A stretch of 64,000 bases of DNA from Pigmentiphaga litoralis. Lineage in GTDB: Bacteria; Pseudomonadota; Gammaproteobacteria; Burkholderiales; Burkholderiaceae_B. The notes beneath the pieces are model-generated. The model made no database searches and had not been told where the DNA came from. It was given only the letters and a program-made list of their open reading frames with translations. The position numbers and the translations under genes are program-made. The DNA lies in NCBI RefSeq assembly GCF_013408655.1, contig NZ_JACCBP010000001.1, positions 1,364,001-1,428,000 of the forward strand. The letters are read 5' to 3'. How positions within the stretch are numbered: the first letter of the stretch is position 1; each line of letters starts with the position of its first letter. Below are positions 1 through 64,000 of this stretch, one piece after another.

Positions 1-66
1 GGGCACCCCTCAGGTAAAATCCCGCATCGCCACGCCACGCGTGCTTCTATCCGCTCCGGAGCCCCC

Positions 67-939
67 ATGACCGCTCGCATCATCAACGGCACTGAACTTG
101 CCAAATCCGTCCGCCAGGAAGTCGCCGTCCGCGCCGCGGCCCTTACCGCCCAGGGCACGCAGCCGTGCCTGGCCGTGATCCTGGTCGGTGAAAATCCGGC
201 GTCGCAGGTCTACGTGCGCAACAAGGTCAAGGCGTGCGAAGAATCGGGCCTGCGCTCCATTCTGGAACACCACCCCGCCACCCTGGGCGAAGCGGACCTG
301 CTCGCGCGCATCGACGCGCTGAACACCGACCCCGACGTGCACGGCATCCTGGTGCAGCTGCCCCTGCCCAAGCACATCGACAGCCACAAGGTCATCGAAG
401 CCATCGCCGCCGAGAAGGACGTGGACGGTTTCCACATCTCGAACGCCGGCCTGCTCATGACCGGCCAGCCGCTGTTCCGCCCCTGCACGCCCTACGGTGT
501 CATGAAAATGCTGGAAAACCAGGGCGTGGCGCTGCGCGGCGCCGAAGCGGTCGTGGTCGGCGCCAGCAATATTGTCGGCAAGCCGCAGGCCATGTTGCTC
601 TTGCAAGCCGGGGCAACCGTCACCATCTGCAATTCAAAGACGGTCGACCTGGCGGCGCATACCCGCCGTGCCGACGTGCTGGTGGTGGCCGTGGGCCGCG
701 CCAACATGATTACCGGCGACATGATCAAGCCGGGCGCGGTCGTGATCGACGTGGGCATGAACCGCCTCGATAACGGCAAGCTGGCTGGCGATGTGGATTT
801 TGCGTCCGCCGTGGAAGTGGCCGGCGCGATCACCCCGGTACCGGGGGGCGTCGGCCCCATGACGATCGCGATGCTGCTGGTCAACACCATGGAAGCTGCC
901 GAACGCAGCGCCGGCAGCGCCGGTCTCGCCGCCAGGTAG
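67..939 (+). CDS. folD: Bifunctional methylenetetrahydrofolate dehydrogenase / cyclohydrolase FolD
   Basis: This cytosolic one-carbon enzyme interconverts 5,10-methylene-, 5,10-methenyl- and 10-formyl-tetrahydrofolate using NADP. The 290-residue product has the usual family length. It carries the Tyr49-x3-Lys53 catalytic pair in QVYVRNK, the DVDGFH segment, the PCTPYGVM loop, the Rossmann-type [11 protein letters not shown] nucleotide site near residue 165, and the C-terminal [14 protein letters not shown] signature. The ATG at 67 follows a short GGAG-containing leader and is the only sensible start. It is followed 82 bases later, on the same strand, by the oligopeptidase gene. Nothing unusual is seen. 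Confidence 0.97.
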
Positions 940-1021
940 GCCGTCCGTCCTGATTTCCGTTCCTGCCGCGGCCTTGCCGCGCGCGGGTCGCACCGTTCAC
1001 GCTCCACGCCGGGAAACGTTT

Positions 1022-3094
1022 ATGACCGCCACTGACAATCCGCTTCTTGCCACGCAAGACCTGCAGGCGTTCGACGCCATCAAGCCCGAGCACATCGGCC
1101 CGGCGATCACCGAGCTGATCGACCAGGCCCGCCAGGCCGTCGACCGTGCTGCCGACCCCGCGTTGCCGCCCACCTGGGACGCCGTGATCGAGCCCTTGGA
1201 CGATGCCGCCGAGCGGCTGTCGCGCGCGTGGTCGGCCGCGGGCCACCTCAACTCGGTGGTCAACACGCCCGAACTGCGCGAAGCCTACAACGCTTCGCTG
1301 CCGTCCGTGACCGACTTCTGGACCTGGGTGGGCCTGCACGAAGGCCTGTACCGCCAGTACCGCCGCGTGCACGACGCGCCGGATTTCGCGTCGCTGTCGC
1401 CGGCACGCCGCCGCATCATCGAACTGGCGCTGCGCGACTTCCGCCTGAGCGGCGTGGAACTGCCCGAGCAGGAACGCGCCCGCTACGCCGAGATCTCGTC
1501 GCGCGAAGCCGAGATCACCAACAAGTTTTCCGAGAACGTGCTGGACGCGACGGATGCGTTCGCCCTGTATGTCGATGACGAAGCGCGCCTGAAAGGCATT
1601 CCGTCCGACGTGCTTGACGCCGCCGCGGCGGCGGCCAAGGCCGACGAAAAAACCGGCTGGAAGCTGACCCTGCAGATCCCGAGCTACATGCCTGTCATGC
1701 AGTACGCCGACGACCGCAGCCTGCGCGAAGCGCTGTACCGCGCCTACGGCACCCGCGCGTCCGAACTCGGCGATCCGGCGTTCGACAACTCGCCCCTGAT
1801 TTCCGAATTGCTGGCACTGCGCGCCGAAGAATCGGGCCTGCTGGGCTACAAGAGCTTTGCCGACAAGCAGCTGGAATCGCGCATGGCGGGCAACCCCGAC
1901 GCCGTGTTCACCTTCCTGCGCGACCTGGCTGCCCGCGCCAAGCCGTTCGCCCGCAAAGACGTGGCTGAACTGCGTGAATTCGCCAAGGCCAAGCTCGGCA
2001 TGGACGATCTGGAGCCCTGGGACATGGCCTACGTGTCCGAAAAGCTGCGGACCGACCGCTACGACTATTCCGAACAAGAGGTAAAGAAGTACTTTACCGA
2101 GCCGCGCGTGATCGCCGGCCTGTTTGAAGTGGTGGAAAAGCTGTTCTCGGTCAAGCTCGAAACCGTGGACGCACCCAAGTGGCATCCCACGGTACGCCCC
2201 GTGCGCATTTCGCGCGACGGCAAGCTGGTGGGCCACCTGTACTTCGACCTGTATGCCCGCTCGGGCAAGCAAGGTGGCGCGTGGGTCGATCTGGACCGCA
2301 ATCGCCGCCTGCGCAACGAACGGGTGCAGACGCCAGTTGGCTTCCTGACCTGCAACTTTGCTGCACCTGGGGAAAACCGTCCGTCATTGCTCACGCACGA
2401 CGACGTCATCACCCTGTTCCACGAAATGGGTCATGCCCTGCATCTGGTGCTGTCCGAAGTGGACGAACTTGGCGCCTCCCCCTTCTCGAGCGTGGAATGG
2501 GATGCCATCGAATTGCCGTCGCAGTTCATGGAAAACTTCTGCTGGGAATGGCCTGTCGTGTCCCGCATGAGCGCGCACGTGGACACCGGCGAGCCGCTGC
2601 CCCGCGCACTGTTCGACCGCATGCTGGCCGCCCGCAACTTCCAGGTCGGCCTGCAGACGGTGCGCCAGCTGGAATTCTCGTTGTTCGACATGACGCTGCA
2701 TCACCAGGCCACCGGGCTCAGCATCGAGCAGGTCCTGGCTGCGCAGCAGACCGTCCGGGATGAGGTGGCCGTGCTCTTCCCGCCGGCGTGGCACCGCTCG
2801 TCGCATTCCTTCTCGCACATCTTTGCGGGCGGCTACGGCGCCGGGTACTACAGCTACAAGTGGGCCGAGGTGTTGTCCGCCGATGCCTATGCCGCCTTCG
2901 AAGAAGCGGCCAAGGCCATCGAAAGCGCTGGCGGCGACACGCTGCTGCCAGCGGTGGGCGAACGATTCCGGAAAGAGATCCTGGCGGTCGGCGGCAGCCG
3001 CCCGGCCATCGACTCGTTCCGCGCATTCCGCGGCCGCGAGCCGAGCATCGACGCCCTGCTGCGCCACAGCGGCATGGTGGCCGAGGCCAACTGA
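1022..3094 (+). CDS. prlC: Oligopeptidase A, M3 family zinc metallopeptidase
   Basis: A cytosolic zinc oligopeptidase that degrades short peptides, including cleaved signal peptides in E. coli. The 690-residue product matches the PrlC/OpdA length (about 680). The zinc motif HEMGH lies near residue 475 in LFHEMGHALH, followed by the downstream Glu in SVEWDAIELPSQFMEN. C-terminal family blocks HIFAGGYGAGYYSYKW and FRGREPSIDALLRHSG are intact. The reading frame opens further upstream at 974, but the ATG at 1022 is preferred because the protein then begins MTATDNPLL, typical of this family. It lies downstream of folD on the same strand. Confidence 0.95.
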   Translation: MTATDNPLLATQDLQAFDAIKPEHIGPAITELIDQARQAVDRAADPALPPTWDAVIEPLDDAAERLSRAWSAAGHLNSVVNTPELREAYNASLPSVTDFWTWVGLHEGLYRQYRRVHDAPDFASLSPARRRIIELALRDFRLSGVELPEQERARYAEISSREAEITNKFSENVLDATDAFALYVDDEARLKGIPSDVLDAAAAAAKADEKTGWKLTLQIPSYMPVMQYADDRSLREALYRAYGTRASELGDPAFDNSPLISELLALRAEESGLLGYKSFADKQLESRMAGNPDAVFTFLRDLAARAKPFARKDVAELREFAKAKLGMDDLEPWDMAYVSEKLRTDRYDYSEQEVKKYFTEPRVIAGLFEVVEKLFSVKLETVDAPKWHPTVRPVRISRDGKLVGHLYFDLYARSGKQGGAWVDLDRNRRLRNERVQTPVGFLTCNFAAPGENRPSLLTHDDVITLFHEMGHALHLVLSEVDELGASPFSSVEWDAIELPSQFMENFCWEWPVVSRMSAHVDTGEPLPRALFDRMLAARNFQVGLQTVRQLEFSLFDMTLHHQATGLSIEQVLAAQQTVRDEVAVLFPPAWHRSSHSFSHIFAGGYGAGYYSYKWAEVLSADAYAAFEEAAKAIESAGGDTLLPAVGERFRKEILAVGGSRPAIDSFRAFRGREPSIDALLRHSGMVAEAN

Positions 3095-3158
3095 CGGCGC
3101 CGGGGATGGGCGGGCCCGCAGCGGTCCGGCCATTCCTGCCCGTCAAGCTGCCACCGGG

Positions 3159-3506
3159 TCAGCGCTCCTCCCCTGCGGCAGCCCGCTCCGCTTCATCCGC
3201 GGGTCCAGGCGCAATGATCTTCAGGTCCACGGCGATCAACGCCTTGTCCAGCAATTCGGTCAGGGTCGCGTTCAGCGCGGCGGGCACCATGCTTGCCTCG
3301 CCATACTGAACGATCAGCGCCTTCACGCTCGACGGCGTCGCCAGGCACTGGCGCGTCCGTGACCGGGCCGTCCCGGAAAACCGGAACTGCCGCAACACCG
3401 CCTCCACGTCCCAGTCCTTGGGCACGAACACCCACTCCGTCAATCCCCGCTGCGACAGTCCGGTCAGCACCAGCACCGGTGTGTCCGTCGTACGTATTTG
3501 CATCAT
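3159..3506 (-). CDS. Hypothetical protein, about 115 residues
   Basis: I do not recognise this protein. It is small, soluble and mixed alpha/beta in appearance. It starts MMQIRTTDTPVLVLTGLS and ends with an acidic, Ala/Glu-rich tail; no signal peptide or membrane segment is visible. A GGGAG ribosome site lies six bases before the ATG at 3506, which favours that start over the more distal GTG at 3521. It is convergent with the oligopeptidase gene and divergent from the XRE regulator, so it is probably a single-gene unit. Confidence that it is a real gene is moderate. Confidence 0.5.
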   Translation of the reverse strand: MMQIRTTDTPVLVLTGLSQRGLTEWVFVPKDWDVEAVLRQFRFSGTARSRTRQCLATPSSVKALIVQYGEASMVPAALNATLTELLDKALIAVDLKIIAPGPADEAERAAAGEER

Positions 3507-3655
3507 GCGCAACTCCCACAAGCTGCGGCCGCGTCATGCGTATCGCCAGTTCCTCTGGCATGCACCGCGCCCGATTTGCATCCGGCGCAAATTATGAAGC
3601 ATTACATTGCGTGACGCGCTTTGCGTGGTGAGCAAGCGACTTTGACAATGCGGGC

Positions 3656-4126
3656 ATGCATATCGGGTACGCGATTCGTTCGACCCGCGAGCGCCTCGGG
3701 TTGACTCTCGAAGCCGTCGCGATGGAAGCTGGCTTTGACGCCGGCAATCTGTCGCGCATGGAGCGTGGCCAGCAAGCGGTCACGGTGGACCGCCTGATCG
3801 AGGTGGCCAGGGCCCTGCAGGTGCGCGTGTCCGACCTGTTCCTGTTGATCGAAGCGCCGTCTACCGAAGCCGAAAACCAGCTGCGCGACAGCGAGGTCAA
3901 TCGTTACGACGAAGAAATGCAGAGCCTGCGCCGTGCCTATAGCGGGCTGGACAAACAGCATCGCCGTATCGCGGTGCAAATGATCCGCGGGCTGACGAAG
4001 GCGCAAAAGACCGCCTCCCAGCAAAATGCCACCGGCCGGCGGGGCGCGAAAAAGGCCGCTTCAGCCGCAACGCCCCCGTCACCTCGAAAGGCCCGGTCGG
4101 CCCGGCCCGCCAAAGCCCGCACCTAG
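3656..4126 (+). CDS. XRE-family helix-turn-helix transcriptional regulator
   Basis: A 156-residue DNA-binding protein. Residues 4-60 form a Cro/C1-type helix-turn-helix domain (IRSTRERLGLTLEAVAMEAG, then NLSRMERGQQ as the recognition helix). The middle is a short charged helix, and the tail is rich in Lys, Ala, Arg and Pro (AKKAAS, PRKARSARPAKART), probably disordered and nucleic-acid binding. No ligand-binding domain is present. The ATG at 3656 has no strong ribosome site. A strong bidirectional terminator follows 15 bases after the stop. The target is unknown. Confidence 0.85.
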   Translation: MHIGYAIRSTRERLGLTLEAVAMEAGFDAGNLSRMERGQQAVTVDRLIEVARALQVRVSDLFLLIEAPSTEAENQLRDSEVNRYDEEMQSLRRAYSGLDKQHRRIAVQMIRGLTKAQKTASQQNATGRRGAKKAASAATPPSPRKARSARPAKART

Positions 4127-4140
4127 ACGCCCCGACCATG

Positions 4141-4184
4141 AAAAATGGCCGCCCCGCTGATCAAGCCGGGGCGGCCATTTTTTT
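4141..4184. terminator. Bidirectional intrinsic terminator between XRE gene and ilvD
   Basis: A 12-bp GC-rich stem (ATGGCCGCCCCG pairing with CGGGGCGGCCAT) around a short loop. It is flanked by an A-run on the left and seven Ts on the right, so it can stop transcription from both convergent genes. Confidence 0.92.
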
Positions 4185-4213
4185 GCATCGGCGCAGCGCC
4201 GATGCGTCGCGGT

Positions 4214-6103
4214 TTACGCTTTGCGCGTCAGTTGCGAGATGTCGCGCACGGCGCCACGGTCGGCGGACGTCGCCATCATGCCGTAGGCCTGCAGGGCCTG
4301 CGACACGACGCGTTCGCGGCCTATCGGCTTCCACGCATCGGCACCCAGGGCCACCATCGCTTCGCGGCGGTGGGCCAGGTCGGCATCGCTGACGCGCAAC
4401 TGGATCGTGCGGTTCGGGATGTCGATGTCGATCATGTCGCCTTCCTGCACCAGGCCGATGTTGCCGCCTTCGGCCGCTTCCGGCGACGCATGCCCGATCA
4501 CGAGACCCGAGGATCCGCCCGAAAAGCGGCCATCGGTGAACAGCGCGCACGACTTGCCCAGGCCCTTGGACTTGATGTACGACGTGGGATACAGCATTTC
4601 CTGCATGCCCGGGCCGCCCTTCGGACCTTCGTAGGTGATGATGATCACGTCGCCGGCCACGATCTGGTCACCCAGAATGGCTTCCACGGCATCGTCCTGG
4701 CTGTGGAACACGCGGGCGCGGCCACTGAACTTCAGGATGCTTTCGTCAACGCCTGCGGTCTTCACGATGCAACCGTTCAGCGCCAGGTTGCCGTACAGCA
4801 CAGCCAGGCCGCCGTCTTGCGAAAAGGCGTGCGCCTTGTCGCGGATGCAGCCGCCCGAGCGGTCCACGTCCAGGCTCGCAAAACGCTTGTCCTGGCTGAA
4901 CGCGACCTGGGTCGGCACGCCGCCCGGCGCGGCGCTGTACATGGAATGCACGGCCTCGTCTTTCGTGATCGTGACGTCGTAGTTCTTGATCGCGTCGCCC
5001 AATGTCTTGGAATGGACGGTGTAGGTCGTCAGGTCCAGCAGATCGGCGCGCGACAGTTCACCGAGGATGGACATGATGCCGCCGGCGCGGTGCACGTCTT
5101 CCATGTGGTATTCCTGGGTCGCGGGCGCCACCTTGCACAGGCACGGCACCTTGCGCGAGATGCGGTCGATGTCGCTCATGGTGAAGTCGACGCCGGCTTC
5201 CTGCGCCGCGGCCAGCAGATGCAGCACGGTGTTGGTGGACCCGCCCATCGACACGTCCAGCGCCATCGCGTTGGCAAACGCCGCCTTGGACGCAATGTTG
5301 CGCGGCAGGACGGTTTCGTCGTCTTGCTCGTAGTAGCGCTTGCACAGATCGACCACCAGGCGGCCGGCGCGCAGGAACAACTGCTTGCGGTCGGCGTGCG
5401 TGGCCAGCAACGAACCGTTGCCCGGCAGGGCCAGGCCCAGCGCTTCGGTCAGGCAGTTCATGGAATTGGCAGTGAACATGCCCGAACACGATCCGCACGT
5501 GGGACAGGCAGAGCGTTCGTAGTTTTCGACGTCTTCGTCGGACACCGAGCTGTCGCCGGCCTTGATCATGGCGTCGATCAGGTCGACCTTGATGATCTTC
5601 TGGCCCTTGATGGTGGTATCGGCCGACGGATGGTAGGCCTCGATCACCTTGCCCGCTTCCATCGGACCGCCCGACACGAACACGACCGGGATGTTCAGGC
5701 GCATCGCGGCCATCAGCATGCCGGGGGTGATCTTGTCGCAGTTCGAGATGCAGACCATGGCGTCGGCGCAGTGGGCATTCACCATGTATTCGACCGAGTC
5801 GGCGATCAGTTCGCGCGACGGCAGCGAATACAGCATGCCGCCGTGGCCCATGGCGATACCGTCATCCACGGCGATCGTATTGAATTCCTTGGCGACGCCG
5901 CCTGCGGATTCGATTTCGCGGGCGACCATCTGGCCGAGGTCTTTCAGGTGCACGTGACCCGGCACGAACTGCGTGAACGAGTTGACGACAGCCACGATCG
6001 GCTTGCCAAAATCGCCGTCCTTCATACCGGTCGCGCGCCATAGTGCGCGAGCCCCGGCCATATTGCGTCCGTGGGTCGATGTGCGTGAACGGTATTGCGG
6101 CAT
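4214..6103 (-). CDS. ilvD: Dihydroxy-acid dehydratase
   Basis: An iron-sulfur dehydratase that converts 2,3-dihydroxy-3-methyl acids to 2-oxo acids in isoleucine/valine synthesis. The 629-residue protein shows the diagnostic [13 protein letters not shown]-terminus, the cluster-binding cysteines in [12 protein letters not shown] and [18 protein letters not shown], and [22 protein letters not shown] near the C-terminus. The start at 6103 (MPQYRS) mirrors the E. coli protein (MPKYRS); the upstream in-frame ATG at 6115 would add four residues. A perfect -10 hexamer TATAAT is present on this strand 36 bases upstream (6139-6144). Confidence 0.97.
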
Positions 6104-6410
6104 AGCAATTCTCACAATTTGGGTCTGGCGAACCCATAATTATAGGCCTGTTCGGCCAGACGCGCTGTCAGGCAGGCGCTCCCGCCTCGCGGGTTTCCCC
6201 GATGGCGGTTTCGTGCCGCGCCTTGCGGCCGGTCCGGCCTGTCTTGCCTGTCCGGCCTGCCGTGCCTGCCAATACTCACCTTTCCCTAACGCCGACGCAC
6301 GATATAGCGCCGCTCGTAACTTGGTAAGCTTGCGCTCGACCCGTGCGTGGGTGCTTGCGCGCGCCCTGACGGTCTGTCTGCTTGCCCATCACGCCTTGCG
6401 GTGTCTGTCC
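6104..6410. promoter_or_regulatory. Divergent intergenic region between ilvD and the ChaN-like gene
   Basis: About 307 bases with no convincing gene. The minus strand holds a perfect -10 hexamer (TATAAT, 6144-6139) suited to ilvD; a matching -35 at good spacing is not evident. Positions 6225-6275 contain several imperfect CCTGTCCGG/CCTGCC repeats of unknown meaning. Confidence 0.4.
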
Positions 6411-7451
6411 ATGCCTTTGCCTGCCCTGCCCTCCCTTCTTGACCAATGCGCGGGCCGTCCTGCCCGCCGTGCTGCGTTGACCGCTCTGCTCGCAGTGGTC
6501 CTGAGCGCCTGCGCGTCGGCGCCGCCGCGTGACATGGACACCATCGTGCCCCTGTCGGCCGAAACCCGCGCCGCCCTGCCGGCCGCCATGATGACGCAGC
6601 GTTTCGTGCTGATGGGCGAAGTGCACGACAACCCATTCGGCCACGCGTGGCGCACGCAGGCGCTCACGCGCGCGGTCGAAGCCGGCTGGCGTCCCGCCAT
6701 CGCTATGGAGCAATTCGACACCCGCTTCCAGCCGCTGCTGGACCTGGCCATGGCCACCTGCACCGACGCGCCCTGCGTGATCGCCGCCGCGGTCCCCGGC
6801 AAAAGCGCGTGGGAATGGACCTACTACGAGCCGATCATCGACCTGGCCCTGAAATACAAGCTGCGGCTGCTGGCGGCCAACCTGTCCCGCGCCGACGCAT
6901 CGAAAGTCGTGCGCGGCGGCCTGTCGGCCGTCTTTTCAGGCGCCCAGCTGCGCGACATGGGCCTGGCCGTGCCGCCGCACGCCGAACTGATGGCGGCCCA
7001 GGAACAGGCCGTGGCCGACGGCCACTGCGGCGTCCTGCCCGCCGCCATGCACGGCCCCATGGCCACCGCTCAGATTGCCCGCGACGCCGTCATGGCCGAC
7101 GTCATGCGCACCGCGGCCGGCCCCGTGGTGCTCCTTGCCGGCAACGGCCACGTCCGCAAAGACATCGGCGTCCCGCAATGGCTGGGCGCCCCGTCCCTGT
7201 CCATCGGCTTCATCGAAGGCCGCGCCACCACCGGCGCCTACGACCAGGCCGAAGGCATGATGCCCATCGCCCGCCCCGACCCCTGCGAAGCCGTCAAATC
7301 CCTGGCCACCAGCACCCCCGGCACCTCATCGCCCGGCACGCTGCAGCCATCCGCCCAACAAGGCAACGAAATCGTCCGCAACGCCGACGACCCACCCCCA
7401 CCCGCCACCCTCCCCCTGGACCTCACCCGCGCCAACCGCGCCATGCACTAG
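6411..7451 (+). CDS. ChaN/haem-binding-uptake family lipoprotein
   Basis: A 346-residue protein with a type II (lipoprotein) signal peptide: a charged N-terminus, a hydrophobic stretch ALTALLAVVLSACAS, and a lipobox LSAC with Cys near residue 35. The mature part contains the family hallmarks RFVLMGEVHDNPFGH and IAMEQFD, and a late VLLAGNGHVRKDIGVPQWL block. This family (ChaN, DUF399) binds haem in Campylobacter and is suspected in iron acquisition; the role here is inferred. The reading frame extends upstream to 5973 across ilvD, but only the ATG at 6411 gives a lipoprotein signal. The C-terminal 60 residues are Pro-rich and probably disordered. Confidence 0.85.
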   Translation: MPLPALPSLLDQCAGRPARRAALTALLAVVLSACASAPPRDMDTIVPLSAETRAALPAAMMTQRFVLMGEVHDNPFGHAWRTQALTRAVEAGWRPAIAMEQFDTRFQPLLDLAMATCTDAPCVIAAAVPGKSAWEWTYYEPIIDLALKYKLRLLAANLSRADASKVVRGGLSAVFSGAQLRDMGLAVPPHAELMAAQEQAVADGHCGVLPAAMHGPMATAQIARDAVMADVMRTAAGPVVLLAGNGHVRKDIGVPQWLGAPSLSIGFIEGRATTGAYDQAEGMMPIARPDPCEAVKSLATSTPGTSSPGTLQPSAQQGNEIVRNADDPPPPATLPLDLTRANRAMH

Positions 7452-7454
7452 ACA

Positions 7455-7484
7455 AAAAAAAACGCGGACCACCGTCCGCGTTTT
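7455..7484. terminator. Intrinsic terminator after the ChaN-like gene
   Basis: An eight-base stem ACGCGGAC / GTCCGCGT with a CACC loop (7462-7481), preceded by nine As and followed by Ts. It can act for transcription arriving from either side. Confidence 0.85.
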
Positions 7485-7560
7485 CATGGCGCGCAACTCC
7501 GGTCAACCCGGCAGCGCAAAAAAAAGCGCCCGCACCCAGAGCCTTCAAATCAGGGCACCG

Positions 7561-7625
7561 TGGATCCGGCTCCGCCGGTCCACAGGTGCCGCCCCTGGGG
7601 GAGGCGCGAAGCGCCAAGGGGGGGC
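7561..7625. repeat. GC-rich dispersed palindromic intergenic element (Burkholderiales type)
   Basis: The stretch reads TCCGGCTCCGCCGGTCC, then GTGCCGCCCCTGGGGGAGGC, then GGCGCGAAGCGCC (7603-7615) and ends in AAGGGGGGGC. It contains two nested palindromes and abuts the stop codon of the MetE-like gene. From memory, nearly identical elements are scattered between genes in many Burkholderiales genomes; I noticed no second copy in this window. Confidence 0.6.
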
Positions 7626-8729
7626 TTATTTCCAGACGTCCCGCGCAATATCCACCGTCAGTTGCAGCTTTGCCCACTGCTCGCTTTCCGCCAGGTCGTT
7701 GCCTTCTTCCGTCGACGCAAAGCCGCATTGCGGGCTTAGGCACAGCTGGTCCAGCGACACGTACTTGGCGGCTTCGTCGATGCGCGCCTTGACGTTGTCG
7801 GCGTTTTCCAGCTCGCCCGTCTTGGTCGTCACCAGGCCCAGCACCACGTTCTGCGTGCCCGGCTTCACGAAACGCAGCGGCTCGAACCCGCCGGCGCGCG
7901 CGCTGTCGTATTCCAGGAAGTAGCCGTCGATATTCAGCTCGCCAAACAGCGTCTCGGCCACGGGCTCGTAGCCGCCTTCCGAAATCCACGTCGAACGGAA
8001 ATTGCCCCGGCAGATATGCATGGAAATCGTCATGTCGCTCGGCCGGTCGGCGATCGCGTGGTTGATCATCTTGGCGTAGATGCGCGCGAAGGTATCGGGG
8101 TCTTCACCGCGCTGGCGCACCAGGTTCTTCTGTTCTTCCGAGCACAGGTAAGCCCACACCGTGTCGTCCAGTTGCAGATAGCGGCAGCCCGCGTCGGCGA
8201 AGGCGTGCACCACCTTGCGGTAGGCGTCGGCCAGGTCGTCGAAGAAGGCTTCCATGTCCGGGTAGATCTTCTTGTCGATGGCGTTGCGGCCCCCGCGGAA
8301 ATGCAGCAGGCTCGGGCTGGGAATCGTCATCTTCGGCATGGCCTTCGCGTTCGCTTTCAGGAACTTGAAGTGCTCAATCATCGGGTGCGAGGTAAAGCCC
8401 AGCTTGCCCGTGACCTTGACGCTGCGCGCCTTGGTCTGCACGCCGTTGAACTGGATGCCCTGGATCGACTCGTAGCCTTCCACGCCATCCAGGCCTTCCA
8501 GGAAGTCGAAGTGCCACCACGAGCGGCGGAATTCACCGTCGGTGACGGCTTCCAGACCGATCTCTTCCTGCCTGGCGATGACCTTCTGGATTTCGCGGTC
8601 TTCGATCTCACGCAGGCCATCGGCCGACAGCTCGCCGGCAAGGCGGCTGGCGCGGGCAGCTTTCAGCGCGGCGGGCCGCAGCAGGCTGCCAACGGTGTCG
8701 GCGCGGAAGGGGGGAACGGTCTTGTGCAT
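7626..8729 (-). CDS. MetE C-terminal-domain protein (cobalamin-independent methionine synthase II family)
   Basis: A 367-residue protein corresponding to the catalytic barrel half of MetE, like B. subtilis YxjG/YxjH. It starts with FRADTVGSLLRP, keeps TDGEFRRSWWHFDF, the YLQLDDTVWAYL strand, the zinc His-Cys pair in HICRGN, and the second zinc Cys in LCLSPQCGFAS near the C-terminus. Zinc-thiolate methyl or thiol transfer is the family chemistry; the true substrate (homocysteine with an unknown methyl donor, or another thiol) cannot be read from sequence. It lacks the N-terminal half of full MetE, as expected for this subgroup. It stands alone on its strand. Confidence 0.9.
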   Translation of the reverse strand: MHKTVPPFRADTVGSLLRPAALKAARASRLAGELSADGLREIEDREIQKVIARQEEIGLEAVTDGEFRRSWWHFDFLEGLDGVEGYESIQGIQFNGVQTKARSVKVTGKLGFTSHPMIEHFKFLKANAKAMPKMTIPSPSLLHFRGGRNAIDKKIYPDMEAFFDDLADAYRKVVHAFADAGCRYLQLDDTVWAYLCSEEQKNLVRQRGEDPDTFARIYAKMINHAIADRPSDMTISMHICRGNFRSTWISEGGYEPVAETLFGELNIDGYFLEYDSARAGGFEPLRFVKPGTQNVVLGLVTTKTGELENADNVKARIDEAAKYVSLDQLCLSPQCGFASTEEGNDLAESEQWAKLQLTVDIARDVWK

Positions 8730-8786
8730 CCTGGTTTTCCTGTTTCAAACGGGTAACCCGGGAGTTTACCCGGTAGTGCCTGCTAT

Positions 8787-9218
8787 TTACTTGCCCTTGC
8801 CTGCGCCTTCATTGGGCCAGAACAGCGTCAGGTTGGCCGACGCATCGTTGGCGATCGACACTTTCTGGCTCTGGACCTTGCCCTGGTAGGTCGCGCTCAG
8901 CAGATACTCGCCGGGCGGCAGCTTGGCAAAGAATTGCGGGCCTTCGGCGCGCGCCTCGATCACCTTGTCACCCTGGCGGGCCGGGGTCAGGCGCACCTGG
9001 ACGCCTTCGAGGTACTCGCCGCCGGCCTGCGCCATCGTCAGGTGGAAGTTGTAGCGGGCACGCACTTCGTTCAGCTGGGCGCGTTCTTCGTCACCCACGC
9101 CGCCCGACACGTATTCGATCGCTCCGGCGCGCTTGGCTTCCAGTGCCTGGGCGGGCATCACGCCCCAAAGAACGGCGGTTGTCGCGAGCACCAGCGAGAT
9201 GCGCAGGGTCATGGTCAT
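8787..9218 (-). CDS. Small secreted protein with carboxypeptidase-regulatory-like fold
   Basis: A protein of about 143 residues with a clear Sec signal peptide (MTLRISLVLATTAVLWG, then AQA/LEA cleavage near residue 26). The mature part has a GEYLEGVQVRLTP strand pattern and a PPGEYLLSATYQGK motif typical of carboxypeptidase-regulatory / transthyretin-like beta domains. Start codons at 9218 and 9212 are both possible; the longer frame to 9380 has no signal sequence and is rejected. It lies behind the MetE-like gene in the same direction with a gap of 57 bases; function unknown. Confidence 0.7.
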   Translation of the reverse strand: MTMTLRISLVLATTAVLWGVMPAQALEAKRAGAIEYVSGGVGDEERAQLNEVRARYNFHLTMAQAGGEYLEGVQVRLTPARQGDKVIEARAEGPQFFAKLPPGEYLLSATYQGKVQSQKVSIANDASANLTLFWPNEGAGKGK

Positions 9219-9427
9219 GGCTATTGTCCTGGACTTCGAAAAGCCGACATCGTACGGCCCGGCCGGGCTGCTGCCGCCCTGGCGACACACCCTCTTGCAC
9301 TTGATGCGCGGCTGTAATCTCGCCTGACGCCCAGGTGAATCCGGCGCCCGCGCAACACCGGGGAAAACCGCAGTAAGCATCCACTCCCCACGGCACGCTA
9401 TGATTTGTCAAAACATGGACGAACGAC

Positions 9428-9631
9428 GTGATCACGACACTCTGGACGATCTGGGCCGTACTGGCCGTCCTCGGATTCATAGGGACCATGCGCATGGAGC
9501 GCAGTGCCGTCAAGGTGGATGGCGCCGCCGGCTGGGCCACGTTTGGCTGGTTCGGCATTTTCATCCTCTGGGGCATTCCCTTCATGGCGCTGCTCAGCCT
9601 GGCGATCTGGCTGAGCCGGAACCTGCTGTGA
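9428..9631 (+). CDS. Small membrane protein, 67 residues
   Basis: A GTG-started frame encodes a hydrophobic two-helix protein: helix one about residues 3-21 (TLWTIWAVLAVLGFIGTM), a short polar hairpin MERSAVKVDGAAG, and helix two about residues 37-63. An overlapping alternative frame from 9400 is hydrophilic and less likely to be real. It ends 38 bases before the sensor kinase gene on the same strand, so they may be co-transcribed. I do not recognise a family. Confidence 0.55.
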   Translation: MITTLWTIWAVLAVLGFIGTMRMERSAVKVDGAAGWATFGWFGIFILWGIPFMALLSLAIWLSRNLL

Positions 9632-9669
9632 CGCGGCGCCGCGCGCGCGCCGGCTGCTGACCGCCCGCC

Positions 9670-10911
9670 ATGTCCCGCCTGCCCTCCGAACTCGAAATCA
9701 ACGCCGCCCTGGCCCACCGCCGGCGGCTGCAGGCCGTGCGTCTGACCGGGATGCTGGATAGTCCCAAAGACGAGCGATTCGATCGCCTGACCCGCCTGGC
9801 GGCCAAGCTGATCGACGTCCCCGCCACCTTCATCTCGTTCATCGACGAGGACCGCGACTTCTATAAAAGCAGCTATTGGGCGCACCCGCCTCAGCACGAC
9901 GTACGCGAGGTCGAAGGACGCACCTTCTGCCATTACGGCCTGGTGTCGGCCGGTCCGCTGGTCGTCGACAACGTGGTGGACCACCCCGAATTCCAGGCCA
10001 TTCCGCTGATCGATGTGCTGGGCGTGCGCGCCTATCTGGGCGTGCCGCTGATCACGGACGACGGCATGCACCTGGGCAGCTTCTGCGCGATCGACATGCG
10101 CGCCCGGCACTGGACGGAACGCGATATCGAGATCCTGAGCGAACTCGCGCATTCCACCTTGCGCGAAATCAAGCTGCAGCAGGCGCTGGAAGACGTGGCG
10201 CGCAACCTGGAAGCCGCCAAGGAAGCCGTGCGCAAACATGAAGAACTGGTGGCCACCATCGCGCACGACCTGCTCGGGCCGCTGCAGGTGGTGACCTTTT
10301 CCGCCGAATCCCTGCTGCTGGGCGACCTGACGCCGGCGCAGCGCACGTCGCTGACACGCGTGTCCATCGCGGGCGACGGCATGGCCGACCGGCTCAAGAG
10401 CCTGACCGGCACCGCGTCGCGCAGCCTGTCCGGACTGGTATTGAAGGACGTGTCGGTCGACGATGTGCTGTCGCGCGCGACCAGCATGATGGCAGCGATT
10501 GCGGACCGCAAGCAGGTCCGGCTGGAATTCGAGGTGGAGGCCGGCCTGCCGCACATCCGGGTGGACCTGGCGCGGCTGCTGCGCATCCTGGGCGCCCTGA
10601 TCGGCAACGCGGTCAAGTTCGGCCCGGCCAATGCCACCGTGCGCATCACCGCGGAACGCCATTACGACATGATCTGCGTGTCGGTGATCGACCATGGCAT
10701 GGGCATTCCGGAAGACCAGCTGCCCCATCTCTTCGACCGGTTGCGGCAACCCGATTTCGATCAGTCGCAGGCGCCCGGTGTCGGCCTGGGTCTGGCGATT
10801 GCCAAGGAACTCGTGGAAGCGCACGGCGGCACGATCTCGGCCACCAGCACGCACGGCAAGGGCAGCACCTTCAGCTTCACGCTGCCTGTCGACAGCGACG
10901 ATCCGGGCTGA
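9670..10911 (+). CDS. GAF-domain sensor histidine kinase
   Basis: A soluble 413-residue kinase. A GAF domain (about residues 30-165, with TFISFIDEDRDFYKS, GRTFCHYG and AYLGVPLI) is followed by a coiled linker and a HisKA/HATPase core. The H-box is IAHDLLGPL with His199, the N-box is GNAVKFGP, G1 is DHGMGIPEDQ and G2 is GVGLGLAIAKELVEAHGG. No transmembrane segment is visible, so it senses a cytoplasmic signal. No response-regulator gene is adjacent, so the partner is unknown. Confidence 0.92.
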   Translation: MSRLPSELEINAALAHRRRLQAVRLTGMLDSPKDERFDRLTRLAAKLIDVPATFISFIDEDRDFYKSSYWAHPPQHDVREVEGRTFCHYGLVSAGPLVVDNVVDHPEFQAIPLIDVLGVRAYLGVPLITDDGMHLGSFCAIDMRARHWTERDIEILSELAHSTLREIKLQQALEDVARNLEAAKEAVRKHEELVATIAHDLLGPLQVVTFSAESLLLGDLTPAQRTSLTRVSIAGDGMADRLKSLTGTASRSLSGLVLKDVSVDDVLSRATSMMAAIADRKQVRLEFEVEAGLPHIRVDLARLLRILGALIGNAVKFGPANATVRITAERHYDMICVSVIDHGMGIPEDQLPHLFDRLRQPDFDQSQAPGVGLGLAIAKELVEAHGGTISATSTHGKGSTFSFTLPVDSDDPG

Positions 10912-10935
10912 AGCCGCTTCGCCGCCCAGGTGGCG

Positions 10936-11850
10936 CTAGGCCACTGCCCGTTTCGGCCACCACCGCTGCCCGAACTGGCTCACCAGCAGCCCCCCCAGCA
11001 CCGCCATCGTCCCGAGCCACTGCGCCGGCCCCAGTCGCTCGTCGAATACGATCGCAGCCGTGATCAGGCCCACGATCGGCACCAGCAACGAGAACGGCGC
11101 GATCCGGCTCGTGGGATGCCGCTTGAGCAGGCGCGCCCACAGGCTGTAGGCCGTCAACGTCGCCAGGCAGGCCAGGTAGGCGACCGCCGCAAACTCCTTC
11201 CATCCCGCGTTCGACAGCGCCGCCAACGTGTGCTCGGACCCTTCCAGCCAGAACGCCAGCAGGAAAAACGGCACGATCGGAACCAGGCTGCTCCACACGA
11301 TCAACGCGAACGAGTCGTAGACCGGCGCCGCGCGTCCGGTAAAGCGGATCACGACATTGGACAACGACCACATCAGCGCCGCGCCGACCGTCAGCAGGAA
11401 TCCCAGCAGCGTCATGTCGCCAGGCCGGCCGCCGGCCGACGTCGCGATACAGCCAAGGCCCACGGCAGCGATGGCCAGCCCGACCCACTGGCACGCATGC
11501 GGCCGTTCATGCAGCAGCACGCCCGCCAGGATCATCGTAAAGAAGGCCTGCGTCTGCAGCACCAGCGACGCCATGCCCGCGGGCATGCCGACGTTGATGG
11601 CGGTGAACATGAGTCCGAATTGGCCCAGCCCCTGCGTCAGGCCGTAGATCACCACAAAGCGCACCGGCACCTTGGGCGGCTTGATGAACAGCAGCAGCGG
11701 CAAGGACGCCATGCTGAATCGCAGCGCGCCCAGCAGCATGGGGCTCAGGCCCTGCACGCCAAACTTCATGACCACGAAGTTCAGCCCCCAGATTACGACC
11801 ACCAGCAAGGCGCACAGGTACTCGCTCAGCGTCAGTCCGGCGCGCGTCAT
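10936..11850 (-). CDS. EamA/DMT-family transporter
   Basis: About 304 residues with ten predicted membrane helices in two five-helix EamA repeats. The first begins LCALLVVVIWGLNFVVMKFG and the second FLLTVGAALMWSLSNVVI; both carry the characteristic Trp-Gly/Trp-Ser and Asn near the start of the repeat. The family exports amino acids or other metabolites; the substrate is unknown. The ATG at 11850 has a GAAGG ribosome site, so it is preferred to the distal 11901 start. It is convergent with the histidine kinase. Confidence 0.88.
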   Translation of the reverse strand: MTRAGLTLSEYLCALLVVVIWGLNFVVMKFGVQGLSPMLLGALRFSMASLPLLLFIKPPKVPVRFVVIYGLTQGLGQFGLMFTAINVGMPAGMASLVLQTQAFFTMILAGVLLHERPHACQWVGLAIAAVGLGCIATSAGGRPGDMTLLGFLLTVGAALMWSLSNVVIRFTGRAAPVYDSFALIVWSSLVPIVPFFLLAFWLEGSEHTLAALSNAGWKEFAAVAYLACLATLTAYSLWARLLKRHPTSRIAPFSLLVPIVGLITAAIVFDERLGPAQWLGTMAVLGGLLVSQFGQRWWPKRAVA

Positions 11851-12031
11851 GCCGCCGCCTTCGGTCGGTAGCACGCCGGTCTGCGGCAGGAACGAAGGCA
11901 AGACAGGGTCAGGAACATGGCGGACACGGATGGGCTGCGAGGACGCCCACTATATCGTCCCCCGGCCCGAGCCGCAGCCATGGCTGGCGTGACGCAGGTC
12001 CTGGCCCGGCCCGGACGCCTTCAAGCGTTGC

Positions 12032-12292
12032 CTAGGCCGCCTCTTTGGCGTCCCGCGCCTGCGGCCCGTTCTTCAGTACACCCCGGATATTCAGCGCCGC
12101 CAGGCTCACCTGCAGCACGATCAGCGCCCAGGCCGACGTGTGCAGCCCCCACACGATCCACAGTGCATTGCTGAGCAGGAACAGCCAGAAGCCCCAGTTG
12201 CGTTTGTGCTTGGACAACGAGGCCACCAGATAGGCCGCCAGCACGGAAACCACCATGGCAGGCCATTGCACCAAGTCGATCAGATCGTTCAT
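12032..12292 (-). CDS. Small three-helix membrane protein
   Basis: An 86-residue, strongly hydrophobic protein: MNDLIDLVQWPAMVVSVLAA, YLVASLSKHKRNWGFWLF, then LSNALWIVWGLHTSAWALIV. The Asn-Ala-Leu-Trp pattern recalls PQ-loop, SemiSWEET or YgjV-like small membrane proteins, but I cannot assign it to one. The start at 12292 is chosen because GGAAGGAAGG precedes it; an upstream ATG at 12310 lacks a ribosome site. It lies beyond the acnB terminator and reads in the same direction. Confidence 0.65.
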   Translation of the reverse strand: MNDLIDLVQWPAMVVSVLAAYLVASLSKHKRNWGFWLFLLSNALWIVWGLHTSAWALIVLQVSLAALNIRGVLKNGPQARDAKEAA

Positions 12293-12351
12293 CCAGCCTT
12301 CCTTCCCCATATCGTGATGACGGCTTCAAGCAAGCCGCATTCCCACGGGCG

Positions 12352-12385
12352 AAAAAAAACCGGGACACCCCTGAGGATGTCCCGG
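12352..12385 (-). terminator. Intrinsic terminator downstream of acnB
   Basis: Read on the minus strand, CCGGGACA and TGTCCCGG form an eight-base stem followed by an eight-T run. It lies 22 bases beyond the acnB stop. Confidence 0.92.
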
Positions 12386-12406
12386 CTTGTCAGAACCAGA
12401 CGGCTA

Positions 12407-14992
12407 TCAGGCCCTGACGGTATCCGCCACGTCCTTGAAGTCGGCGATCTGGTCGAAGTTCATGTAGCTGTAGATCGTCTTTTCATGGGCGCCCAGGATG
12501 CCGGTGCCTTCCATGTACTCTTCGCGGGTCGGGATACGGCCCAGACGCGAGCAGATGGCAGCCAGTTCGGCCGAACCCAGGTACACGAATGTGTTCTTGC
12601 CCAGGCGGTTCGGGAAGTTGCGCGTGCTGGTCGACATGACGGTCGCGCCTTCGCGCACCTGTGCCTGGTTACCCATGCACAGCGAGCAGCCCGGGGGTTC
12701 CATCCGCGCGCCGGCCGCGCCCAGGGTACCGTAGTGCCCTTCTTCGGTCAGTTGCTTCTGGTCCATCTTGGTCGGTGGAGCGACCCACAGCTTGACCGGA
12801 ATGTCGCGCTTGCCTTCAAGCAGCTTGGACGCGGCGCGGAAGTGACCGATGTTGGTCATGCAGCTGCCGATGAACACTTCGTCGATCTTGGAGCCGGCGA
12901 CTTCCGACAGCGTCTTCACGTCGTCAGGGTCGTTCGGGCAGGCCACCAGCGGCTCGTGCACGTCGGCCAGATCGATCTCGATCACGGCAGCGTACTCGGC
13001 GTCGGGGTCGGCCTTCATCAGCTTGGGATCGGCCAGCCAGGCTTCCATCGCGGCGATCCGGCGGGCGATCGAACGCTTGTCGTCGTAGCCGTTGGCGATC
13101 ATCCACTTCAACAGCGTGATGTTGCTGTTGATGTATTCGATGATCGGTTCCTTGTTCAGGTGCACCGTGCAACCGGCGGCCGAACGTTCCGCGGACGCGT
13201 CCGACAGTTCGAACGCCTGTTCGACCTTCAGGTCGGGCAAGCCTTCGATTTCCAGGATGCGGCCCGAGAAGATGTTCTTCTTGTTCGACTTGTCGACGGT
13301 CAGCAGACCGGCCTTGATGGCGTAGTAAGGAATCGCGCTGACCAGGTCACGCAGGGTGACGCCAGGCTGCAGCTTGCCCTTGAAACGGACCAGGACCGAT
13401 TCCGGCATGTCGAGCGGCATGACGCCGGTCGCGGCCGCGAAAGCCACCAGGCCCGAGCCTGCCGGGAAGCTGATGCCGATCGGGAAACGGGTGTGCGAGT
13501 CGCCGCCGGTGCCCACGGTATCGGGCAGCAGCATGCGGTTCAGCCACGAGTGGATCACGCCGTCGCCAGGACGCAGCGAAATGCCGCCACGGTTGCTCAT
13601 GAAAGCGGGCAGGCTGTGGTGCGTCTTCACGTCCACGGGCTTCGGGTAGGCCGAAGTGTGGCAGAACGACTGCATGACCAGGTCGGACGAGAAGCCCAGG
13701 CAAGCCAGGTCCTTCAGTTCGTCGCGGGTCATGGGGCCGGTGGTGTCCTGGCTGCCGACCGACGTCATCAGCGGTTCGCAGTAGGTACCTGGACGCACGC
13801 CCTTGCCTTCGGGCATGCCGACCGCGCGGCCGACCATCTTCTGGGCCAGCGTGTAGCCCTTGCCGGTGTCGGCAGGCTCGGTAGGCAGGCGGAACAGGGT
13901 CGATGCGGGCAGGCCCAGGGCTTCACGCGCCTTGGCGGTCAGGCCACGGCCCACGATCAGCGGAATGCGGCCACCGGCGCGCACTTCGTCGAACAGGACG
14001 TCGGACTTCATCGAGAATTCGGCGATGACTTCGCCGTTCTTGAGCGCCTTGCCTTCGTACGGACGCAGTTCGACCACGTCGCCCATGTCCATCTTGGACA
14101 CGTCGAGTTCGATCGGCAGCGCGCCGGCATCTTCCATCGTGTTGTAGAAGATCGGGGCAATCTTGCTGCCCAGACAGACGCCGCCGAAACGCTTGTTCGG
14201 AACGAAAGGAATGTCTTCACCGGTGAACCACAGCACCGAGTTGGTCGCCGACTTGCGCGACGAACCCGTGCCGACCACGTCACCCACGTAGGCAACCAGG
14301 TTGCCACGGGCGCGCATGTCTTGCAGGAACTTGATCGGGCCGATCTTGCCAGCTTCCTGCGGCTCGATGCCCGGACGCGGGTTCTTCAGCATCGCCAGGG
14401 CGTGCAGCGGGATGTCCGGACGGCTCCACGCGTCAGGCGCGGGCGACAGGTCGTCGGTGTTGGTTTCGCCCGTGACCTTGAACACGGTCACGGTCAGGCT
14501 TTCGGGGACTTCGGGGCGGCTGGTGAACCATTCGCCGTCGGCCCAGCTTTGCAGCACGGCCTTGGCGTTGGCGTTGCCCTGGTCGGCTTTTTCCTTCACG
14601 TCGTGGAAGGCGTCGAACATCAACAGGGTCTTTTTCAGGCCTTCGGCGGCAATGGCGCCAACCGAGGAGTCGTCCAGCAGTTCGACCAGCGGGCCAATGT
14701 TGTAGCCGCCCAGCATGGTGCCAAGCAGTTCAGTGGCTTTGGCGCGGTCGATGAGCGGACAAGCTTCGGAGCCCAGGGCCACGGCGGCCAGGTACGATGC
14801 CTTGACCTTGGCGGCGTCATCGACGCCGGCCGGCACGCGGTGCGTGAGCAGGTCGACCAGGTATTCACCCTCGCCTGCGAGCGGCTGCTTGAGCAGCTCG
14901 ATCAGGTCGGCGGTTTGTTGTGCCGACAGAGGCAGCGGTGGAATACCGAGTGCAGCGCGCTCGGCAACGTGTTGGCGATAGGATTCAAGCAT
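12407..14992 (-). CDS. acnB: Aconitate hydratase B
   Basis: A bifunctional aconitase / 2-methylisocitrate dehydratase of the TCA and methylcitrate cycles, cytosolic, with one 4Fe-4S cluster. The 861-residue product matches the AcnB length (E. coli 865). It has the AcnB-specific HEAT-like N-terminal domain before the swivel domain ([12 protein letters not shown]), the [15 protein letters not shown] block, and the cluster cysteines in [10 protein letters not shown] and GCSLCMGNQ. The start at 14992 ([14 protein letters not shown]) matches the family; the longer frame to 15088 runs into the promoter palindrome. It is a single-gene unit with its own terminator. Confidence 0.97.
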
Positions 14993-15065
14993 GACCGGGT
15001 CCCGTAGTGTGAGGGAATAGGAACGAACCCGGGAATTGTAGACCCACCCGCCGGAATGATCAAAC

Positions 15066-15090
15066 GTCTTATATCTTATATAAGACATAA
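15066..15090. promoter_or_regulatory. Nested palindromic operator upstream of acnB
   Basis: GTCTTATAT-CTT-ATATAAGAC (15066-15086) is a perfect 9-3-9 inverted repeat. It contains a second perfect palindrome CTTATATAAG (15075-15084) and is followed by a further partial copy, ATAAGG. It lies 74 bases before the acnB ATG. ATAAGAC-type palindromes upstream of TCA-cycle genes in betaproteobacteria are, as I recall, GntR-family operators; the regulator here is inferred. Confidence 0.7.
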
Positions 15091-15113
15091 GGGGTATCCC
15101 GGGCGTCTGGCCC

Positions 15114-17426
15114 CTACCCGATCACACTCCGGATCCGTCCCCCCAGCGGCAGATCACGCAGCCGCCTGCCGGTCGCATCAGCGATCGCATTGTTCAAGGC
15201 GGCCCCCGCCGGACCCTGCGCGGCTTCGCCTGCCCCCAGGAAGGGCATGCCGGGCCGGTCGATGATCTGCACGTCCACCTTGGCGGGCAGCGCCGAAAAG
15301 CGCAGGATCGGATAGGTGCTCCAGTCATAGCTGCGGATCCGCTTCGTGTCGTGCGCGACCTGTTCGAACAGCGTCCAACTGAAGGACTGGATGATCCCGC
15401 CCTCGATCTGATTGCGTACGCCATCCGGATTGACCACCTGGCCGCTGTCCACCGCGGCCGACACTCGCGCGATCCGGACGATGCCGGTGTCGCGGTCGAT
15501 CTCGATTTCCACCGCCATGGCCAGATAGCTCATCAGATTTTTATATTGCGCGAACGCAAAACCGACGCCCGTCCCCGGCGGCCGGGCCGGCCCCTGCTGC
15601 GGTGCGGATCCCTGCTGCAGTGCGGATCCCTGCGGTGCGGATCCCGCTTTCCGCGGCGTCCAGCCAAAGTTGTGGGCCGCCAGTTCCACCACGGCGCGGG
15701 CGCGCGGGTTCGACAGGTGGCGCAGCCGGAATTCGACAGGATCGGCTTGGGCGGCCACGGCCAGTTCGTCCATGAAGCTTTCGATGGTGAACGCATTCAT
15801 GTACGCGCCGAGGCCGCGCATGGCGGACACCCGGATCGGCATGTCGGGCAGGAAGTGGTGCTGCACCTTCAGATTGGGCAGGTCATACAGCGGGATGCTG
15901 TTGCGGTCGCCGCCGCCTTCGGGCATCGGAATCGGCTTGGGCGGCGCGGGCGTGAATGGCTTGGCCAAGGACACGGCCGACATGAAGCGCCCGGCATTCT
16001 CGATCCGCTGATTGTGCGAATTGCTCCAGAGCTCGTACTGCCAGTCGACGATCTTGCCGGACGCATCGAGCGATGCCCGCACGTCGGTGATCATGGCCGG
16101 GTTGTAGGGCTCCCACGTGTGTTCCTGCTCCCGCATCCACTGCAGGCGGATCGGTGTGCCTGGCAGGGCGCGCGCCACCAGCGCCGCATCGGCGGCCGCG
16201 TCGTCCGCGGCGTTGTGGCCATAGCAGCCCGACCCTTCGGTATGGATGCACCGGATGTCGGCGGCGTTCATTCCCAGCAGTTCGGCCAGGCCGCCCCGCA
16301 AGGGAAACACGCCCTGCGAATGCGTCCATACCGTCAGCTTGCCCTGGTCCAGATGCGCCACCGCGCACGATGGGCCGATGGATCCGTGCATCAGATAGGG
16401 TTTGGTGTAGCGCGCCTTGAGCGTTTGCGCAGGCGCCGGCGTCGCGGTGTGCGTATCGGCCACTGGGATTTCGGTGCGGGGCAAGGACAGCAGGGTCGCG
16501 TTGACCTGATCCGGCGATGGCAACACGGCCACTTCGTCCCAGGTGCTTGCGGCATACAGCGCCCGCATGGCCTGGATCGCCTGCCATTCGTCCTTGGCGA
16601 CCACGGCCAGGAAGCTGCCGTCCTGCACCACCTTCACGACGCCCGGCATGGCCTCGACCGCGCCGCGATCCACCTTGACCAGACGTGCGCCATACGACGG
16701 CGGGCGGACGATGCGGGCGTGCATCATGCCCGGCAACCGCATGTCCTGGACATAGGCGATGCCGCCGGTGACCTTAGCCGGAATGTCGACGCGGGGCAGC
16801 GACGTGCCGATCACCTTGTGCGCCTTCGGGTCAATCAGCGGCGACTGCATCGTGGCTTTCTGATGCAGGTCCGCGCCGGCCACTGCGTCACCAAAGGTCA
16901 ACGTGCGGCCATCGGGCGCCCGGATCTGGCCGTTCTGGATCGCCAACGTATCCGCCGCGACGCCCAGGTGTTGCGCGGCGGCCTGCAGCAACAGCCCGCG
17001 TACCTGCGCCGACGCATGCAGGATCGCGGTACCGCTGTCGGCTGTCGAATGGCTGCCGGCGGTGTAGCCCTCGTTGGGCGTCAGGCCCGTGTCCGCGGTC
17101 ACCAGGTGGATGGCAGCGGGCGCCACCTGCAGTTGCTCGGCCGCGATCTGGATAAAGGCGGTGCGAATGCCGGTGCCCAGTTCGGCTTTCCCGGTGTTGA
17201 CGGTGATGCGGCCCGACGCGTCGATGCGCACCCAGGCGTCCAGCATAGGTTCGGTCGACAGGTTGCCGGGCAGCTTGTCCGCGCCCGCGGCCGGCCCGGG
17301 TGTGGCAGCCTCGGTGCTTTGCGCCAAGGCGCGGACGGCGGGCAGCAAGCTGAAGCTGACCGTGAGCGACCCGGCGGCCAGGAACAGGCGGCGTCCGGTG
17401 TTGATGGAGCTGTCAGGCGGCGTCAT
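15114..17426 (-). CDS. Molybdenum hydroxylase large (Mo-cofactor) subunit, nicotinate/isoquinoline dehydrogenase type
   Basis: A 770-residue catalytic subunit of a xanthine-oxidase-family hydroxylase. The N-terminus carries a twin-arginine-like signal ([11 protein letters not shown] plus hydrophobic stretch), implying an exported enzyme as in isoquinoline 1-oxidoreductase. The Mo-domain landmarks are intact: [13 protein letters not shown] near residue 100, [32 protein letters not shown], and the catalytic Glu734 in [11 protein letters not shown]. It overlaps the 2Fe-2S subunit gene by 14 bases and is the last gene of a three-gene operon. Similar three-subunit enzymes include Comamonas nicotinate dehydrogenase; the real substrate is unknown. 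Repetitive [14 protein letters not shown] sequence near residue 620 is low complexity. Confidence 0.88.
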
Positions 17427-17907
17427 CGACAGCCTCCCCGGCGTGCGCGATCGGAGTCGCGGCGGCCGCGGCGACGATCGCCGCCACGATCCGCATATGC
17501 GTGCCGCAGCGGCACAGATTGGGTTCGAGTTCGGCGCGGATCTGCGCTTCGGTCGCGCCCGGCGTGCGATCGAGCAAGGCTTGCGCGCGCATGATCATCC
17601 CGGCAATGCAATAGCCACACTGCGCGGCCTGCTTGTCCATGAAGCCTTTCTGCAGGCGGCCCGGTTTTTCCGCCGTGCCCAGCCCTTCGATGGTCCGCAC
17701 CTTCCGATCGCCCACCGCGCCAGACGGCAACAGGCAGGACACCACGGCGGTGTCGCCCACGATCACGGTACAGGCGCCGCACTGGCCCAGGCCGCAGCCA
17801 TACTTGGCGCCATTGAGCGACAGATGATTGCGCAGCGCATACAGCAGCGGCATGGCCGGATCGATGTCCAGGGTATGCGCCACCCCATTCACATTGAGCG
17901 TGATCAT
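17413..17907 (-). CDS. Molybdenum hydroxylase small subunit, two 2Fe-2S clusters
   Basis: A 164-residue electron-transfer subunit. A plant-type 2Fe-2S domain has GCGLGQCGACTV and a further Cys in VSCLLP; the alpha-helical second-cluster domain has AAQCGYCIAGMIM and NLCRCGTHMRI. It passes electrons from the Mo subunit to the cytochrome. The start at 17907 is chosen because its ATG overlaps the stop of the cytochrome gene in an ATGA arrangement, indicating translational coupling. It is about 40 % identical by eye to the NicA-like protein at 34950. Confidence 0.93.
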   Translation of the reverse strand: MITLNVNGVAHTLDIDPAMPLLYALRNHLSLNGAKYGCGLGQCGACTVIVGDTAVVSCLLPSGAVGDRKVRTIEGLGTAEKPGRLQKGFMDKQAAQCGYCIAGMIMRAQALLDRTPGATEAQIRAELEPNLCRCGTHMRIVAAIVAAAAATPIAHAGEAVDDAA

Positions 17908-19427
17908 TTTTTTTCGTTCTCCTTGCGCATCGTGGTCAGCATGCTGGCCGCGTCGGCCCACGCGGGCCGCACGGCTACCTGAACGCGCAGGTAGGCCGCC
18001 ACGTCCACGATCTGGTCATCGGTCAGCAGGTCGGCATACGAGGGCATGTAATGCGCCGACGTCGACCCTTGCCAGGGGTTGCCTTCCAGGATCATGCGCA
18101 GGGCATTGCGCGGGGTACCGGCCAGCACGTTGCTACTGTCCGCCAGGGACGGCCGCCCGCCGATCGTCATCATCGGGGCCGCCGTGCCGTGGCAGCCTGC
18201 GCAGGTCGACGCGAACAGCACGGCGCCGCGGGACACGCGTTCCTGCTCAGGGCCGGAGGCGGCCCGCAGCTGGGCAGCGTTGACGAGTACCGGGTCGCTG
18301 ACGAGTGTCGGGTCGCTAACGAGTGTCGGGTCGCTGACGGGTGCGGGGTTGCGCACCGGTGCAGGATTGCTCACGGGTGCAGGGTCGTTGCCTTGCCGGC
18401 CGGCCGGACTGACGTCGTTGGCCGGCCCGGACAAGGACAGCAGATAGGTCGCCATCGCCGCCACATCCGACTCGGGCGCCTCTGCCAGATGCTGCGTGAC
18501 CGGCCGCATCGGGCCCGACGCGGCGCCATGCTCGCTGGCCACGCCGGTACGCAAGTACGACACCAGTTGCGCCTTGGTCCAGGGCCGCTCGCCGGCAGCC
18601 AGCGCATTGAGCGGCGGCGCCTGCCATCCGTCGATCACCCCGCCCTCAAAGGCCTTGCCTCGCGCTTCGGCGCCCACGATATTCATGGGCGTGTGACAGG
18701 ACTGGCAGTGCCCCGCGCCTTCAACCAGATAGCGGCCCAATCGCCATTCGGATGAAGCGCTGGACGAAGCACTGGAGGAAGCGCCGGGGGACGCACTGGA
18801 CGAAGCGCTGACCGAAGCGCTCGCCGACGCACTGGCGGACGCACCGGCAGGCGCGTCGGGCAGCGGCCCCTTGTCCAGGAACAGCAGGTTCCATCCCGCA
18901 ACCAGCGGCCGGAAGTTCAACGGGAAGACCAGGGCGTTGGGCACCGGGGGCGCATCCACCGGCGTGCGCGACATCAGATACTGATAGGCCGCGGCAATAT
19001 CCTCGTCGTGCATGCGCGTGAAGTGCACGTACGGAAACGCGGGATACAACAAGTGTCCATCGCGCGAGACACCTTCCCGCATGGCGCGCGTAAAGGCGTC
19101 CAGCGACCAGGCGCCAATACCGGTGTCTACGTCAGGCGTGATGTTGGTGCTGTGGATCGTGCCGAACGGCGTGTCCATCGGCAGGCCGCCGGCGTAGGGC
19201 TTGCCGCCCTTGGCGGTGTGGCAATACAAACAGTCGCCCTGCGACATGACGCGCAGGCCGGCTGCCAGCACGGCCGGATCGGTCTCAAGGCGGGCCGCGG
19301 ATCCACGGCCGCCCGCATCGTCACCCTTCACCGGATCGATGGCAGGCTGCCAGGCGTAGGCCAGCCCGCCCAGACAGGCCACGACCACGACAGCGGCCAC
19401 GCCTGCCACGATGCTTCTTTTTCTCAT
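17904..19427 (-). CDS. Triheme c-type cytochrome subunit of the molybdenum hydroxylase
   Basis: A protein of about 507 residues with an uncleaved anchor or signal helix at the N-terminus (RSIVAGVAAVVVVACLGGLA). Three CXXCH heme sites are seen: CLYCH, CQSCH and CAGCH. The conserved NITPDVDTGIGAWS and LLYPAFPYVHFTRM blocks are typical of the adaptors that carry electrons from periplasmic dehydrogenases to the respiratory chain. It is the promoter-proximal gene of the cytochrome / small / large operon. Two linkers are low complexity: an Ala-Ser tetrapeptide array and a Pro-Val-Ser-Asn/Asp hexapeptide array, each encoded by a DNA tandem repeat listed separately. Confidence 0.9.
   Translation of the reverse strand: MRKRSIVAGVAAVVVVACLGGLAYAWQPAIDPVKGDDAGGRGSAARLETDPAVLAAGLRVMSQGDCLYCHTAKGGKPYAGGLPMDTPFGTIHSTNITPDVDTGIGAWSLDAFTRAMREGVSRDGHLLYPAFPYVHFTRMHDEDIAAAYQYLMSRTPVDAPPVPNALVFPLNFRPLVAGWNLLFLDKGPLPDAPAGASASASASASVSASSSASPGASSSASSSASSEWRLGRYLVEGAGHCQSCHTPMNIVGAEARGKAFEGGVIDGWQAPPLNALAAGERPWTKAQLVSYLRTGVASEHGAASGPMRPVTQHLAEAPESDVAAMATYLLSLSGPANDVSPAGRQGNDPAPVSNPAPVRNPAPVSDPTLVSDPTLVSDPVLVNAAQLRAASGPEQERVSRGAVLFASTCAGCHGTAAPMMTIGGRPSLADSSNVLAGTPRNALRMILEGNPWQGSTSAHYMPSYADLLTDDQIVDVAAYLRVQVAVRPAWADAASMLTTMRKENEKK
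18283..18390. repeat. 18-bp in-frame tandem repeat, six copies
   Basis: Unit ACGAGTGTCGGGTCGCTG, with increasing divergence toward 18390. It encodes PAPVSN/PTLVSD-like hexapeptides between heme domains two and three of the cytochrome. Confidence 0.9.
18754..18849. repeat. 12-bp in-frame tandem repeat, eight copies
   Basis: Unit GAAGCGCTGGAC and variants (GACGCACTGGCG). It encodes an Ala-Ser tetrapeptide linker between heme domains one and two of the cytochrome. Confidence 0.9.
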
Positions 19428-19506
19428 TGAGTGTCCCCCGCATACCGGCATGCGTTGCGGGGCTTACTCTACTGCGGGCAACTTACAGTACGCTGAGCAT
19501 CTGGCG

Positions 19507-19530
19507 CTGGACACGTTGGAGTGTGTCCAG
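19507..19530. other. Perfect inverted repeat upstream of the cytochrome operon
   Basis: CTGGACAC-N8-GTGTCCAG, an eight-base perfect stem in the 115-base gap between the HutG-like gene stop and the cytochrome start. No T-run follows on either strand, so an operator or RNA hairpin is more likely than a terminator. Confidence 0.55.
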
Positions 19531-19542
19531 TTGTTCCGCCCA

Positions 19543-20442
19543 TCAGCGCGGATCGGTTTCCAGCAACATCTGCACAAGATCCTTCAGGTCGCGGCGCAGA
19601 TCGTTGACGCCGTCATGCAATTCCAGCGTCGCTTCGTCCATGTAGCGCTTGCGGTTCACTTCCAGCTGGATGCTGTGACGATGTTCCTCAGGTTTGCCAT
19701 AGCGGCGCACCAATTCCACACCCTTGTACGGGTAGTTGTATTCGACGCTGTAGCCGCGCTCGCGCAAAAAGGCCGCGACCTTCTGCGACAGTTCGGGCGA
19801 CGCCGTGCTGCCATCCCGATCGCCCACCACGAAGTCGGCATGTACCAGGCCCGGCAAGTCGGTGGCATGGCTGCCGGCCACGGCCGGCATCGAATGGCAG
19901 TTCAGGTGGATGCTATAGCCGTGACGCGAGTGCGCCGCGTCGATCGCCGACGACACCGCTTCGTGATACGGCTTCCAGCAGCGCGCGATGCGTTGCTGGA
20001 TTTCCTGCACGCCCAGCAACCGGTCATAGATCGGGATGCCTTCGTCGGTGTATTTCCAGATCAGGCCCTTGCCCAGTCGCACCTTGGACAGCACTTCCGG
20101 ATCGGTTTCGACCGGATCGGGCCAGGTGCCATCCAGCAGGCCCACGTCCAGTTCGGTCGTGTTGCGATTGGCGTCCAGATAGCTGCGCGGAAAGTGCGCT
20201 TCGACCCAGGCCACGCCCAGGTCGGCTGCAAAGTCATACAGCTTTTCGACATGCGTGTCTTCGGCGCGCCGCAGGATCGCGGCGTCGCACACAAAACGGA
20301 AGTCGTCCGGATAGAAGGTGCCGCTATGCGGCGAGTCGAGCACCACGGGCGTGCTGCCCGTGAACGACGACAGCAGGGCTTCGCCCGGGGCTGACGTCGT
20401 GGAAGGATATCGACTGTTGATGATACGGAGAACGGTACTCAT
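19543..20442 (-). CDS. N-formylglutamate amidohydrolase (HutG-like) family protein
   Basis: A 299-residue member of the PF05013 family of zinc amidohydrolases. Visible family blocks are PVVLDSPHSGTFYP near residue 35, EAHFPRSYLDANR, the HLNCHSMPA strand with likely metal His, DFVVGDRDGST, and HSIQLEVNRKRYMDE at the C-terminus. Known members deformylate N-formylglutamate in histidine degradation, but no hut genes are nearby. Its neighbours are a molybdenum hydroxylase operon and a Bug uptake protein, so an N-formyl acid arising from heterocycle cleavage is a possible substrate. That is inference. It follows the Bug gene by 15 bases. Confidence 0.88.
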   Translation of the reverse strand: MSTVLRIINSRYPSTTSAPGEALLSSFTGSTPVVLDSPHSGTFYPDDFRFVCDAAILRRAEDTHVEKLYDFAADLGVAWVEAHFPRSYLDANRNTTELDVGLLDGTWPDPVETDPEVLSKVRLGKGLIWKYTDEGIPIYDRLLGVQEIQQRIARCWKPYHEAVSSAIDAAHSRHGYSIHLNCHSMPAVAGSHATDLPGLVHADFVVGDRDGSTASPELSQKVAAFLRERGYSVEYNYPYKGVELVRRYGKPEEHRHSIQLEVNRKRYMDEATLELHDGVNDLRRDLKDLVQMLLETDPR

Positions 20443-20457
20443 GGGTCACCTCGGTCA

Positions 20458-21417
20458 TCAGTCCAGCTGGATTTTTGCGAACTTGCTGATCTTCTGCATC
20501 TTGGCCATTTCATCGTGGATCTGTTTCGTGAACTCGGCGGGCGTGGTGCCCGACGCGTACAGGCCCAGGCCGGCCAGGCGTTCACGCACGGGCGGTTCTT
20601 TCAAGGCCGTTGCCACTGCCTGCTGCATGCGGTTGACGGCGGCCGCGGGCGTGCCGGCAGGCGCCACCAGACCGAACCATGACGGATCGTTGTTCGACTG
20701 CATGCCGCGCTCACCATAGGTGGGAACGTCGGGCAGCACGTCAAGACGCGAGTCCCACGACACGGCCAGGGCCCGCAGCTTGCCGGCCTTGATGTGCGGC
20801 AGCGATGCGGCCACCTGGTCGAAGTAGGCCAGCACCTGGCCGCCCAGCAGGTCATTGATCGCGGGGCCTGCGCCCCGGTAGGGAATGTGGACCATGTCGG
20901 TGCCGGTGGTGCTTTTGAACAGCTCGGCCCACATGTGGCTGATGGTGCCGTTGCCCGGGGTGGCATACGTGACCTTGCCCGGGTTGGCTTTCAGGTAGGC
21001 AATGAACTGTTCCAGGGTCTGCACCGGCACGCTCGGATTCACGACCAGCACACCCGGGGCACGAACCATTTCGGTGACCGGCGCGAAGTCCTTGATCGGG
21101 TCATACGGCAGCGTCTTGTAGACGGCCGGGTTGACGCCGTGCGTCGACAGTGTGGCAACACCAAAGGTGGACCCGTCGGCCGCTGAACGCGCGACTTCGG
21201 CCATGCCGATGGACCCGCCCGCACCGGCCCGGTTTTCCACGACAACGGTGGTCTGCAATACCCGGCCTACGGCTTCGCCGATGATGCGGCCCGTAATGTC
21301 GGTTGCGCCGGCCGGAGGGAAAGGCACGATCAGCCGTATGGGTTTACCTTGAGCCTTGACCATTCCAGGTAGGAAAGAAACGGCGGCGGTCGTGGCAATA
21401 AAAGTGCGGCGATCCAT
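20458..21417 (-). CDS. Bug-family periplasmic solute-binding protein (tripartite tricarboxylate transporter type)
   Basis: A 319-residue TctC/Bug protein. It has an exported N-terminus (MDRRTFIATTAAVSFLPGMVKA), then the family opening IRLIVPFPPAGATDITGRI. Other landmarks are NRAGAGGSIGM, YATPGNGTISHMWAELF, HIPYRGAGPAINDLLGGQV and a late FGLVAPAGTP. Such proteins bind carboxylates and related small acids; the membrane partners TctA/TctB are absent here, which is common in this group. AAGGAG lies six bases before the ATG. It is divergent from a LysR gene and heads the leftward group with the HutG-like gene. Confidence 0.93.
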   Translation of the reverse strand: MDRRTFIATTAAVSFLPGMVKAQGKPIRLIVPFPPAGATDITGRIIGEAVGRVLQTTVVVENRAGAGGSIGMAEVARSAADGSTFGVATLSTHGVNPAVYKTLPYDPIKDFAPVTEMVRAPGVLVVNPSVPVQTLEQFIAYLKANPGKVTYATPGNGTISHMWAELFKSTTGTDMVHIPYRGAGPAINDLLGGQVLAYFDQVAASLPHIKAGKLRALAVSWDSRLDVLPDVPTYGERGMQSNNDPSWFGLVAPAGTPAAAVNRMQQAVATALKEPPVRERLAGLGLYASGTTPAEFTKQIHDEMAKMQKISKFAKIQLD

Positions 21418-21503
21418 GGACTTCTCCTTGACGATTTGGGGCATCTTGCTTGGACTCAAACTAGTCCGGACAATACCCAGTTTACGCGAAAGGCCATTCT
21501 GAT

Positions 21504-21524
21504 AACATTCCGATCTGGAATGTT
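21504..21524. promoter_or_regulatory. Probable LysR operator between Bug and LysR genes
   Basis: AACATTCC-GATCT-GGAATGTT is a perfect 8-5-8 inverted repeat that contains a T-N11-A LysR-type core. It ends eight bases before the LysR start codon, so it probably gives autorepression and controls the divergent Bug operon. Confidence 0.75.
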
Positions 21525-21532
21525 TTGATGGA

Positions 21533-22435
21533 ATGACCATGCGTCGGCTCCGCCCTCCCCTGCATCTGCTGCGTACGTTTTCGACCGTAGCGCGCTTCGG
21601 CAGTATTTCACGGGCGGCCGAAGCGCTGCACGTCACGCAGGGCGCGGTCAGCAAGCAGATCCAGGAGCTGGAACGGTGGATTGACGTGCCGCTGTTCGAA
21701 CGGGCCCGCAAGCGGCTGTCGCTCACCCCCGCGGGCGAGCGCTACCACACGGTCATTCGCCCGCTGCTGGCGCAACTGGAAGCCGCCACGCTGGACCTGA
21801 TCACCAGTGGTGACGGTGGCGGCGCGTTGCACCTGTCCACCCTGCCCACCTTTGGGGCCAAGTGGCTGATTCCGCGACTGCCCGACTTCCAGCATCGGCA
21901 TCCTCAGGTCGCGCTGCACTTCGTGCCCTACGTGCACGGCTATGACTTTACGCGGCCGGACCTGGACTGTTCGATCCTGTTCGGGGAAGGCCACTGGCCC
22001 GACGCGCACGCGCATTACCTGGCCGGCAGCGACGTCGTGTTGATCGCCCCACCCGAAGCATCGGGCGTGCCTTCCGTAGAAACACCCGATGACGTCAGCC
22101 GCCATACCCTGCTGCAGCATGTCAGCGTGCCGCAGGCCTGGCTGCAATGGAGCGACACCCATGCGGTACACACGATCGATCCCCTGGCCGGGCCGCAGTT
22201 CGACCAGTTCCATACGCTGATCCGCGCGGTCATGGTCGGGATGGGATTGGCGCTGGTGCCGCGCTGTCTGGTGCAGGACGAGATCACAGCCGGCCTGGTC
22301 GTCGCGCCGGCGGGCATGAGCTATCGCAGCAATTCCGGGTACTGGTTCTGCTATCCCGAAGCGCGCGCGAATCAGGCGACCCTGACGCGGTTCAAGGACT
22401 GGCTGGTTGCGGCGGCCGTAGGGGCGGATCAGTAG
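21533..22435 (+). CDS. LysR-family transcriptional regulator (GcvA-like)
   Basis: A 300-residue regulator. The winged helix-turn-helix occupies residues 8-66 (LHLLRTFSTVARFGSISRAA, then HVTQGAVSKQIQELE) and is followed by the linker helix and a periplasmic-binding-fold effector domain (ALHLSTLPTFGAKWLIPRLP onward). The SISRAAEAL/VTQGAVS pattern and the TFGAKWLIPRL segment place it near GcvA-type regulators. It is divergent from the Bug protein gene with a palindrome in between, and its last seven bases overlap the convergent enamidase-like gene. The effector is unknown. Confidence 0.93.
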   Translation: MTMRRLRPPLHLLRTFSTVARFGSISRAAEALHVTQGAVSKQIQELERWIDVPLFERARKRLSLTPAGERYHTVIRPLLAQLEAATLDLITSGDGGGALHLSTLPTFGAKWLIPRLPDFQHRHPQVALHFVPYVHGYDFTRPDLDCSILFGEGHWPDAHAHYLAGSDVVLIAPPEASGVPSVETPDDVSRHTLLQHVSVPQAWLQWSDTHAVHTIDPLAGPQFDQFHTLIRAVMVGMGLALVPRCLVQDEITAGLVVAPAGMSYRSNSGYWFCYPEARANQATLTRFKDWLVAAAVGADQ

Positions 22436-23637
22436 CGCGGCACGACGATCGCAACCTGCTCGGCAGGCGGCGTATTGCGGCTGCGGCCACAACGCACCAG
22501 GCCATCGATCATGACCATGCCCACGCCCGGGATGTCGCCCAGCTCGACGCTTTCCAGCAGCGTCTTGCCTGCCGAATGTTGCGCGCGGTCCATGAACACA
22601 AAGTCGGCCGGACGGCCCACCTCGATCAGGCCCTGACGCAGGTTGCGCATGCGCGCCGTATTGCCGGTCGCGAACCCAAAGGCGATTTCAGCCGGAATAT
22701 CGGCCATGCTTGAGATCAATGCGACCATGCGCAAAATGCCCAGCGGCTGTACGCCCGACCCGGCCGGACCATCGGTGCCAAGGATCACGCGATGCGGGCA
22801 TTTGAGTTCCACCGCATGCCGCGCCGTCAGGATCGCGATCCGTTCGTTGCCGTTGTGAACGATCTCCAGCGCGCGGGTGGACCGTTCACACAGCTCACAG
22901 ACATGCTTGTAGGGCAGCGCCGTATGGCCGCCGTTCACATGGCCGATCACATCGGCATCGGCTTCAAGCACCACGTCCGAATCGATCAGCCCTGACCCCG
23001 GAATGGAAGGCCCGCCCGTGTGGATGGTGCTCTGGATGCCGTACTTGCGGGCCCAGGCCACCATCGGGCCGGCTTCGTAGCCAGCCTTGACCGTGCCCAG
23101 TCCCACCTCACCCAGGAGCGTGACGCCCGCATCGGCCAGGTCCTTGAAGTCCTGTTCGACCATGCCCTGTTCCAGGATGGGCGCACCGGCCAGCACCTTG
23201 ACGCCCCCGCCAACCCCTGCGCCGCGCATGCCTTCAAACGAACGCTGCGCGGTGATGGCCAGGGCCTTGAGGCCGACAATATCCCTGGGCCGGCCCGGCA
23301 GGTGGACTTCGCCTGCCGAGATCATGGTGGTGACGCCGCCGTGCAGGCTCGACTCGATCCAGCCGAGCTGGCCCTGGCGCGGCGTCCAGTCGCCAAAGAC
23401 CGGATGCACATGCGAGTCGATCAGGCCCGGCGCCAGCGTCGTGCCGCGGCAATCGATCACGGTTGCCGCGCCATCGATGTCGCCATCGCTATCGTTGCCG
23501 ATCGCAACAATGATGCCGTCGTCAACCACCACCGTGGTGGCGTCCAGGATGGGTTGGTCAATGTCGCCCGACAGCAGCAGTCCGATGTTCCGGATCACCA
23601 CCTTGCCCGACTTGCCCGACACGCTTTCCACTGCCAT
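22429..23637 (-). CDS. Enamidase-like amidohydrolase
   Basis: A 402-residue amidohydrolase-superfamily protein. It closely resembles, from memory, the enamidase of Eubacterium barkeri nicotinate fermentation, which opens 6-oxo-1,4,5,6-tetrahydronicotinate to 2-formylglutarate and ammonia. Shared landmarks are SALHGGVTTMISAG-like LHGGVTTMISAGE, LPGRPRD, GEVGLGTVKAG (Glu as the bridging metal ligand instead of a carboxylated Lys), HTGGPSIPGSG, DVIGHVNGG, LGTDGPAGSGVQPLGILR, GDIPGVGMVMIDG and the terminal SRNTPPAE. The metal His pair DSHVHP is at about residue 75. It is the last gene of the DUF1185/ABC-importer group on this strand. A related lactam or enamide substrate remains possible. Confidence 0.8.
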   Translation of the reverse strand: MAVESVSGKSGKVVIRNIGLLLSGDIDQPILDATTVVVDDGIIVAIGNDSDGDIDGAATVIDCRGTTLAPGLIDSHVHPVFGDWTPRQGQLGWIESSLHGGVTTMISAGEVHLPGRPRDIVGLKALAITAQRSFEGMRGAGVGGGVKVLAGAPILEQGMVEQDFKDLADAGVTLLGEVGLGTVKAGYEAGPMVAWARKYGIQSTIHTGGPSIPGSGLIDSDVVLEADADVIGHVNGGHTALPYKHVCELCERSTRALEIVHNGNERIAILTARHAVELKCPHRVILGTDGPAGSGVQPLGILRMVALISSMADIPAEIAFGFATGNTARMRNLRQGLIEVGRPADFVFMDRAQHSAGKTLLESVELGDIPGVGMVMIDGLVRCGRSRNTPPAEQVAIVVPRY

Positions 23638-23679
23638 TGCCTGCTCCCTTGCGCGATCCCTGCCCTTGCCTGCGCGGCC

Positions 23680-24393
23680 TCAGACCGACAGGTAGGCCCG
23701 CCGCACAGCGTCGTTCGCCGCCAGTTCCGCCATCGTGCCCTGATAGCGGATATGGCCGTTTTCCAGCACATAGGCCCGGTCGCTGACCAGCTCCGCAAAG
23801 TGCATGTTCTGCTCGGACAGCAGGATGGACATGCCTTCGCGTTTCAGCGCGATGATCATGTTCGCCATCTGTTCCACGATCACCGGCGCAACGCCTTCGG
23901 ACGGTTCGTCCAGCAGCACCAGATAGGGATTGCCCATCAAGGTGCGCGACACGGTCAGCATCTGCTGCTCGCCCCCGCTCATCTGGCCACCCGGCCGATT
24001 CGGCATTTCGCCCAGATTGGGGAACAGCTTGAACAGCTTTTCAGGCGTCCATTCGACCGCGTCGGAACGGGCCGGCTGCTTGCCGATTTCCAGGTTTTCG
24101 AGCACGCTCAATTCCGTGAACACGCGGCGGTCTTCGGGCACGAAGCCCATGCCCAGCCGCGCGATCTGATAGGGCTTGCTCTTGGCCACCGACTGGCCCA
24201 GGAATTCGACTTCGCCGCGGCTGCGGTCCAGCAGGCCCATGACGGCTTTCATGGTGGTCGACTTGCCGGCACCGTTGCGGCCCATCAGGGCCACCACTTC
24301 GCCGCGGCGCACTTCCAGGCCCACATCGAACAGGATGTGCGCGCGGCCGTAGAAGGCGTTCAGGTTCTGTACCTTCAGCAAAACGTCGGTCAT
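23680..24393 (-). CDS. livF: Branched-chain-type ABC importer ATP-binding protein LivF
   Basis: A 237-residue ATPase of the high-affinity LivFGHMJK type. Walker A is GRNGAGKST, the signature MSGGEQQMLTVSRTLMG, Walker B LVLLDEPSEGVAP, and the LivF hallmark GFVPEDRRVFTELSV is present. Its ATG overlaps the LivG stop by four bases. The substrate is set by the binding protein at 27227, likely an amide, urea or aromatic compound and not necessarily a branched-chain amino acid. A longer frame to 24759 is an artefact. Confidence 0.95.
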   Translation of the reverse strand: MTDVLLKVQNLNAFYGRAHILFDVGLEVRRGEVVALMGRNGAGKSTTMKAVMGLLDRSRGEVEFLGQSVAKSKPYQIARLGMGFVPEDRRVFTELSVLENLEIGKQPARSDAVEWTPEKLFKLFPNLGEMPNRPGGQMSGGEQQMLTVSRTLMGNPYLVLLDEPSEGVAPVIVEQMANMIIALKREGMSILLSEQNMHFAELVSDRAYVLENGHIRYQGTMAELAANDAVRRAYLSV

Positions 24394-25181
24394 GCGTGTG
24401 CTCCGGCGGTCGTCAGATCGGGCGCCTTGGCCTCGAAGGTTTTTCCGGTGCCGAAATAGACTTCGCGCACTTTGGGGTGGTTGCGGATGGTCTCGCCATC
24501 GCCTTCGGCGATCAACTGGCCGCGGGCCAGCACGATCATGCGGTCGGCATAGGCAAACACCACGTCCATGCTGTGTTCCGTGAACAGCACCGACAGGTTG
24601 CGTTCCACCACCAGTTTCTTGGTCAGCGCCATCAGCGCATTGCGCTCGTTGGGCGCCATGCCCGCCGTCGGCTCGTCCATCAGCAGCAGCTTGGGCTGAT
24701 TGGCCAATGCGATCGCCAGTTCGACCCGCTTCACGTCGCCATAAGCCAGCACGCCGCACGACCGCTCGGCCTGGCTGGCCATGTCGACCTGGGCCAGCAG
24801 CGCCATGGCCTCATCGCGATAGAACGACGCCGCAGGCCGCCACAGATGCGACAGCTTGCGCTCGAACGACATCAGGGCCATCTGCACGTTTTCGACCACC
24901 GTCATGGAACTGAAGGTAGCGGCGATCTGGAACGTTCGCCCCACACCCAGCCGCCAGATGTTGCGCGGCTTCATGCCGATCAGTTCCTGCCCATCGAGCA
25001 GGATCGATCCGCTGTTGGGTTTCAGCTGCCCGTTGACCATGTTGAAGCAGGTCGACTTGCCGGCGCCGTTGGGGCCCAGCAGCGCCAGCAACTGGCCGCG
25101 CGGCAGATCGAACGACACGTTGTCGGCGGCCTTCACACCGCCGAAGGACTTGGTCAGGTTCTTGACTTGGAGCAAGCTCAT
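24390..25181 (-). CDS. livG: Branched-chain-type ABC importer ATP-binding protein LivG
   Basis: A 263-residue ATPase. Walker A is GPNGAGKSTCFNMVNGQL, the LivG-typical GVGRTFQIAATFSSMTVVEN follows, then a signature region AYGDVKRVELAIALA in place of canonical LSGGQ, and Walker B LLMDEPTAGMAPNER. Replacing LSGGQ by AYGDVKR is common in LivG. The gene overlaps both neighbours in ATGA arrangements, so translation is coupled with the permease and LivF. Confidence 0.95.
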   Translation of the reverse strand: MSLLQVKNLTKSFGGVKAADNVSFDLPRGQLLALLGPNGAGKSTCFNMVNGQLKPNSGSILLDGQELIGMKPRNIWRLGVGRTFQIAATFSSMTVVENVQMALMSFERKLSHLWRPAASFYRDEAMALLAQVDMASQAERSCGVLAYGDVKRVELAIALANQPKLLLMDEPTAGMAPNERNALMALTKKLVVERNLSVLFTEHSMDVVFAYADRMIVLARGQLIAEGDGETIRNHPKVREVYFGTGKTFEAKAPDLTTAGAHA

Positions 25182-27136
25182 ACCGCCTCCCGCAGCGCGG
25201 CTGGATCGGTGACGGTGACCGCGACCGGCTTGGTGCCGGGCGTGCCGCCGTCGTGTTTGTCGCCGCGTTGGAACACGGTGCGAAGGAAGCCGACGATGCC
25301 GAGCGGAAACGCCAGGACCAGGGCCAGCACGGCCAAGCCCAGAATGGCGCGCCAGTATTCGGTTTCACGGGCAATCGTGTCGTGCAGCCAGGTAAAGACC
25401 GAGGCGCCGACGATCGGACCGGCCAGCGTCTGCACGCCGCCCAGCAGCACCATCACCAGGCCGTCGATGGACCGGCTGACGCTGATCGCTTCGGGCGAAA
25501 TGCTGCCCTTCGAGAACGCGAACAGCGAACCTGCCAGACCGCAGAACATGCCGGCCACCACGAACGCCATCCACTGCACCTGCTTGACGTCGATCCCGAT
25601 CGAATCGGCGCGCAGCGGCGAATCGCGGCCCGCACGCATCGCATACCCGAAGGGCGAGAACAGCGCGCGGCGCAACAGCCAGACCCCGGCCACGCACAGC
25701 GCCAGTGTCAGGTAGTAATAGGCAACCGGCGACGACAGCCAGGCTGCGGGCCAGATGCCCACCAGGCCGTTACTGCCTCCCGTGAACGCATCCCACTGGT
25801 AGATGATGGACCAGACGATTTGCGCGAATGCCAGCGTCAGCATGGCCAGGTACACCCCGGACAACCGCACGCAGAACCAGCCGAAGATCAAGGCCCCCAC
25901 CGCCGCCACCAGGGGCGCCAGCATCAGCGCCGCTTCCATCGGCAGGCCCACCGACTTGAACAGCAGCGCCGCGCCGTAGGCGCCCAGGCCGAAGTAGGCC
26001 GCATGCCCGAAGGAATGCATGCCGCCTGGGCCCATGATGAAGTGCAGGCTGGCGGCAAACAGCACGGCGACCAGGATTTCGACCAGCAACACGGTCAGGT
26101 ACGGGAACGCGGCGGCCAGCAACGGCACGGCGACCAGGGCGGCAATGACGATGATGAACAGCGCGCGCACCGCCTTGCTGGTGGGGCGCAGCGGATCTTC
26201 GACACCCGACACATTGCGCGACAGCGCCAGCGGCTTGCCCAGCAAACCCCATGGGCGCACCACCAGAATGAAGGCCATGACCAGGAATTCGGCCACCAGC
26301 GTCAGCTTGGACAACGAGAACACCACGCCAAAGATTTCCACCTGGCCAATGGCGATGCACAGCGCCTTGATTTCGGCGATCAGCAAGGCGGCCAGGAAGG
26401 CGCCCGGGATCGACCCCATGCCGCCCACGACCACCACCACGAACGCGCTACCAATGGCTTCCAGGTCCATGGCCAGGTTGGCGGGCATGCGCGGACCCTG
26501 CAAGGCGCCACCCAGGCCGGCCAGGAAGGATCCCAGCGCAAATACCCCGGTGAACAGCCAGGCCTGGTTGATGCCCAGGGCGCCGACCATTTCACGGTCT
26601 TGCGTGGCCGCGCGGATCAGCTTGCCCCAGCGGGTGCGGGTCAGGGCCAGCCACAGAATGCCAAGCACCAGCGGGCCGATGCAGATCAGCGCGAGGTCAT
26701 ATTGCGGAACGCGGCGGCCCAGGATTTCGACCGAGCCGGTCAGACCAGGCGCGCGCGGACCGAACAGGTCCTCGGCGCCCCAGATATACAGAGCCACGTC
26801 CTTGAGCACCAGCACGACGGCAAAGGTGGCAAGGAGCTGGAAGAGTTCGGGCGCATGGTAGATGCGCCGCAACACCAGGATTTCGATCAGCGCGCCGATC
26901 AATGCGACCGCCAGCGCGGCCAGCACGACCGAGGCCCAGAAACCGAGGCCGGTGCCGCCCATCATGCCGACGATGGTGTACGCGATATAGATCCCGAACA
27001 TGTAGAAGGAACCATGCGCGAAATTGACGATACGCGTCACGCCGAATATCAGCGACAGGCCCGCGGCGACCATGAACATGGCCGATGCGTCGGCCAGGCC
27101 GTTCAGCATTTGGACAAATAAGCTTGAGAAAGTCAT
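25178..27136 (-). CDS. Fused LivH-LivM ABC importer permease
   Basis: A 652-residue inner-membrane protein that joins both permease subunits. Residues 1 to about 300 are LivH-like (AGLSLIFGVTRIVNFAHGSF, AATQDREMVGALGIN, GGMGSIPGAFLAALLI). Residues from about 330 are LivM-like (GPGGMHSFGHAAYFGLGAYG, DSPLRADSIGID, LLGGVQTLAGPIVGA). Fusions of this kind occur in some Proteobacteria. About 16-18 hydrophobic helices are evident. The chosen start at 27136 begins MTFSSLFVQML; the upstream 27154 start would add six residues. The 3' end overlaps livG. Confidence 0.94.
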   Translation of the reverse strand: MTFSSLFVQMLNGLADASAMFMVAAGLSLIFGVTRIVNFAHGSFYMFGIYIAYTIVGMMGGTGLGFWASVVLAALAVALIGALIEILVLRRIYHAPELFQLLATFAVVLVLKDVALYIWGAEDLFGPRAPGLTGSVEILGRRVPQYDLALICIGPLVLGILWLALTRTRWGKLIRAATQDREMVGALGINQAWLFTGVFALGSFLAGLGGALQGPRMPANLAMDLEAIGSAFVVVVVGGMGSIPGAFLAALLIAEIKALCIAIGQVEIFGVVFSLSKLTLVAEFLVMAFILVVRPWGLLGKPLALSRNVSGVEDPLRPTSKAVRALFIIVIAALVAVPLLAAAFPYLTVLLVEILVAVLFAASLHFIMGPGGMHSFGHAAYFGLGAYGAALLFKSVGLPMEAALMLAPLVAAVGALIFGWFCVRLSGVYLAMLTLAFAQIVWSIIYQWDAFTGGSNGLVGIWPAAWLSSPVAYYYLTLALCVAGVWLLRRALFSPFGYAMRAGRDSPLRADSIGIDVKQVQWMAFVVAGMFCGLAGSLFAFSKGSISPEAISVSRSIDGLVMVLLGGVQTLAGPIVGASVFTWLHDTIARETEYWRAILGLAVLALVLAFPLGIVGFLRTVFQRGDKHDGGTPGTKPVAVTVTDPAALREAV

Positions 27137-27226
27137 GCGCGTGCCATCCAGCAAGAAGCAGGGGGCGCGCCGCGGTCACGAACCGATCGGACCGGGCGCC
27201 CCATTTACAGTGGAACCGCCCCGACT

Positions 27227-28432
27227 TCAGTCCGCAGGACGCAGTTTCTTCACTTCGGCATCGCTCAGCTGAACCGATGCGCCGTCGACGTACTTGTAGT
27301 CGACCATGATGCCCTTGCCGTCCTTGACGTCGGTGCGGCCCACATAGGCGCCCATCGTCGACTGGTTGTCTTGCGCGCGATAGGTGATGTTGCCCATCGG
27401 TGTCGGCACGACCAGGCCCTTGAACGCCTGCACCATCTTTTCGGTATCGCTGCTGCCGGCTTTCTTCAGGCCCGCGGCCAGCGACATTACCGAGCTGTAG
27501 CCCACCACCGAACCCAGACGTGGGTAGTCGTTGAACTTCTTGCGGAAGGCGTCAACGAACTTCTTGCTTTCGGGCGTGGTGATCGAATACCAGGGGTAGC
27601 CGGTCACGATCCAGTTCTTGGGCGCTTCGTCTTTCAGCGGATCCAGGTATTCGGGTTCGCCGGTCAGCAGCGACACCACCTGGCGGCCTTCGAACAGCCC
27701 GCGCGTGTTGCCTTCGCGCACGAAGCGGCCCAGGTCGGCGCCGAACAGCGTGTTGAAGATGGCGTCGGGCTTGGCATCGGCCAGCGCCTGCGTCACCGCG
27801 CCGGCATCGACCTTGCCCAGCGGCGTTGCCTGCTCGGCGACCCATTCGATGTCGGGCTGCGCGGCGGTCATCAGCTTCTTGAACGTGGCGACCGACGACT
27901 GGCCGTATTCATAGTTCGGGTAGACGACGGCCCAGCGTTTCTTCTTGAGCTTGAGCGCTTCCGGCACCAGCATCGCGACCTGCATGTACAGCGACGGACG
28001 CAGGCGATAGGTGTAGCGATTGCCGTTTTCCCACACGATCTTGTCGGTCAGGGGTTCCGATGCCAGGAAGAACACCTTGCGCTGCTTGGCAAAGTCGGTA
28101 ATGGCCAGGCCCGTGTTCGACAGGAAGCCGCCGAACAGCACGTCCACCTTTTCCCGCGTGATCAGTTCTTCGGCCACGCGCACGGAATCGCCCGGGTTGC
28201 CGTTATCGTCGCGCGCAATGATTTCAAGCTTCTTGCCGTTGACGCCGCCGGCAGCGTTGATCTCTTCGATCGCCAGCTCGTAACCGCGCTTGTAGGGCTC
28301 GAGGAACGCGGGCTGTGCCTTGTAGCTGTTGATCTCGCCGATCTTGATGGTGCTCTGGGCATACGCGCCGGTTGCTGCGAACACGGACACCAGCGCGGCC
28401 GTGTGGCGCAGGAAACGAGTGGGTGCTGTCAT
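27227..28432 (-). CDS. Periplasmic substrate-binding protein of the branched-chain-type ABC importer
   Basis: A 401-residue type I periplasmic-binding-fold protein (Peripla_BP_6). Sec signal peptide: RFLRHTAALVSVFAATGAYA cleaving near residue 25. The mature start is STIKIGEINSYKAQPAFLE; KRGYELAIEEINAAGGVNGK and LEIIARDDNGNPGDSVRVAE are the classic LivJ/AmiC-like motif. The ligand is unknown. Close relatives sit in amide and aromatic catabolism clusters, which fits the enamidase-like and DUF1185 neighbours. It lies 90 bases upstream of the permease, and the DUF1185 pair precedes it. Confidence 0.94.
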   Translation of the reverse strand: MTAPTRFLRHTAALVSVFAATGAYAQSTIKIGEINSYKAQPAFLEPYKRGYELAIEEINAAGGVNGKKLEIIARDDNGNPGDSVRVAEELITREKVDVLFGGFLSNTGLAITDFAKQRKVFFLASEPLTDKIVWENGNRYTYRLRPSLYMQVAMLVPEALKLKKKRWAVVYPNYEYGQSSVATFKKLMTAAQPDIEWVAEQATPLGKVDAGAVTQALADAKPDAIFNTLFGADLGRFVREGNTRGLFEGRQVVSLLTGEPEYLDPLKDEAPKNWIVTGYPWYSITTPESKKFVDAFRKKFNDYPRLGSVVGYSSVMSLAAGLKKAGSSDTEKMVQAFKGLVVPTPMGNITYRAQDNQSTMGAYVGRTDVKDGKGIMVDYKYVDGASVQLSDAEVKKLRPAD

Positions 28433-28546
28433 GGCTTTTCCTAACGAAGTGTGAAGCATCACAAAATCTACGGGGAGTACTGCAAATTGCAAGGCGCCGG
28501 CCGACTGCATCGGCGCCCGGGTTCAAACCTTGGTTACAGGCACCGG

Positions 28547-29128
28547 CTAGCGTAATCCGTCCACGCCCTGGATGGCATCTTTTTCCAGCCCGCCCACGCG
28601 TGCCAGCGGACGTCCGCTATCGGTCACCACGACCGCCACCACGATTTCGTTCGCCCGCGGCGCATCGGCCACGCGGGCTTCCATCGCGTCGAAGTGGCTG
28701 CGTACATACGCGGCGTCCTTGTGGCCCAGCGGCACATCGATGGCGGTGCCCAGCGTGCCCAGCTTTTTCGCGGACGGCACCAGCGCGGCGCCCTTGCCCA
28801 ACACGTCGCGCAGCGGCGCGCCGAGTTTGGGGTGCAGGATGGCTGCGGCGTGTTCGATCTCACCCGCTTCGCCGACGATGGCTGCCTTGCCATAACTTTC
28901 GGCCTGCCCGGGCGCAATGCCCAGCGCGGCCACGCATTTTTCACCCAGCAAGCGGCCCAGTTCGGCGCCGATCTCGACCAGGTCATCCAGATTGCCGCTG
29001 TATCGGCCCGCATACGGATTGGCGATCACGGCCATGGCCAGTGCGCGGCGGGTCGGCGGGCTGACCGCCTGCCCCATTTCGACCCGGATCTCATCGACCT
29101 GCACTACCAGTTTGCGAAGATTCATCAT
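28547..29128 (-). CDS. PF06684 (DUF1185, 'amino acid synthesis') protein, first paralogue
   Basis: A 193-residue soluble protein of PF06684, whose structure from Bordetella (as I recall) is a variant of the chorismate-mutase / YjgF-like fold with unknown chemistry. Conserved blocks are ANPYAGRYSGNLDDLVEIG, ESYGKAAIVGEAGEIEHAAA, ALVPSAKKLG, DVPLGHKDAAYVRSHFDAME and ARVGGLEKDAIQGVDGLR. It is about 45 % identical by eye to the next gene upstream, a tandem duplication that suggests a heteromer or divided function. It lies between the upstream paralogue and the ABC binding protein on the same strand. Confidence 0.88.
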   Translation of the reverse strand: MMNLRKLVVQVDEIRVEMGQAVSPPTRRALAMAVIANPYAGRYSGNLDDLVEIGAELGRLLGEKCVAALGIAPGQAESYGKAAIVGEAGEIEHAAAILHPKLGAPLRDVLGKGAALVPSAKKLGTLGTAIDVPLGHKDAAYVRSHFDAMEARVADAPRANEIVVAVVVTDSGRPLARVGGLEKDAIQGVDGLR

Positions 29129-29163
29129 GGTGTCCTTGCTCGTTCCGATGACGTGGCGCGCGT

Positions 29164-29754
29164 TCAGCGCAACCCGTCCTTGCCCACGATCTGCGATACC
29201 GCCAGGCCACCGACCCGGGCGTGCACGCGCGCTCCCGTGGTCATGGCCAGCACAAAAACGACTTCGTCCGAAGCGGGCGCACCGGGCACCGACACTTCCA
29301 TCGCATCGAAATGGCTGCGCACATAGCTGGCGTTGACGTGGCCCAATGGCACGTCAAGCCGGGTCGATGGCGCCCCGACCTTCTTGGCCGAGATCACGAT
29401 GGCGTGGGTGGGCACGCCCTGGCCTTCCAGCAATTCACGCATCGCGTAGCCGCCAGGCACATGCCATACCGCACCGTGTTCCAGTTCGCCCGCGGCCCCG
29501 ACGATCGCACCCTTGCCATAGCTTTCGATGGCGCTGGCATCGACCTGCATGGCCGCCAGCAGCCGCCGCGCCATATCCAGCCCCACCGGCTTGAGTGCGT
29601 CCATCATCGGCAGCAGGTCGGGTTCATAGCGGCCGGCAAACGGATTGGTCAGCACTGCCATGATCGCGCCGCGCACCAGGGGCGTCGCCGCGGGCGGGCC
29701 ATACTCGTGGAAAATCGTTTCCACGTGGGTGAAGACTTCGCGGATCTCGATCAT
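29164..29754 (-). CDS. PF06684 (DUF1185) protein, second paralogue
   Basis: A 196-residue paralogue of the downstream gene, 35 bases away. It has LTNPFAGRYEPDLLPMMDAL, ESYGKGAIVGAAGELEHGAV, DVPLGHVNASYVRSHFDAME and the terminal ARVGGL...VGKDGLR signature. Start 29754 (MIEIREVFTH) is chosen; the frame runs on to 29889 over an implausible Cys/Arg-rich stretch and the operator. It is the first gene of the DUF1185 / ABC / enamidase-like group, with a striking palindrome 134 bases upstream. Catalysis is unknown; the fold resemblance to RidA/YjgF makes enamine or imine chemistry a reasonable guess. Confidence 0.88.
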   Translation of the reverse strand: MIEIREVFTHVETIFHEYGPPAATPLVRGAIMAVLTNPFAGRYEPDLLPMMDALKPVGLDMARRLLAAMQVDASAIESYGKGAIVGAAGELEHGAVWHVPGGYAMRELLEGQGVPTHAIVISAKKVGAPSTRLDVPLGHVNASYVRSHFDAMEVSVPGAPASDEVVFVLAMTTGARVHARVGGLAVSQIVGKDGLR

Positions 29755-29887
29755 GCATTGTCCTGTGGGTCGAAAAAAACGGGTTGCGGCAGCGGTCATT
29801 GCCGAGCAGCACCACCCATGTGCAAACGCAGGCGCCACGCGCATCATTCGGGTGCGACAGCGCGCCCCATGCACCGCAATATCCCAC

Positions 29888-29995
29888 ATTTCATGTAGTA
29901 CGCACTACATGGAAATCACTGATAAGAAACAATGCAAGGATAGTGCCAGGGCAACCTCGCGCGCGCCGATTCGTTCGGCATTCACTACATGAAAT
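29888..29995. promoter_or_regulatory. Long inverted repeat plus extra half-site upstream of the DUF1185/ABC group
   Basis: ATTTCATGTAGT (29888-29899), spacer ACGC, then ACTACATGGAAAT (29904-29916). This is a 12-base arm pair interrupted by a single extra G. A third half-site, ACTACATGAAAT, an exact match to the arm, lies at 29984-29995. The region is AT-richer than its surroundings and sits in the only gap (29755-30023) before the leftward group, so it is the likely operator-promoter. The regulator is unidentified; a GntR- or TetR-type dimer would fit the geometry. Confidence 0.75.
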
Positions 29996-30023
29996 CAAAT
30001 CGAATTCGGGGCCGTCGGAACAC

Positions 30024-32312
30024 TCAGGCGGGAACGGCGGCGGCGTGCCGTTCACGCAGCGCCGCGCGAATGCGGCCGGGGGTAAATGGCGGTTGGCGCA
30101 AGCGCACGCCGGTAGCATCGAACAGGGCATTGGCGATCGCGGCGGCGCTGGGCACCGACGCCGATTCGCCCGCGCCCATGGGCGGTTCGTCCTGCCGGGG
30201 CATCAGCAGCACGTCGATCTCGGGCACATCCTTGAAACCCAGGATGGGATAGGCGCCCCACTCCCGGCTGATGACGCCAGCCTGGTCGAACTCGACTTCT
30301 TCAAGCAGCACGCGGCTGAGCGACTGGATGGCGTTGCCCTGCAACTGGTGGCGGACGCCAGCGGGGTTGACCATCATGCCGGTGTCCTGCCCGACGATCA
30401 GACGTTCGACCTTCACGCGTCCGGTGGCCGGGTCCACGGCAATCGCGATGGCCCAGGCGGACCACGCCGCGCCGAACCCCGGAAAGCGGCTGTGGATGTA
30501 GCGGGCGTAGGCGAATCCATGACCCCGCAACAGACCGTCGGCATCGGGCTCGCCGCGGCTACCGGTGCGACGGGTCGACCACTGCGCCCGGGCGGCCACG
30601 GCCCGCACCAGGTCCGCGGCGCGGGTGTCATCCAGATGCGCCAGGCGGAATTCCACCGGGTCGCGGCCCGCCGCTTCGGCAAGCTCATCAATGAAGGCAT
30701 CGTGCGCGAACGAATTCGGCAAGGCGGACACGCCGCGCAGCCACGACGCCCGCACAATCGCCGGCATGTCACGGCATATGATCCGTTGCGATGGATACCG
30801 ATACGGCGGGACCGCGGTGCGATCGCCCATCTGCAAGGCCCGCGGGCCCGCCGGCTCGGTGCCTGTCAGCAGCAAGGCCAGCAAGGGGGCATCGTTGGAC
30901 GGATAGCTGGTTGCCAGTTCGTAGGCCGACAAGTTGCCCTGCGCATCGATCGCGCCTTTCACATCGACCAGTTGCGCCGCGCCCTTGGGCTCCCACGCGT
31001 GTTCCTGCTCGCGGCTCAGCTGCACGCGCACCGGCCGGCCCACGGCGCGCGACAGCAGCGCGGCGTCGGCCGCCACGTCATCGGCGCAGTTGCGGCCGTA
31101 GCAACCGGCGGCCTCGTGCCGGATCACTTCGATGCGATCTTCGGTCACGCCCAGCAGGCGGTGCAGATCGATCCGCAGCATGTGCGGGTTCTGGGTGCCG
31201 GACCACACGGTCAGGCCGTCGTCACGCACGTCGGCCACCGCGCATGACGGGCCGATCGACGCATGCAGCTGATACGGCCACACGTAGGTGGCCGACACGG
31301 TGGCAGCCGCGCCTGCGAACCGCGCGCCTATGTCGTCGCCATCTTTGAGCACGCGGTCGCTGGCGGGATTGGCCCGCAACGCGCGTTCCAGATTGTCGAG
31401 CGCCGGTGCGGCGGGAATGGGTTTCCAGTGGACAACCAGCCGGGTCGCGGCCTGGATGGCCTGCCATTCGGTGTTGGCGACGACGCCCACAAAGTCGCCT
31501 TGCGTAACCACGGCAATCACTCCGGGCATGCAGCGCACCGCGGCATCGTCCACACGCAGCAGGCTGTGCCCGATAAAGTCTCCGACATCTCTCCCCGGAT
31601 ACGGGGGACGCACGACCCGGCCATGCACCATGCCCGGCAGGCGGACGTCGTGCACGTACACATGCGTGCCCACGGCCTTGCCCGGAATATCGGTGCGCGG
31701 GGTGTCCTGGCCCACGATGCGGTAGGCCGACGGCGGCTTGAGCGCAAGCTCGTCCGCCAGTTTCAGATCGACGGCGTCGTCGCCCAGCAAGGTCCAGTAG
31801 TCGGCAGTGGCCGGAGCGCCCGGCGTTCCGGCATTGTTAGGGCCATACACCACGCCGTCTTCCACCCGCAGCGCATGCGCGTCAACGCCGAACTGCACTG
31901 CAGCCCGAGCCAGCAGGAAGGCACGCGCTTGCGCCGCGGCGCGGCGCAGTGGAATGGACGCGATCTGGATGGTGGCGCTGGCAATGGTCGGGCCCTGGTT
32001 CGGCACGGACTCGGTATGCCCGAGCACCATTTCCACCCGATTTACCGCCACGTCCAGTTCTTCGGCCACGATCTGGGCGAGCGACGTGCGAATACCTGTC
32101 CCGAGGTCGACGTGGCCATTGAAAGCCAGCACCCGTCCGCCGGGCAGGATCGCGATGAACACATCGGGATGCGACGGCACGTAATCCGACGCGGCGCCTG
32201 GCTGGCCCGGTGCGGGCTTGACGCCGGGCAACGGGTCGCGCACGACACGCAGCGCCGGCCGCGCGGCCAGCAGCGCCAGGTGGTCGGCGCGATGCTGCGG
32301 CAGGTCAGCCAC
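30024..32312 (-). CDS. Stand-alone molybdenum hydroxylase large subunit (NicB Mo-domain homologue)
   Basis: A 762-residue Mo-cofactor subunit without cytochrome domains. All catalytic landmarks are present: FNGHVDLGTGIRTSLAQ at residues 65-80, [43 protein letters not shown], and the catalytic Glu716 in GAGESASVPSAAA. No export signal is visible. It lies 60 bases downstream of nicX on the same strand, inside the nicotinate gene group, and shares the ending DATGVRLRQPPF with the degenerate NicB-type fusion at 35420. The start shown is a GTG with no good ribosome site; an ATGA-coupled ATG at 32376 opens only a 23-codon frame offset by one base, so the true N-terminus is uncertain. Confidence 0.85.
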   Translation of the reverse strand: MADLPQHRADHLALLAARPALRVVRDPLPGVKPAPGQPGAASDYVPSHPDVFIAILPGGRVLAFNGHVDLGTGIRTSLAQIVAEELDVAVNRVEMVLGHTESVPNQGPTIASATIQIASIPLRRAAAQARAFLLARAAVQFGVDAHALRVEDGVVYGPNNAGTPGAPATADYWTLLGDDAVDLKLADELALKPPSAYRIVGQDTPRTDIPGKAVGTHVYVHDVRLPGMVHGRVVRPPYPGRDVGDFIGHSLLRVDDAAVRCMPGVIAVVTQGDFVGVVANTEWQAIQAATRLVVHWKPIPAAPALDNLERALRANPASDRVLKDGDDIGARFAGAAATVSATYVWPYQLHASIGPSCAVADVRDDGLTVWSGTQNPHMLRIDLHRLLGVTEDRIEVIRHEAAGCYGRNCADDVAADAALLSRAVGRPVRVQLSREQEHAWEPKGAAQLVDVKGAIDAQGNLSAYELATSYPSNDAPLLALLLTGTEPAGPRALQMGDRTAVPPYRYPSQRIICRDMPAIVRASWLRGVSALPNSFAHDAFIDELAEAAGRDPVEFRLAHLDDTRAADLVRAVAARAQWSTRRTGSRGEPDADGLLRGHGFAYARYIHSRFPGFGAAWSAWAIAIAVDPATGRVKVERLIVGQDTGMMVNPAGVRHQLQGNAIQSLSRVLLEEVEFDQAGVISREWGAYPILGFKDVPEIDVLLMPRQDEPPMGAGESASVPSAAAIANALFDATGVRLRQPPFTPGRIRAALRERHAAAVPA

Positions 32313-32372
32313 GGAAGGCGCCCCCAGCCATCGGGCGGGCGTCGTGTCGAATTGCTGGCGCCGCGGCGTGTG

Positions 32373-33428
32373 TCATGCGGCCTCCGCCTTGGCCCAGGCA
32401 TCGAGCACGCGGCCGTCCTGCACGACCGTGTCGCCGTCCAGGGACACCGTGCAATGCCGCATCGGGATGTCGATGTGGCAGGTGGTGCTGCGTTCCCCGC
32501 CGCCTTCGTTGTTCGGCCCCATCGAAAACAGGAAGTTGCCTTCGAAGGCGCGAGCGTCCATGCCTATCGTCGCTTCGCGGTCGTACTGCGCCAGCGTCGA
32601 CCAGTAGGCCAGGGGCTGCAGGCCCCAGCCGATATGCGACATCGCATACGCTTCGGGATCCTTGAACGACGACATGTATTCCTTGAGCAGGTCGGCATGC
32701 ATGCCGCCGCTGATGGACCGCACGTAGCCGTCCTTGACGACCAGTTCGATGGGGTCGCTGATGTAGCTTTTCATGGGCAGAAGGATGTCGCCGCGGTCCA
32801 GCACGATGCGGCCTTGCGTGCCGCCTTCGTTTGGAAACGTCAACGCAAAGCCGCTTGGCCAGTGGTCCCACCGGCCAGGCTCGTCCACGAAACCGTATTC
32901 GCGGATGGCCGGGAATTCACCCAATGCGCAGCGCAGGTCAGTGCCAGCCGGCGACGTGATGTGCATTTCCTTCGCGCTTTCAATGCGCGCCGCGGCGGCC
33001 ATGACGCGTTCGCGGTCAGTCAGGCTGGGCAGGATGCGGCACAGCACCTCGGGCGGTTCGACCGCCAGCAGGATCTTGGTGCCGCTTTTCAGGATCTCGT
33101 GCTGCTCTGGCGAGAACAGCAACGTCATCAGATCCAGCACCAGGTCGCTTTCTTTCAGCGCCGCAATGGCCGCGCGGTTGCCCGTGAGAGGGGTCGTGCC
33201 GAGATACGACAGCGAGTCGCGGCTCAATGCCTTTTCGCCATTGACCGGCGGCAAGTCCAGGCAGTTGACGATCGCACCCAATGACGACACGGCGGCAATG
33301 GCGCCGCGCAGCGTCTGCGGATGGGTGGATGCGCCCGTCAGGATCGTGACGACCTGCCCGGCTTCCAGTTTCGACAGCGTCAGCACCTGGCGCCACGCTT
33401 CAAGCATCTGATGATCGCTAACCGCCAT
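32373..33428 (-). CDS. nicX: 2,5-dihydroxypyridine 5,6-dioxygenase
   Basis: A non-heme Fe(II) extradiol-type dioxygenase that opens 2,5-dihydroxypyridine to N-formylmaleamate in aerobic nicotinate degradation. The 351-residue product matches P. putida NicX in length. It shares with it, from memory, EPPEVLCRILP-like text, EYGFVDEPGRWDHWPSGF, SHIGWGLQPLAYW, MDARAFEGNFLFSMGPN and CHIDIPMRHC. The His of SHIGWG and the His/Asp of CHIDIP correspond to the known iron ligands. It is the first gene of a leftward pair with the Mo subunit and is divergent from nicC. Confidence 0.95.
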   Translation of the reverse strand: MAVSDHQMLEAWRQVLTLSKLEAGQVVTILTGASTHPQTLRGAIAAVSSLGAIVNCLDLPPVNGEKALSRDSLSYLGTTPLTGNRAAIAALKESDLVLDLMTLLFSPEQHEILKSGTKILLAVEPPEVLCRILPSLTDRERVMAAAARIESAKEMHITSPAGTDLRCALGEFPAIREYGFVDEPGRWDHWPSGFALTFPNEGGTQGRIVLDRGDILLPMKSYISDPIELVVKDGYVRSISGGMHADLLKEYMSSFKDPEAYAMSHIGWGLQPLAYWSTLAQYDREATIGMDARAFEGNFLFSMGPNNEGGGERSTTCHIDIPMRHCTVSLDGDTVVQDGRVLDAWAKAEAA

Positions 33429-34870
<1,442 letters not shown>

Positions 34871-34887
34871 TCTATCGTTGTTGCCGG

Positions 34888-34920
34888 CAACGTTGTGATC
34901 GTCAACGTTGTGATCGTCAA
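34888..34920. repeat. 15-bp tandem repeat upstream of nicA
   Basis: CAACGTTGTGATCGT occurs twice in tandem (34888-34902, 34903-34917), followed by CAA. It lies between the nicC stop and the nicA start; a TATAGT hexamer follows at 34935-34940, ten bases before the nicA ATG. Confidence 0.85.
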
Positions 34921-34949
34921 TCTTTTCTCTGACGTATAGTGCTGGGCTT

Positions 34950-35423
34950 ATGGATAACGGGTACCGAAACTTCGTGTTGAACGTGAACGGCGCAGGCGTC
35001 GTCGTGCACGCGGACCCGGAAACGCCCCTGCTGTACGTGCTGCGCAATGATCTGGAACTGAACGGCCCGAAGTTTGGCTGTGGCCTGGGTCAATGCGGCG
35101 CCTGTACCGTGCTGGTGGACGGCGTGGCGGCGCGATCGTGCGTCATCCCGGTCAAACGGGTTGGCGCGCGGCAGGTCACCACGCTGGAAGGGCTCTGCCA
35201 CAACGGCCAGCCCGGCAAGACACAACAAGCTTTTATCGATGCCCAGGCCGCGCAATGCGGCTATTGCCTCAACGGCATGATCATGACGGCCGAGGCGCTG
35301 CTGCGCCGCGACCCGCATCCTTCCGAACAGACGATTCGCGACGAACTGCACTACAACCTGTGCCGCTGCGGCACGCACGTCGAAATTCTTGCGGCCGTGA
35401 CACGCGCCGCCCAGGCGGAATGA
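34950..35423 (+). CDS. nicA: Nicotinate dehydrogenase small subunit, two 2Fe-2S clusters
   Basis: A 157-residue electron-transfer subunit of the hydroxylase that makes 6-hydroxynicotinate. It has a plant-type cluster domain (GCGLGQCGACTVLVDG plus ARSCVIP) and a helical cluster domain (AAQCGYCLNGMIM, NLCRCGTHVEI). Length and motifs match P. putida NicA. The stop overlaps the ATG of the next gene (ATGA), indicating coupled translation with the NicB-type fusion. It is 79 bases downstream of nicC. Confidence 0.95.
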   Translation: MDNGYRNFVLNVNGAGVVVHADPETPLLYVLRNDLELNGPKFGCGLGQCGACTVLVDGVAARSCVIPVKRVGARQVTTLEGLCHNGQPGKTQQAFIDAQAAQCGYCLNGMIMTAEALLRRDPHPSEQTIRDELHYNLCRCGTHVEILAAVTRAAQAE

Positions 35424-38400
35424 CCATGGCCCAAGGCCTGCCCGCCCGCCCCGGTTCCGCTGACACCCGTGACCTGACGCCACCCGATCCGGGCACGACG
35501 CTGCACGGTGTCGTGCTGCGTCCGCCGCGCATGGACTGGGATGGGCAGCGGTACACCGGCATGACCTTGCGCCATGCCGACGACCGCGCCGTGCGCACGA
35601 TCCCGGGTGTCTTCCCTGCCGTGGTCGACCGGCATTTTGCCGGCGTCGTGGCGGTCAGCGCCGTGCTGGCCGACCAGGGCGCGAGCCGGCTGGTGCTGGA
35701 GTGGAATGCGCCGCTGCGGGAACGCAAGCAAACGGCGGGAAAGACGGACGCGGCAGGTGAAGCAGGTGCTGGCCAGCGGGTGGCGGGGGCAGCGGCTGCT
35801 GGTACTGGTGTCGGTGTCGGTGTCGATGTCGGTGCGGATGCAGTTGCGCGTGCGGGCACCGCCGGGGCAGACACATTTTCTCGTGATTATGCGTGGCCGC
35901 AGCCTCAGGCGGCCGACGCGTGCTGGGCCGTGGCTTGGGTGCATACGCAGGGCGTATCGATCTGGGCGCCGGTGGTGGATGCCGGCGCGTTGCGTGTAGA
36001 AATCGCCGCCTTGCTCTCGCTTGCAGTCGATCAGGTGACGGTGTTGCCGACTGGGCAACCGGGGCATGCCGGGGCGTTCGATGCCGCGGCCGACGCGGTG
36101 CTGCTGTCACGCGCGGTGAACCGCCCGGTGCGCGTACGGTCAAGCATGCCTGCGGCGGCGGTCATGCCGACCCGGTTGACGGCAACGGTGCAGGCAGCTG
36201 CGTTGGCAACATCGACGTCGCCCACATCAACGTCGCCTACATCCCCGTTGCCAGCATCAACGTCGCCCCCATCCACGTTGCCAGCATCAACATCGTCCAC
36301 ACCCCCGTTGCCGACGCCTTCGTTGCCAACATCAACGTTGCCAACATCAACGTTGCCAACATCAACGTCGCGGATCACAACGTTGCAGATGACAACGGGT
36401 TCGCCGGTGGTGCGCAGGCCCAGCCTGGCCCGCTTGCTGACCAGCGGCGCAGCGGGCGGCATCGGGCCCAACGGCCACCTGGCTGGCAACGACTCAACCG
36501 GCAACGATTCAGCCGGCAACGCTTCAACCCGCAGCGCTTCAACCGGCAGCGAATCAACGGGCAGCGAATCAACCGGCAACGATCCAGCCAGCGACAGCGC
36601 GGCCAGCAACACCTCAACCATTGGCAACGCCTCTGCCACCCCCGCGCGAGCCCACACCGCGCACCCGGTGGTTCCCTACGACGCGGTCCCGGCCATCGAC
36701 TGGCACCCGGACGCCAGCCTGGACAACTCAAGCACAGGCACCACCCCCGAGGGCCTGCCCGCCGCGCAGATCTTTGCGCTCGAATCCTTTATCGACGAAC
36801 TGGCCGCGACGCAAGGCGTGGACCCGGTGGCCTTGCGGCTCACGCAGCTTGAGCAAGACCCGCGCGGAGAGGCCCTGGTGCGCAGCGTCGCCGAACGCGC
36901 AGGCTGGGTAGGCGGGTCCCGAGGCGCGCCCCACAGCACGTCTCCAGGCCCGACCCGAAGCGCACGCCAAAGCACGTCTCCAGGCACGTCTCCCGGCACA
37001 TTCCCACGAGCGCCCCGAGGCACCGGCCGCGGCTTTGCCTACAGCAGCGTGATCGACGAGAGCAGCACTCCGCCCAGCCGCACCTGGTCGGCCTGGGTGG
37101 CCGACGTTGCCGTCGACCCTGCCAGCGGCAGCGTCGCCGTGACTCGGGTCGTGGTCGGTCACGACGTGGAACATCTCGCCCCCGGGCCGGTCAAGCACGC
37201 ACAGGCTCCCATCGAACGGCAGATCGACGGCGTGACGCGCGCATTGCTTGCGCCCCCTGCCGGCTTTGACGACTGGGCAGGCCAGGCGCCCGCCTCCCGG
37301 TCCGGTGATAGCCCCACGTCAACAGCCGTGATGCCGTCCGCCGCAGGCACGACCGACATTGCCTGGGTCGCGCCGGGGGGCGATGTCGCCACGGCCCGCC
37401 CGCTGGCGTGGACCGCCGCTGCGGGCTTGCCCGCCGCCGCCGCCGTTGCCAATGCCATTTATGACGCCACTGGCGTGCGCCTGCGGCAACCGCCGTTCAA
37501 TGGCGATGCCGTCCGACAGCAACTGCGGGGCGGCACCGCCGCGCCCGAACGGCGCATTGCCTATGCCTGGCTGGGCGGCATTGCCGCGGCAGCGGTCGGC
37601 CTGACCGTGGCCGCCCTGCCCTGGCGGCCCGCGATCGCCCCGGTGCAGGCGCCTGACCTGTCGGTGTACTCGGCCGAAGCCATTGAACGTGGACGGTTGG
37701 TCGCCGCGGCCAGCGACTGCGTGGTGTGCCACACCGCCCCCGGCGGCACGCCCAATGCTGGCGGACTGCATCTGGACACGCCGTTCGGGCAGATCGTCAC
37801 CACCAACATCACGCCGGATGTCGAAACCGGCATAGGCAACTGGTCGTACGCGGCGTTTGAACGCGCCATGCGCCAGGGCATCCATCGCGACGGCCGGCAT
37901 CTGTACCCGGCGTTTCCGTACACGTCATTCGCGAAGTTCTCCGAAGCCGACATGACGGCCTTGTACGCCTACATGATGTCGCAGCCCGCCGTGCGGTCCA
38001 CACCCGCGCCCACGTCGCTGGCCTTCCCGTACAGCATCCGCCCGTTGATGGCAGGCTGGAACACCTTGTTCCATGACGACCAGCCCTACAAGCCCGACCC
38101 CACGCAAAGCCTGCAATGGAATCGCGGCGCCTACCTGGTTCAAGGCGCGGGCCACTGCGGCGCCTGCCACACGCCGCGCAATGCGCTGGGCGCCGAACAA
38201 CGAGGCAAACCGGCATTCCTGGCGGGCGGCGAGGCCGAAGGGTGGGAAGCACCCGCCTTGAACAGCCTGTCGCGCGCGCCGATTCCCTGGAACGAAGGCG
38301 ACTTTTTCCAGTATCTGAGCACCGGCTTTTCGCCGCGCCACGGGTCGGCGGCCGGCCCGATGGGACCGGTGATCCACGGACTGCAGCAACTGCCGTCGGT

Positions 38401-38947
38401 GGACGTGGCAGCCATGGCGCATTACCTGGCCAACCTGGATGGCGTGACCACGCACCAGGCCAGCGGGGCCCGCGAGGCCCTTGAAGCCAGCCAGGGCACG
38501 ACGTCCCGGCCCGGCATCGCACCGGGGCTGGCCCCTGCGCAGGACCCAGCCCTGCATGCGTCGATGCACGCTGCGGAACTGGCGCGCATCGAAGCCGCCA
38601 CCGCACCCCGCGCCAGGGTGTTCGATGCAGCGGGCGAACGGATCTTTGAAGGCGCCTGCGCGGTCTGCCACGAACCTCAGGCCGGACCGGCCCTGGCAGG
38701 CATCAAGCTGTCATTGGCCCTGAACACCAATCTGCACAGCGACCAGCCCGACAACGTCCTGCAGTCCATCCTGCAGGGCATCGACAGCCCGGCAAATGAT
38801 GCGCTGGGCGACATGCCTGCATTCGGCAGCACACTGAACGACCGGCAGATCGTGGACGTCGTCCACTACTTGCGGGACCGGTTTGCGCCGGACCGCCCGG
38901 CCTGGCGCAACGTCGAAGAACGATTGACGTCCCTGCGCAAGCATTGA
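35420..38947 (+). CDS. nicB: NicB-type cytochrome c fusion with degenerate molybdenum domain
   Basis: A 1175-residue protein laid out like P. putida NicB (Mo domain, then triheme cytochrome), but with an eroded Mo half. The usual first 200 residues are missing; it opens at GTTLHGVVLRPPRMDWDG. GCYGxNxADD has become GHAGAFDAAADAVLLSR, the REQEHxWEP block is lost, and the catalytic GAGE reads WTAAAG, so the Glu is gone. Two 15-bp repeat tracts encode Thr/Ser/Pro (about 262-326) and Gly-Asn-Asp-Ser-Thr (about 356-400) linkers. One membrane helix lies near residues 714-735. Heme sites CVVCH (767), CGACH (913) and CAVCH (1080) are intact. Probably an anchored electron acceptor; catalysis is likely supplied by the subunit at 30024. 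Start 35420 or 35426. Confidence 0.85.
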   Translation: MTMAQGLPARPGSADTRDLTPPDPGTTLHGVVLRPPRMDWDGQRYTGMTLRHADDRAVRTIPGVFPAVVDRHFAGVVAVSAVLADQGASRLVLEWNAPLRERKQTAGKTDAAGEAGAGQRVAGAAAAGTGVGVGVDVGADAVARAGTAGADTFSRDYAWPQPQAADACWAVAWVHTQGVSIWAPVVDAGALRVEIAALLSLAVDQVTVLPTGQPGHAGAFDAAADAVLLSRAVNRPVRVRSSMPAAAVMPTRLTATVQAAALATSTSPTSTSPTSPLPASTSPPSTLPASTSSTPPLPTPSLPTSTLPTSTLPTSTSRITTLQMTTGSPVVRRPSLARLLTSGAAGGIGPNGHLAGNDSTGNDSAGNASTRSASTGSESTGSESTGNDPASDSAASNTSTIGNASATPARAHTAHPVVPYDAVPAIDWHPDASLDNSSTGTTPEGLPAAQIFALESFIDELAATQGVDPVALRLTQLEQDPRGEALVRSVAERAGWVGGSRGAPHSTSPGPTRSARQSTSPGTSPGTFPRAPRGTGRGFAYSSVIDESSTPPSRTWSAWVADVAVDPASGSVAVTRVVVGHDVEHLAPGPVKHAQAPIERQIDGVTRALLAPPAGFDDWAGQAPASRSGDSPTSTAVMPSAAGTTDIAWVAPGGDVATARPLAWTAAAGLPAAAAVANAIYDATGVRLRQPPFNGDAVRQQLRGGTAAPERRIAYAWLGGIAAAAVGLTVAALPWRPAIAPVQAPDLSVYSAEAIERGRLVAAASDCVVCHTAPGGTPNAGGLHLDTPFGQIVTTNITPDVETGIGNWSYAAFERAMRQGIHRDGRHLYPAFPYTSFAKFSEADMTALYAYMMSQPAVRSTPAPTSLAFPYSIRPLMAGWNTLFHDDQPYKPDPTQSLQWNRGAYLVQGAGHCGACHTPRNALGAEQRGKPAFLAGGEAEGWEAPALNSLSRAPIPWNEGDFFQYLSTGFSPRHGSAAGPMGPVIHGLQQLPSVDVAAMAHYLANLDGVTTHQASGAREALEASQGTTSRPGIAPGLAPAQDPALHASMHAAELARIEAATAPRARVFDAAGERIFEGACAVCHEPQAGPALAGIKLSLALNTNLHSDQPDNVLQSILQGIDSPANDALGDMPAFGSTLNDRQIVDVVHYLRDRFAPDRPAWRNVEERLTSLRKH
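36203..36397. repeat. 15-bp in-frame tandem repeat, 13 units, inside the NicB-type fusion
   Basis: Unit TTGCCAACATCAACG, with three exact central copies and increasing divergence outward. In the gene frame it encodes LPTST/SPTST pentads; it replaces conserved Mo-domain sequence. Confidence 0.92.
36485..36619. repeat. 15-bp in-frame tandem repeat, 9 units, inside the NicB-type fusion
   Basis: Unit GGCAACGATTCAACC and variants, encoding GNDST/GSEST pentads, separated from the first array by about 87 bases. Confidence 0.92.
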
Positions 38948-38969
38948 TGCGTGCGCCCGGGCCGGCGGA

Positions 38970-39449
38970 TCAGTCCGCCGTGTCCAGCCCCATCTTGCGC
39001 AGCAGGTAGATGATCGCCACCCGTTCGGCGGGGTTCAGATCCCCGAAGGTCAGTTCCGTGATCTCATCCGCAAAGGGCTCCATTTCCTGCACCAGCCCGG
39101 CGCCTTCCGGGGTCAGCGACACGACCACCTTGCGCCGGTCGCTCGGATCGTGGTCGACGGACAGCAGCCCCCGCGTCTTGAGCCGGTCGATCACCCCGCG
39201 AATCGTGGCCTGATCGATGGCCGTGATCTTGACGATATCGCTGAGCGAGCAGCCGCCCTTGTCGCGCACGGCGCACAGCGTGACGAACTGCGCGGCTGTC
39301 AGTTGCGAGTCGGGAATGATCTGCTGGAACAGGGCCATGTGCCGCTGATAGGCGCGGCGCAGCAGATGCCCGACCTGGTCTGAAAAAACATAGGCCGGTT
39401 CGGGGGGCGGCGCGACTGACGTCGCGCGCTTGCGGGAAGAAGGAGGCAT
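38970..39449 (-). CDS. nicR: MarR-family regulator, NicR/BpsR-like
   Basis: A 159-residue winged-helix repressor. It shares with NicR of Pseudomonas and BpsR of Bordetella, from memory, DQVGHLLRRAYQRHMALFQQ, LTAAQFVTLCAVRD, TAIDQATIRGVIDRLKTRGL, DPSDRRKVVVSLT and ERVAIIYLLRKM. Those regulators repress nicotinate genes and are released by 6-hydroxynicotinate, so the same role is inferred here. The ATG at 39449 is chosen over a TTG at 39503; the N-terminal 20 residues are Pro/Arg-rich and variable. It is convergent with the NicB-type fusion, 22 bases away. Confidence 0.9.
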   Translation of the reverse strand: MPPSSRKRATSVAPPPEPAYVFSDQVGHLLRRAYQRHMALFQQIIPDSQLTAAQFVTLCAVRDKGGCSLSDIVKITAIDQATIRGVIDRLKTRGLLSVDHDPSDRRKVVVSLTPEGAGLVQEMEPFADEITELTFGDLNPAERVAIIYLLRKMGLDTAD

Positions 39450-39512
39450 CGGGGCGGCAACGAGAGAGCGACGTGCCGCCTGCGGCGGACTGCCGACAGG
39501 CAAGGAAAACGC

Positions 39513-39669
39513 GTGTACACATTATATCGGCACACATCGCGCCGACACAAGGAAAGCAGGCGCTTGATTGCGGGCTGACCAAGCCTGGCTGTGCATTGCG
39601 CGCCTTCAAGTCAACGCCGAAGCAGGCCGCAAAACGCGCACAAGATCGAGCGTCAACGCTGCATTCTGG
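39513..39669. promoter_or_regulatory. Upstream region of the MarR gene with shared nic-motif elements
   Basis: GTGTACAC at 39513-39520 repeats the palindromic core found before nicC. ACGCTGCATTCTGG at 39656-39669 is identical over 14 bases to 33491-33504 in the nicX promoter region. The first element lies 64 bases upstream of the MarR start and is next to the AT-rich ATTATAT, so it may be the autoregulatory site. Confidence 0.6.
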
Positions 39670-39701
39670 TGCGCATTAGCGGATGCGGTGAGCGGCACCC
39701 C

Positions 39702-40361
39702 TCACGCCGAGGTGTCGATACAGACCTTGCGCAAGACTGCGTCGGTGATGAAGGCCTGCCAGTCCACCAGGGCGTCGTCGGTCATCAGGTTTTCACCCAA
39801 GAAGGAACTGAGCGTGTAGCGATTCGAGTTGTAGAAGTAGCCCAGCGACGCGATCATCAGATAGAGGTTGCGCACGCTGATGTCTTCACGGAACAGGCCT
39901 TGCGCCTGACCGGCCTCCAGCACCGGCTGCAGCATCGACAGGGTCGCGTCCGACATGCTTTTGACATTGACCGACTTCTTGACATGAATGCCGCGATGCA
40001 GGTTTTCGGACCCCAGCAGGGCCACGAATTCCGGATGGGTCAGGTAATAGCGCCAGGTGAAATCGACGATGCGGCTGAGCGCGGCCACCGGGTCCGAGGT
40101 GTCCAGCTGCAGGCGGCGTTCGGCCTCGTTGAACTGTTCGTACAGCGTTTCCAGCACTTCGACGAACAGCTTTTCCTTGCTGCCGAAGTAGTAATAGATC
40201 ATCCGGTCATGCGACTTGGCGAGCTTCGAGATGCTGTCGACGCGGCCACCGGCAAAGCCGCTTTTCGCAAAGACCTTGATGGCCGCTTTCAGGATTTTCT
40301 GACGTGTCTGCTGGGCCTGCTGTGCGCGTACCCCCAGACCGCTCTGCGCGTTAGCCTTCAT
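39702..40361 (-). CDS. TetR-family regulator (NicS-like)
   Basis: A 219-residue regulator. The N-terminal helix-turn-helix (QTRQKILKAAIKVFAKSGFA, then ISKLAKSHDRMIYYYFGSKE) is followed by a helical effector domain (FNEAERRLQL, LTHPEFVALLGSENLHRG, LYLMIASLGYFYNSNRYTLS). The HDRMIYYYFGSKE pattern and position resemble NicS, the TetR repressor of nicAB in Pseudomonas; that link is from memory and moderate. The ATG at 40361 (MKANAQSG) is preferred to the 40409 start. It lies upstream of the MarR gene on the same strand, with a 252-base gap. Confidence 0.8.
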   Translation of the reverse strand: MKANAQSGLGVRAQQAQQTRQKILKAAIKVFAKSGFAGGRVDSISKLAKSHDRMIYYYFGSKEKLFVEVLETLYEQFNEAERRLQLDTSDPVAALSRIVDFTWRYYLTHPEFVALLGSENLHRGIHVKKSVNVKSMSDATLSMLQPVLEAGQAQGLFREDISVRNLYLMIASLGYFYNSNRYTLSSFLGENLMTDDALVDWQAFITDAVLRKVCIDTSA

Positions 40362-40497
40362 GGTTTCCGATCTTGGCGACGGTTGGATCAATGTGCGGGT
40401 GAGGGCCAAGGGCCCGACCGCTCTCCTTTGCGATCGCTGATTCTAGGGGATTTGCGGCGCAGCATCCATCACAACCATGCGCCATGCGCCCGCATCA

Positions 40498-41871
40498 TCA
40501 GCGTACTGCGTGTCGCGGCGGCCGGCGCCTGCCCGCGTCGCGCAGCGACATGCCGGCCGTCTCGGCCAGGAACACCAGCGCAATCGCACCGATCACGCAC
40601 GCGCCCATCATGTAATAGGCTGGAAAGAGTTCATCGCCCGTTGCGCGGATCAGTCCGCTGTTCAGCGCCGGGGCCGTGCCGCCGAACAACGACGTCGCCA
40701 CGTTGTAGGCCAGCGCAAAGCCAGCGAACCGCACCCGCGTCGGGAACATGGCCGGAAAGGTGGCGGAAATGGTGGCCAGCTGGGGCACGTACAGCACGCC
40801 CAGCAGCGCAAAGCCGATGATCGCTCCGGTCATGCCGGTCGCCATCAACTGGTACAGCGGCACCACCAGCACGAACAGCCCGATCAGCGACGCCCACCAC
40901 AAGGGCTTGCGCCCGACCCGATCGGACAGCGCACCGGCAAACGGCAGCAACACCATCATGAACAGCATGCCGACAATCGGCACCACCAGGGCTTCATTGG
41001 GCGAGAGCCCGAGCCGCCGCTGCAGATAGGTCGGCATGTAGCTCAACAAGGTGTAATTCACAACATTCAGTGCAATGACGAGTCCGCTCATCACCAGCAG
41101 TTCGCGCCAGTAGCCGGTGAACAGGTCCTTCAGTCCGCCTGAATGCGTGGGCGGCGCGGCATGCGCTGCGGCGTCGGCACTGGCTTCGCGAAACACCGGC
41201 GTGTCTTCCATCTTGGACCGCAGATACAGTCCGATCAGCCCCATCGGCGCCGCCACCAGGAAAGGAATTCGCCAGCCCCAGGCGTGCATGGCCTCGTCTC
41301 CCAAGGCCAGCGAAAATCCCAGCATGAGCAAGGCGCCTGCCGAAAACCCCGCCAACGTGCCGAACTCCAGGAAGCTGCCACACCAGCCGCGCTTGTTGTC
41401 GGGGGCGTATTCGGCCATGAAGGTGGCCGCGCCGCCGTATTCGCCGCCTGTCGAAAATCCCTGGATCATGCGCAGCACCACCAGCAAGGTGGGCGCCCAG
41501 AAGCCGATGCTGTCGTAAGAAGGAATGAGGCCCACGCACAAGGTCGCGCCCGACATCATCAGGATGGTCAGGGCCAGGACGGACTTGCGTCCCAGCCGGT
41601 CACCCAGGGGACCCCAGAACAATCCGCCCAGCGGCCTGACCAGGAAAGAGATCGCGAAGGTCGCCAGCGCAAACAGCGTGGCTTCATCGGTCGACCCGGG
41701 AAACAGCGCCGCCGACAGGTAGGTCACCCCGTAGGCGTAGATGCCGTAATCGAACCACTCGGTCGCGTTGCCCATCGCCGAGGCGCCGATCGCACGCCTC
41801 AAGGTCGAGGGGCTGACGGCCGCGGGGGTGTCGTTGCGGGACGAGTCGGTGCGATTGGCGATCCATGGCAC
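40498..41871 (-). CDS. MHS-type major facilitator transporter (ProP/ShiA-like)
   Basis: A 457-residue, 12-helix symporter of the metabolite:H+ symporter family. Diagnostic features are GNATEWFDYGIYAYGVTYLS in helix one, FLVRPLGGLFWGPLGDRLGR and RMIQGFSTGGEYGGAATFMAEYAP. Relatives carry betaine, shikimate, aromatic or dicarboxylic acids; near the nic genes it could import a pyridine carboxylate, but this is inference. The GTG start at 41871 has AAGGAG ten bases upstream; the ATG often picked lies two codons out of phase. It is located 136 bases upstream of the TetR gene's start, on the same strand. Confidence 0.9.
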   Translation of the reverse strand: MPWIANRTDSSRNDTPAAVSPSTLRRAIGASAMGNATEWFDYGIYAYGVTYLSAALFPGSTDEATLFALATFAISFLVRPLGGLFWGPLGDRLGRKSVLALTILMMSGATLCVGLIPSYDSIGFWAPTLLVVLRMIQGFSTGGEYGGAATFMAEYAPDNKRGWCGSFLEFGTLAGFSAGALLMLGFSLALGDEAMHAWGWRIPFLVAAPMGLIGLYLRSKMEDTPVFREASADAAAHAAPPTHSGGLKDLFTGYWRELLVMSGLVIALNVVNYTLLSYMPTYLQRRLGLSPNEALVVPIVGMLFMMVLLPFAGALSDRVGRKPLWWASLIGLFVLVVPLYQLMATGMTGAIIGFALLGVLYVPQLATISATFPAMFPTRVRFAGFALAYNVATSLFGGTAPALNSGLIRATGDELFPAYYMMGACVIGAIALVFLAETAGMSLRDAGRRRPPRHAVR

Positions 41872-41986
41872 TGGCGGGGTTCTCCTTGCGAAATCATTGG
41901 GACAGCCGGAATTGTAGGGGACGCCCCCGCATGATCCAAACCGACGTGTACTGATGATGTCCCGCCACCCATCGCGTCACACGCGT

Positions 41987-43147
41987 TCAGCCCCGGAACT
42001 GGAAGTCCTCGAAACGGTGCAAGGCCTCGTCGATCTGGCGCTGGTGCCGCGCCGCGCTGCCCTCGCCCACCCAGGTCCACTGCTGGATCTGCAGGCGACG
42101 CTGCGCGCGGTCTGCCTTGATGTCGATCGCGGCGACAATCTGGTCGCCCGCAAGCACCGGCAACGTGAAATAGCCGAAGATGCGTTTGTCCTTGGGCACA
42201 TAGGCTTCGAACCGATGCAGATAGCCAAAGAGCCGGTCCAGCCGCTTGCGCTGGATGATCAGCGGATCGAACGGCGACAGGATATGCGTCGTGCCGGGGT
42301 CGACGGGGGGCAGCGGCGCGAGGTCCGCGGGACGCATCCAATGCGTGGCCGTGCGATCCCCTTCCAGCAGGACCGGCAGCAATTCGCCGCGGCGCACCCG
42401 GGTGTCGATCAGGGCGTGCACGGCCGGTTTGCGCGGCGCGTCCAGGCGGCAAACCGAGTCCAGGCTGACCAGCCCTTGCGCGCGCAATGCCCGGTCCAGC
42501 ACATAGCCCGTACACTGAGCCGTCGTGGCCGCCCTGGGTGGCTGCGTCCACCCGAAATGCCGGGCCGTCAGCTCGTACCGCTTCAGCATGCCCGTGCGCT
42601 CGCTGATCGTCAGCGCGCCTGCAAAGAAGGCGGCCTGCAGGGCACGCCGGGACGGCTTGCGGCTACCCCACAGGTGGTCCTTCTCTTGCTCGACATCATC
42701 ATCGATGTCACGCAGCGACAGTGCGCCGGTGTCGCGCACCCGGCGGACGATCTTGCGCACGTCCTCGGCCGGCGCCGTGCGGTAGGCGCTGCGGGGGGAC
42801 AGCCGGTGCTGTTTCATTTCGGCAAGAAAGAACGGCATATCGCGGGTCGGCACATACGACAGCGCGTGCGTCCAATACTCGAAGACCGTCTTGTCTATCG
42901 TTTGCGCGCCATGCAGGTCGGCCCGCCGGTAGTCCGGAATGCGTGACCACAGGATGTGGTGATGGCACCGCTCAATCACCTGGATGGTGTCTATCTGGAC
43001 ATAGCCCAGACGTTCGACCGCGCGGCGCACGGCGTCGGCGCCGGACTCGCCCTGCATGCTGAACGGCGCGGAAACATCGAGCCGCTGGGCGCGCAGCCAG
43101 ATGCGGCGGGCGTGGGAAAGGGATAGCGGGACAGCAGAGGACGGCAT
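41987..43147 (-). CDS. YcaQ/AlkX-family winged-helix DNA glycosylase
   Basis: A 386-residue HTH_42 protein. E. coli YcaQ (AlkX) unhooks DNA interstrand crosslinks and bulky N-alkyl lesions. The catalytic Gln-x-Asp motif is visible at about residue 51 in GYVQIDTIQVIERCHHHILW; further family text is YWTHALSYVP, ARHFGWTQPPRA and LSPFDPLIIQRKRLDRLFGY. Length is close to YcaQ (410). It is a single gene between the MHS transporter and the REC-EAL gene, all leftward; no DNA-repair neighbours. Confidence 0.9.
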   Translation of the reverse strand: MPSSAVPLSLSHARRIWLRAQRLDVSAPFSMQGESGADAVRRAVERLGYVQIDTIQVIERCHHHILWSRIPDYRRADLHGAQTIDKTVFEYWTHALSYVPTRDMPFFLAEMKQHRLSPRSAYRTAPAEDVRKIVRRVRDTGALSLRDIDDDVEQEKDHLWGSRKPSRRALQAAFFAGALTISERTGMLKRYELTARHFGWTQPPRAATTAQCTGYVLDRALRAQGLVSLDSVCRLDAPRKPAVHALIDTRVRRGELLPVLLEGDRTATHWMRPADLAPLPPVDPGTTHILSPFDPLIIQRKRLDRLFGYLHRFEAYVPKDKRIFGYFTLPVLAGDQIVAAIDIKADRAQRRLQIQQWTWVGEGSAARHQRQIDEALHRFEDFQFRG

Positions 43148-43255
43148 GACAAGGGCATCCGGAACAGGACGGTAGCCGGCCGCATTCTACGCCTTCGCCC
43201 GCACGCCCTGCCGCAGGGGATCCCTGGCGGCTGCAGCGCGCAAGGCGTCAGGTGC

Positions 43256-44509
43256 TCACCAGAGACGCCGCCCGATCAGCGGCGGGATCGCCTCCGCGGG
43301 CAACGCCGCGCTGATCAGATGTCCTTGCACCTCATCGCATCCAGCCAGCGCGGCCTGCGCCAGGTGGGCCGTGGATTCGACCCCCTCGGCCGTCACCGTC
43401 ATGCCCAGCTCCGACCCCAGGCGCGTGCAGGCTTCCAGCACTGCGCGTGATGCCCGGCACGCGTCCGCGCGGGCGACGAAGCTGCGGTCCACCTTCAGCT
43501 CGGTAAAGGGGCCATTGGCCAACAGGTCAAGCGAGTTGTGGCCGGTTCCCACATCGTCGATGGCCAGGCCGAACCCGGCCAGCCGCAAGCCCGCCGCGGC
43601 GCGGTAGAACGCGTTCTTGTCGATGATAGGCGCGGTCTCGGTGATCTCGAGCGTGATCGCTTCGGGCTGGCTGCCCGCGCGGCGCACGACCTCGATCAGG
43701 CTTTCCACCGCGCGCGGCGCTTCGACCACGGTGGCCGGCACGTTCACCGACACGGCCGTGCAGGATCCCTGGCGCGCCCACCCGGACTGCTCGGCCGCGG
43801 CCAGGCCAAGCATGCGATGGGTCAGCTCGGTCATGCGTCCTTGCGCGGACACGGCCGCCATGAATGCATCAGGCGCCAGCAAGCCCAGCTCGGGATGGCG
43901 CAAGCGGGCCAGCGCTTCGACGCCGGTCAACCGGTTCGTCATCAGGGACATCTTGGGCTGATAGGCGACGCGCAGACAACCGGTGGACAGCAAGGCGGCC
44001 ATGTCCAGGGGGCCATGCGCCCGGGTGCGTGGCGGGCAGGGCAAGGCCTGCGGCGGGGGCACCAAGGGCGCGCGCCGCTCGGCCAGGTCGTCGAGCGACG
44101 CGCGCAGCACCTCCACCAGCAGGCCTTCCCGCAAGGGGTGCGGCACGCAGTCATGGATGCGCAGATCGCGCGTCACGGCAAACTTCCGGGCGGTCCGCAG
44201 CAACGCCGCATCGGCATCGCCAGCCACCAGAATCCGGATATCGGCGCACAGGGCCGCGGCCTGATCGAGCAGCTGGATGCCGTTGAGCTGAGGCATGACC
44301 AGGTCGACGATCAGCAGATCGAACGCCCGGGTACGCATGAGCGCGAGCGCCTGGAAGCCATTGGCGGCGTCGTCGATGTGGCCCACCCCTGCGTCACGCA
44401 GTTCCAGCTTGATGCGTTCGCGATGGACGGTCTGGCTTTGAACAACCAGCACGCGAAGGCTGGCCAGTGCCTCGGTTTCCAGATAGGTATCGACGTCGAA
44501 TTGCCACAT
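43256..44509 (-). CDS. REC-EAL response regulator (cyclic-di-GMP phosphodiesterase type)
   Basis: A 417-residue two-domain protein. The receiver domain (residues 15-135) has LLIVDLVMPQLNG with the phospho-acceptor Asp. The EAL domain (about 170-410) carries VEALARLRHP, SVNVPA, LEITETA, IDDVGTGHNSL, KVDRSFV and AEGVES, so the metal and substrate residues appear complete and hydrolysis of c-di-GMP is likely. DDVGTG in place of DDFGTG is a mild variation. The start at 44509 is preferred for its GAGGG ribosome site; longer frames reach 44599. No kinase is adjacent. Confidence 0.88.
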   Translation of the reverse strand: MWQFDVDTYLETEALASLRVLVVQSQTVHRERIKLELRDAGVGHIDDAANGFQALALMRTRAFDLLIVDLVMPQLNGIQLLDQAAALCADIRILVAGDADAALLRTARKFAVTRDLRIHDCVPHPLREGLLVEVLRASLDDLAERRAPLVPPPQALPCPPRTRAHGPLDMAALLSTGCLRVAYQPKMSLMTNRLTGVEALARLRHPELGLLAPDAFMAAVSAQGRMTELTHRMLGLAAAEQSGWARQGSCTAVSVNVPATVVEAPRAVESLIEVVRRAGSQPEAITLEITETAPIIDKNAFYRAAAGLRLAGFGLAIDDVGTGHNSLDLLANGPFTELKVDRSFVARADACRASRAVLEACTRLGSELGMTVTAEGVESTAHLAQAALAGCDEVQGHLISAALPAEAIPPLIGRRLW

Positions 44510-44714
44510 GGCATGCCCTCGTTGGTTCATAGGATCCGGGTTCGTAGTGGGCTCAACTGTCGCGCAGCAACGCGGGCGCGTACATCGTAAAACGTCCATA
44601 CCCGGGCCGCCCGCGGCCGGCGCGCTACGATGGAGGGCTCGCGGGCACCGGTTTTGCTCCTCTTGCCTGCTCCGCGTGTTCCTGCCCCCCGCATCCGTTT
44701 TTCCTCAAGCACCA

Positions 44715-46565
44715 ATGATCCGCAAAAAACGCATTTCCCCCTCCCCCCCGGGCGGCACCCGCTATGCCGGCAGCCGGGTCTTCAAGGACGTTCTGGGCTT
44801 TACGCTGTTGCACTGGCGCCGGCAGCCGTGGCGCATCGCCCTGATCGCCGGGCTGGTGCTGCTGTCGGCACTGGCCGATGTCATGACGCCGCTGTATGCC
44901 GGACGCCTGGTCGACGCCGTCGCATCCGGCGCGGCCAGCGACGAGACCGCGTGGACCGCCGCCGTGACCGCTTTCTGGATGCTCGCGGCGTTGGGCCTGG
45001 GCGGGACGCTGTTCCGACAAGCTGTGTTCTTCAACATCATCAAGCTGACCTTGAAAATGATGAGCGACATCGCGGCCAACAGCTTCCATCGCATCCAGCG
45101 CTTTTCCACCAACTGGCATGCCAACAGCTTTGCCGGATCAACCGTGCGCAAGATCACCCGCGGCATGTGGGCCCTGGACCTGCTCAACGACACCTTGCTG
45201 GTCGCCCTCTTCCCGTCGATCATCATGTTGATCGGCGCAACCATCATGCTGGGGCTGCACTGGCCGCTGATGGGACTGGTCGTGGGCATCGGGTCGGTCT
45301 GTTTCGTCGGCATCATTGTGGCCATGTCGCTGGGATACGTTGCGCCGGCGGCCCGCCTGGCCAACGCGTGGGATACCCGCATGGGCGGCGCGCTGGCCGA
45401 CGCCATCAGCTGCAATCCGGTGGTCAAGGCCTTTGGTGCAGAGGCTCGCGAAGAAACCCGGCTGGCGCGCGTCGTGGCCAAGTGGCGGCTGCGCACGCGG
45501 CGCACCTGGATCCGCGGCACGCTCAATGGCGGACTGCAAGGCGCGCTGCTGGTGTTGATGCAGGCCGCCATGCTGGGCACCGCCCTGCTCATGTGGTCGC
45601 GCAACCAGGCCAGCGTCGGCGACATCACCTTCGCGCTCACCATGTTCTTTGTGCTGAAAGGCTATCTGCGCGATGTCGGCATGCACATCCGCAACCTGCA
45701 GCGGTCGGTCAACGACATGGAAGAGCTGGTGTCGCTGGAAAGTCAGCCGCTGGGGGTCGAAGATCGGCCGGGTGCGGGCGACATCACCATCCGCGACGGC
45801 GAGATCCGCTTCAACGACGTGACGTTCCGCTATGGACCGCATGCCACGCCGCTGTATGAGCACTTTTCCATGCGTATCGCCCCCGGTGAACGCGTGGGCC
45901 TGGTGGGGCATTCAGGGTCGGGCAAGACCACCTTCATCAAGCTGATCCAGCGTCTGTACGACATCGACGCCGGCACCATCACCATCGACGGCCAGGACAT
46001 TGCCGGGGTCAGGCAGATGTCCTTGCGCAGCCAGATCGCCATCGTGCAACAGGAACCGGTGCTGTTCCACCGGTCCTTGTCCGAGAACATTGCCTATGCG
46101 CGGCCCGGCGCCACGCAGGCCCAGATCGAAGCCGCGGCGCGGCAGGCCAGTGCGCACGACTTTATTTCGGCACTGCCTAAGGGGTACGACACACTGGTGG
46201 GTGAACGCGGCGTGAAGCTGTCGGGCGGCGAACGCCAGCGGGTGGCGATCGCGCGCGCCTTCCTGGCCGATGCGCCGATCCTGATTTTTGACGAGGCGAC
46301 ATCGAGCCTGGACAGCGAGAGCGAAGTGTTGATTCAGCAGGCCATGGAAAGGCTGATGGAAGGACGCACGACGCTGGTCGTTGCCCACCGCCTGTCGACG
46401 GTACGTGCACTGGATCGGCTGCTGGTGCTGGATCGCGGCAAGGTGATCGAGGAAGGCAGCCACGATCAGTTGATCCGCCGCGAAGGCGGGCTGTACCGCC
46501 GGCTGTTCGAGCGTCAGGCGCTGGAACTGACCAAGGGATTTGCCGGCGACGCCGTGGCGCTTTGA
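44715..46565 (+). CDS. ABC exporter with fused membrane and ATPase domains
   Basis: A 616-residue half-transporter of the MsbA/MdlB type. Six helices span residues 25-320 (LIAGLVLLSALADVMTPLYA, FPSIIMLIGATIMLGLHWPL). The ATPase domain spans 370-600: Walker A GHSGSGKTTF, Q-loop IVQQEPVLFHRSLSENIAYA, signature LSGGERQRVAIARAFL, Walker B ILIFDEATSSLDSE and switch His in VAHRLSTV. It probably acts as a homodimer exporting lipids, peptides or drugs. The ATG at 44715 has no clear ribosome site, but upstream frame text (44508 onward) is not protein-like. Confidence 0.93.
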   Translation: MIRKKRISPSPPGGTRYAGSRVFKDVLGFTLLHWRRQPWRIALIAGLVLLSALADVMTPLYAGRLVDAVASGAASDETAWTAAVTAFWMLAALGLGGTLFRQAVFFNIIKLTLKMMSDIAANSFHRIQRFSTNWHANSFAGSTVRKITRGMWALDLLNDTLLVALFPSIIMLIGATIMLGLHWPLMGLVVGIGSVCFVGIIVAMSLGYVAPAARLANAWDTRMGGALADAISCNPVVKAFGAEAREETRLARVVAKWRLRTRRTWIRGTLNGGLQGALLVLMQAAMLGTALLMWSRNQASVGDITFALTMFFVLKGYLRDVGMHIRNLQRSVNDMEELVSLESQPLGVEDRPGAGDITIRDGEIRFNDVTFRYGPHATPLYEHFSMRIAPGERVGLVGHSGSGKTTFIKLIQRLYDIDAGTITIDGQDIAGVRQMSLRSQIAIVQQEPVLFHRSLSENIAYARPGATQAQIEAAARQASAHDFISALPKGYDTLVGERGVKLSGGERQRVAIARAFLADAPILIFDEATSSLDSESEVLIQQAMERLMEGRTTLVVAHRLSTVRALDRLLVLDRGKVIEEGSHDQLIRREGGLYRRLFERQALELTKGFAGDAVAL

Positions 46566-46658
46566 CCGGTCATTGAAAGGCAGGGCTGTAAAAACTGCCA
46601 AGGACGGCACGGGCGATAGGGCCTCCTGGAAGTCCCATCGCCGGTCGCCGCCACCTTA

Positions 46659-46841
46659 TTACTTGCGTTGCTTCAGGTGCTTTTCGACATCGGCCGCCAT
46701 CGGCCCGACCGCGCTGACGGCCGCGCGCAACTCGTCAGGTGTCACGCCAAATTTCTTGGACCAGTCATGCAGTTCATAGTCCTCATGGACGTTGATGCGC
46801 AAACGGTCAGCTTGCCCTACGGCGCTTTTATCATCGGACAT
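46659..46841 (-). CDS. DUF3606 small protein, 60 residues
   Basis: A short acidic protein of the DUF3606 family: DRLRINVHEDYELHDWSKKF, then GVTPDELRAAVSAVG and a KHLKQRK tail. Function is unknown; members are widespread in Proteobacteria and sometimes stress-associated. AAAGGAGG precedes the ATG at good spacing, which supports expression and sets the start. It lies 16 bases downstream of the LysR gene on the same strand and is convergent with the ABC exporter. Confidence 0.85.
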   Translation of the reverse strand: MSDDKSAVGQADRLRINVHEDYELHDWSKKFGVTPDELRAAVSAVGPMAADVEKHLKQRK

Positions 46842-46857
46842 GGATGCCTCCTTTGGG

Positions 46858-47763
46858 TTAAGAACGCCGACTGAGCAGCAACTCCTGTGCCTTGGGCACG
46901 ACCGCGTTGGCGGAATCCGCCAGGCTCGCCATGACAATGGTCGCGCGAGCCTTGCCCACGCCACTGATCGGCAGGAACACCAAGGCGTCGCCGCGGCTGC
47001 GTGTCATCGTCCACGGCACGATCGCGGCCCCGACACCCGCCTCCACCAAAGTCAGCACCGTGGGCAGCACGCTGTCCTGCACATAGCGCGGGCGCCGCCC
47101 GATGCTGGAAAACAGCCCCTGCAGCATCCGCCGGAAGTACGGCGACACGGCCTGCGAATAGCCGATCAGCGGCAGGTCGGCCACCTGCGTGAGGGCGACG
47201 CGCTTGCGGCGCGCCAGGGCATCATCCGCACGCAGCGCCAGCAGCAAGGGTTCATCGAACACTTCAATGACGTCGATGTCCGCATCCAGGGCCATCGGCC
47301 GCATCAACGCCACGTCGATACTCCGCAGCCTGAGCGCCGCGTCCATCTGGTTGGAGTTCATCTCGCGCAGTTCCAGGTCGACCGACGGATGCCGCTTGCG
47401 GAACTGATACAGCCGTTCGGCCAATGGCGAGCAGGCCGCCGTGGGCGTCAGCCCCACGGTCAGGGCGCCCCCTTCACCCCTTGCCGCCTGCCGCACGTCG
47501 CGCAACATGCGCGCAGACGCGTCCGCCATGCCGCGAACGTGGTCCAGCATGACCTGCCCCGCAGGTGTCAGCCGCACGCTGCGCGTCGTCCGGATGAACA
47601 GCGGTGCGCCCACGACGTCTTCGACCCGGCGGATCAGCTGACTGAAGGGCGGCTGCGTCATGAACAAGCGCGCTGCCGCGCGGCCAAAATGCAGCTCCTC
47701 AGCCGCCGCCAAAAATGCGGCCAGCAGCTTGCCGTCCAATGACACTATGTCGGGATTCGTCAT
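46858..47763 (-). CDS. LysR-family transcriptional regulator
   Basis: A 301-residue regulator. The helix-turn-helix lies at residues 12-70 (LAAFLAAAEELHFGRAAARL, then MTQPPFSQLIRRVEDVVGAP) and the effector domain begins GALTVGLTPTAACSPLAERL. The HFGRAAARL/TQPPFS pattern is the one seen in aromatic-catabolism (BenM/CatM/TfdR) regulators. It is divergent from the amidase gene with an 89-base gap, so it probably controls the amidase-Bug operon. No obvious inverted repeat was picked out in the gap. Confidence 0.92.
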   Translation of the reverse strand: MTNPDIVSLDGKLLAAFLAAAEELHFGRAAARLFMTQPPFSQLIRRVEDVVGAPLFIRTTRSVRLTPAGQVMLDHVRGMADASARMLRDVRQAARGEGGALTVGLTPTAACSPLAERLYQFRKRHPSVDLELREMNSNQMDAALRLRSIDVALMRPMALDADIDVIEVFDEPLLLALRADDALARRKRVALTQVADLPLIGYSQAVSPYFRRMLQGLFSSIGRRPRYVQDSVLPTVLTLVEAGVGAAIVPWTMTRSRGDALVFLPISGVGKARATIVMASLADSANAVVPKAQELLLSRRS

Positions 47764-47852
47764 AAACCACCCTTGATTAAGACATAGACGATAAAGAAGT
47801 GGCTGCCTAAGATCAATCCGTTGCGTGTCTACCGGATGGTTTCAGGGTGCCG

Positions 47853-49268
47853 ATGTCTTCTTTTGCTTTGCCCCCGTCGTTACTGCAAGCCCTGGCCCGG
47901 GCAGCGGCGCAGGAGCCCGCCTTGCATGCGTGGGCCCACCTGGCGTCGCCCGAGGAGTTGGCCTCTTCGGGCCATGAGGCGAGCTTGTCCGGTGTCCATT
48001 CCGCGGCTGCCGGCGGCGCCGTTGCAGCAGGCACCTCGGGCGCCCTGTCCGGCTGGCCGATCGGCGTCAAGGACATCATCGATGTCGCCGGCATGTCGAC
48101 CCGATGCGGATCCACGGCGTACGACGACACCCCACCCGCGCGCTTTGACGCCACCTGTGTGGCCCTGTTGCGGGCTGCCGGCGGCGTGCCAATCGGCAAG
48201 ACCGTGACGACCGAGTTCGCCTATGTCACGCCCGGGCCCACACGCAATCCAATCAACCTTGCCCATACGCCGGGCGGATCGTCGAGCGGTTCGGCCGCCG
48301 CGGTTGCCGCCGGCCAGGTGCGACTGGCGCTGGGTACGCAGACCGGCGGATCCATGATCCGGCCCGCGGCTTACTGCGGCGTCGTCGGATTCAAGCCGAC
48401 GCATGGCGTCGTGCCGCGCGGCGGCATGGTCGTCGCCTGCGAATCGCTCGACGTGATCGGTTGGTATACGCGCGACGTGAAGGACGCCGTCGCGGCAGCG
48501 AACGTGCTGCTGCCGTCTCACCCTGCGGCACATCCCGGTCGCGACGGTGAGCCATGCGACGCCATGACAAGCCGTCGACAACGGCCCGTCGCAGACTTGG
48601 CTGACCGACCCGCTGGAAACGCCGACCTGCCCGCCCACTGGCGGATCGCCTGCCTTCCGGGCCACCCGGGTCACCTCATCGACGACGACGCGCATGCCGC
48701 GCTGGTCGCAGCACGGGCCACCCTGCGCGAGAGCAGCGGATACGTCTGCGCCGATGCGGACGCCCGCTTTCCGGTCCAGCGCCTGCTGGATACCCATCAC
48801 ACGCTGATGCACTACGAATTCGCTCGCAGCCTGCTGCCCGTCGTGTCTCGCCATCGATCGCGCCTGAGCCCGCGACTGCTGGACGCGGTGGCACGCGGCC
48901 TGGCCCTGCCCGGCGACGCCTGGACCGCTGCCAGGCAGTTCCAGGCTCACGCCCGCGACAGCTGGGACACCTGGTTCGGCAACGCGGACCTGATCCTGAC
49001 ATCGAGCGTGACGGGCCCGGCACCGAAAGGCCTGACGCATACCGGAGACTCCGGCTTCAACAAGGGCTGGTCCGTGCTGGGCTGGCCGTGCATCCATCTG
49101 CCCACCGGCACATCGCGCGATGGCCTTCCGCTGGGCGTGATGCTGGTTGGCCGCCCGGGCGCTGACCACGCCTTGCTTGCCCATGCGGCGGTCATTCATC
49201 CCCTGATCGACACCCGGTCTACGCCTTTGTCGCCCCGCCTTGATCCCCTTCTGGAGAAGCTTGCATGA
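47853..49268 (+). CDS. Amidase signature family hydrolase
   Basis: A 471-residue Ser-Ser-Lys amidase. The catalytic Lys is in WPIGVKDIIDVAG near residue 72. The signature TPGGSSSGSAAAVAAGQVRL, with the cis-Ser, leads to GTQTGGSMIRPAAYCGVVG with the nucleophilic Ser, and FKPTHGVV follows. The substrate is unknown; the C-terminal half has the lower similarity usual for this family. The downstream Bug gene overlaps by four bases (ATGA), so hydrolysis and uptake of an amide or its acid are presumably linked. The start is ATG 47853; a GTG at 47847 is also possible. Confidence 0.92.
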   Translation: MSSFALPPSLLQALARAAAQEPALHAWAHLASPEELASSGHEASLSGVHSAAAGGAVAAGTSGALSGWPIGVKDIIDVAGMSTRCGSTAYDDTPPARFDATCVALLRAAGGVPIGKTVTTEFAYVTPGPTRNPINLAHTPGGSSSGSAAAVAAGQVRLALGTQTGGSMIRPAAYCGVVGFKPTHGVVPRGGMVVACESLDVIGWYTRDVKDAVAAANVLLPSHPAAHPGRDGEPCDAMTSRRQRPVADLADRPAGNADLPAHWRIACLPGHPGHLIDDDAHAALVAARATLRESSGYVCADADARFPVQRLLDTHHTLMHYEFARSLLPVVSRHRSRLSPRLLDAVARGLALPGDAWTAARQFQAHARDSWDTWFGNADLILTSSVTGPAPKGLTHTGDSGFNKGWSVLGWPCIHLPTGTSRDGLPLGVMLVGRPGADHALLAHAAVIHPLIDTRSTPLSPRLDPLLEKLA

Positions 49269-50323
49269 CATCCCCCCGCCATCGCACCCCCGCGCGACGC
49301 GCCCTGTTCAGCCTGAGTTTCGGTGTCGACTTCCGTCGGCTGTTGCGGCCGGCCATCGCCGCGCGCACCTTGGCCCTGACCAGCCTGGCCATCCTGCCCT
49401 GGCTGAGCCCTGTTGCGGTTCACGCCGCCTATCCCGACCGCCCCATCACCATCACCGTGCCCACCGCGCCCGGCGGCACGGTCGACATCGTGGCGCGTGT
49501 GCTGGCCGAACAGTTTGCGAAGACTCTGGGACAACCGGTTGTCGTCAACAACAAAGCCGGTGCAGGCGGCGTCGTGGGCACGCAGGCCATGCTGCGCGAG
49601 GCGCCCGATGGCTACAACATCCTGGTCACCGCCAACAGCAATCAGCTGATCGTGCCCTGGGTGGTCAAGAGCGCGCGCTTCGATCCGATTCGCGACTTCG
49701 TGCCGATCGCGGCCGTGGGCGTTGTGCCGAACGTGTTGTGCGTGAACCCGAACTTTCTGGCCAAGGACCTGGCGTCTTTCCTGAAAGAAGTCAAAGCCCA
49801 CCCTGACCGCTATCAATACGCATCGGCAGGCGCGGGCACGCTGAACCATCTGCTGGGCGAGATGATGAATGAACAAGGCGGACTGCGCCTGCAGCACATT
49901 CCGTACAAAGGCGTCGGCCCGGCCATGAGCGATGTCATGGGCAACCAGGTGCCCATGCTGTTCGCCAGCCTGCCGTCTGCGGTCGAGGCCGTGAAGTCCG
50001 GCCGCCTGCGCGCGATCGGCGTCAGCAGTGCGGCTCGCGTGCCGCTGCTGCCCGATGTGCCCGCCATCAGCGAAGCGCTGCCCGGCTTCAGTGGCGACCT
50101 GTGGGTGGCCGTGTATGCCCCCAAGGGCACGCCGCCTGCGATCGTTCAGACAGTGCACGAGGCGGTGCGGCACGCGATGGCGTCACCGGATCTTCAGCAA
50201 CGTTTCGACAAGCTGGGCGTGACCGCGCTGCACGACGGCCCGGCGGAACTGGCCAAGCGGCAGGAAAAGGAATTCCAGCAATGGAAGACCGTCGTGCAGA
50301 ACGCCAAGGTGTCAGCCGAGTAA
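49265..50323 (+). CDS. Bug-family periplasmic solute-binding protein
   Basis: A 352-residue TctC/Bug protein with an unusually long N-terminus before the hydrophobic export segment (AARTLALTSLAILPWLSPVAVHA split around residue 35-55). The mature protein begins AYPDRPITITVPTAPGGTVD. Other family text: NNKAGAGGVVGTQAM, YASAGAGTLNHLLGE, HIPYKGVGPAMSDVMGNQV, VAVYAPKGTP. It is translationally coupled to the amidase. No TctA/TctB membrane partners are encoded nearby. A Met inside the long N-terminus could be the real start, but none is well placed. Confidence 0.92.
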   Translation: MTSPRHRTPARRALFSLSFGVDFRRLLRPAIAARTLALTSLAILPWLSPVAVHAAYPDRPITITVPTAPGGTVDIVARVLAEQFAKTLGQPVVVNNKAGAGGVVGTQAMLREAPDGYNILVTANSNQLIVPWVVKSARFDPIRDFVPIAAVGVVPNVLCVNPNFLAKDLASFLKEVKAHPDRYQYASAGAGTLNHLLGEMMNEQGGLRLQHIPYKGVGPAMSDVMGNQVPMLFASLPSAVEAVKSGRLRAIGVSSAARVPLLPDVPAISEALPGFSGDLWVAVYAPKGTPPAIVQTVHEAVRHAMASPDLQQRFDKLGVTALHDGPAELAKRQEKEFQQWKTVVQNAKVSAE

Positions 50324-50360
50324 GTGCTTAAGGTTGGAGCGCGGCGCTCCCCGGCAATCG

Positions 50361-51650
50361 TCAATGCACCCGCCGGAATATCGGCCGCAACAGATAGGCG
50401 CCCGCCATGCCGATAGCCGCCGCCACGGCCGGCACGATCGCTGCCGCTGACCACCCGAAGCGGTCGACCACCACGCCGACGGCCAATGGCCCAAGCACCT
50501 GTCCCACGTAGCTGCCCTGCATTGCCAGCCCGATCGCCACCGGGACAAGGGCGGCACTGGGGGACAGCATCGGCGCGCTGGCCACCACGGTCGACGGCAA
50601 CATGCCACCCACGCACGAAAACACCACGCACAACACCAGCACGGCCGCATGCGACAGGTCGGCCGCAAAGATGGCGACGGCACACACACCCATCACGGCG
50701 CTGCTGAGCATGATCAAGGCCCACCGCGCTATCACGCCCCGCGACAGCAACTGCCCGGCGACCAGCGTCCCCACTGCATTGGTTGCCGCGGCAAAAGCAG
50801 TGAATGCGCCTGCCGTCGTCACCGTCATGCCAAGCCGGTCGATCAACAGCACCGGCAGGAAGCTGAACAACGCAAAGTACTGCAGGGTATAGGTCGCAAA
50901 GCACGCCGCCAGCAGGGCCGACCCCGCGTTCCTGATGGTGCGCGCCGCGCCACCCAGCACGTCGCGCATCGGCACCTTGCCAGCCGCCGACGCGTCGCCC
51001 GCCGACCTGCCGGGCACGACCAGCAACACGAACACCGCGGCCAGCGCCGCCAGCGCGGCAGTGGCCCACCACACGCCGCGCCATCCTTGAACAAAGCCGC
51101 CCACCGCCAGGACCAGCGCCATGCCGGTCGGCATGTACGAGGACCACAAGCTGAATGCCAGATCGCGGTCCTTGATGGCAATGACATTGCGCAGCATCGA
51201 CGGCCCCGCAATGGTGATGAACACGAAGCCCAGGCCTTCCAGCGTGCGCATGGCCAGCAGCAGCGGATAGCCATGCGACGCCGCTGCCGTCGCGCTGCCG
51301 GCGGTGATGGCCACGAGCCCCGCCACCAGCAAGCGCCGCGCACCGAACCTGCCGACCAGCGAACCCACCGGAATGCCGCAGGCCACACCCAGCAAGGAAA
51401 AGATCGCCATGATCCAGCCGGCATCCGTCAGATCCAGCCCAAGGTCGGCACGCAGAGCAGGAATCGTGATGACGACCTTGCCCACCTGGAACGCAGCCAC
51501 GATACCGCTGGCGACAATGGCCGACACGGCGAGCCAGTGGGTGCGAAGGGGGGGAGCCTGGGGGGCCGGGCTTACCGGGGTTGCCGGGCTTACCAGCGTT
51601 GCCGCTGCCGCTGCCTGCGCGCGGCGGGAATCAGGGGCGGCCAAGGTCAT
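50361..51650 (-). CDS. Major facilitator superfamily transporter
   Basis: A 429-residue, 12-helix MFS protein. The loop 2-3 motif is VGSLVGRFGARRLLV, and the central helices include MRTLEGLGFVFITIAGP. The N-terminal 35 residues are Ala/Pro-rich and contain three near-repeats of LVSPATPVSPA. It looks like a CynX/NimT-type or general drug/anion carrier; I cannot give a substrate. It is convergent with the Bug gene (37-base gap) and may belong to the amidase module functionally. Confidence 0.87.
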   Translation of the reverse strand: MTLAAPDSRRAQAAAAATLVSPATPVSPAPQAPPLRTHWLAVSAIVASGIVAAFQVGKVVITIPALRADLGLDLTDAGWIMAIFSLLGVACGIPVGSLVGRFGARRLLVAGLVAITAGSATAAASHGYPLLLAMRTLEGLGFVFITIAGPSMLRNVIAIKDRDLAFSLWSSYMPTGMALVLAVGGFVQGWRGVWWATAALAALAAVFVLLVVPGRSAGDASAAGKVPMRDVLGGAARTIRNAGSALLAACFATYTLQYFALFSFLPVLLIDRLGMTVTTAGAFTAFAAATNAVGTLVAGQLLSRGVIARWALIMLSSAVMGVCAVAIFAADLSHAAVLVLCVVFSCVGGMLPSTVVASAPMLSPSAALVPVAIGLAMQGSYVGQVLGPLAVGVVVDRFGWSAAAIVPAVAAAIGMAGAYLLRPIFRRVH

Positions 51651-51766
51651 GGCTCCGCGGGTGCATCGGTGTCTCGCTTGTCAACGTGCGCTCTCGGTCG
51701 GTGGAGCGCTTCGACGCACACTATAGCGCCGGCGCCGCTGCCTGCGCTTTTGCTTGGCCCAACGAC

Positions 51767-51801
51767 AAAACGCTTCCTGATGCACGCGGCATCAGGAAGC
51801 G
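51767..51801 (-). terminator. Intrinsic terminator after the TonB receptor gene
   Basis: On the minus strand a perfect 13-base stem (CGCTTCCTGATGC / GCATCAGGAAGCG, five-base loop) is followed by TTTTG. It lies about 60 bases past the receptor stop. Confidence 0.9.
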
Positions 51802-51859
51802 CTTGGGGTCTTGCAGTAAACGGTTGCCCGTCAGCCGGGCGGACCCGGCGGCGGCGCGA

Positions 51860-54058
51860 TCAGAAGTCGATCGATGCCGACAGCACGAAGGTACGCGGCG
51901 AGCCCACGGCCACATAGGTGCCCGTCGTCAGCCAGTAGTTCTTGTCGAACAGGTTTTCGATGTTGGCGCGGAACACGACGGACTTGCCCGAGATGATGGT
52001 GCGATAGCGTGCGCCGATGTCGAAGCGGGTCCAGCTGTCGAAGCGCTGCGTATTCGTCACGTTCAGGTTCGAGCCGCTGGTGTAGACGGCGCGGCCGTTG
52101 AGTGCCAGGCCTTGGACCCAAGGGGTGTCCCAATCGAGACCGGCGCTGGCGGTGACTGCGGGAACGCCTTGAACAGTGTTGCCGACGTTGGAAGCGGTGG
52201 TCGAGCTGGTGACTTCCGGTTCGGTAAACGCGATACCGGCGATCCCCCGAAGACCGCGCTGGATCTCACCGTAAGCTGACAACTCGAGGCCACGGTAACG
52301 CGTCTCTCCGGAATAGCCGAAGACCTGGTTGCCCACGGGTCCGGTTGCCTGGGACAGAGGACGAGTGATCTGATACAGCGAAGCACTCGTGGTGAGGCGG
52401 CCGAAATCAGCCTTGACACCGGCTTCCAGTTGCTTGGACTTGTACGGTGGCAGGACTTCGCCACGGTTCACGTATTGAGCGCCAACGATCTGGCCGCGGG
52501 TCAGCCCTGCGGTGTAATTGCCGTAGACCGAGACGTTCTGGATGGGCTTGAACACGATCCCGGCCAGGGGTGACACGGCGCTTGCCTTGTAGGGGTTCGT
52601 GCCAGTCGGGATGCTGTCTGTTCTTGCGGTCTGGTCACGCAGACCCAGCGTGACCAACAGGCGATCATTCGCAAACGACATCGTGTCGCTCACAGCCAGA
52701 CTGTGCAGCGTCGTTTCAGACGACATGAGCGGATCCAGCCGTGTTGCCGTCACGGGCACGAGCGGGCTCGGGTTGTAGATATTCGATGGGAACCCGGCAA
52801 GCGCCAGCGATTCGTTGGTGCCCACCGTAAACGCGTTGCCACTCTTCTGCACCAGCTGCGAGAAGCCGGCGTTGATCGTGTGCTTGACGGGGCCGGTATT
52901 GACGCGCCACCGTACGCCGGCGTTCGCGCTGACAGTCTTTGAAATCGAATCGTAGAAGTTGTTGCGCACGCGGAAGTCACCAGCACTGTTCACAGCCGTG
53001 GTCGACTGCGGAAAAACCTGGTCGGCCATACCGTCGCGATAACCAATACCGCCATAAACCGACAACGCATCCGTCACGTCATAATCCAGGCGCGTAGCGA
53101 TGACGTTTTCGCGCTGCACCAGAGCCGTACCGGGATACCAGTTGGCGCGAGCGTCCGGTGGCGATGGAATTGCCGTGATGGAGCTCAAACTGATCTGTGG
53201 GCGAAAGTTGTCGGTATCGTCGCGCTGCACATAAGCGTCCAACGACCACTTCAGGCGCGAACCCTGGTAGTCCAGTCCGAGCGCACCGAATTGCGTCTTC
53301 TGATCGCCGCCGTTGACCGTGCCCTCACCGCCCCGCACCAAGCCGTTAAATCGAATGCCCCAGGCGTTATCGATACCAAAGCGGCGGCCAATGTCGGCGC
53401 CCACCGCCAGGTTGGACTTGCTGGTGAACGTGGTGGTCAGTCGCGTCAGTGGCACGTCGCCAGCCCGCTTCGTCACTGCGTTGATGCTGCCGCCGACGCT
53501 GCCGCCCGGCGCGATACCGTTGATCAGGGTGGCAGGTCCTTTCAGGACTTCGACGCGTTCCACCAGCTGTGCCGGCACCCGGCTGGCGGTCAAACCGTAC
53601 AAACCGTTGATCGCGACGTCGCCTGCGCCAACCGCCAGACCGCGAATCGTGAACGTGTCATCGAAGCCACCCGTACCCGTGGTCAGACGCACCGACGGAT
53701 CGTTGATCACGATGTCCGCCAGCGTCCGAGCCTGCGCATCTTCCAGGGCTTGCGACGTGAAGTTGATCGTGCTGAACGGCTGGTTCATCACATCGTCCGA
53801 TCCCAGCAATCCCAGGCTGCCGCCACGTGCCACCTGTCCACCGGGTGCCGGCGGCTGAAGGCCAGTGCCCGATGTGCCGACAACACTGACTTCACCCAAC
53901 GCCGCCGGCTGAGCCGTCGTAGAAGGAGTCGTCGTCTGCGCCAGCGCACTGCCGGCAATCATCACGAAGCCGATACCCGCCAGATGGCGAACGATCGGAC
54001 GCAGGACAGGGACAGCGCCGCGCGACGACGCGGAGCGGGAAAGGTGCGAGTGAGGCAT
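51860..54058 (-). CDS. TonB-dependent siderophore receptor
   Basis: A 732-residue outer-membrane receptor of the FhuA/FpvA type. A Sec signal ends near residue 41 (IAGSALAQ). The plug domain holds QALEDAQARTLADIVINDPS, FTIRGLAVGAGDVAINGLYG and VERVEVLKGPATLINGIAPGG. The barrel ends in the terminal Phe motif LSASIDF with LFDKNYW before it. It imports a ferric siderophore or related chelate with TonB energy. Start ATG 54058 is chosen because it gives a signal peptide. A possible Fur box lies about 65 bases upstream and a terminator follows; the xthA gene is divergent. Confidence 0.93.
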   Translation of the reverse strand: MPHSHLSRSASSRGAVPVLRPIVRHLAGIGFVMIAGSALAQTTTPSTTAQPAALGEVSVVGTSGTGLQPPAPGGQVARGGSLGLLGSDDVMNQPFSTINFTSQALEDAQARTLADIVINDPSVRLTTGTGGFDDTFTIRGLAVGAGDVAINGLYGLTASRVPAQLVERVEVLKGPATLINGIAPGGSVGGSINAVTKRAGDVPLTRLTTTFTSKSNLAVGADIGRRFGIDNAWGIRFNGLVRGGEGTVNGGDQKTQFGALGLDYQGSRLKWSLDAYVQRDDTDNFRPQISLSSITAIPSPPDARANWYPGTALVQRENVIATRLDYDVTDALSVYGGIGYRDGMADQVFPQSTTAVNSAGDFRVRNNFYDSISKTVSANAGVRWRVNTGPVKHTINAGFSQLVQKSGNAFTVGTNESLALAGFPSNIYNPSPLVPVTATRLDPLMSSETTLHSLAVSDTMSFANDRLLVTLGLRDQTARTDSIPTGTNPYKASAVSPLAGIVFKPIQNVSVYGNYTAGLTRGQIVGAQYVNRGEVLPPYKSKQLEAGVKADFGRLTTSASLYQITRPLSQATGPVGNQVFGYSGETRYRGLELSAYGEIQRGLRGIAGIAFTEPEVTSSTTASNVGNTVQGVPAVTASAGLDWDTPWVQGLALNGRAVYTSGSNLNVTNTQRFDSWTRFDIGARYRTIISGKSVVFRANIENLFDKNYWLTTGTYVAVGSPRTFVLSASIDF

Positions 54059-54122
54059 CGAGGGGTCCAGAAGCACGGCGGACGTGGCCGTGCAGCAATG
54101 AAGGTGGGAGTTTCGTATCGGC

Positions 54123-54141
54123 GCTAATGATAACAATACTC
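54123..54141. promoter_or_regulatory. Possible Fur box upstream of the TonB receptor
   Basis: GCTAATGATAACAATACTC matches the 19-base Fur consensus (GATAATGATAATCATTATC) at 14 positions. It is placed where a promoter for the receptor would be expected. Confidence 0.55.
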
Positions 54142-54305
54142 ACTTGTGTTTCTCTACTCATTTGACGGGAAGCTGAACGCTGTAGTGCATAAAGTTGTTC
54201 GATCAACACACTTTCCAGGCACCCCAGCCCACAACCACCCCGCAACCCGCCCTGCCCTCCAGCGGTAGAATCGATGCCCGTCACCCCTTCTGCTCGAGCC
54301 TTCCC

Positions 54306-55085
54306 ATGCGCATTGCCACCTGGAACGTCAACTCCCTTACCGTACGGCTGCCGCAGGTCCTTGCCTGGCTGCAGGACAATCCGATGGAAGCGCTGTGCCT
54401 GCAAGAGCTGAAACAGGCGGACGAAAAGGTGCCGGTCGACGCGTTCCGCGAAGCGGGGTATCACGTCGCTTTCATTGGCCAGAAAACCTACAACGGCGTC
54501 GCCATCATCTCGAAGGCCGAGCCGCGCGACATCCAGCGCAACATCCCGGGCTTCGACGACGATCAGCAACGGGTGATCGCCGTCACGCTGGATTCGCCCC
54601 AGGGCGATGTGCGCATCATCTGTGCGTACTGCCCCAACGGCCAGGCGGTGGGCAGCGACAAGTACGAGTACAAGCTGAATTGGTACCGCGCCTTTACGGC
54701 CTTTGTGCGCGGCGAGATGGCCAAGTACCCACGCCTGGCCGTCCTGGGCGACTACAACATCGCACCCGATGACCGCGACGTGCACGACCCGGCCAAGTGG
54801 GAAGGCAGCGTGCTGGTGTCCGAGCCGGAACGCAGCGCGTTTCGCATGCTGCTGGGCCTGGGACTGTCGGACGCGTTCCGCCTGTTCGAGCAGGAACCGA
54901 AGATGTTCAGCTGGTGGGACTACCGGATGATGGGCTTTCGGCGCAACGCGGGTCTGCGCATTGATCACATCCTGCTGAGCGACCCGCTCAAGGCGGTGTG
55001 CAGCGCCTGCATCATCGACAAGGTGCCGCGCCGCAACGAACAGCCGTCGGACCACACGCCGGTGGTGGCAACGCTGGATCTGTAA
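54306..55085 (+). CDS. xthA: Exodeoxyribonuclease III
   Basis: An AP endonuclease / 3'-5' exonuclease of base-excision repair. The 259-residue product is the usual size. Metal and catalytic residues are visible in MRIATWNVNSL (Asn), LCLQELK (Glu), VLGDYNIAP (Asp, Asn), WWDYR and RIDHILLS, plus the terminal SDHTPVVATLDL (Asp-His). The ATG at 54306 is the family start; the upstream frame to 54195 is spurious. It is divergent from the TonB receptor gene. Function is confident from motifs. Confidence 0.96.
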   Translation: MRIATWNVNSLTVRLPQVLAWLQDNPMEALCLQELKQADEKVPVDAFREAGYHVAFIGQKTYNGVAIISKAEPRDIQRNIPGFDDDQQRVIAVTLDSPQGDVRIICAYCPNGQAVGSDKYEYKLNWYRAFTAFVRGEMAKYPRLAVLGDYNIAPDDRDVHDPAKWEGSVLVSEPERSAFRMLLGLGLSDAFRLFEQEPKMFSWWDYRMMGFRRNAGLRIDHILLSDPLKAVCSACIIDKVPRRNEQPSDHTPVVATLDL

Positions 55086-55209
55086 GGGGAAGCGGGCGGC
55101 TCGGAAGCCCGCCCTTCCATTTCGAAACAGGAACGCTTCTCATTTCTGCTAAATTAGGAGGATGTCACGTGCGCCACGCGGCGCGCGACCGTCATCTACG
55201 GAGTCCTTC

Positions 55210-55701
55210 GTGCATCCTCCTTCCCTCCCCTCCGCCGTGCTGCCCCTGCGGCCTGGCACCCCGATGGAACAATGGAAACGGGCGATCGAGGCGGGCAACG
55301 ACGCCTTTACCGGGTCCGACCCGGCGACCGCGCTTGGGCACTACCGTCTGGCGTTAAGGCTGGCGCAGACGCTGGTCGGCGACTGGCCCGATCATGACGC
55401 GGCACTGGCCGCGCTGGTCGTGTCCCATCACAACCTGGCGGATCTGCACCGGTTGAGCAACGCGCACGACGAGGCGATCACCCAGGTGTGCGATGCGCAC
55501 GATGCCTTGCAGCGTCTGATGGCCAATCCGGACACCGATCTGGCGCTGCGCCAGGCCGCGCTGCGGCATTCCCGGCAGACCCTGCACGAACTGCTGCGAT
55601 GCGCCCGCACAGCGCCAGTGCACCCGCGTCTGCAGGCCAGTCTGGCGCACGACCGCCAAGGGCTGACGGTGGTCGCGGCAGCCGAATTTCCTACCCATTG
55701 A
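55210..55701 (+). CDS. TPR-like conserved protein (OrfX of the sodA operon type)
   Basis: About 163 residues, largely helical, with tetratricopeptide-like text MEQWKRAIEAGNDAFTGSDP, ALGHYRLALRLAQTL and LVVSHHNLADLHRLSNAHDE. In Pseudomonas aeruginosa a protein of this kind (OrfX) precedes sodA in the Fur-regulated fagA-fumC-orfX-sodA operon, and a ZIP gene follows; the same order orfX-sodA-zip is seen here. The role is unknown. The GTG at 55210 has a CGGAG site; an ATG at 55264 is another possible start, and the frame is open from 55162. Confidence 0.75.
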   Translation: MHPPSLPSAVLPLRPGTPMEQWKRAIEAGNDAFTGSDPATALGHYRLALRLAQTLVGDWPDHDAALAALVVSHHNLADLHRLSNAHDEAITQVCDAHDALQRLMANPDTDLALRQAALRHSRQTLHELLRCARTAPVHPRLQASLAHDRQGLTVVAAAEFPTH

Positions 55702-55836
55702 TCGACCTGCTGCGCTCGTGCTTTGGCCACCCCCGGCACGAACGTTGCGGCGCAGCCTGTCGAGCCACCCCCGCTCCTGTCATCACGACACCCGCACGAC
55801 CTCACGTTTTTCCATTCTGTCCACGGAGATTCCACC

Positions 55837-56448
55837 ATGCCCTATACCCTGCCAGCACTGCCGTACGCTTACGACGCCCTGGAGCCGCATATCGACGCCC
55901 AGACGATGGAAATCCATCACACCAAACACCACCAGACCTACATCAACAACGTCAACGCGGCGCTGGAAAACAATCCGCTGGGTGACCAGCCGGTCGAACA
56001 ACTGGTCAAGTCGATCGACTCGCTGCCCGAGAACCTGAAGGGCGTCGTCCGCAACAACGGCGGCGGCCATGCCAACCACAGCCTGTTCTGGACGGTGATG
56101 TCGCCATCGGGTGGCGGTGCACCGACCGGCAGCGTGGCCGCGGCCATCGATTCGGACCTGGGCGGCTATGACGCCTTCAAGGATGCCTTCACCAAGGCCG
56201 CCTTGACGCGTTTCGGCAGCGGCTGGGCCTGGCTCAGCGTGACCCCTGCCGGCAAGCTGGTGGTGGAAAGCACCGGCAACCAGGACAGCCCGCTCATGAC
56301 CGGCAACACGCCTATCCTGGGCCTCGACGTGTGGGAACACGCCTACTACCTGAAGTACCAGAACCGCCGTCCGGAATACATTTCGGCGTTCTACAACGTG
56401 GTGGATTGGCAGGAAGTGTCCCGCCGCTTCGACGCCGCCAAGGGCTGA
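55837..56448 (+). CDS. sodA: Superoxide dismutase, Mn/Fe type
   Basis: A cytosolic 203-residue superoxide dismutase. Metal ligands: His in [13 protein letters not shown], His in [11 protein letters not shown], and Asp/His in [24 protein letters not shown] has the Gln that typifies the Mn-dependent (SodA) branch, so manganese or a cambialistic metal is likely. GGAG is eight bases before the ATG. It is 135 bases downstream of the TPR-like gene and four bases before the ZIP transporter gene, suggesting coupled metal supply. Confidence 0.96.
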
Positions 56449-56452
56449 TCAC

Positions 56453-57364
56453 GTGGCGACCAGCAGCCGCCCGGCGCCCCACGGCCTGCACCTGATGCGC
56501 AAGCGCATCGGGGCGGCCATCGCCCTTGCGGGCCTGGTCATCCTCCTGCACCGCGCGTGGACCACCACCGCGATGCAGGACCCCAGGGTCATGAACGCCC
56601 TGCTCGGCGGCCTGATGGCGGCCGGGGCCACCGCGCTGGGCGCGCTGCCGGTCCTGTTCTCGCAACGCATGTCGGACCGCGTGCAGGACAGCCTGTTCGG
56701 TTTTGGCGCGGGCGTCATGCTCGCGGCCAGTGCCTTTTCATTGGTGGTGCCGGGGATCGCGGCCGCAAAGGACCAGGGCGCCGGCCCCTGGGAAGCGGGC
56801 CTGATCGTCGGCGGCGCCATCCTGCTTGGCGCGCTGATGCTGTTGCTGATGGAGCGATGGCTGCCGCACGAACATTTCATCAAGGGCGTGGAGGGCCGCC
56901 AGGGCGACGCCACCCCGCAGGCCATCAAGCGGACATGGATGTTCGTGTTCGCGATCGCCTTGCACAACATTCCGGAAGGCCTCGCCATTGGCGTGGCCTT
57001 TGCCAGTACCGACCCGCTGCGCGCGGCTGCGCTGTCCACCGGCATTTCGATTCAGGATGTGCCGGAAGGGCTGGTGGTCGCGATCGCGCTCGCGTCGATT
57101 GGCTACCGCCGCGTGACGGCGGTCGTGCTGGCCATTCTGTCAGGTCTGGTCGAACCCATTGCCGCCGTGCTGGGCGCGTCGCTGCTCAGTTATTCCGCGG
57201 CGCTGCTGCCCTGGGGCCTGGGCCTTGCCGCGGGCGCCATGCTGTTCGTGATCAGCCATGAAATCATCCCCGAATCGCACCGCAAGGGGCATGAGGTCTA
57301 TGCCACGGTGGGACTGATGATGGGGTTCGTGATCATGATGTTGCTGGACACGGCGCTGGGGTGA
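56453..57364 (+). CDS. ZIP-family metal transporter (BbZIP-like)
   Basis: A 303-residue, eight-helix metal importer. The binuclear metal site motifs HNIPEGLAIGVAF (helix four) and SIQDVPEGLVVAIALA (helix five) are intact. The flanking GAGVMLAASAFSLVVPG, AAGAMLFVISHEIIPESHR and GLMMGFVIMMLLDTALG closely resemble, from memory, Bordetella bronchiseptica BbZIP, the structural model of the family. It starts with GTG four bases after sodA, so it is almost certainly co-transcribed. It probably supplies Zn, Mn or Fe, which would fit a metal-dependent SOD partner. Confidence 0.95.
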   Translation: MATSSRPAPHGLHLMRKRIGAAIALAGLVILLHRAWTTTAMQDPRVMNALLGGLMAAGATALGALPVLFSQRMSDRVQDSLFGFGAGVMLAASAFSLVVPGIAAAKDQGAGPWEAGLIVGGAILLGALMLLLMERWLPHEHFIKGVEGRQGDATPQAIKRTWMFVFAIALHNIPEGLAIGVAFASTDPLRAAALSTGISIQDVPEGLVVAIALASIGYRRVTAVVLAILSGLVEPIAAVLGASLLSYSAALLPWGLGLAAGAMLFVISHEIIPESHRKGHEVYATVGLMMGFVIMMLLDTALG

Positions 57365-57381
57365 TCCGCGGGCCGCAAAGC

Positions 57382-57413
57382 AAAAAAAGGAGACCCTGCA
57401 GGTCTCCTTTTTT
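57382..57413. terminator. Bidirectional terminator between zip and ntrC
   Basis: Stem AAAAAGGAGACC / GGTCTCCTTTTT with loop CTGCA; A and T runs on the two sides serve both convergent transcripts. Confidence 0.94.
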
Positions 57414-57439
57414 ATGACGCACACGAACTGAAGAGCCCC

Positions 57440-59020
57440 CTACTCCCCTTCGTCCAACCCCAGGTCCTGGATCTTGCGCGTGATCGTGTTGCGCCCGATG
57501 CCAAGCTTGAGCGCCGCTTCGATCCGCCGGCCGCGCGTGGCGCGCAGCGCGGTGGTGATCAGCATGCTTTCGAACTGGCGTGTGAGCGCCTGCATGATGT
57601 CCGGGTCGCCGCGCGACAGGCGCTGCTCCACGTCGACCTGCAGGCCGTTCAGCCACTGGGCCGTGCCGCGGTCGCCGGTGGGCAGGCCCATGGCGGCGGC
57701 GGCATCGGCCGGCGCGGTGCCGGGCAGATAGCTGGCCGCGCCAGGCACGGGGCCGCTGCTGCGGTCGGCCATGACGGGGCTGAAGGCCGACGAGCCGCTG
57801 TGGTCGAAGGCGGACTTGTCGGCGCGCAGCTGGCCACCGTCGGCCAGCACGGCGTCGCGGCTGACCTGGTCCATCAATTCGGGCGGCAGGTCCTGCACGT
57901 CCACGGTCTGCGCGGGCGCCATCACCGTAAGCCAGTGGCAGACGTTTTCCAGTTGCCGGACATTGCCGGGGAACGGGAAGCGGGCCAGTGCGGCCAGCGC
58001 GGCGGGCGTAAAGCGTTTGGTGTCGACGCCGAGGTCGCGTGCGCTGCGGGCCAGGAAGTGTTTCGCCAAAAGCGGAATGTCTTCGGACCGCTCGCGCAGG
58101 GGCGGCAGGCGCAGGCGGATCACGTTCAGACGGTGGAACAAGTCTTCGCGGAACAGGCCCTGCTTGACGCGTTCTTCCAGGTGCTGATGGGTCGCGGCGA
58201 TCACACGCACGTTGGCGTGGACGGGGCTGTGGCCCCCTACCCGGTAGAAGCTGCCGTCGGACAGCACGCGCAGCAGACGGGTCTGCAACTCGGCCGGCAT
58301 GTCGCCGATTTCGTCCAGGAACAGCGTGCCGCCATCGGCTTGTTCGAAGCGGCCGCGGCGCATGCTTTGCGCGCCGGTAAAGGCGCCGCGTTCATGGCCG
58401 AACAGTTCGGATTCGAGCAGGTCGCGCGGGATGGCGGCGGTGTTGATCGCCACGAAGGGGCCGGCGGCGCGTGCGCTGTGGCGATGCAGGGCGCGGGCAA
58501 CGAGTTCCTTGCCGCTGCCCGATTCGCCCGTGATCATGACGGTCACCTGTGACTGCGACAGGCGGCCGATGGCGCGGAAGACTTCCTGCATGGCGGGCGC
58601 CTGGCCGAGGATCTCGGGCGTGCCCACCAGCGATTCGTCGGCCGACGCTTCTTCGCGCAGGCTTTCTTCGACCGCGCGGCGGATCAGTTCGCTGGCGGTG
58701 TCGACGTCGAAGGGTTTGGGAAGGTATTCGAAGGCGCCGCCCTGGAAGGCCGAGACGGCGCTTTCCAGGTCGGAGTACGCGGTCATGACGATCACCGGCA
58801 GCGCCGGGAAACGCCGCTTGACGGCCTGAAGCAGTTCGATGCCGCTGGCGCCTGGCATGCGGATGTCGGTGACGAGCACCTGGGGCACATCGTCGTTCAG
58901 GGCCTCGAGGGCTTCGCGGGCCGTGCCAAAGCTGCGGGTCGGAAGGTTTTCGCGCGCCAAGGCCTTTTCGAGCACCCAGCGGATCGAACGGTCATCATCT
59001 ACGATCCAGATTGGTTTCAT
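57440..59020 (-). CDS. glnG: Nitrogen regulation response regulator NtrC
   Basis: A 526-residue sigma-54 activator. Receiver residues 1-120, with phospho-acceptor Asp52 in VTDIRMPG. The AAA+ domain is about 145-380: Walker A GESGSGKELVARALH, the sigma-54-contacting GAFTGA loop, Walker B LFLDEIGDM and RLNVIRLRLPPLRER. The Fis-type helix-turn-helix is at the C-terminus (IEAALKLGIGRNTITRKI). A linker near residues 395-460 is Gly/Ala/Pro-rich and longer than in E. coli (469 residues). It is the last gene of glnA-ntrB-ntrC. Confidence 0.97.
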   Translation of the reverse strand: MKPIWIVDDDRSIRWVLEKALARENLPTRSFGTAREALEALNDDVPQVLVTDIRMPGASGIELLQAVKRRFPALPVIVMTAYSDLESAVSAFQGGAFEYLPKPFDVDTASELIRRAVEESLREEASADESLVGTPEILGQAPAMQEVFRAIGRLSQSQVTVMITGESGSGKELVARALHRHSARAAGPFVAINTAAIPRDLLESELFGHERGAFTGAQSMRRGRFEQADGGTLFLDEIGDMPAELQTRLLRVLSDGSFYRVGGHSPVHANVRVIAATHQHLEERVKQGLFREDLFHRLNVIRLRLPPLRERSEDIPLLAKHFLARSARDLGVDTKRFTPAALAALARFPFPGNVRQLENVCHWLTVMAPAQTVDVQDLPPELMDQVSRDAVLADGGQLRADKSAFDHSGSSAFSPVMADRSSGPVPGAASYLPGTAPADAAAAMGLPTGDRGTAQWLNGLQVDVEQRLSRGDPDIMQALTRQFESMLITTALRATRGRRIEAALKLGIGRNTITRKIQDLGLDEGE

Positions 59021-59070
59021 CGCTTGCTTCCGGGGAACGCTTCCAGGGGATAGTGCATCTGGCTCTCAAT

Positions 59071-60162
59071 TCAGGGCAACGGCAACAACATCCGGAAATC
59101 GGTCATGCCGGGCCGGGTGTCGCATTCGAGCAGGCCTTCGTGCTGCTGCACGAATGTCTGTGCCAACGTCAGTCCAAGACCGCTGCCTCCTTCGCGTCCG
59201 GAGACCAGCGGGTGAAAGATCCGGTCCTGCAATTCCGACGGAATTCCCGGACCGTTATCCACCACATGCAATTCCAATGCCAGCTTGAAGCGTTGCTTGG
59301 CAAGAATGACTTGCCGGGCGACGCGCGTGCGCAAAATGATCTCGGCATCGCCTTCCGAAATGCGTTCGTGCAGCGCTTCGGCGGCGTTGCGAACGACGTT
59401 CAGCACGACCTGGATCAGCTGCGATTTGTCGCCACGAAATTCGGGCACCGAGGTGTCGTAGTCCCGCACGATGCGCAGGCCGCGCGGATACTCGGCCAGC
59501 ACCAGCGACCGCACGCGTTCGCACACTTCGTGGATGTTGACGTCGCTGACGATGCGCGGCGCGCGATGCGGCACCAGCAGGCGATCCACCAGGGTCTGCA
59601 GCCGGTCGGCTTCCTGGATGATGACCTGCGTGTATTCGGTTAGGGACGCGTCGGCCAGCTCGGCTTCGAGCAACTGCGCGGCGCCGCGCAGCCCGCCTAG
59701 CGGGTTCTTGATTTCATGCGCAAGGTTGCGCAGCAGTTCGCGATTGGCCTGCGCCTGTTCAAGCAGGCGCTCTTCACGGTCGACCTTGAGCTGCTGTTCG
59801 ACCTCGCGCAGTTCGACCAGCACGGGCCACGGGTGGCCCTGCAGCGCGACGACGGTGGCGGTGACCTGCACCGGTTCGCGGCCGATACGATCGATCGTCA
59901 GCATCTGCCGCTTGTCGGCAAATCGCTGCGAGATCGCTTCCTGGAATGACTTGTAGAGCTCGTCGCCGTCGCGAAAGAAATCGCACAGCGGCATGGCGTA
60001 CAGCTGCCGCACCGACACCTCGAACAGGTCTTCGGCGGGCGCGTTGGCATGGCGTATCAGGCCGTCCTCATCGAGGATCAGCACGGCGCTGCCCAGCATT
60101 TCGAAAGCGGAAAAATCGGGACCGGGATGGCCCGACGGAGCGGTGGGGTCGAGGCTGTTCAT
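59071..60162 (-). CDS. glnL: Nitrogen regulation sensor kinase NtrB
   Basis: A 363-residue soluble histidine kinase that phosphorylates NtrC under nitrogen limitation and is governed by PII protein. The PAS domain (18-120) begins MLGSAVLILDEDGLIRHANA; the H-box NLAHEIKNPLGGLRGAAQLL has His149; N-box NVVRNAAEAL; G1 VVDNGPGIP; G2 GREGGSGLGLTLAQTFVQQH. The 50-base gap to ntrC and the same orientation indicate an operon. It begins 57 bases after the glnA stop, behind a moderate terminator that may attenuate read-through. Confidence 0.96.
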   Translation of the reverse strand: MNSLDPTAPSGHPGPDFSAFEMLGSAVLILDEDGLIRHANAPAEDLFEVSVRQLYAMPLCDFFRDGDELYKSFQEAISQRFADKRQMLTIDRIGREPVQVTATVVALQGHPWPVLVELREVEQQLKVDREERLLEQAQANRELLRNLAHEIKNPLGGLRGAAQLLEAELADASLTEYTQVIIQEADRLQTLVDRLLVPHRAPRIVSDVNIHEVCERVRSLVLAEYPRGLRIVRDYDTSVPEFRGDKSQLIQVVLNVVRNAAEALHERISEGDAEIILRTRVARQVILAKQRFKLALELHVVDNGPGIPSELQDRIFHPLVSGREGGSGLGLTLAQTFVQQHEGLLECDTRPGMTDFRMLLPLP

Positions 60163-60167
60163 ACAAT

Positions 60168-60197
60168 TGAAAACGGGGCGATTGCCCGCCCCGTTTC
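60168..60197 (-). terminator. Hairpin between glnA and ntrB
   Basis: AAACGGGGCG pairs with CGCCCCGTTT around a short loop, followed on the minus strand by TTTTC. This is probably a partial terminator that lowers ntrBC relative to glnA. Confidence 0.75.
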
Positions 60198-60219
60198 TCC
60201 CTAGTGACTCAAAGCCTGC

Positions 60220-61632
60220 TTACGAGGCGTAGTACATGTCGAACTCGATGGGATGCGTCGTCGTGCGCATGCGCGTGACGTCTTCCATCTTGAGCGCGAT
60301 GTACGCGTCGATCATTTCCTTGCTGAACACGCCGCCACGAGTCAGGAACTCGTTGTCGTTGTCCAGGGCTTCCAGTGCTTGTTCCAGCGACGAGCAGACG
60401 GTCGGGATCTTCGCGTCTTCTTCCGGCGGCAGGTCGTACAGGTTCTTGTCGGCCGGATCGCCAGGGTGGATCTTGTTCATCACGCCGTCCAGGCCGGCCA
60501 TCATCAGGGCCGAGAATGCCAGGTACGGGTTCGCCAGAGGATCCGGGAAGCGCGTTTCGATACGGCGGCCCTTCGGGTTCGCGACGTAAGGAATGCGGAT
60601 CGAGGCCGAGCGGTTGCGTGCCGAGTAGGCCAGCTTGACCGGTGCTTCGTAGTGCGGGACCAGACGCTTGTACGAGTTCGTGCCTGGGTTCGTGATGGCG
60701 TTCAGCGCGCGAGCGTGCTTGATGATGCCGCCGATGTAGTACAGGGCGAATTCCGACAGGCCGGCGTAGCCATTGCCTGCGAACAGGTTCTGGCCATCCT
60801 TCCAGATCGACTGGTGCACGTGCATGCCCGAACCGTTGTCGCCAACGATAGGCTTAGGCATGAACGTGGCGGTCTTGCCGTAGGCGGCAGCGACGTTCCA
60901 GATCGTGTACTTCATGATCTGGTTCCAGTCGGCGCGCTGAACCAGCGTGCTGAACTTGGTACCGATTTCCAGCTGGCCTGGGCCGGCCACTTCGTGGTGA
61001 TGCACTTCGACTGGCACGCCTTGCTGTTCGAGCAGCAGGCACATTTCCGAACGCAGGTCCTGGAACGAGTCGACCGGCGGCACGGGGAAGTAGCCACCCT
61101 TGACGGCCGGGCGATGGCCCATGTTGCCGCCTTCGTAGTCGATGCCGGTGGACCACGAGGCCTCTTCCGACTTGACCTTGACGAAGCAACCGGACATGTC
61201 GACATTCCAGGTCACGCCGTCGAACACGAAGAATTCAGGTTCCGGACCGAAGAAGGCGGTGTCGCCCACACCGGAGGACTTCAGATAGGCTTCAGCGCGC
61301 TTGGCGATCGAGCGCGGATCGCGGTCATAACCCTTCATGTCCGACGGTTCGATCACGTCGCAGGTCAGGATCAGGGTGGTTTCTTCGCGGAACGGGTCCA
61401 GGCGGGCGGTGCCGGGTTCGGGGATCAGCAGCATGTCGGAGGCTTCGATGCCCTTCCAACCAGCGATCGACGATCCGTCAAAGGCGTGCCCAGACTCGAA
61501 CTTGTCTTCGTCCACCTGGTGGGCCGGCACCGAAACGTGCTGCTCTTTGCCGCGGGTGTCGGTGAAGCGGTAATCAACGAACTTGACCTCGTTATCCGCG
61601 ATCAGTTTGAGGACGTCTTTGGGCGTTGCCAT
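60220..61632 (-). CDS. glnA: Glutamine synthetase type I
   Basis: The 470-residue dodecameric enzyme that joins ammonia to glutamate. Active-site text is complete: [53 protein letters not shown] and [11 protein letters not shown]. The adenylylation Tyr lies in [10 protein letters not shown], indicating a GSI-beta enzyme controlled by GlnE. The ATG at 61632 ([11 protein letters not shown]) is the family start; the frame runs to 61866 through the promoter. A sigma-54 promoter and NtrC-like sites lie upstream. Confidence 0.98.
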
Positions 61633-61980
61633 TAGGGCTCCTGATAGTCTCGTAGGGCTTGCCGCCCGGGAAACATTCCACGGTCGATCAAGCGAAATTG
61701 GTCGTGCATGCAGACCGAGCCTGCGACTCGATACTGGACAGTTGCGGTCGTACATAAGCACATTACATGCCAGTAACCGCTGGTAAATCGCGCCCCGGCA
61801 AGATGCAGGGCCGCGCCGAATTCTCGCACATTGCGGCGCGGCGGACATGCCGACGCAGCGCACCAATATAGGACATTCCGCAAAAATCTTGGCACACAGT
61901 CGGTGCGTTTTTGTGACGAACTCGAAAATGCACCGAGTCAGTGCGCGCAGGCTTCTGCCCGTTTTCGTGCAAGCGGTTTG
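61633..61980 (-). promoter_or_regulatory. glnA control region: sigma-54 promoter and NtrC-like sites
   Basis: On the minus strand TGGCATGTAATGTGCTT (61772-61756) has an exact GG-N10-GC spacing, as in -24/-12 sigma-54 promoters, and lies about 125 bases before the ATG. Farther upstream, GCAC-N7-GTGC at 61892-61906 is a full NtrC-type site and GCAC-N7-GGAC at 61860-61874 is a partial one. They are 100-140 bases from the promoter, suitable for enhancer binding. No gene is seen in the 348 bases. Confidence 0.82.
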
Positions 61981-63234
61981 TCAGGTTTCCGGATCGCCCA
62001 GAAACAGTTCCTGCAAGTCATTCAGGAAACGGGCGCCGAGCGGCGTGGCCTTGATACGTGTCGGGTCGGGATCGAGCAGTCCCTTGCGCACGGCCTCTGC
62101 GAGGGGACGGCTGATCACCTGCAGGCCGAGCCCGGTCCGCTCGGTAAAGCTGGCGGTCGGCACGCCGTCCGACAGCCGCAATGCGTTCAGCATGAATTCG
62201 AACGGCAGGTCGGCCGGCGGCACCACGCGTGACTCGGCAAGGTGCGTCGCGCCCTCTGTCGGCGCAAGCAGCTGCGCCATCCAGGTGTCCGGGCTGCGCA
62301 CGCGCGCTTCACGCAGGATGCGATCGTGGAAGGACAGCTTGCCGTGCGCCCCCGGACCGATGCCCAGGTAGTCGCCAAATTCCCAGTAGTTCTGGTTGTG
62401 GAAGCAACGCGCGCCCGGTTTGGCGTAGGCCGACACCTCGTAGTGCTCGAAGCCCGCCGCCGTCATGCGCTCTTCGATCACGTCCTGCATCTCGAACGCC
62501 ACATCGTCATCCGGCAGGATGGGCGGGTATTTGGCAAAGACCGTGTTCGGTTCCATCGTCAGGTGGTAGACCGACAGATGCGTGGTCCCGAACGACAAGG
62601 CGGTCTCCAGATCCTGGCGACAGGCGTCCGCCGTCTGGCCGGGCAACGCAAACATCAGGTCCAGATTGACGCGGGGAATGAAGCGCTGCGCGATCTCGAT
62701 GGCCGCGCGGGCTTCGTTGCCGTCGTGGATGCGTCCCAGCGCCTTCAGGCTGGCATCGTCAAAACTCTGGATACCCAGCGAGATGCGGTTGACGCCGCTG
62801 GCCGCATAGGCCTGGAAACGCCCGGCTTCGACCGTGCCCGGGTTAGCTTCCAGGGTGATCTCGGCATCGGGCAGCAAGGGCAGGCGCGAGCGGATCATGG
62901 CGAGCATGGCGTCGACCGTTTCGGCCGACAGCATGCTGGGGGTGCCACCGCCGATGAAGATCGACACCACCTTCCGGCCCCACACCAGCGGCAGGCTTTG
63001 ATCCAGGTCGGCGGCCAGCGCTTCCAGATAGCGCGCTTCGGGCAGCGTGTCAGGCGCGGCGTGGGAATTGAAGTCGCAATACGGGCATTTGCGTACGCAC
63101 CACGGCACGTGCACGTACAGCGCCAGCGGCGGCAGGCTGGTCAGGATGGTCTGGCCAGGAACCGCGAAAGGCATGGCCAGCTTCGGCTTGGGCGCGGCCT
63201 GGTGGGCGACGCGAATCGGGATCGAGATGGGCAT
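61981..63234 (-). CDS. hemW: Radical-SAM heme chaperone HemW
   Basis: A 417-residue protein formerly called oxygen-independent coproporphyrinogen oxidase-like. The 4Fe-4S motif CVRKCPYCDFNSH has CxxxCxxC followed by Phe; the fourth Cys typical of HemN is absent, which marks HemW. Next come SIFIGGGTPSML (SAM binding), EANPGTVE, SLGIQSFDD, NLDLMFALPGQT and the HemN_C region FEFMLNALRL. HemW inserts heme into respiratory proteins. It lies two bases downstream of rdgB on the same strand, forming rph-rdgB-hemW, a common betaproteobacterial order. Confidence 0.95.
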   Translation of the reverse strand: MPISIPIRVAHQAAPKPKLAMPFAVPGQTILTSLPPLALYVHVPWCVRKCPYCDFNSHAAPDTLPEARYLEALAADLDQSLPLVWGRKVVSIFIGGGTPSMLSAETVDAMLAMIRSRLPLLPDAEITLEANPGTVEAGRFQAYAASGVNRISLGIQSFDDASLKALGRIHDGNEARAAIEIAQRFIPRVNLDLMFALPGQTADACRQDLETALSFGTTHLSVYHLTMEPNTVFAKYPPILPDDDVAFEMQDVIEERMTAAGFEHYEVSAYAKPGARCFHNQNYWEFGDYLGIGPGAHGKLSFHDRILREARVRSPDTWMAQLLAPTEGATHLAESRVVPPADLPFEFMLNALRLSDGVPTASFTERTGLGLQVISRPLAEAVRKGLLDPDPTRIKATPLGARFLNDLQELFLGDPET

Positions 63235-63236
63235 GG

Positions 63237-63836
63237 TCAGAAGGCGTCGAGCTTGTCCATCAGCACCGCCAGGGCCTGTGCGCGGTGGCTGACGCGGTTC
63301 TTTTCTTCGGACGTCAGTTCGGCGGCGGTCTTGCCGAGCTTGGGCAGCAGGAAGTGCGCGTCGTAGCCAAAGCCCCCTTCCCCACGTGGTTCAGCCACGA
63401 TTTCGCCCCACCACAGGCCTTCGCCGATCAGCGGTTGCGGATCGTCGGCGCTGCGCACCAGGACCAGCGCGGCGTAGTAGTAGGCACGGCGGTCGGTCGC
63501 GTCTTTCAGGCGGTCGACGAGCAGTGCGTTGTTGGCAGCGTCGGACTTTTCGCCGCCATTGGCCATGGCGGCGAAGCGCGCCGAATACACGCCGGGCGCG
63601 CCACCCAGCGCGACCACACAGACGCCCGAGTCATCGGCCAACGCCGGCAGGCCGGTAATGCGGCTGGCGTGCCGCGCCTTGGCCAGCGCGTTTTCGATGA
63701 AGGTCACGTGCGGCTCTTCGGCCTCGGGCACGCCCAGGCTGCCCTGGTTGACCACGTCAAAGCCCTTCTGCGACAGCAGCCGGGAAAATTCACGGAGCTT
63801 GCCGGCGTTGTTGGAGGCGAGAACCAGTTTTGTCAT
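63237..63836 (-). CDS. rdgB: dITP/XTP pyrophosphatase RdgB
   Basis: A 199-residue HAM1-family house-cleaning NTP pyrophosphatase that removes dITP and XTP. It has LVLASNNAGKLREFS at the N-terminus, TFIENALAKARHAS, LADDSGVCVVALGGAPGVYSARFA, GEIVAEPRGEGGFGYDAHFLLP and the terminal SHRAQAL. The ATG at 63836 is preferred; a GTG at 63845 would overlap the rph stop codon in a GTGA arrangement and is equally possible. It is downstream of rph and adjacent to hemW. Confidence 0.95.
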   Translation of the reverse strand: MTKLVLASNNAGKLREFSRLLSQKGFDVVNQGSLGVPEAEEPHVTFIENALAKARHASRITGLPALADDSGVCVVALGGAPGVYSARFAAMANGGEKSDAANNALLVDRLKDATDRRAYYYAALVLVRSADDPQPLIGEGLWWGEIVAEPRGEGGFGYDAHFLLPKLGKTAAELTSEEKNRVSHRAQALAVLMDKLDAF

Positions 63837-63841
63837 GGGTG

Positions 63842-64000
63842 TCACGCCGCCGGCTTGGCTGCGGCCAGGGCCTGGCGCTGCAGGGTCACGATCTCGGCAA
63901 TGCCGGCCTGCGCCAGGTCCAGCAACGCGTTCATGTCGCTGCGCGTGAACGGCGCGCCTTCGGCCGTGCCCTGCACTTCCACGAAATCGCCGCTGCCGGT
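63842..64000 (-). CDS. rph: Ribonuclease PH, C-terminal end (partial)
   Basis: Only the last 52 codons are inside the window; the 5' end lies beyond position 64000. The translation reads [20 protein letters not shown], then [20 protein letters not shown], which is the conserved C-terminal block of RNase PH, the phosphorolytic tRNA 3'-end trimming enzyme. The stop is at 63842-63844, six bases before the rdgB ATG. Confidence 0.88.

What the first reader, a model, noticed from the sequence alone, without database searches (positions are those of the whole stretch)
30024..38947. Split nicotinate hydroxylase: a vestigial Mo domain carries the hemes while an intact Mo subunit is encoded separately
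Seen: the NicB-type fusion at 35420-38947 keeps three CXXCH sites. Its Mo half lacks about 200 N-terminal residues, has lost GCYGxNxADD and REQEHxWEP, and shows Ala where GAGE has the catalytic Glu. The 762-residue protein at 30024-32312, in the same gene group on the other strand, has all of these but no hemes. Both end in DATGVRLRQPPF, so they are paralogues. Known: P. putida NicB is one fused polypeptide. Inference: the hydroxylase is now a three-part enzyme (NicA, the separate Mo subunit and the degenerate fusion), with the old Mo domain kept as a docking or scaffold piece. This would be an unusual case of subfunctionalisation in the xanthine-oxidase family.
Basis: partly seen in the sequence, partly recalled or inferred. 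Interest (0 to 1): 0.85.

Follow-up and report, generated by a model that had tools for sequence, protein, structure and literature searches.

The report
Nicotinate hydroxylase with dead-domain dock
An enzyme that starts vitamin-B3 (nicotinate) breakdown in this bacterium and many relatives appears to be built from three proteins, one of which carries a worn-out, inactive copy of the catalytic domain that selection still keeps and that probably holds the working copy against the membrane.

Summary
The fusion (35420-38947, +) has three CXXCH and a Mo-hydroxylase-like half that lacks about 225 N-terminal residues and the active-site motifs; the 762-aa protein (30024-32312, -) is a complete Mo subunit. 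NicA, NicC and NicX homologues lie between them.

It is not peculiar to this genome. Of 60 degenerate fusions read, 59 have a separate full-length Mo gene, usually within 9 kb; the exception has a truncated one. Ten genomes with an intact fused NicB show no close separate Mo gene. A tripartite NicA/NicB1/NicB2 hydroxylase is already in print for Bordetella and Burkholderia gladioli, so the split itself is known.

Not found in print in my searches: the dead domain is under purifying selection, is predicted to keep the Mo fold, and goes with a change of side. Mo subunits paired with free cytochromes have Tat signals (9 of 9); those of fused or dead-domain type do not (0 of 52) and begin with what looks like a decayed Tat signal.

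Best reading: fusion put the Mo module into the cytoplasm; after duplication the cytochrome kept a gutted Mo domain as cytoplasmic dock for NicA-NicB1. Docking and location are inferred, not shown.

The parts
30024..32312 (-). NicB1: separate, complete Mo-binding subunit (762 aa, GTG start), no hemes, no Tat signal
32373..33428 (-). NicX homologue (2,5-dihydroxypyridine dioxygenase)
   Evidence: phmmer to 7cn3, E 2.1e-113; no Pfam hit
33605..34870 (+). NicC homologue (6-hydroxynicotinate 3-monooxygenase); homology begins at residue 44, so the true start is probably the GTG at 33734
   Evidence: phmmer to 5eow, E 9.1e-163, query 44-416; sequence
34950..35423 (+). NicA: [2Fe-2S] subunit, 157 aa
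   Evidence: Pfam Fer2_2 and Fer2
35420..38947 (+). NicB2: degenerate Mo domain fused to a tri-heme cytochrome c (1175 aa); start overlaps the NicA stop (ATGA)
35501..37528 (+). Dead Mo domain of NicB2 (about residues 28-703, with low-complexity S/T/P inserts)
37556..37612 (+). Predicted membrane helix of NicB2 (about residues 713-731), K/R-rich on the N-terminal side
   Evidence: Hydrophobicity scan, flank counts, helix 711-730 in the model
37667..38944 (+). Tri-heme cytochrome c domain of NicB2; CXXCH at 37718-37732, 38156-38170 and 38657-38671
38970..39503 (-). MarR-family regulator next to the fusion
   Evidence: Pfam MarR; 90% identical gene at the same place in P. litoralis

Best explanation
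This is a tripartite, membrane-linked nicotinate dehydrogenase. The free Mo subunit (NicB1, 30024-32312) hydroxylates the substrate and passes electrons to the [2Fe-2S] protein NicA and on to the tri-heme cytochrome of the fusion (NicB2, 35420-38947). The Mo domain of NicB2 cannot bind the cofactor or catalyse. It is the remains of a once intact fused NicB and is kept as a folded module on the cytoplasmic side of the membrane helix, where it holds NicA-NicB1 at the anchor. Proposed history: (1) an ancestral set had Tat-exported Mo/FeS proteins plus a periplasmic cytochrome with an N-terminal anchor; (2) the Mo gene fused upstream of that N-in/C-out anchor, so the Mo domain became cytoplasmic and its Tat signal decayed; (3) the fused gene duplicated, one copy losing the hemes (NicB1), the other losing the Mo site but keeping its docking half (NicB2). 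Shown here: anatomy, loss of the active-site motifs, co-occurrence with a separate Mo gene, purifying selection, the Tat contrast. Inferred: cytoplasmic location, docking, order of events, electron route.
For: 59 of 60 degenerate fusions have a full-length separate Mo gene, the exception a truncated one; 10 of 10 genomes with an intact fusion show no close separate one. 141 of 176 Mo-invariant columns fall below 80% in the 34 clade II fusions, yet 20 columns at 536-742 stay near-invariant in both clades. dN/dS 0.10-0.45 (upstream part) and 0.12-0.27 (core) against 0.04-0.13 for the cytochrome in 11 pairs. AlphaFold keeps a Mo-like fold. Tat signal in 9 of 9 Mo subunits with a free cytochrome, 0 of 10 fused, 0 of 42 dead-domain type; K/R excess on the Mo side of the helix in 60 of 60, 10 of 10 and 9 of 9; no Tat-like start in 60 of 60 fusions.
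Against: No contact between the dead domain and NicA or NicB1 was tested. Free-cytochrome sets work, on paper, without any such domain. Location rests on patterns and hydrophobicity, not on trained predictors or experiment. If the Mo and FeS parts are inside and the hemes outside, the electron path across the membrane is unexplained. In clade I the dead domain is so eroded that the profile finds most rows only from about position 534, which is odd for a precise dock. Fold alignment has high rmsd (6.5-6.9). NicC and NicX were absent from the fetched loci of 5 of 5 intact fusions looked at, so those may serve another pathway or have the genes elsewhere. The Tat contrast may reflect few independent events.
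Confidence: 0.55

Rival explanations
1. The dead domain is a passive remnant: the cytochrome needs some N-terminal cytoplasmic stretch for folding or insertion, and the Mo relic merely serves as that, without touching NicA-NicB1.
For: It is looser under selection than the cytochrome, tolerates long low-complexity inserts and is strongly eroded in clade I. Free cytochromes manage with a short N-terminus.
Against: The same 20 residues are kept in both clades and the Mo fold is predicted to persist; a mere tail would not need them.
Confidence: 0.2
2. The dead domain takes the place of a second Mo protomer: it pairs with NicB1 through the old dimer face (pseudo-homodimer) rather than acting as a dock for NicA.
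For: Xanthine-oxidase-family Mo subunits commonly dimerise (recalled, no call); the fusion keeps a Mo-like fold.
Against: No dimer face was mapped and no complex could be predicted here.
Confidence: 0.15
3. The window locus hydroxylates another N-heterocycle, not nicotinate; the anatomy is as described but the substrate label is wrong.
For: No isochorismatase-family (NicF-type) place lies in the window (16 places elsewhere in the genome), and two DUF1185 genes and a branched-chain-type ABC transporter sit beside it.
Against: Strong NicC and NicX homologues lie between the Mo and NicA genes. NicC is at 19 and NicX at 15 of 23 degenerate-fusion loci looked at.
Confidence: 0.1

Closest known systems
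Tripartite nicotinate hydroxylase NicA/NicB1/NicB2 of Burkholderia gladioli and Bordetella (PMC10269826, passages; it cites Brickman and Armstrong 2018, not held)
   Same: Three-part hydroxylase in a nic locus; homologues of both window proteins occur in Bordetella bronchiseptica (P0023; P0142).
   Different: The passages say only that the enzyme is tripartite; a dead Mo domain, its retention or a change of side is not mentioned there.
NicAB with fused NicB (P. putida type; recalled for P. putida, read here as the intact fusions of 10 genomes and 120 homologues named mostly as Paraburkholderia)
   Same: NicA plus Mo domain, membrane helix and three hemes; Mo domains are the nearest relatives of NicB1.
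   Different: There the fused Mo domain is intact and no close separate Mo gene was found.
Three-gene nicotinate dehydrogenase of 21, 82 and 46 kD (NdhS, NdhL, NdhM; review PMC10331938, section 10 read)
   Same: Separate FeS and Mo subunits for the same reaction.
   Different: A 46-kD third subunit has the size of a free cytochrome, with no room for a dead Mo domain (the review calls it a flavoprotein); sequences were not compared.
Membrane-bound aldehyde dehydrogenase of Gluconobacter oxydans (8gy3)
   Same: Best solved relative of NicB1 (8gy3_C) and of the NicB2 cytochrome (8gy3_A).
   Different: Its cytochrome subunit of 444 residues carries no Mo domain.

Membership tests
Xanthine-oxidase-family Mo large subunit (30024-32312) | Mo-site motifs and whole-length large-subunit fold | tested here: met
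Xanthine-oxidase-family Mo large subunit (Mo half of 35420-38947) | Mo-site motifs and catalytic Glu | tested here: not met
   First ~225 residues, GCYG, REQEHxWEP and Glu716 missing; no MoCoBD hit in Pfam
Xanthine-oxidase-family Mo large subunit (Mo half of 35420-38947) | Large-subunit fold | tested here: inconclusive
NicB, fused type | Intact Mo domain and tri-heme cytochrome in one polypeptide | tested here: not met
   Three CXXCH present, Mo site lost
Tripartite NicA/NicB1/NicB2 nicotinate hydroxylase | Separate genes for FeS, Mo and cytochrome-bearing parts in a locus with nicotinate genes | tested here: met
   recurs in relatives
Tripartite NicA/NicB1/NicB2 nicotinate hydroxylase | Hydroxylates nicotinate to 6-hydroxynicotinate | not testable with these tools
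   Needs an assay; inferred from neighbouring NicC and NicX
Exported Mo/FeS/free-cytochrome sets (aldehyde-dehydrogenase-like) | Twin-arginine signal on the Mo subunit and a cytochrome without Mo domain | tested here: not met
   for 30024-32312; met by the neighbouring set at 15114-19451

The most novel reading that the evidence does not exclude
A molybdenum hydroxylase module changed sides of the membrane when its gene fused upstream of an N-in cytochrome anchor, its Tat signal decaying into an ordinary N-terminus. After duplication one copy's catalytic domain was gutted but kept, in two large clades of relatives, as a cytoplasmic pseudo-subunit that docks the live copy. In one paralogous locus of this genome a Mo subunit of the exported clade was captured by such a dock and lost its Tat signal too.
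Probability: 0.35. Interest if true: 0.75.

Novelty: new variant of a known kind. Interest (0 to 1): 0.55.

Why it matters
It offers a clean, testable case of a catalytic domain turned into a scaffold in the xanthine-oxidase family, with the presumed steps still alive in present genomes: exported three-gene sets, intact fusions, and split sets with a dead domain. It sharpens an open question: how electrons from an inner-face Mo/[2Fe-2S] module reach periplasmic hemes. It also warns annotators: several homologues of the fusion are named 'nicotinate dehydrogenase subunit B', although the Mo half cannot be catalytic.

Tried and rejected
Plain pseudogene decay of the Mo half: rejected, since dN/dS is below 1 in 11 of 11 pairs and the same residues are kept in two clades. 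A genome-specific oddity: rejected by 60 cases. Two independent origins of the dead domain: suggested by the cytochrome tree, where the degenerate fusions make two clades, but one origin is not rejected (AU p 0.46).

Not achieved: the P. putida NicB sequence. A class-wide search hit 2 of 229 genomes at E <= 1e-80, one of them the own genome, and a Pseudomonas-centred search was not accepted. No tool predicts complexes; no trained signal or topology predictor was at hand.

Corrections made on the way. A first dN/dS run included codons overlapping NicA in some rows; one search replaced it, but there the upstream start is a fixed offset in 9 of 11 pairs and the core start in 3 of 11, and in G049/G009 and G714/G741 the upstream part still overlaps NicA in part (these give the two highest values, 0.45 and 0.43). 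A first Tat rule scored 6 of 9 free-cytochrome sets, because the N-terminal stretch was cut wrongly in three rows; these were read in full and a new rule, written after seeing them, gave 9 of 9. That rule hits 206 of 12200 shuffled N-termini. The 0 of 118 and 0 of 120 in wider sets are by the first rule (2 more rows had no anchor motif).

Rows left out. G638 was dropped because its fusion is cut by the contig end. 29 of the 77 rows were not taken up, mostly matches of free-cytochrome size, though G621 may be another fusion. Many weaker free-cytochrome matches were not read, so the 9 free-cytochrome sets are the ones read, not all. Tat was tested on 42 of the 59 separate Mo genes of degenerate-fusion sets. 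Two of the 9 free-cytochrome sets (G440, G563) are of a more distant Mo subfamily (37-38% identity). In one search, 2 of 120 fusions hit the loose GxGE pattern somewhere, 1 of 120 has only two CXXCH. Clade I has Glu at column 716 in 27% of rows, without the rest of the site.

In print: searches were seen as listings, several cut (15 of 803 listed; 15 of 130; 12 of 28). None of the listed titles or abstract starts describes a dead Mo domain or a change of side. Brickman and Armstrong 2018 and Jimenez 2008 are not held, so absence from print is not shown.
Full report
What is there. The fusion at 35420-38947 (+) is a 1175-aa frame whose start overlaps the NicA stop. Residues about 28-703 resemble a Mo subunit, a hydrophobic helix lies at about 713-731 and CXXCH sites follow at 767, 913 and 1080. 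Pfam sees the cytochrome part but no Mo domain. The protein at 30024-32312 (-) is a complete Mo subunit. Between them lie strong homologues of NicX and NicC and the [2Fe-2S] protein NicA; a MarR gene follows the fusion. The genome is probably a Pigmentiphaga: P. litoralis has the same genes in the same order at 92-98% protein identity for Mo, NicA, NicC and NicX.

How widespread. Among the best 120 homologues of the fusion 0 of 120 have GCYG; among the best 120 of the Mo subunit 120 of 120 have it. Whole genomes were searched with the paralogous fusion or a clade I fusion: 61 of the own family, 300 of the order and 200 of a second family. Places were then read and sorted into three kinds. Kind A: intact fused NicB, 10 genomes. 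Kind B: Mo, FeS and free cytochrome as three genes, 9 sets read. Kind D: degenerate fusion, 60 rows (the window, its paralogue in the same genome, P. litoralis, 19 further genomes, and 38 of the second family). Of the 60 D rows 59 have a full-length separate Mo gene. In 36 of the 38 second-family rows, and in G402, it is on the same contig, 4.6-8.8 kb from the fusion between matched stretches; G587 has it on another contig. The exception, G601, keeps only the first 306 residues of a Mo gene. Of the 10 A genomes, 5 show no second Mo place at E <= 1e-150 and 5 none above 43% identity. A and D occur within one genus (g351).

Neighbours. NicC homologues are within the fetched stretch at 19 and NicX at 15 of 23 D loci looked at, and at 0 of 5 A and 0 of 7 B loci. 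The stretches are 10-23 kb, so absence means only not nearby. That the A enzymes act on nicotinate rests on names given by sources.

History. In the Mo tree the separate subunits of D, 41 of 42, form one side of a branch next to the A domains (support 87 with all rows, 93 without the odd row; under the tool's mark of 95). In the cytochrome tree D makes two clades on an unresolved backbone; one origin is not rejected. The odd row is the paralogous locus of this genome (L009): its Mo subunit is rejected from D (AU p 0.001) and from A plus D (p 0.008), while its cytochrome is weakly rejected from B (p 0.044 and 0.024). That locus looks like a B-like Mo subunit paired with a D cytochrome, and it has no Tat signal. 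Branches there are long.

Selection. In 11 pairs of relatives dN/dS is 0.10-0.45 in the upstream part of the dead domain, 0.12-0.27 in its core and 0.04-0.13 in the cytochrome. All upper bootstrap bounds are below 1, the highest 0.99 in a 49-codon segment. Limits of that run are given under Tried and rejected.

Side of the membrane. All 9 B-type Mo subunits read begin with a twin-arginine signal. None of 10 A and 42 D Mo sequences does. By an earlier, stricter rule none of 118 and 120 further homologues does either. The A and D N-termini align with the B signals, but the hydrophobic stretch carries an Arg in 50 of 52. None of 60 D fusions has a Tat-like start, and K/R are in excess on the N-terminal side of the helix in 60 of 60 D, 10 of 10 A and 9 of 9 B. 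As c-type hemes are attached in the periplasm (established knowledge, no call), this predicts hemes outside and the Mo domain, live or dead, inside. The window itself holds the contrast: the set at 15114-19451 has a Mo subunit with a twin-arginine start, an FeS protein and a free tri-heme cytochrome.

Reading. Fusing Mo to an N-in anchor forces the Mo domain inside. A later split then needs something inside to hold the freed Mo subunit, and the gutted domain is the obvious candidate. I commit to that at 0.55. It is not shown that the dead domain touches NicA or NicB1, and the path of electrons from an inner-face [2Fe-2S] cluster to outer hemes is unexplained.

What is known. PMC10269826 (passages) says that the hydroxylase is tripartite (NicA, NicB1, NicB2) in B. 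gladioli and Bordetella. PMC4572682 (passages) lists nicB1 and nicB2 in Delftia. PMC10331938 (passages, outline and section 10) describes a three-gene enzyme of 21, 82 and 46 kD. PMC6837509 (passages) speaks of nicA and nicB only. So the tripartite build is known; the dead domain, its selection and the link to Tat loss were not seen in the listings searched, which do not cover most subscription papers.

Noticed in passing
15114-19451 (-): A separate Mo/FeS/cytochrome set: Mo subunit with a twin-arginine start (15114-17426), FeS protein (about 17410-17907) and free tri-heme cytochrome (17904-19451).
   Followed up: partly
L009:6205-12219 (-), same genome C1:3276000-3295000: Second tripartite set with a degenerate fusion; its Mo subunit groups with the exported type in the tree but has no Tat signal. 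No NicC or NicX homologue was found in that 19-kb stretch, so its substrate is unknown.
   Followed up: partly
35420-38947, residues about 265-320 and 347-414: Long S/T/P/N-rich low-complexity inserts in the dead domain, low confidence in the model; close relatives differ in total length (1175 aa here, 1041 aa in P. litoralis).
   Followed up: no
28547-29889 (-): Two neighbouring DUF1185 (AA_synth) genes beside a branched-chain-type ABC transporter; the same pair type is near the intact fusions of other genomes.
   Followed up: no
window: No isochorismatase-family (NicF-type) place in the window although 16 exist elsewhere in the genome, so the lower nicotinate pathway is not fully clustered here.
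   Followed up: partly
L149 and L152 (G719, G654): Two small genomes of the genus that otherwise has fused or dead-domain sets carry Mo and cytochrome as adjacent separate genes, with a Tat-bearing Mo subunit.
   Followed up: no
L154:8611-9528 (G601): Truncated Mo gene (first 306 residues) in the one genome whose degenerate fusion has no full-length partner.
   Followed up: partly
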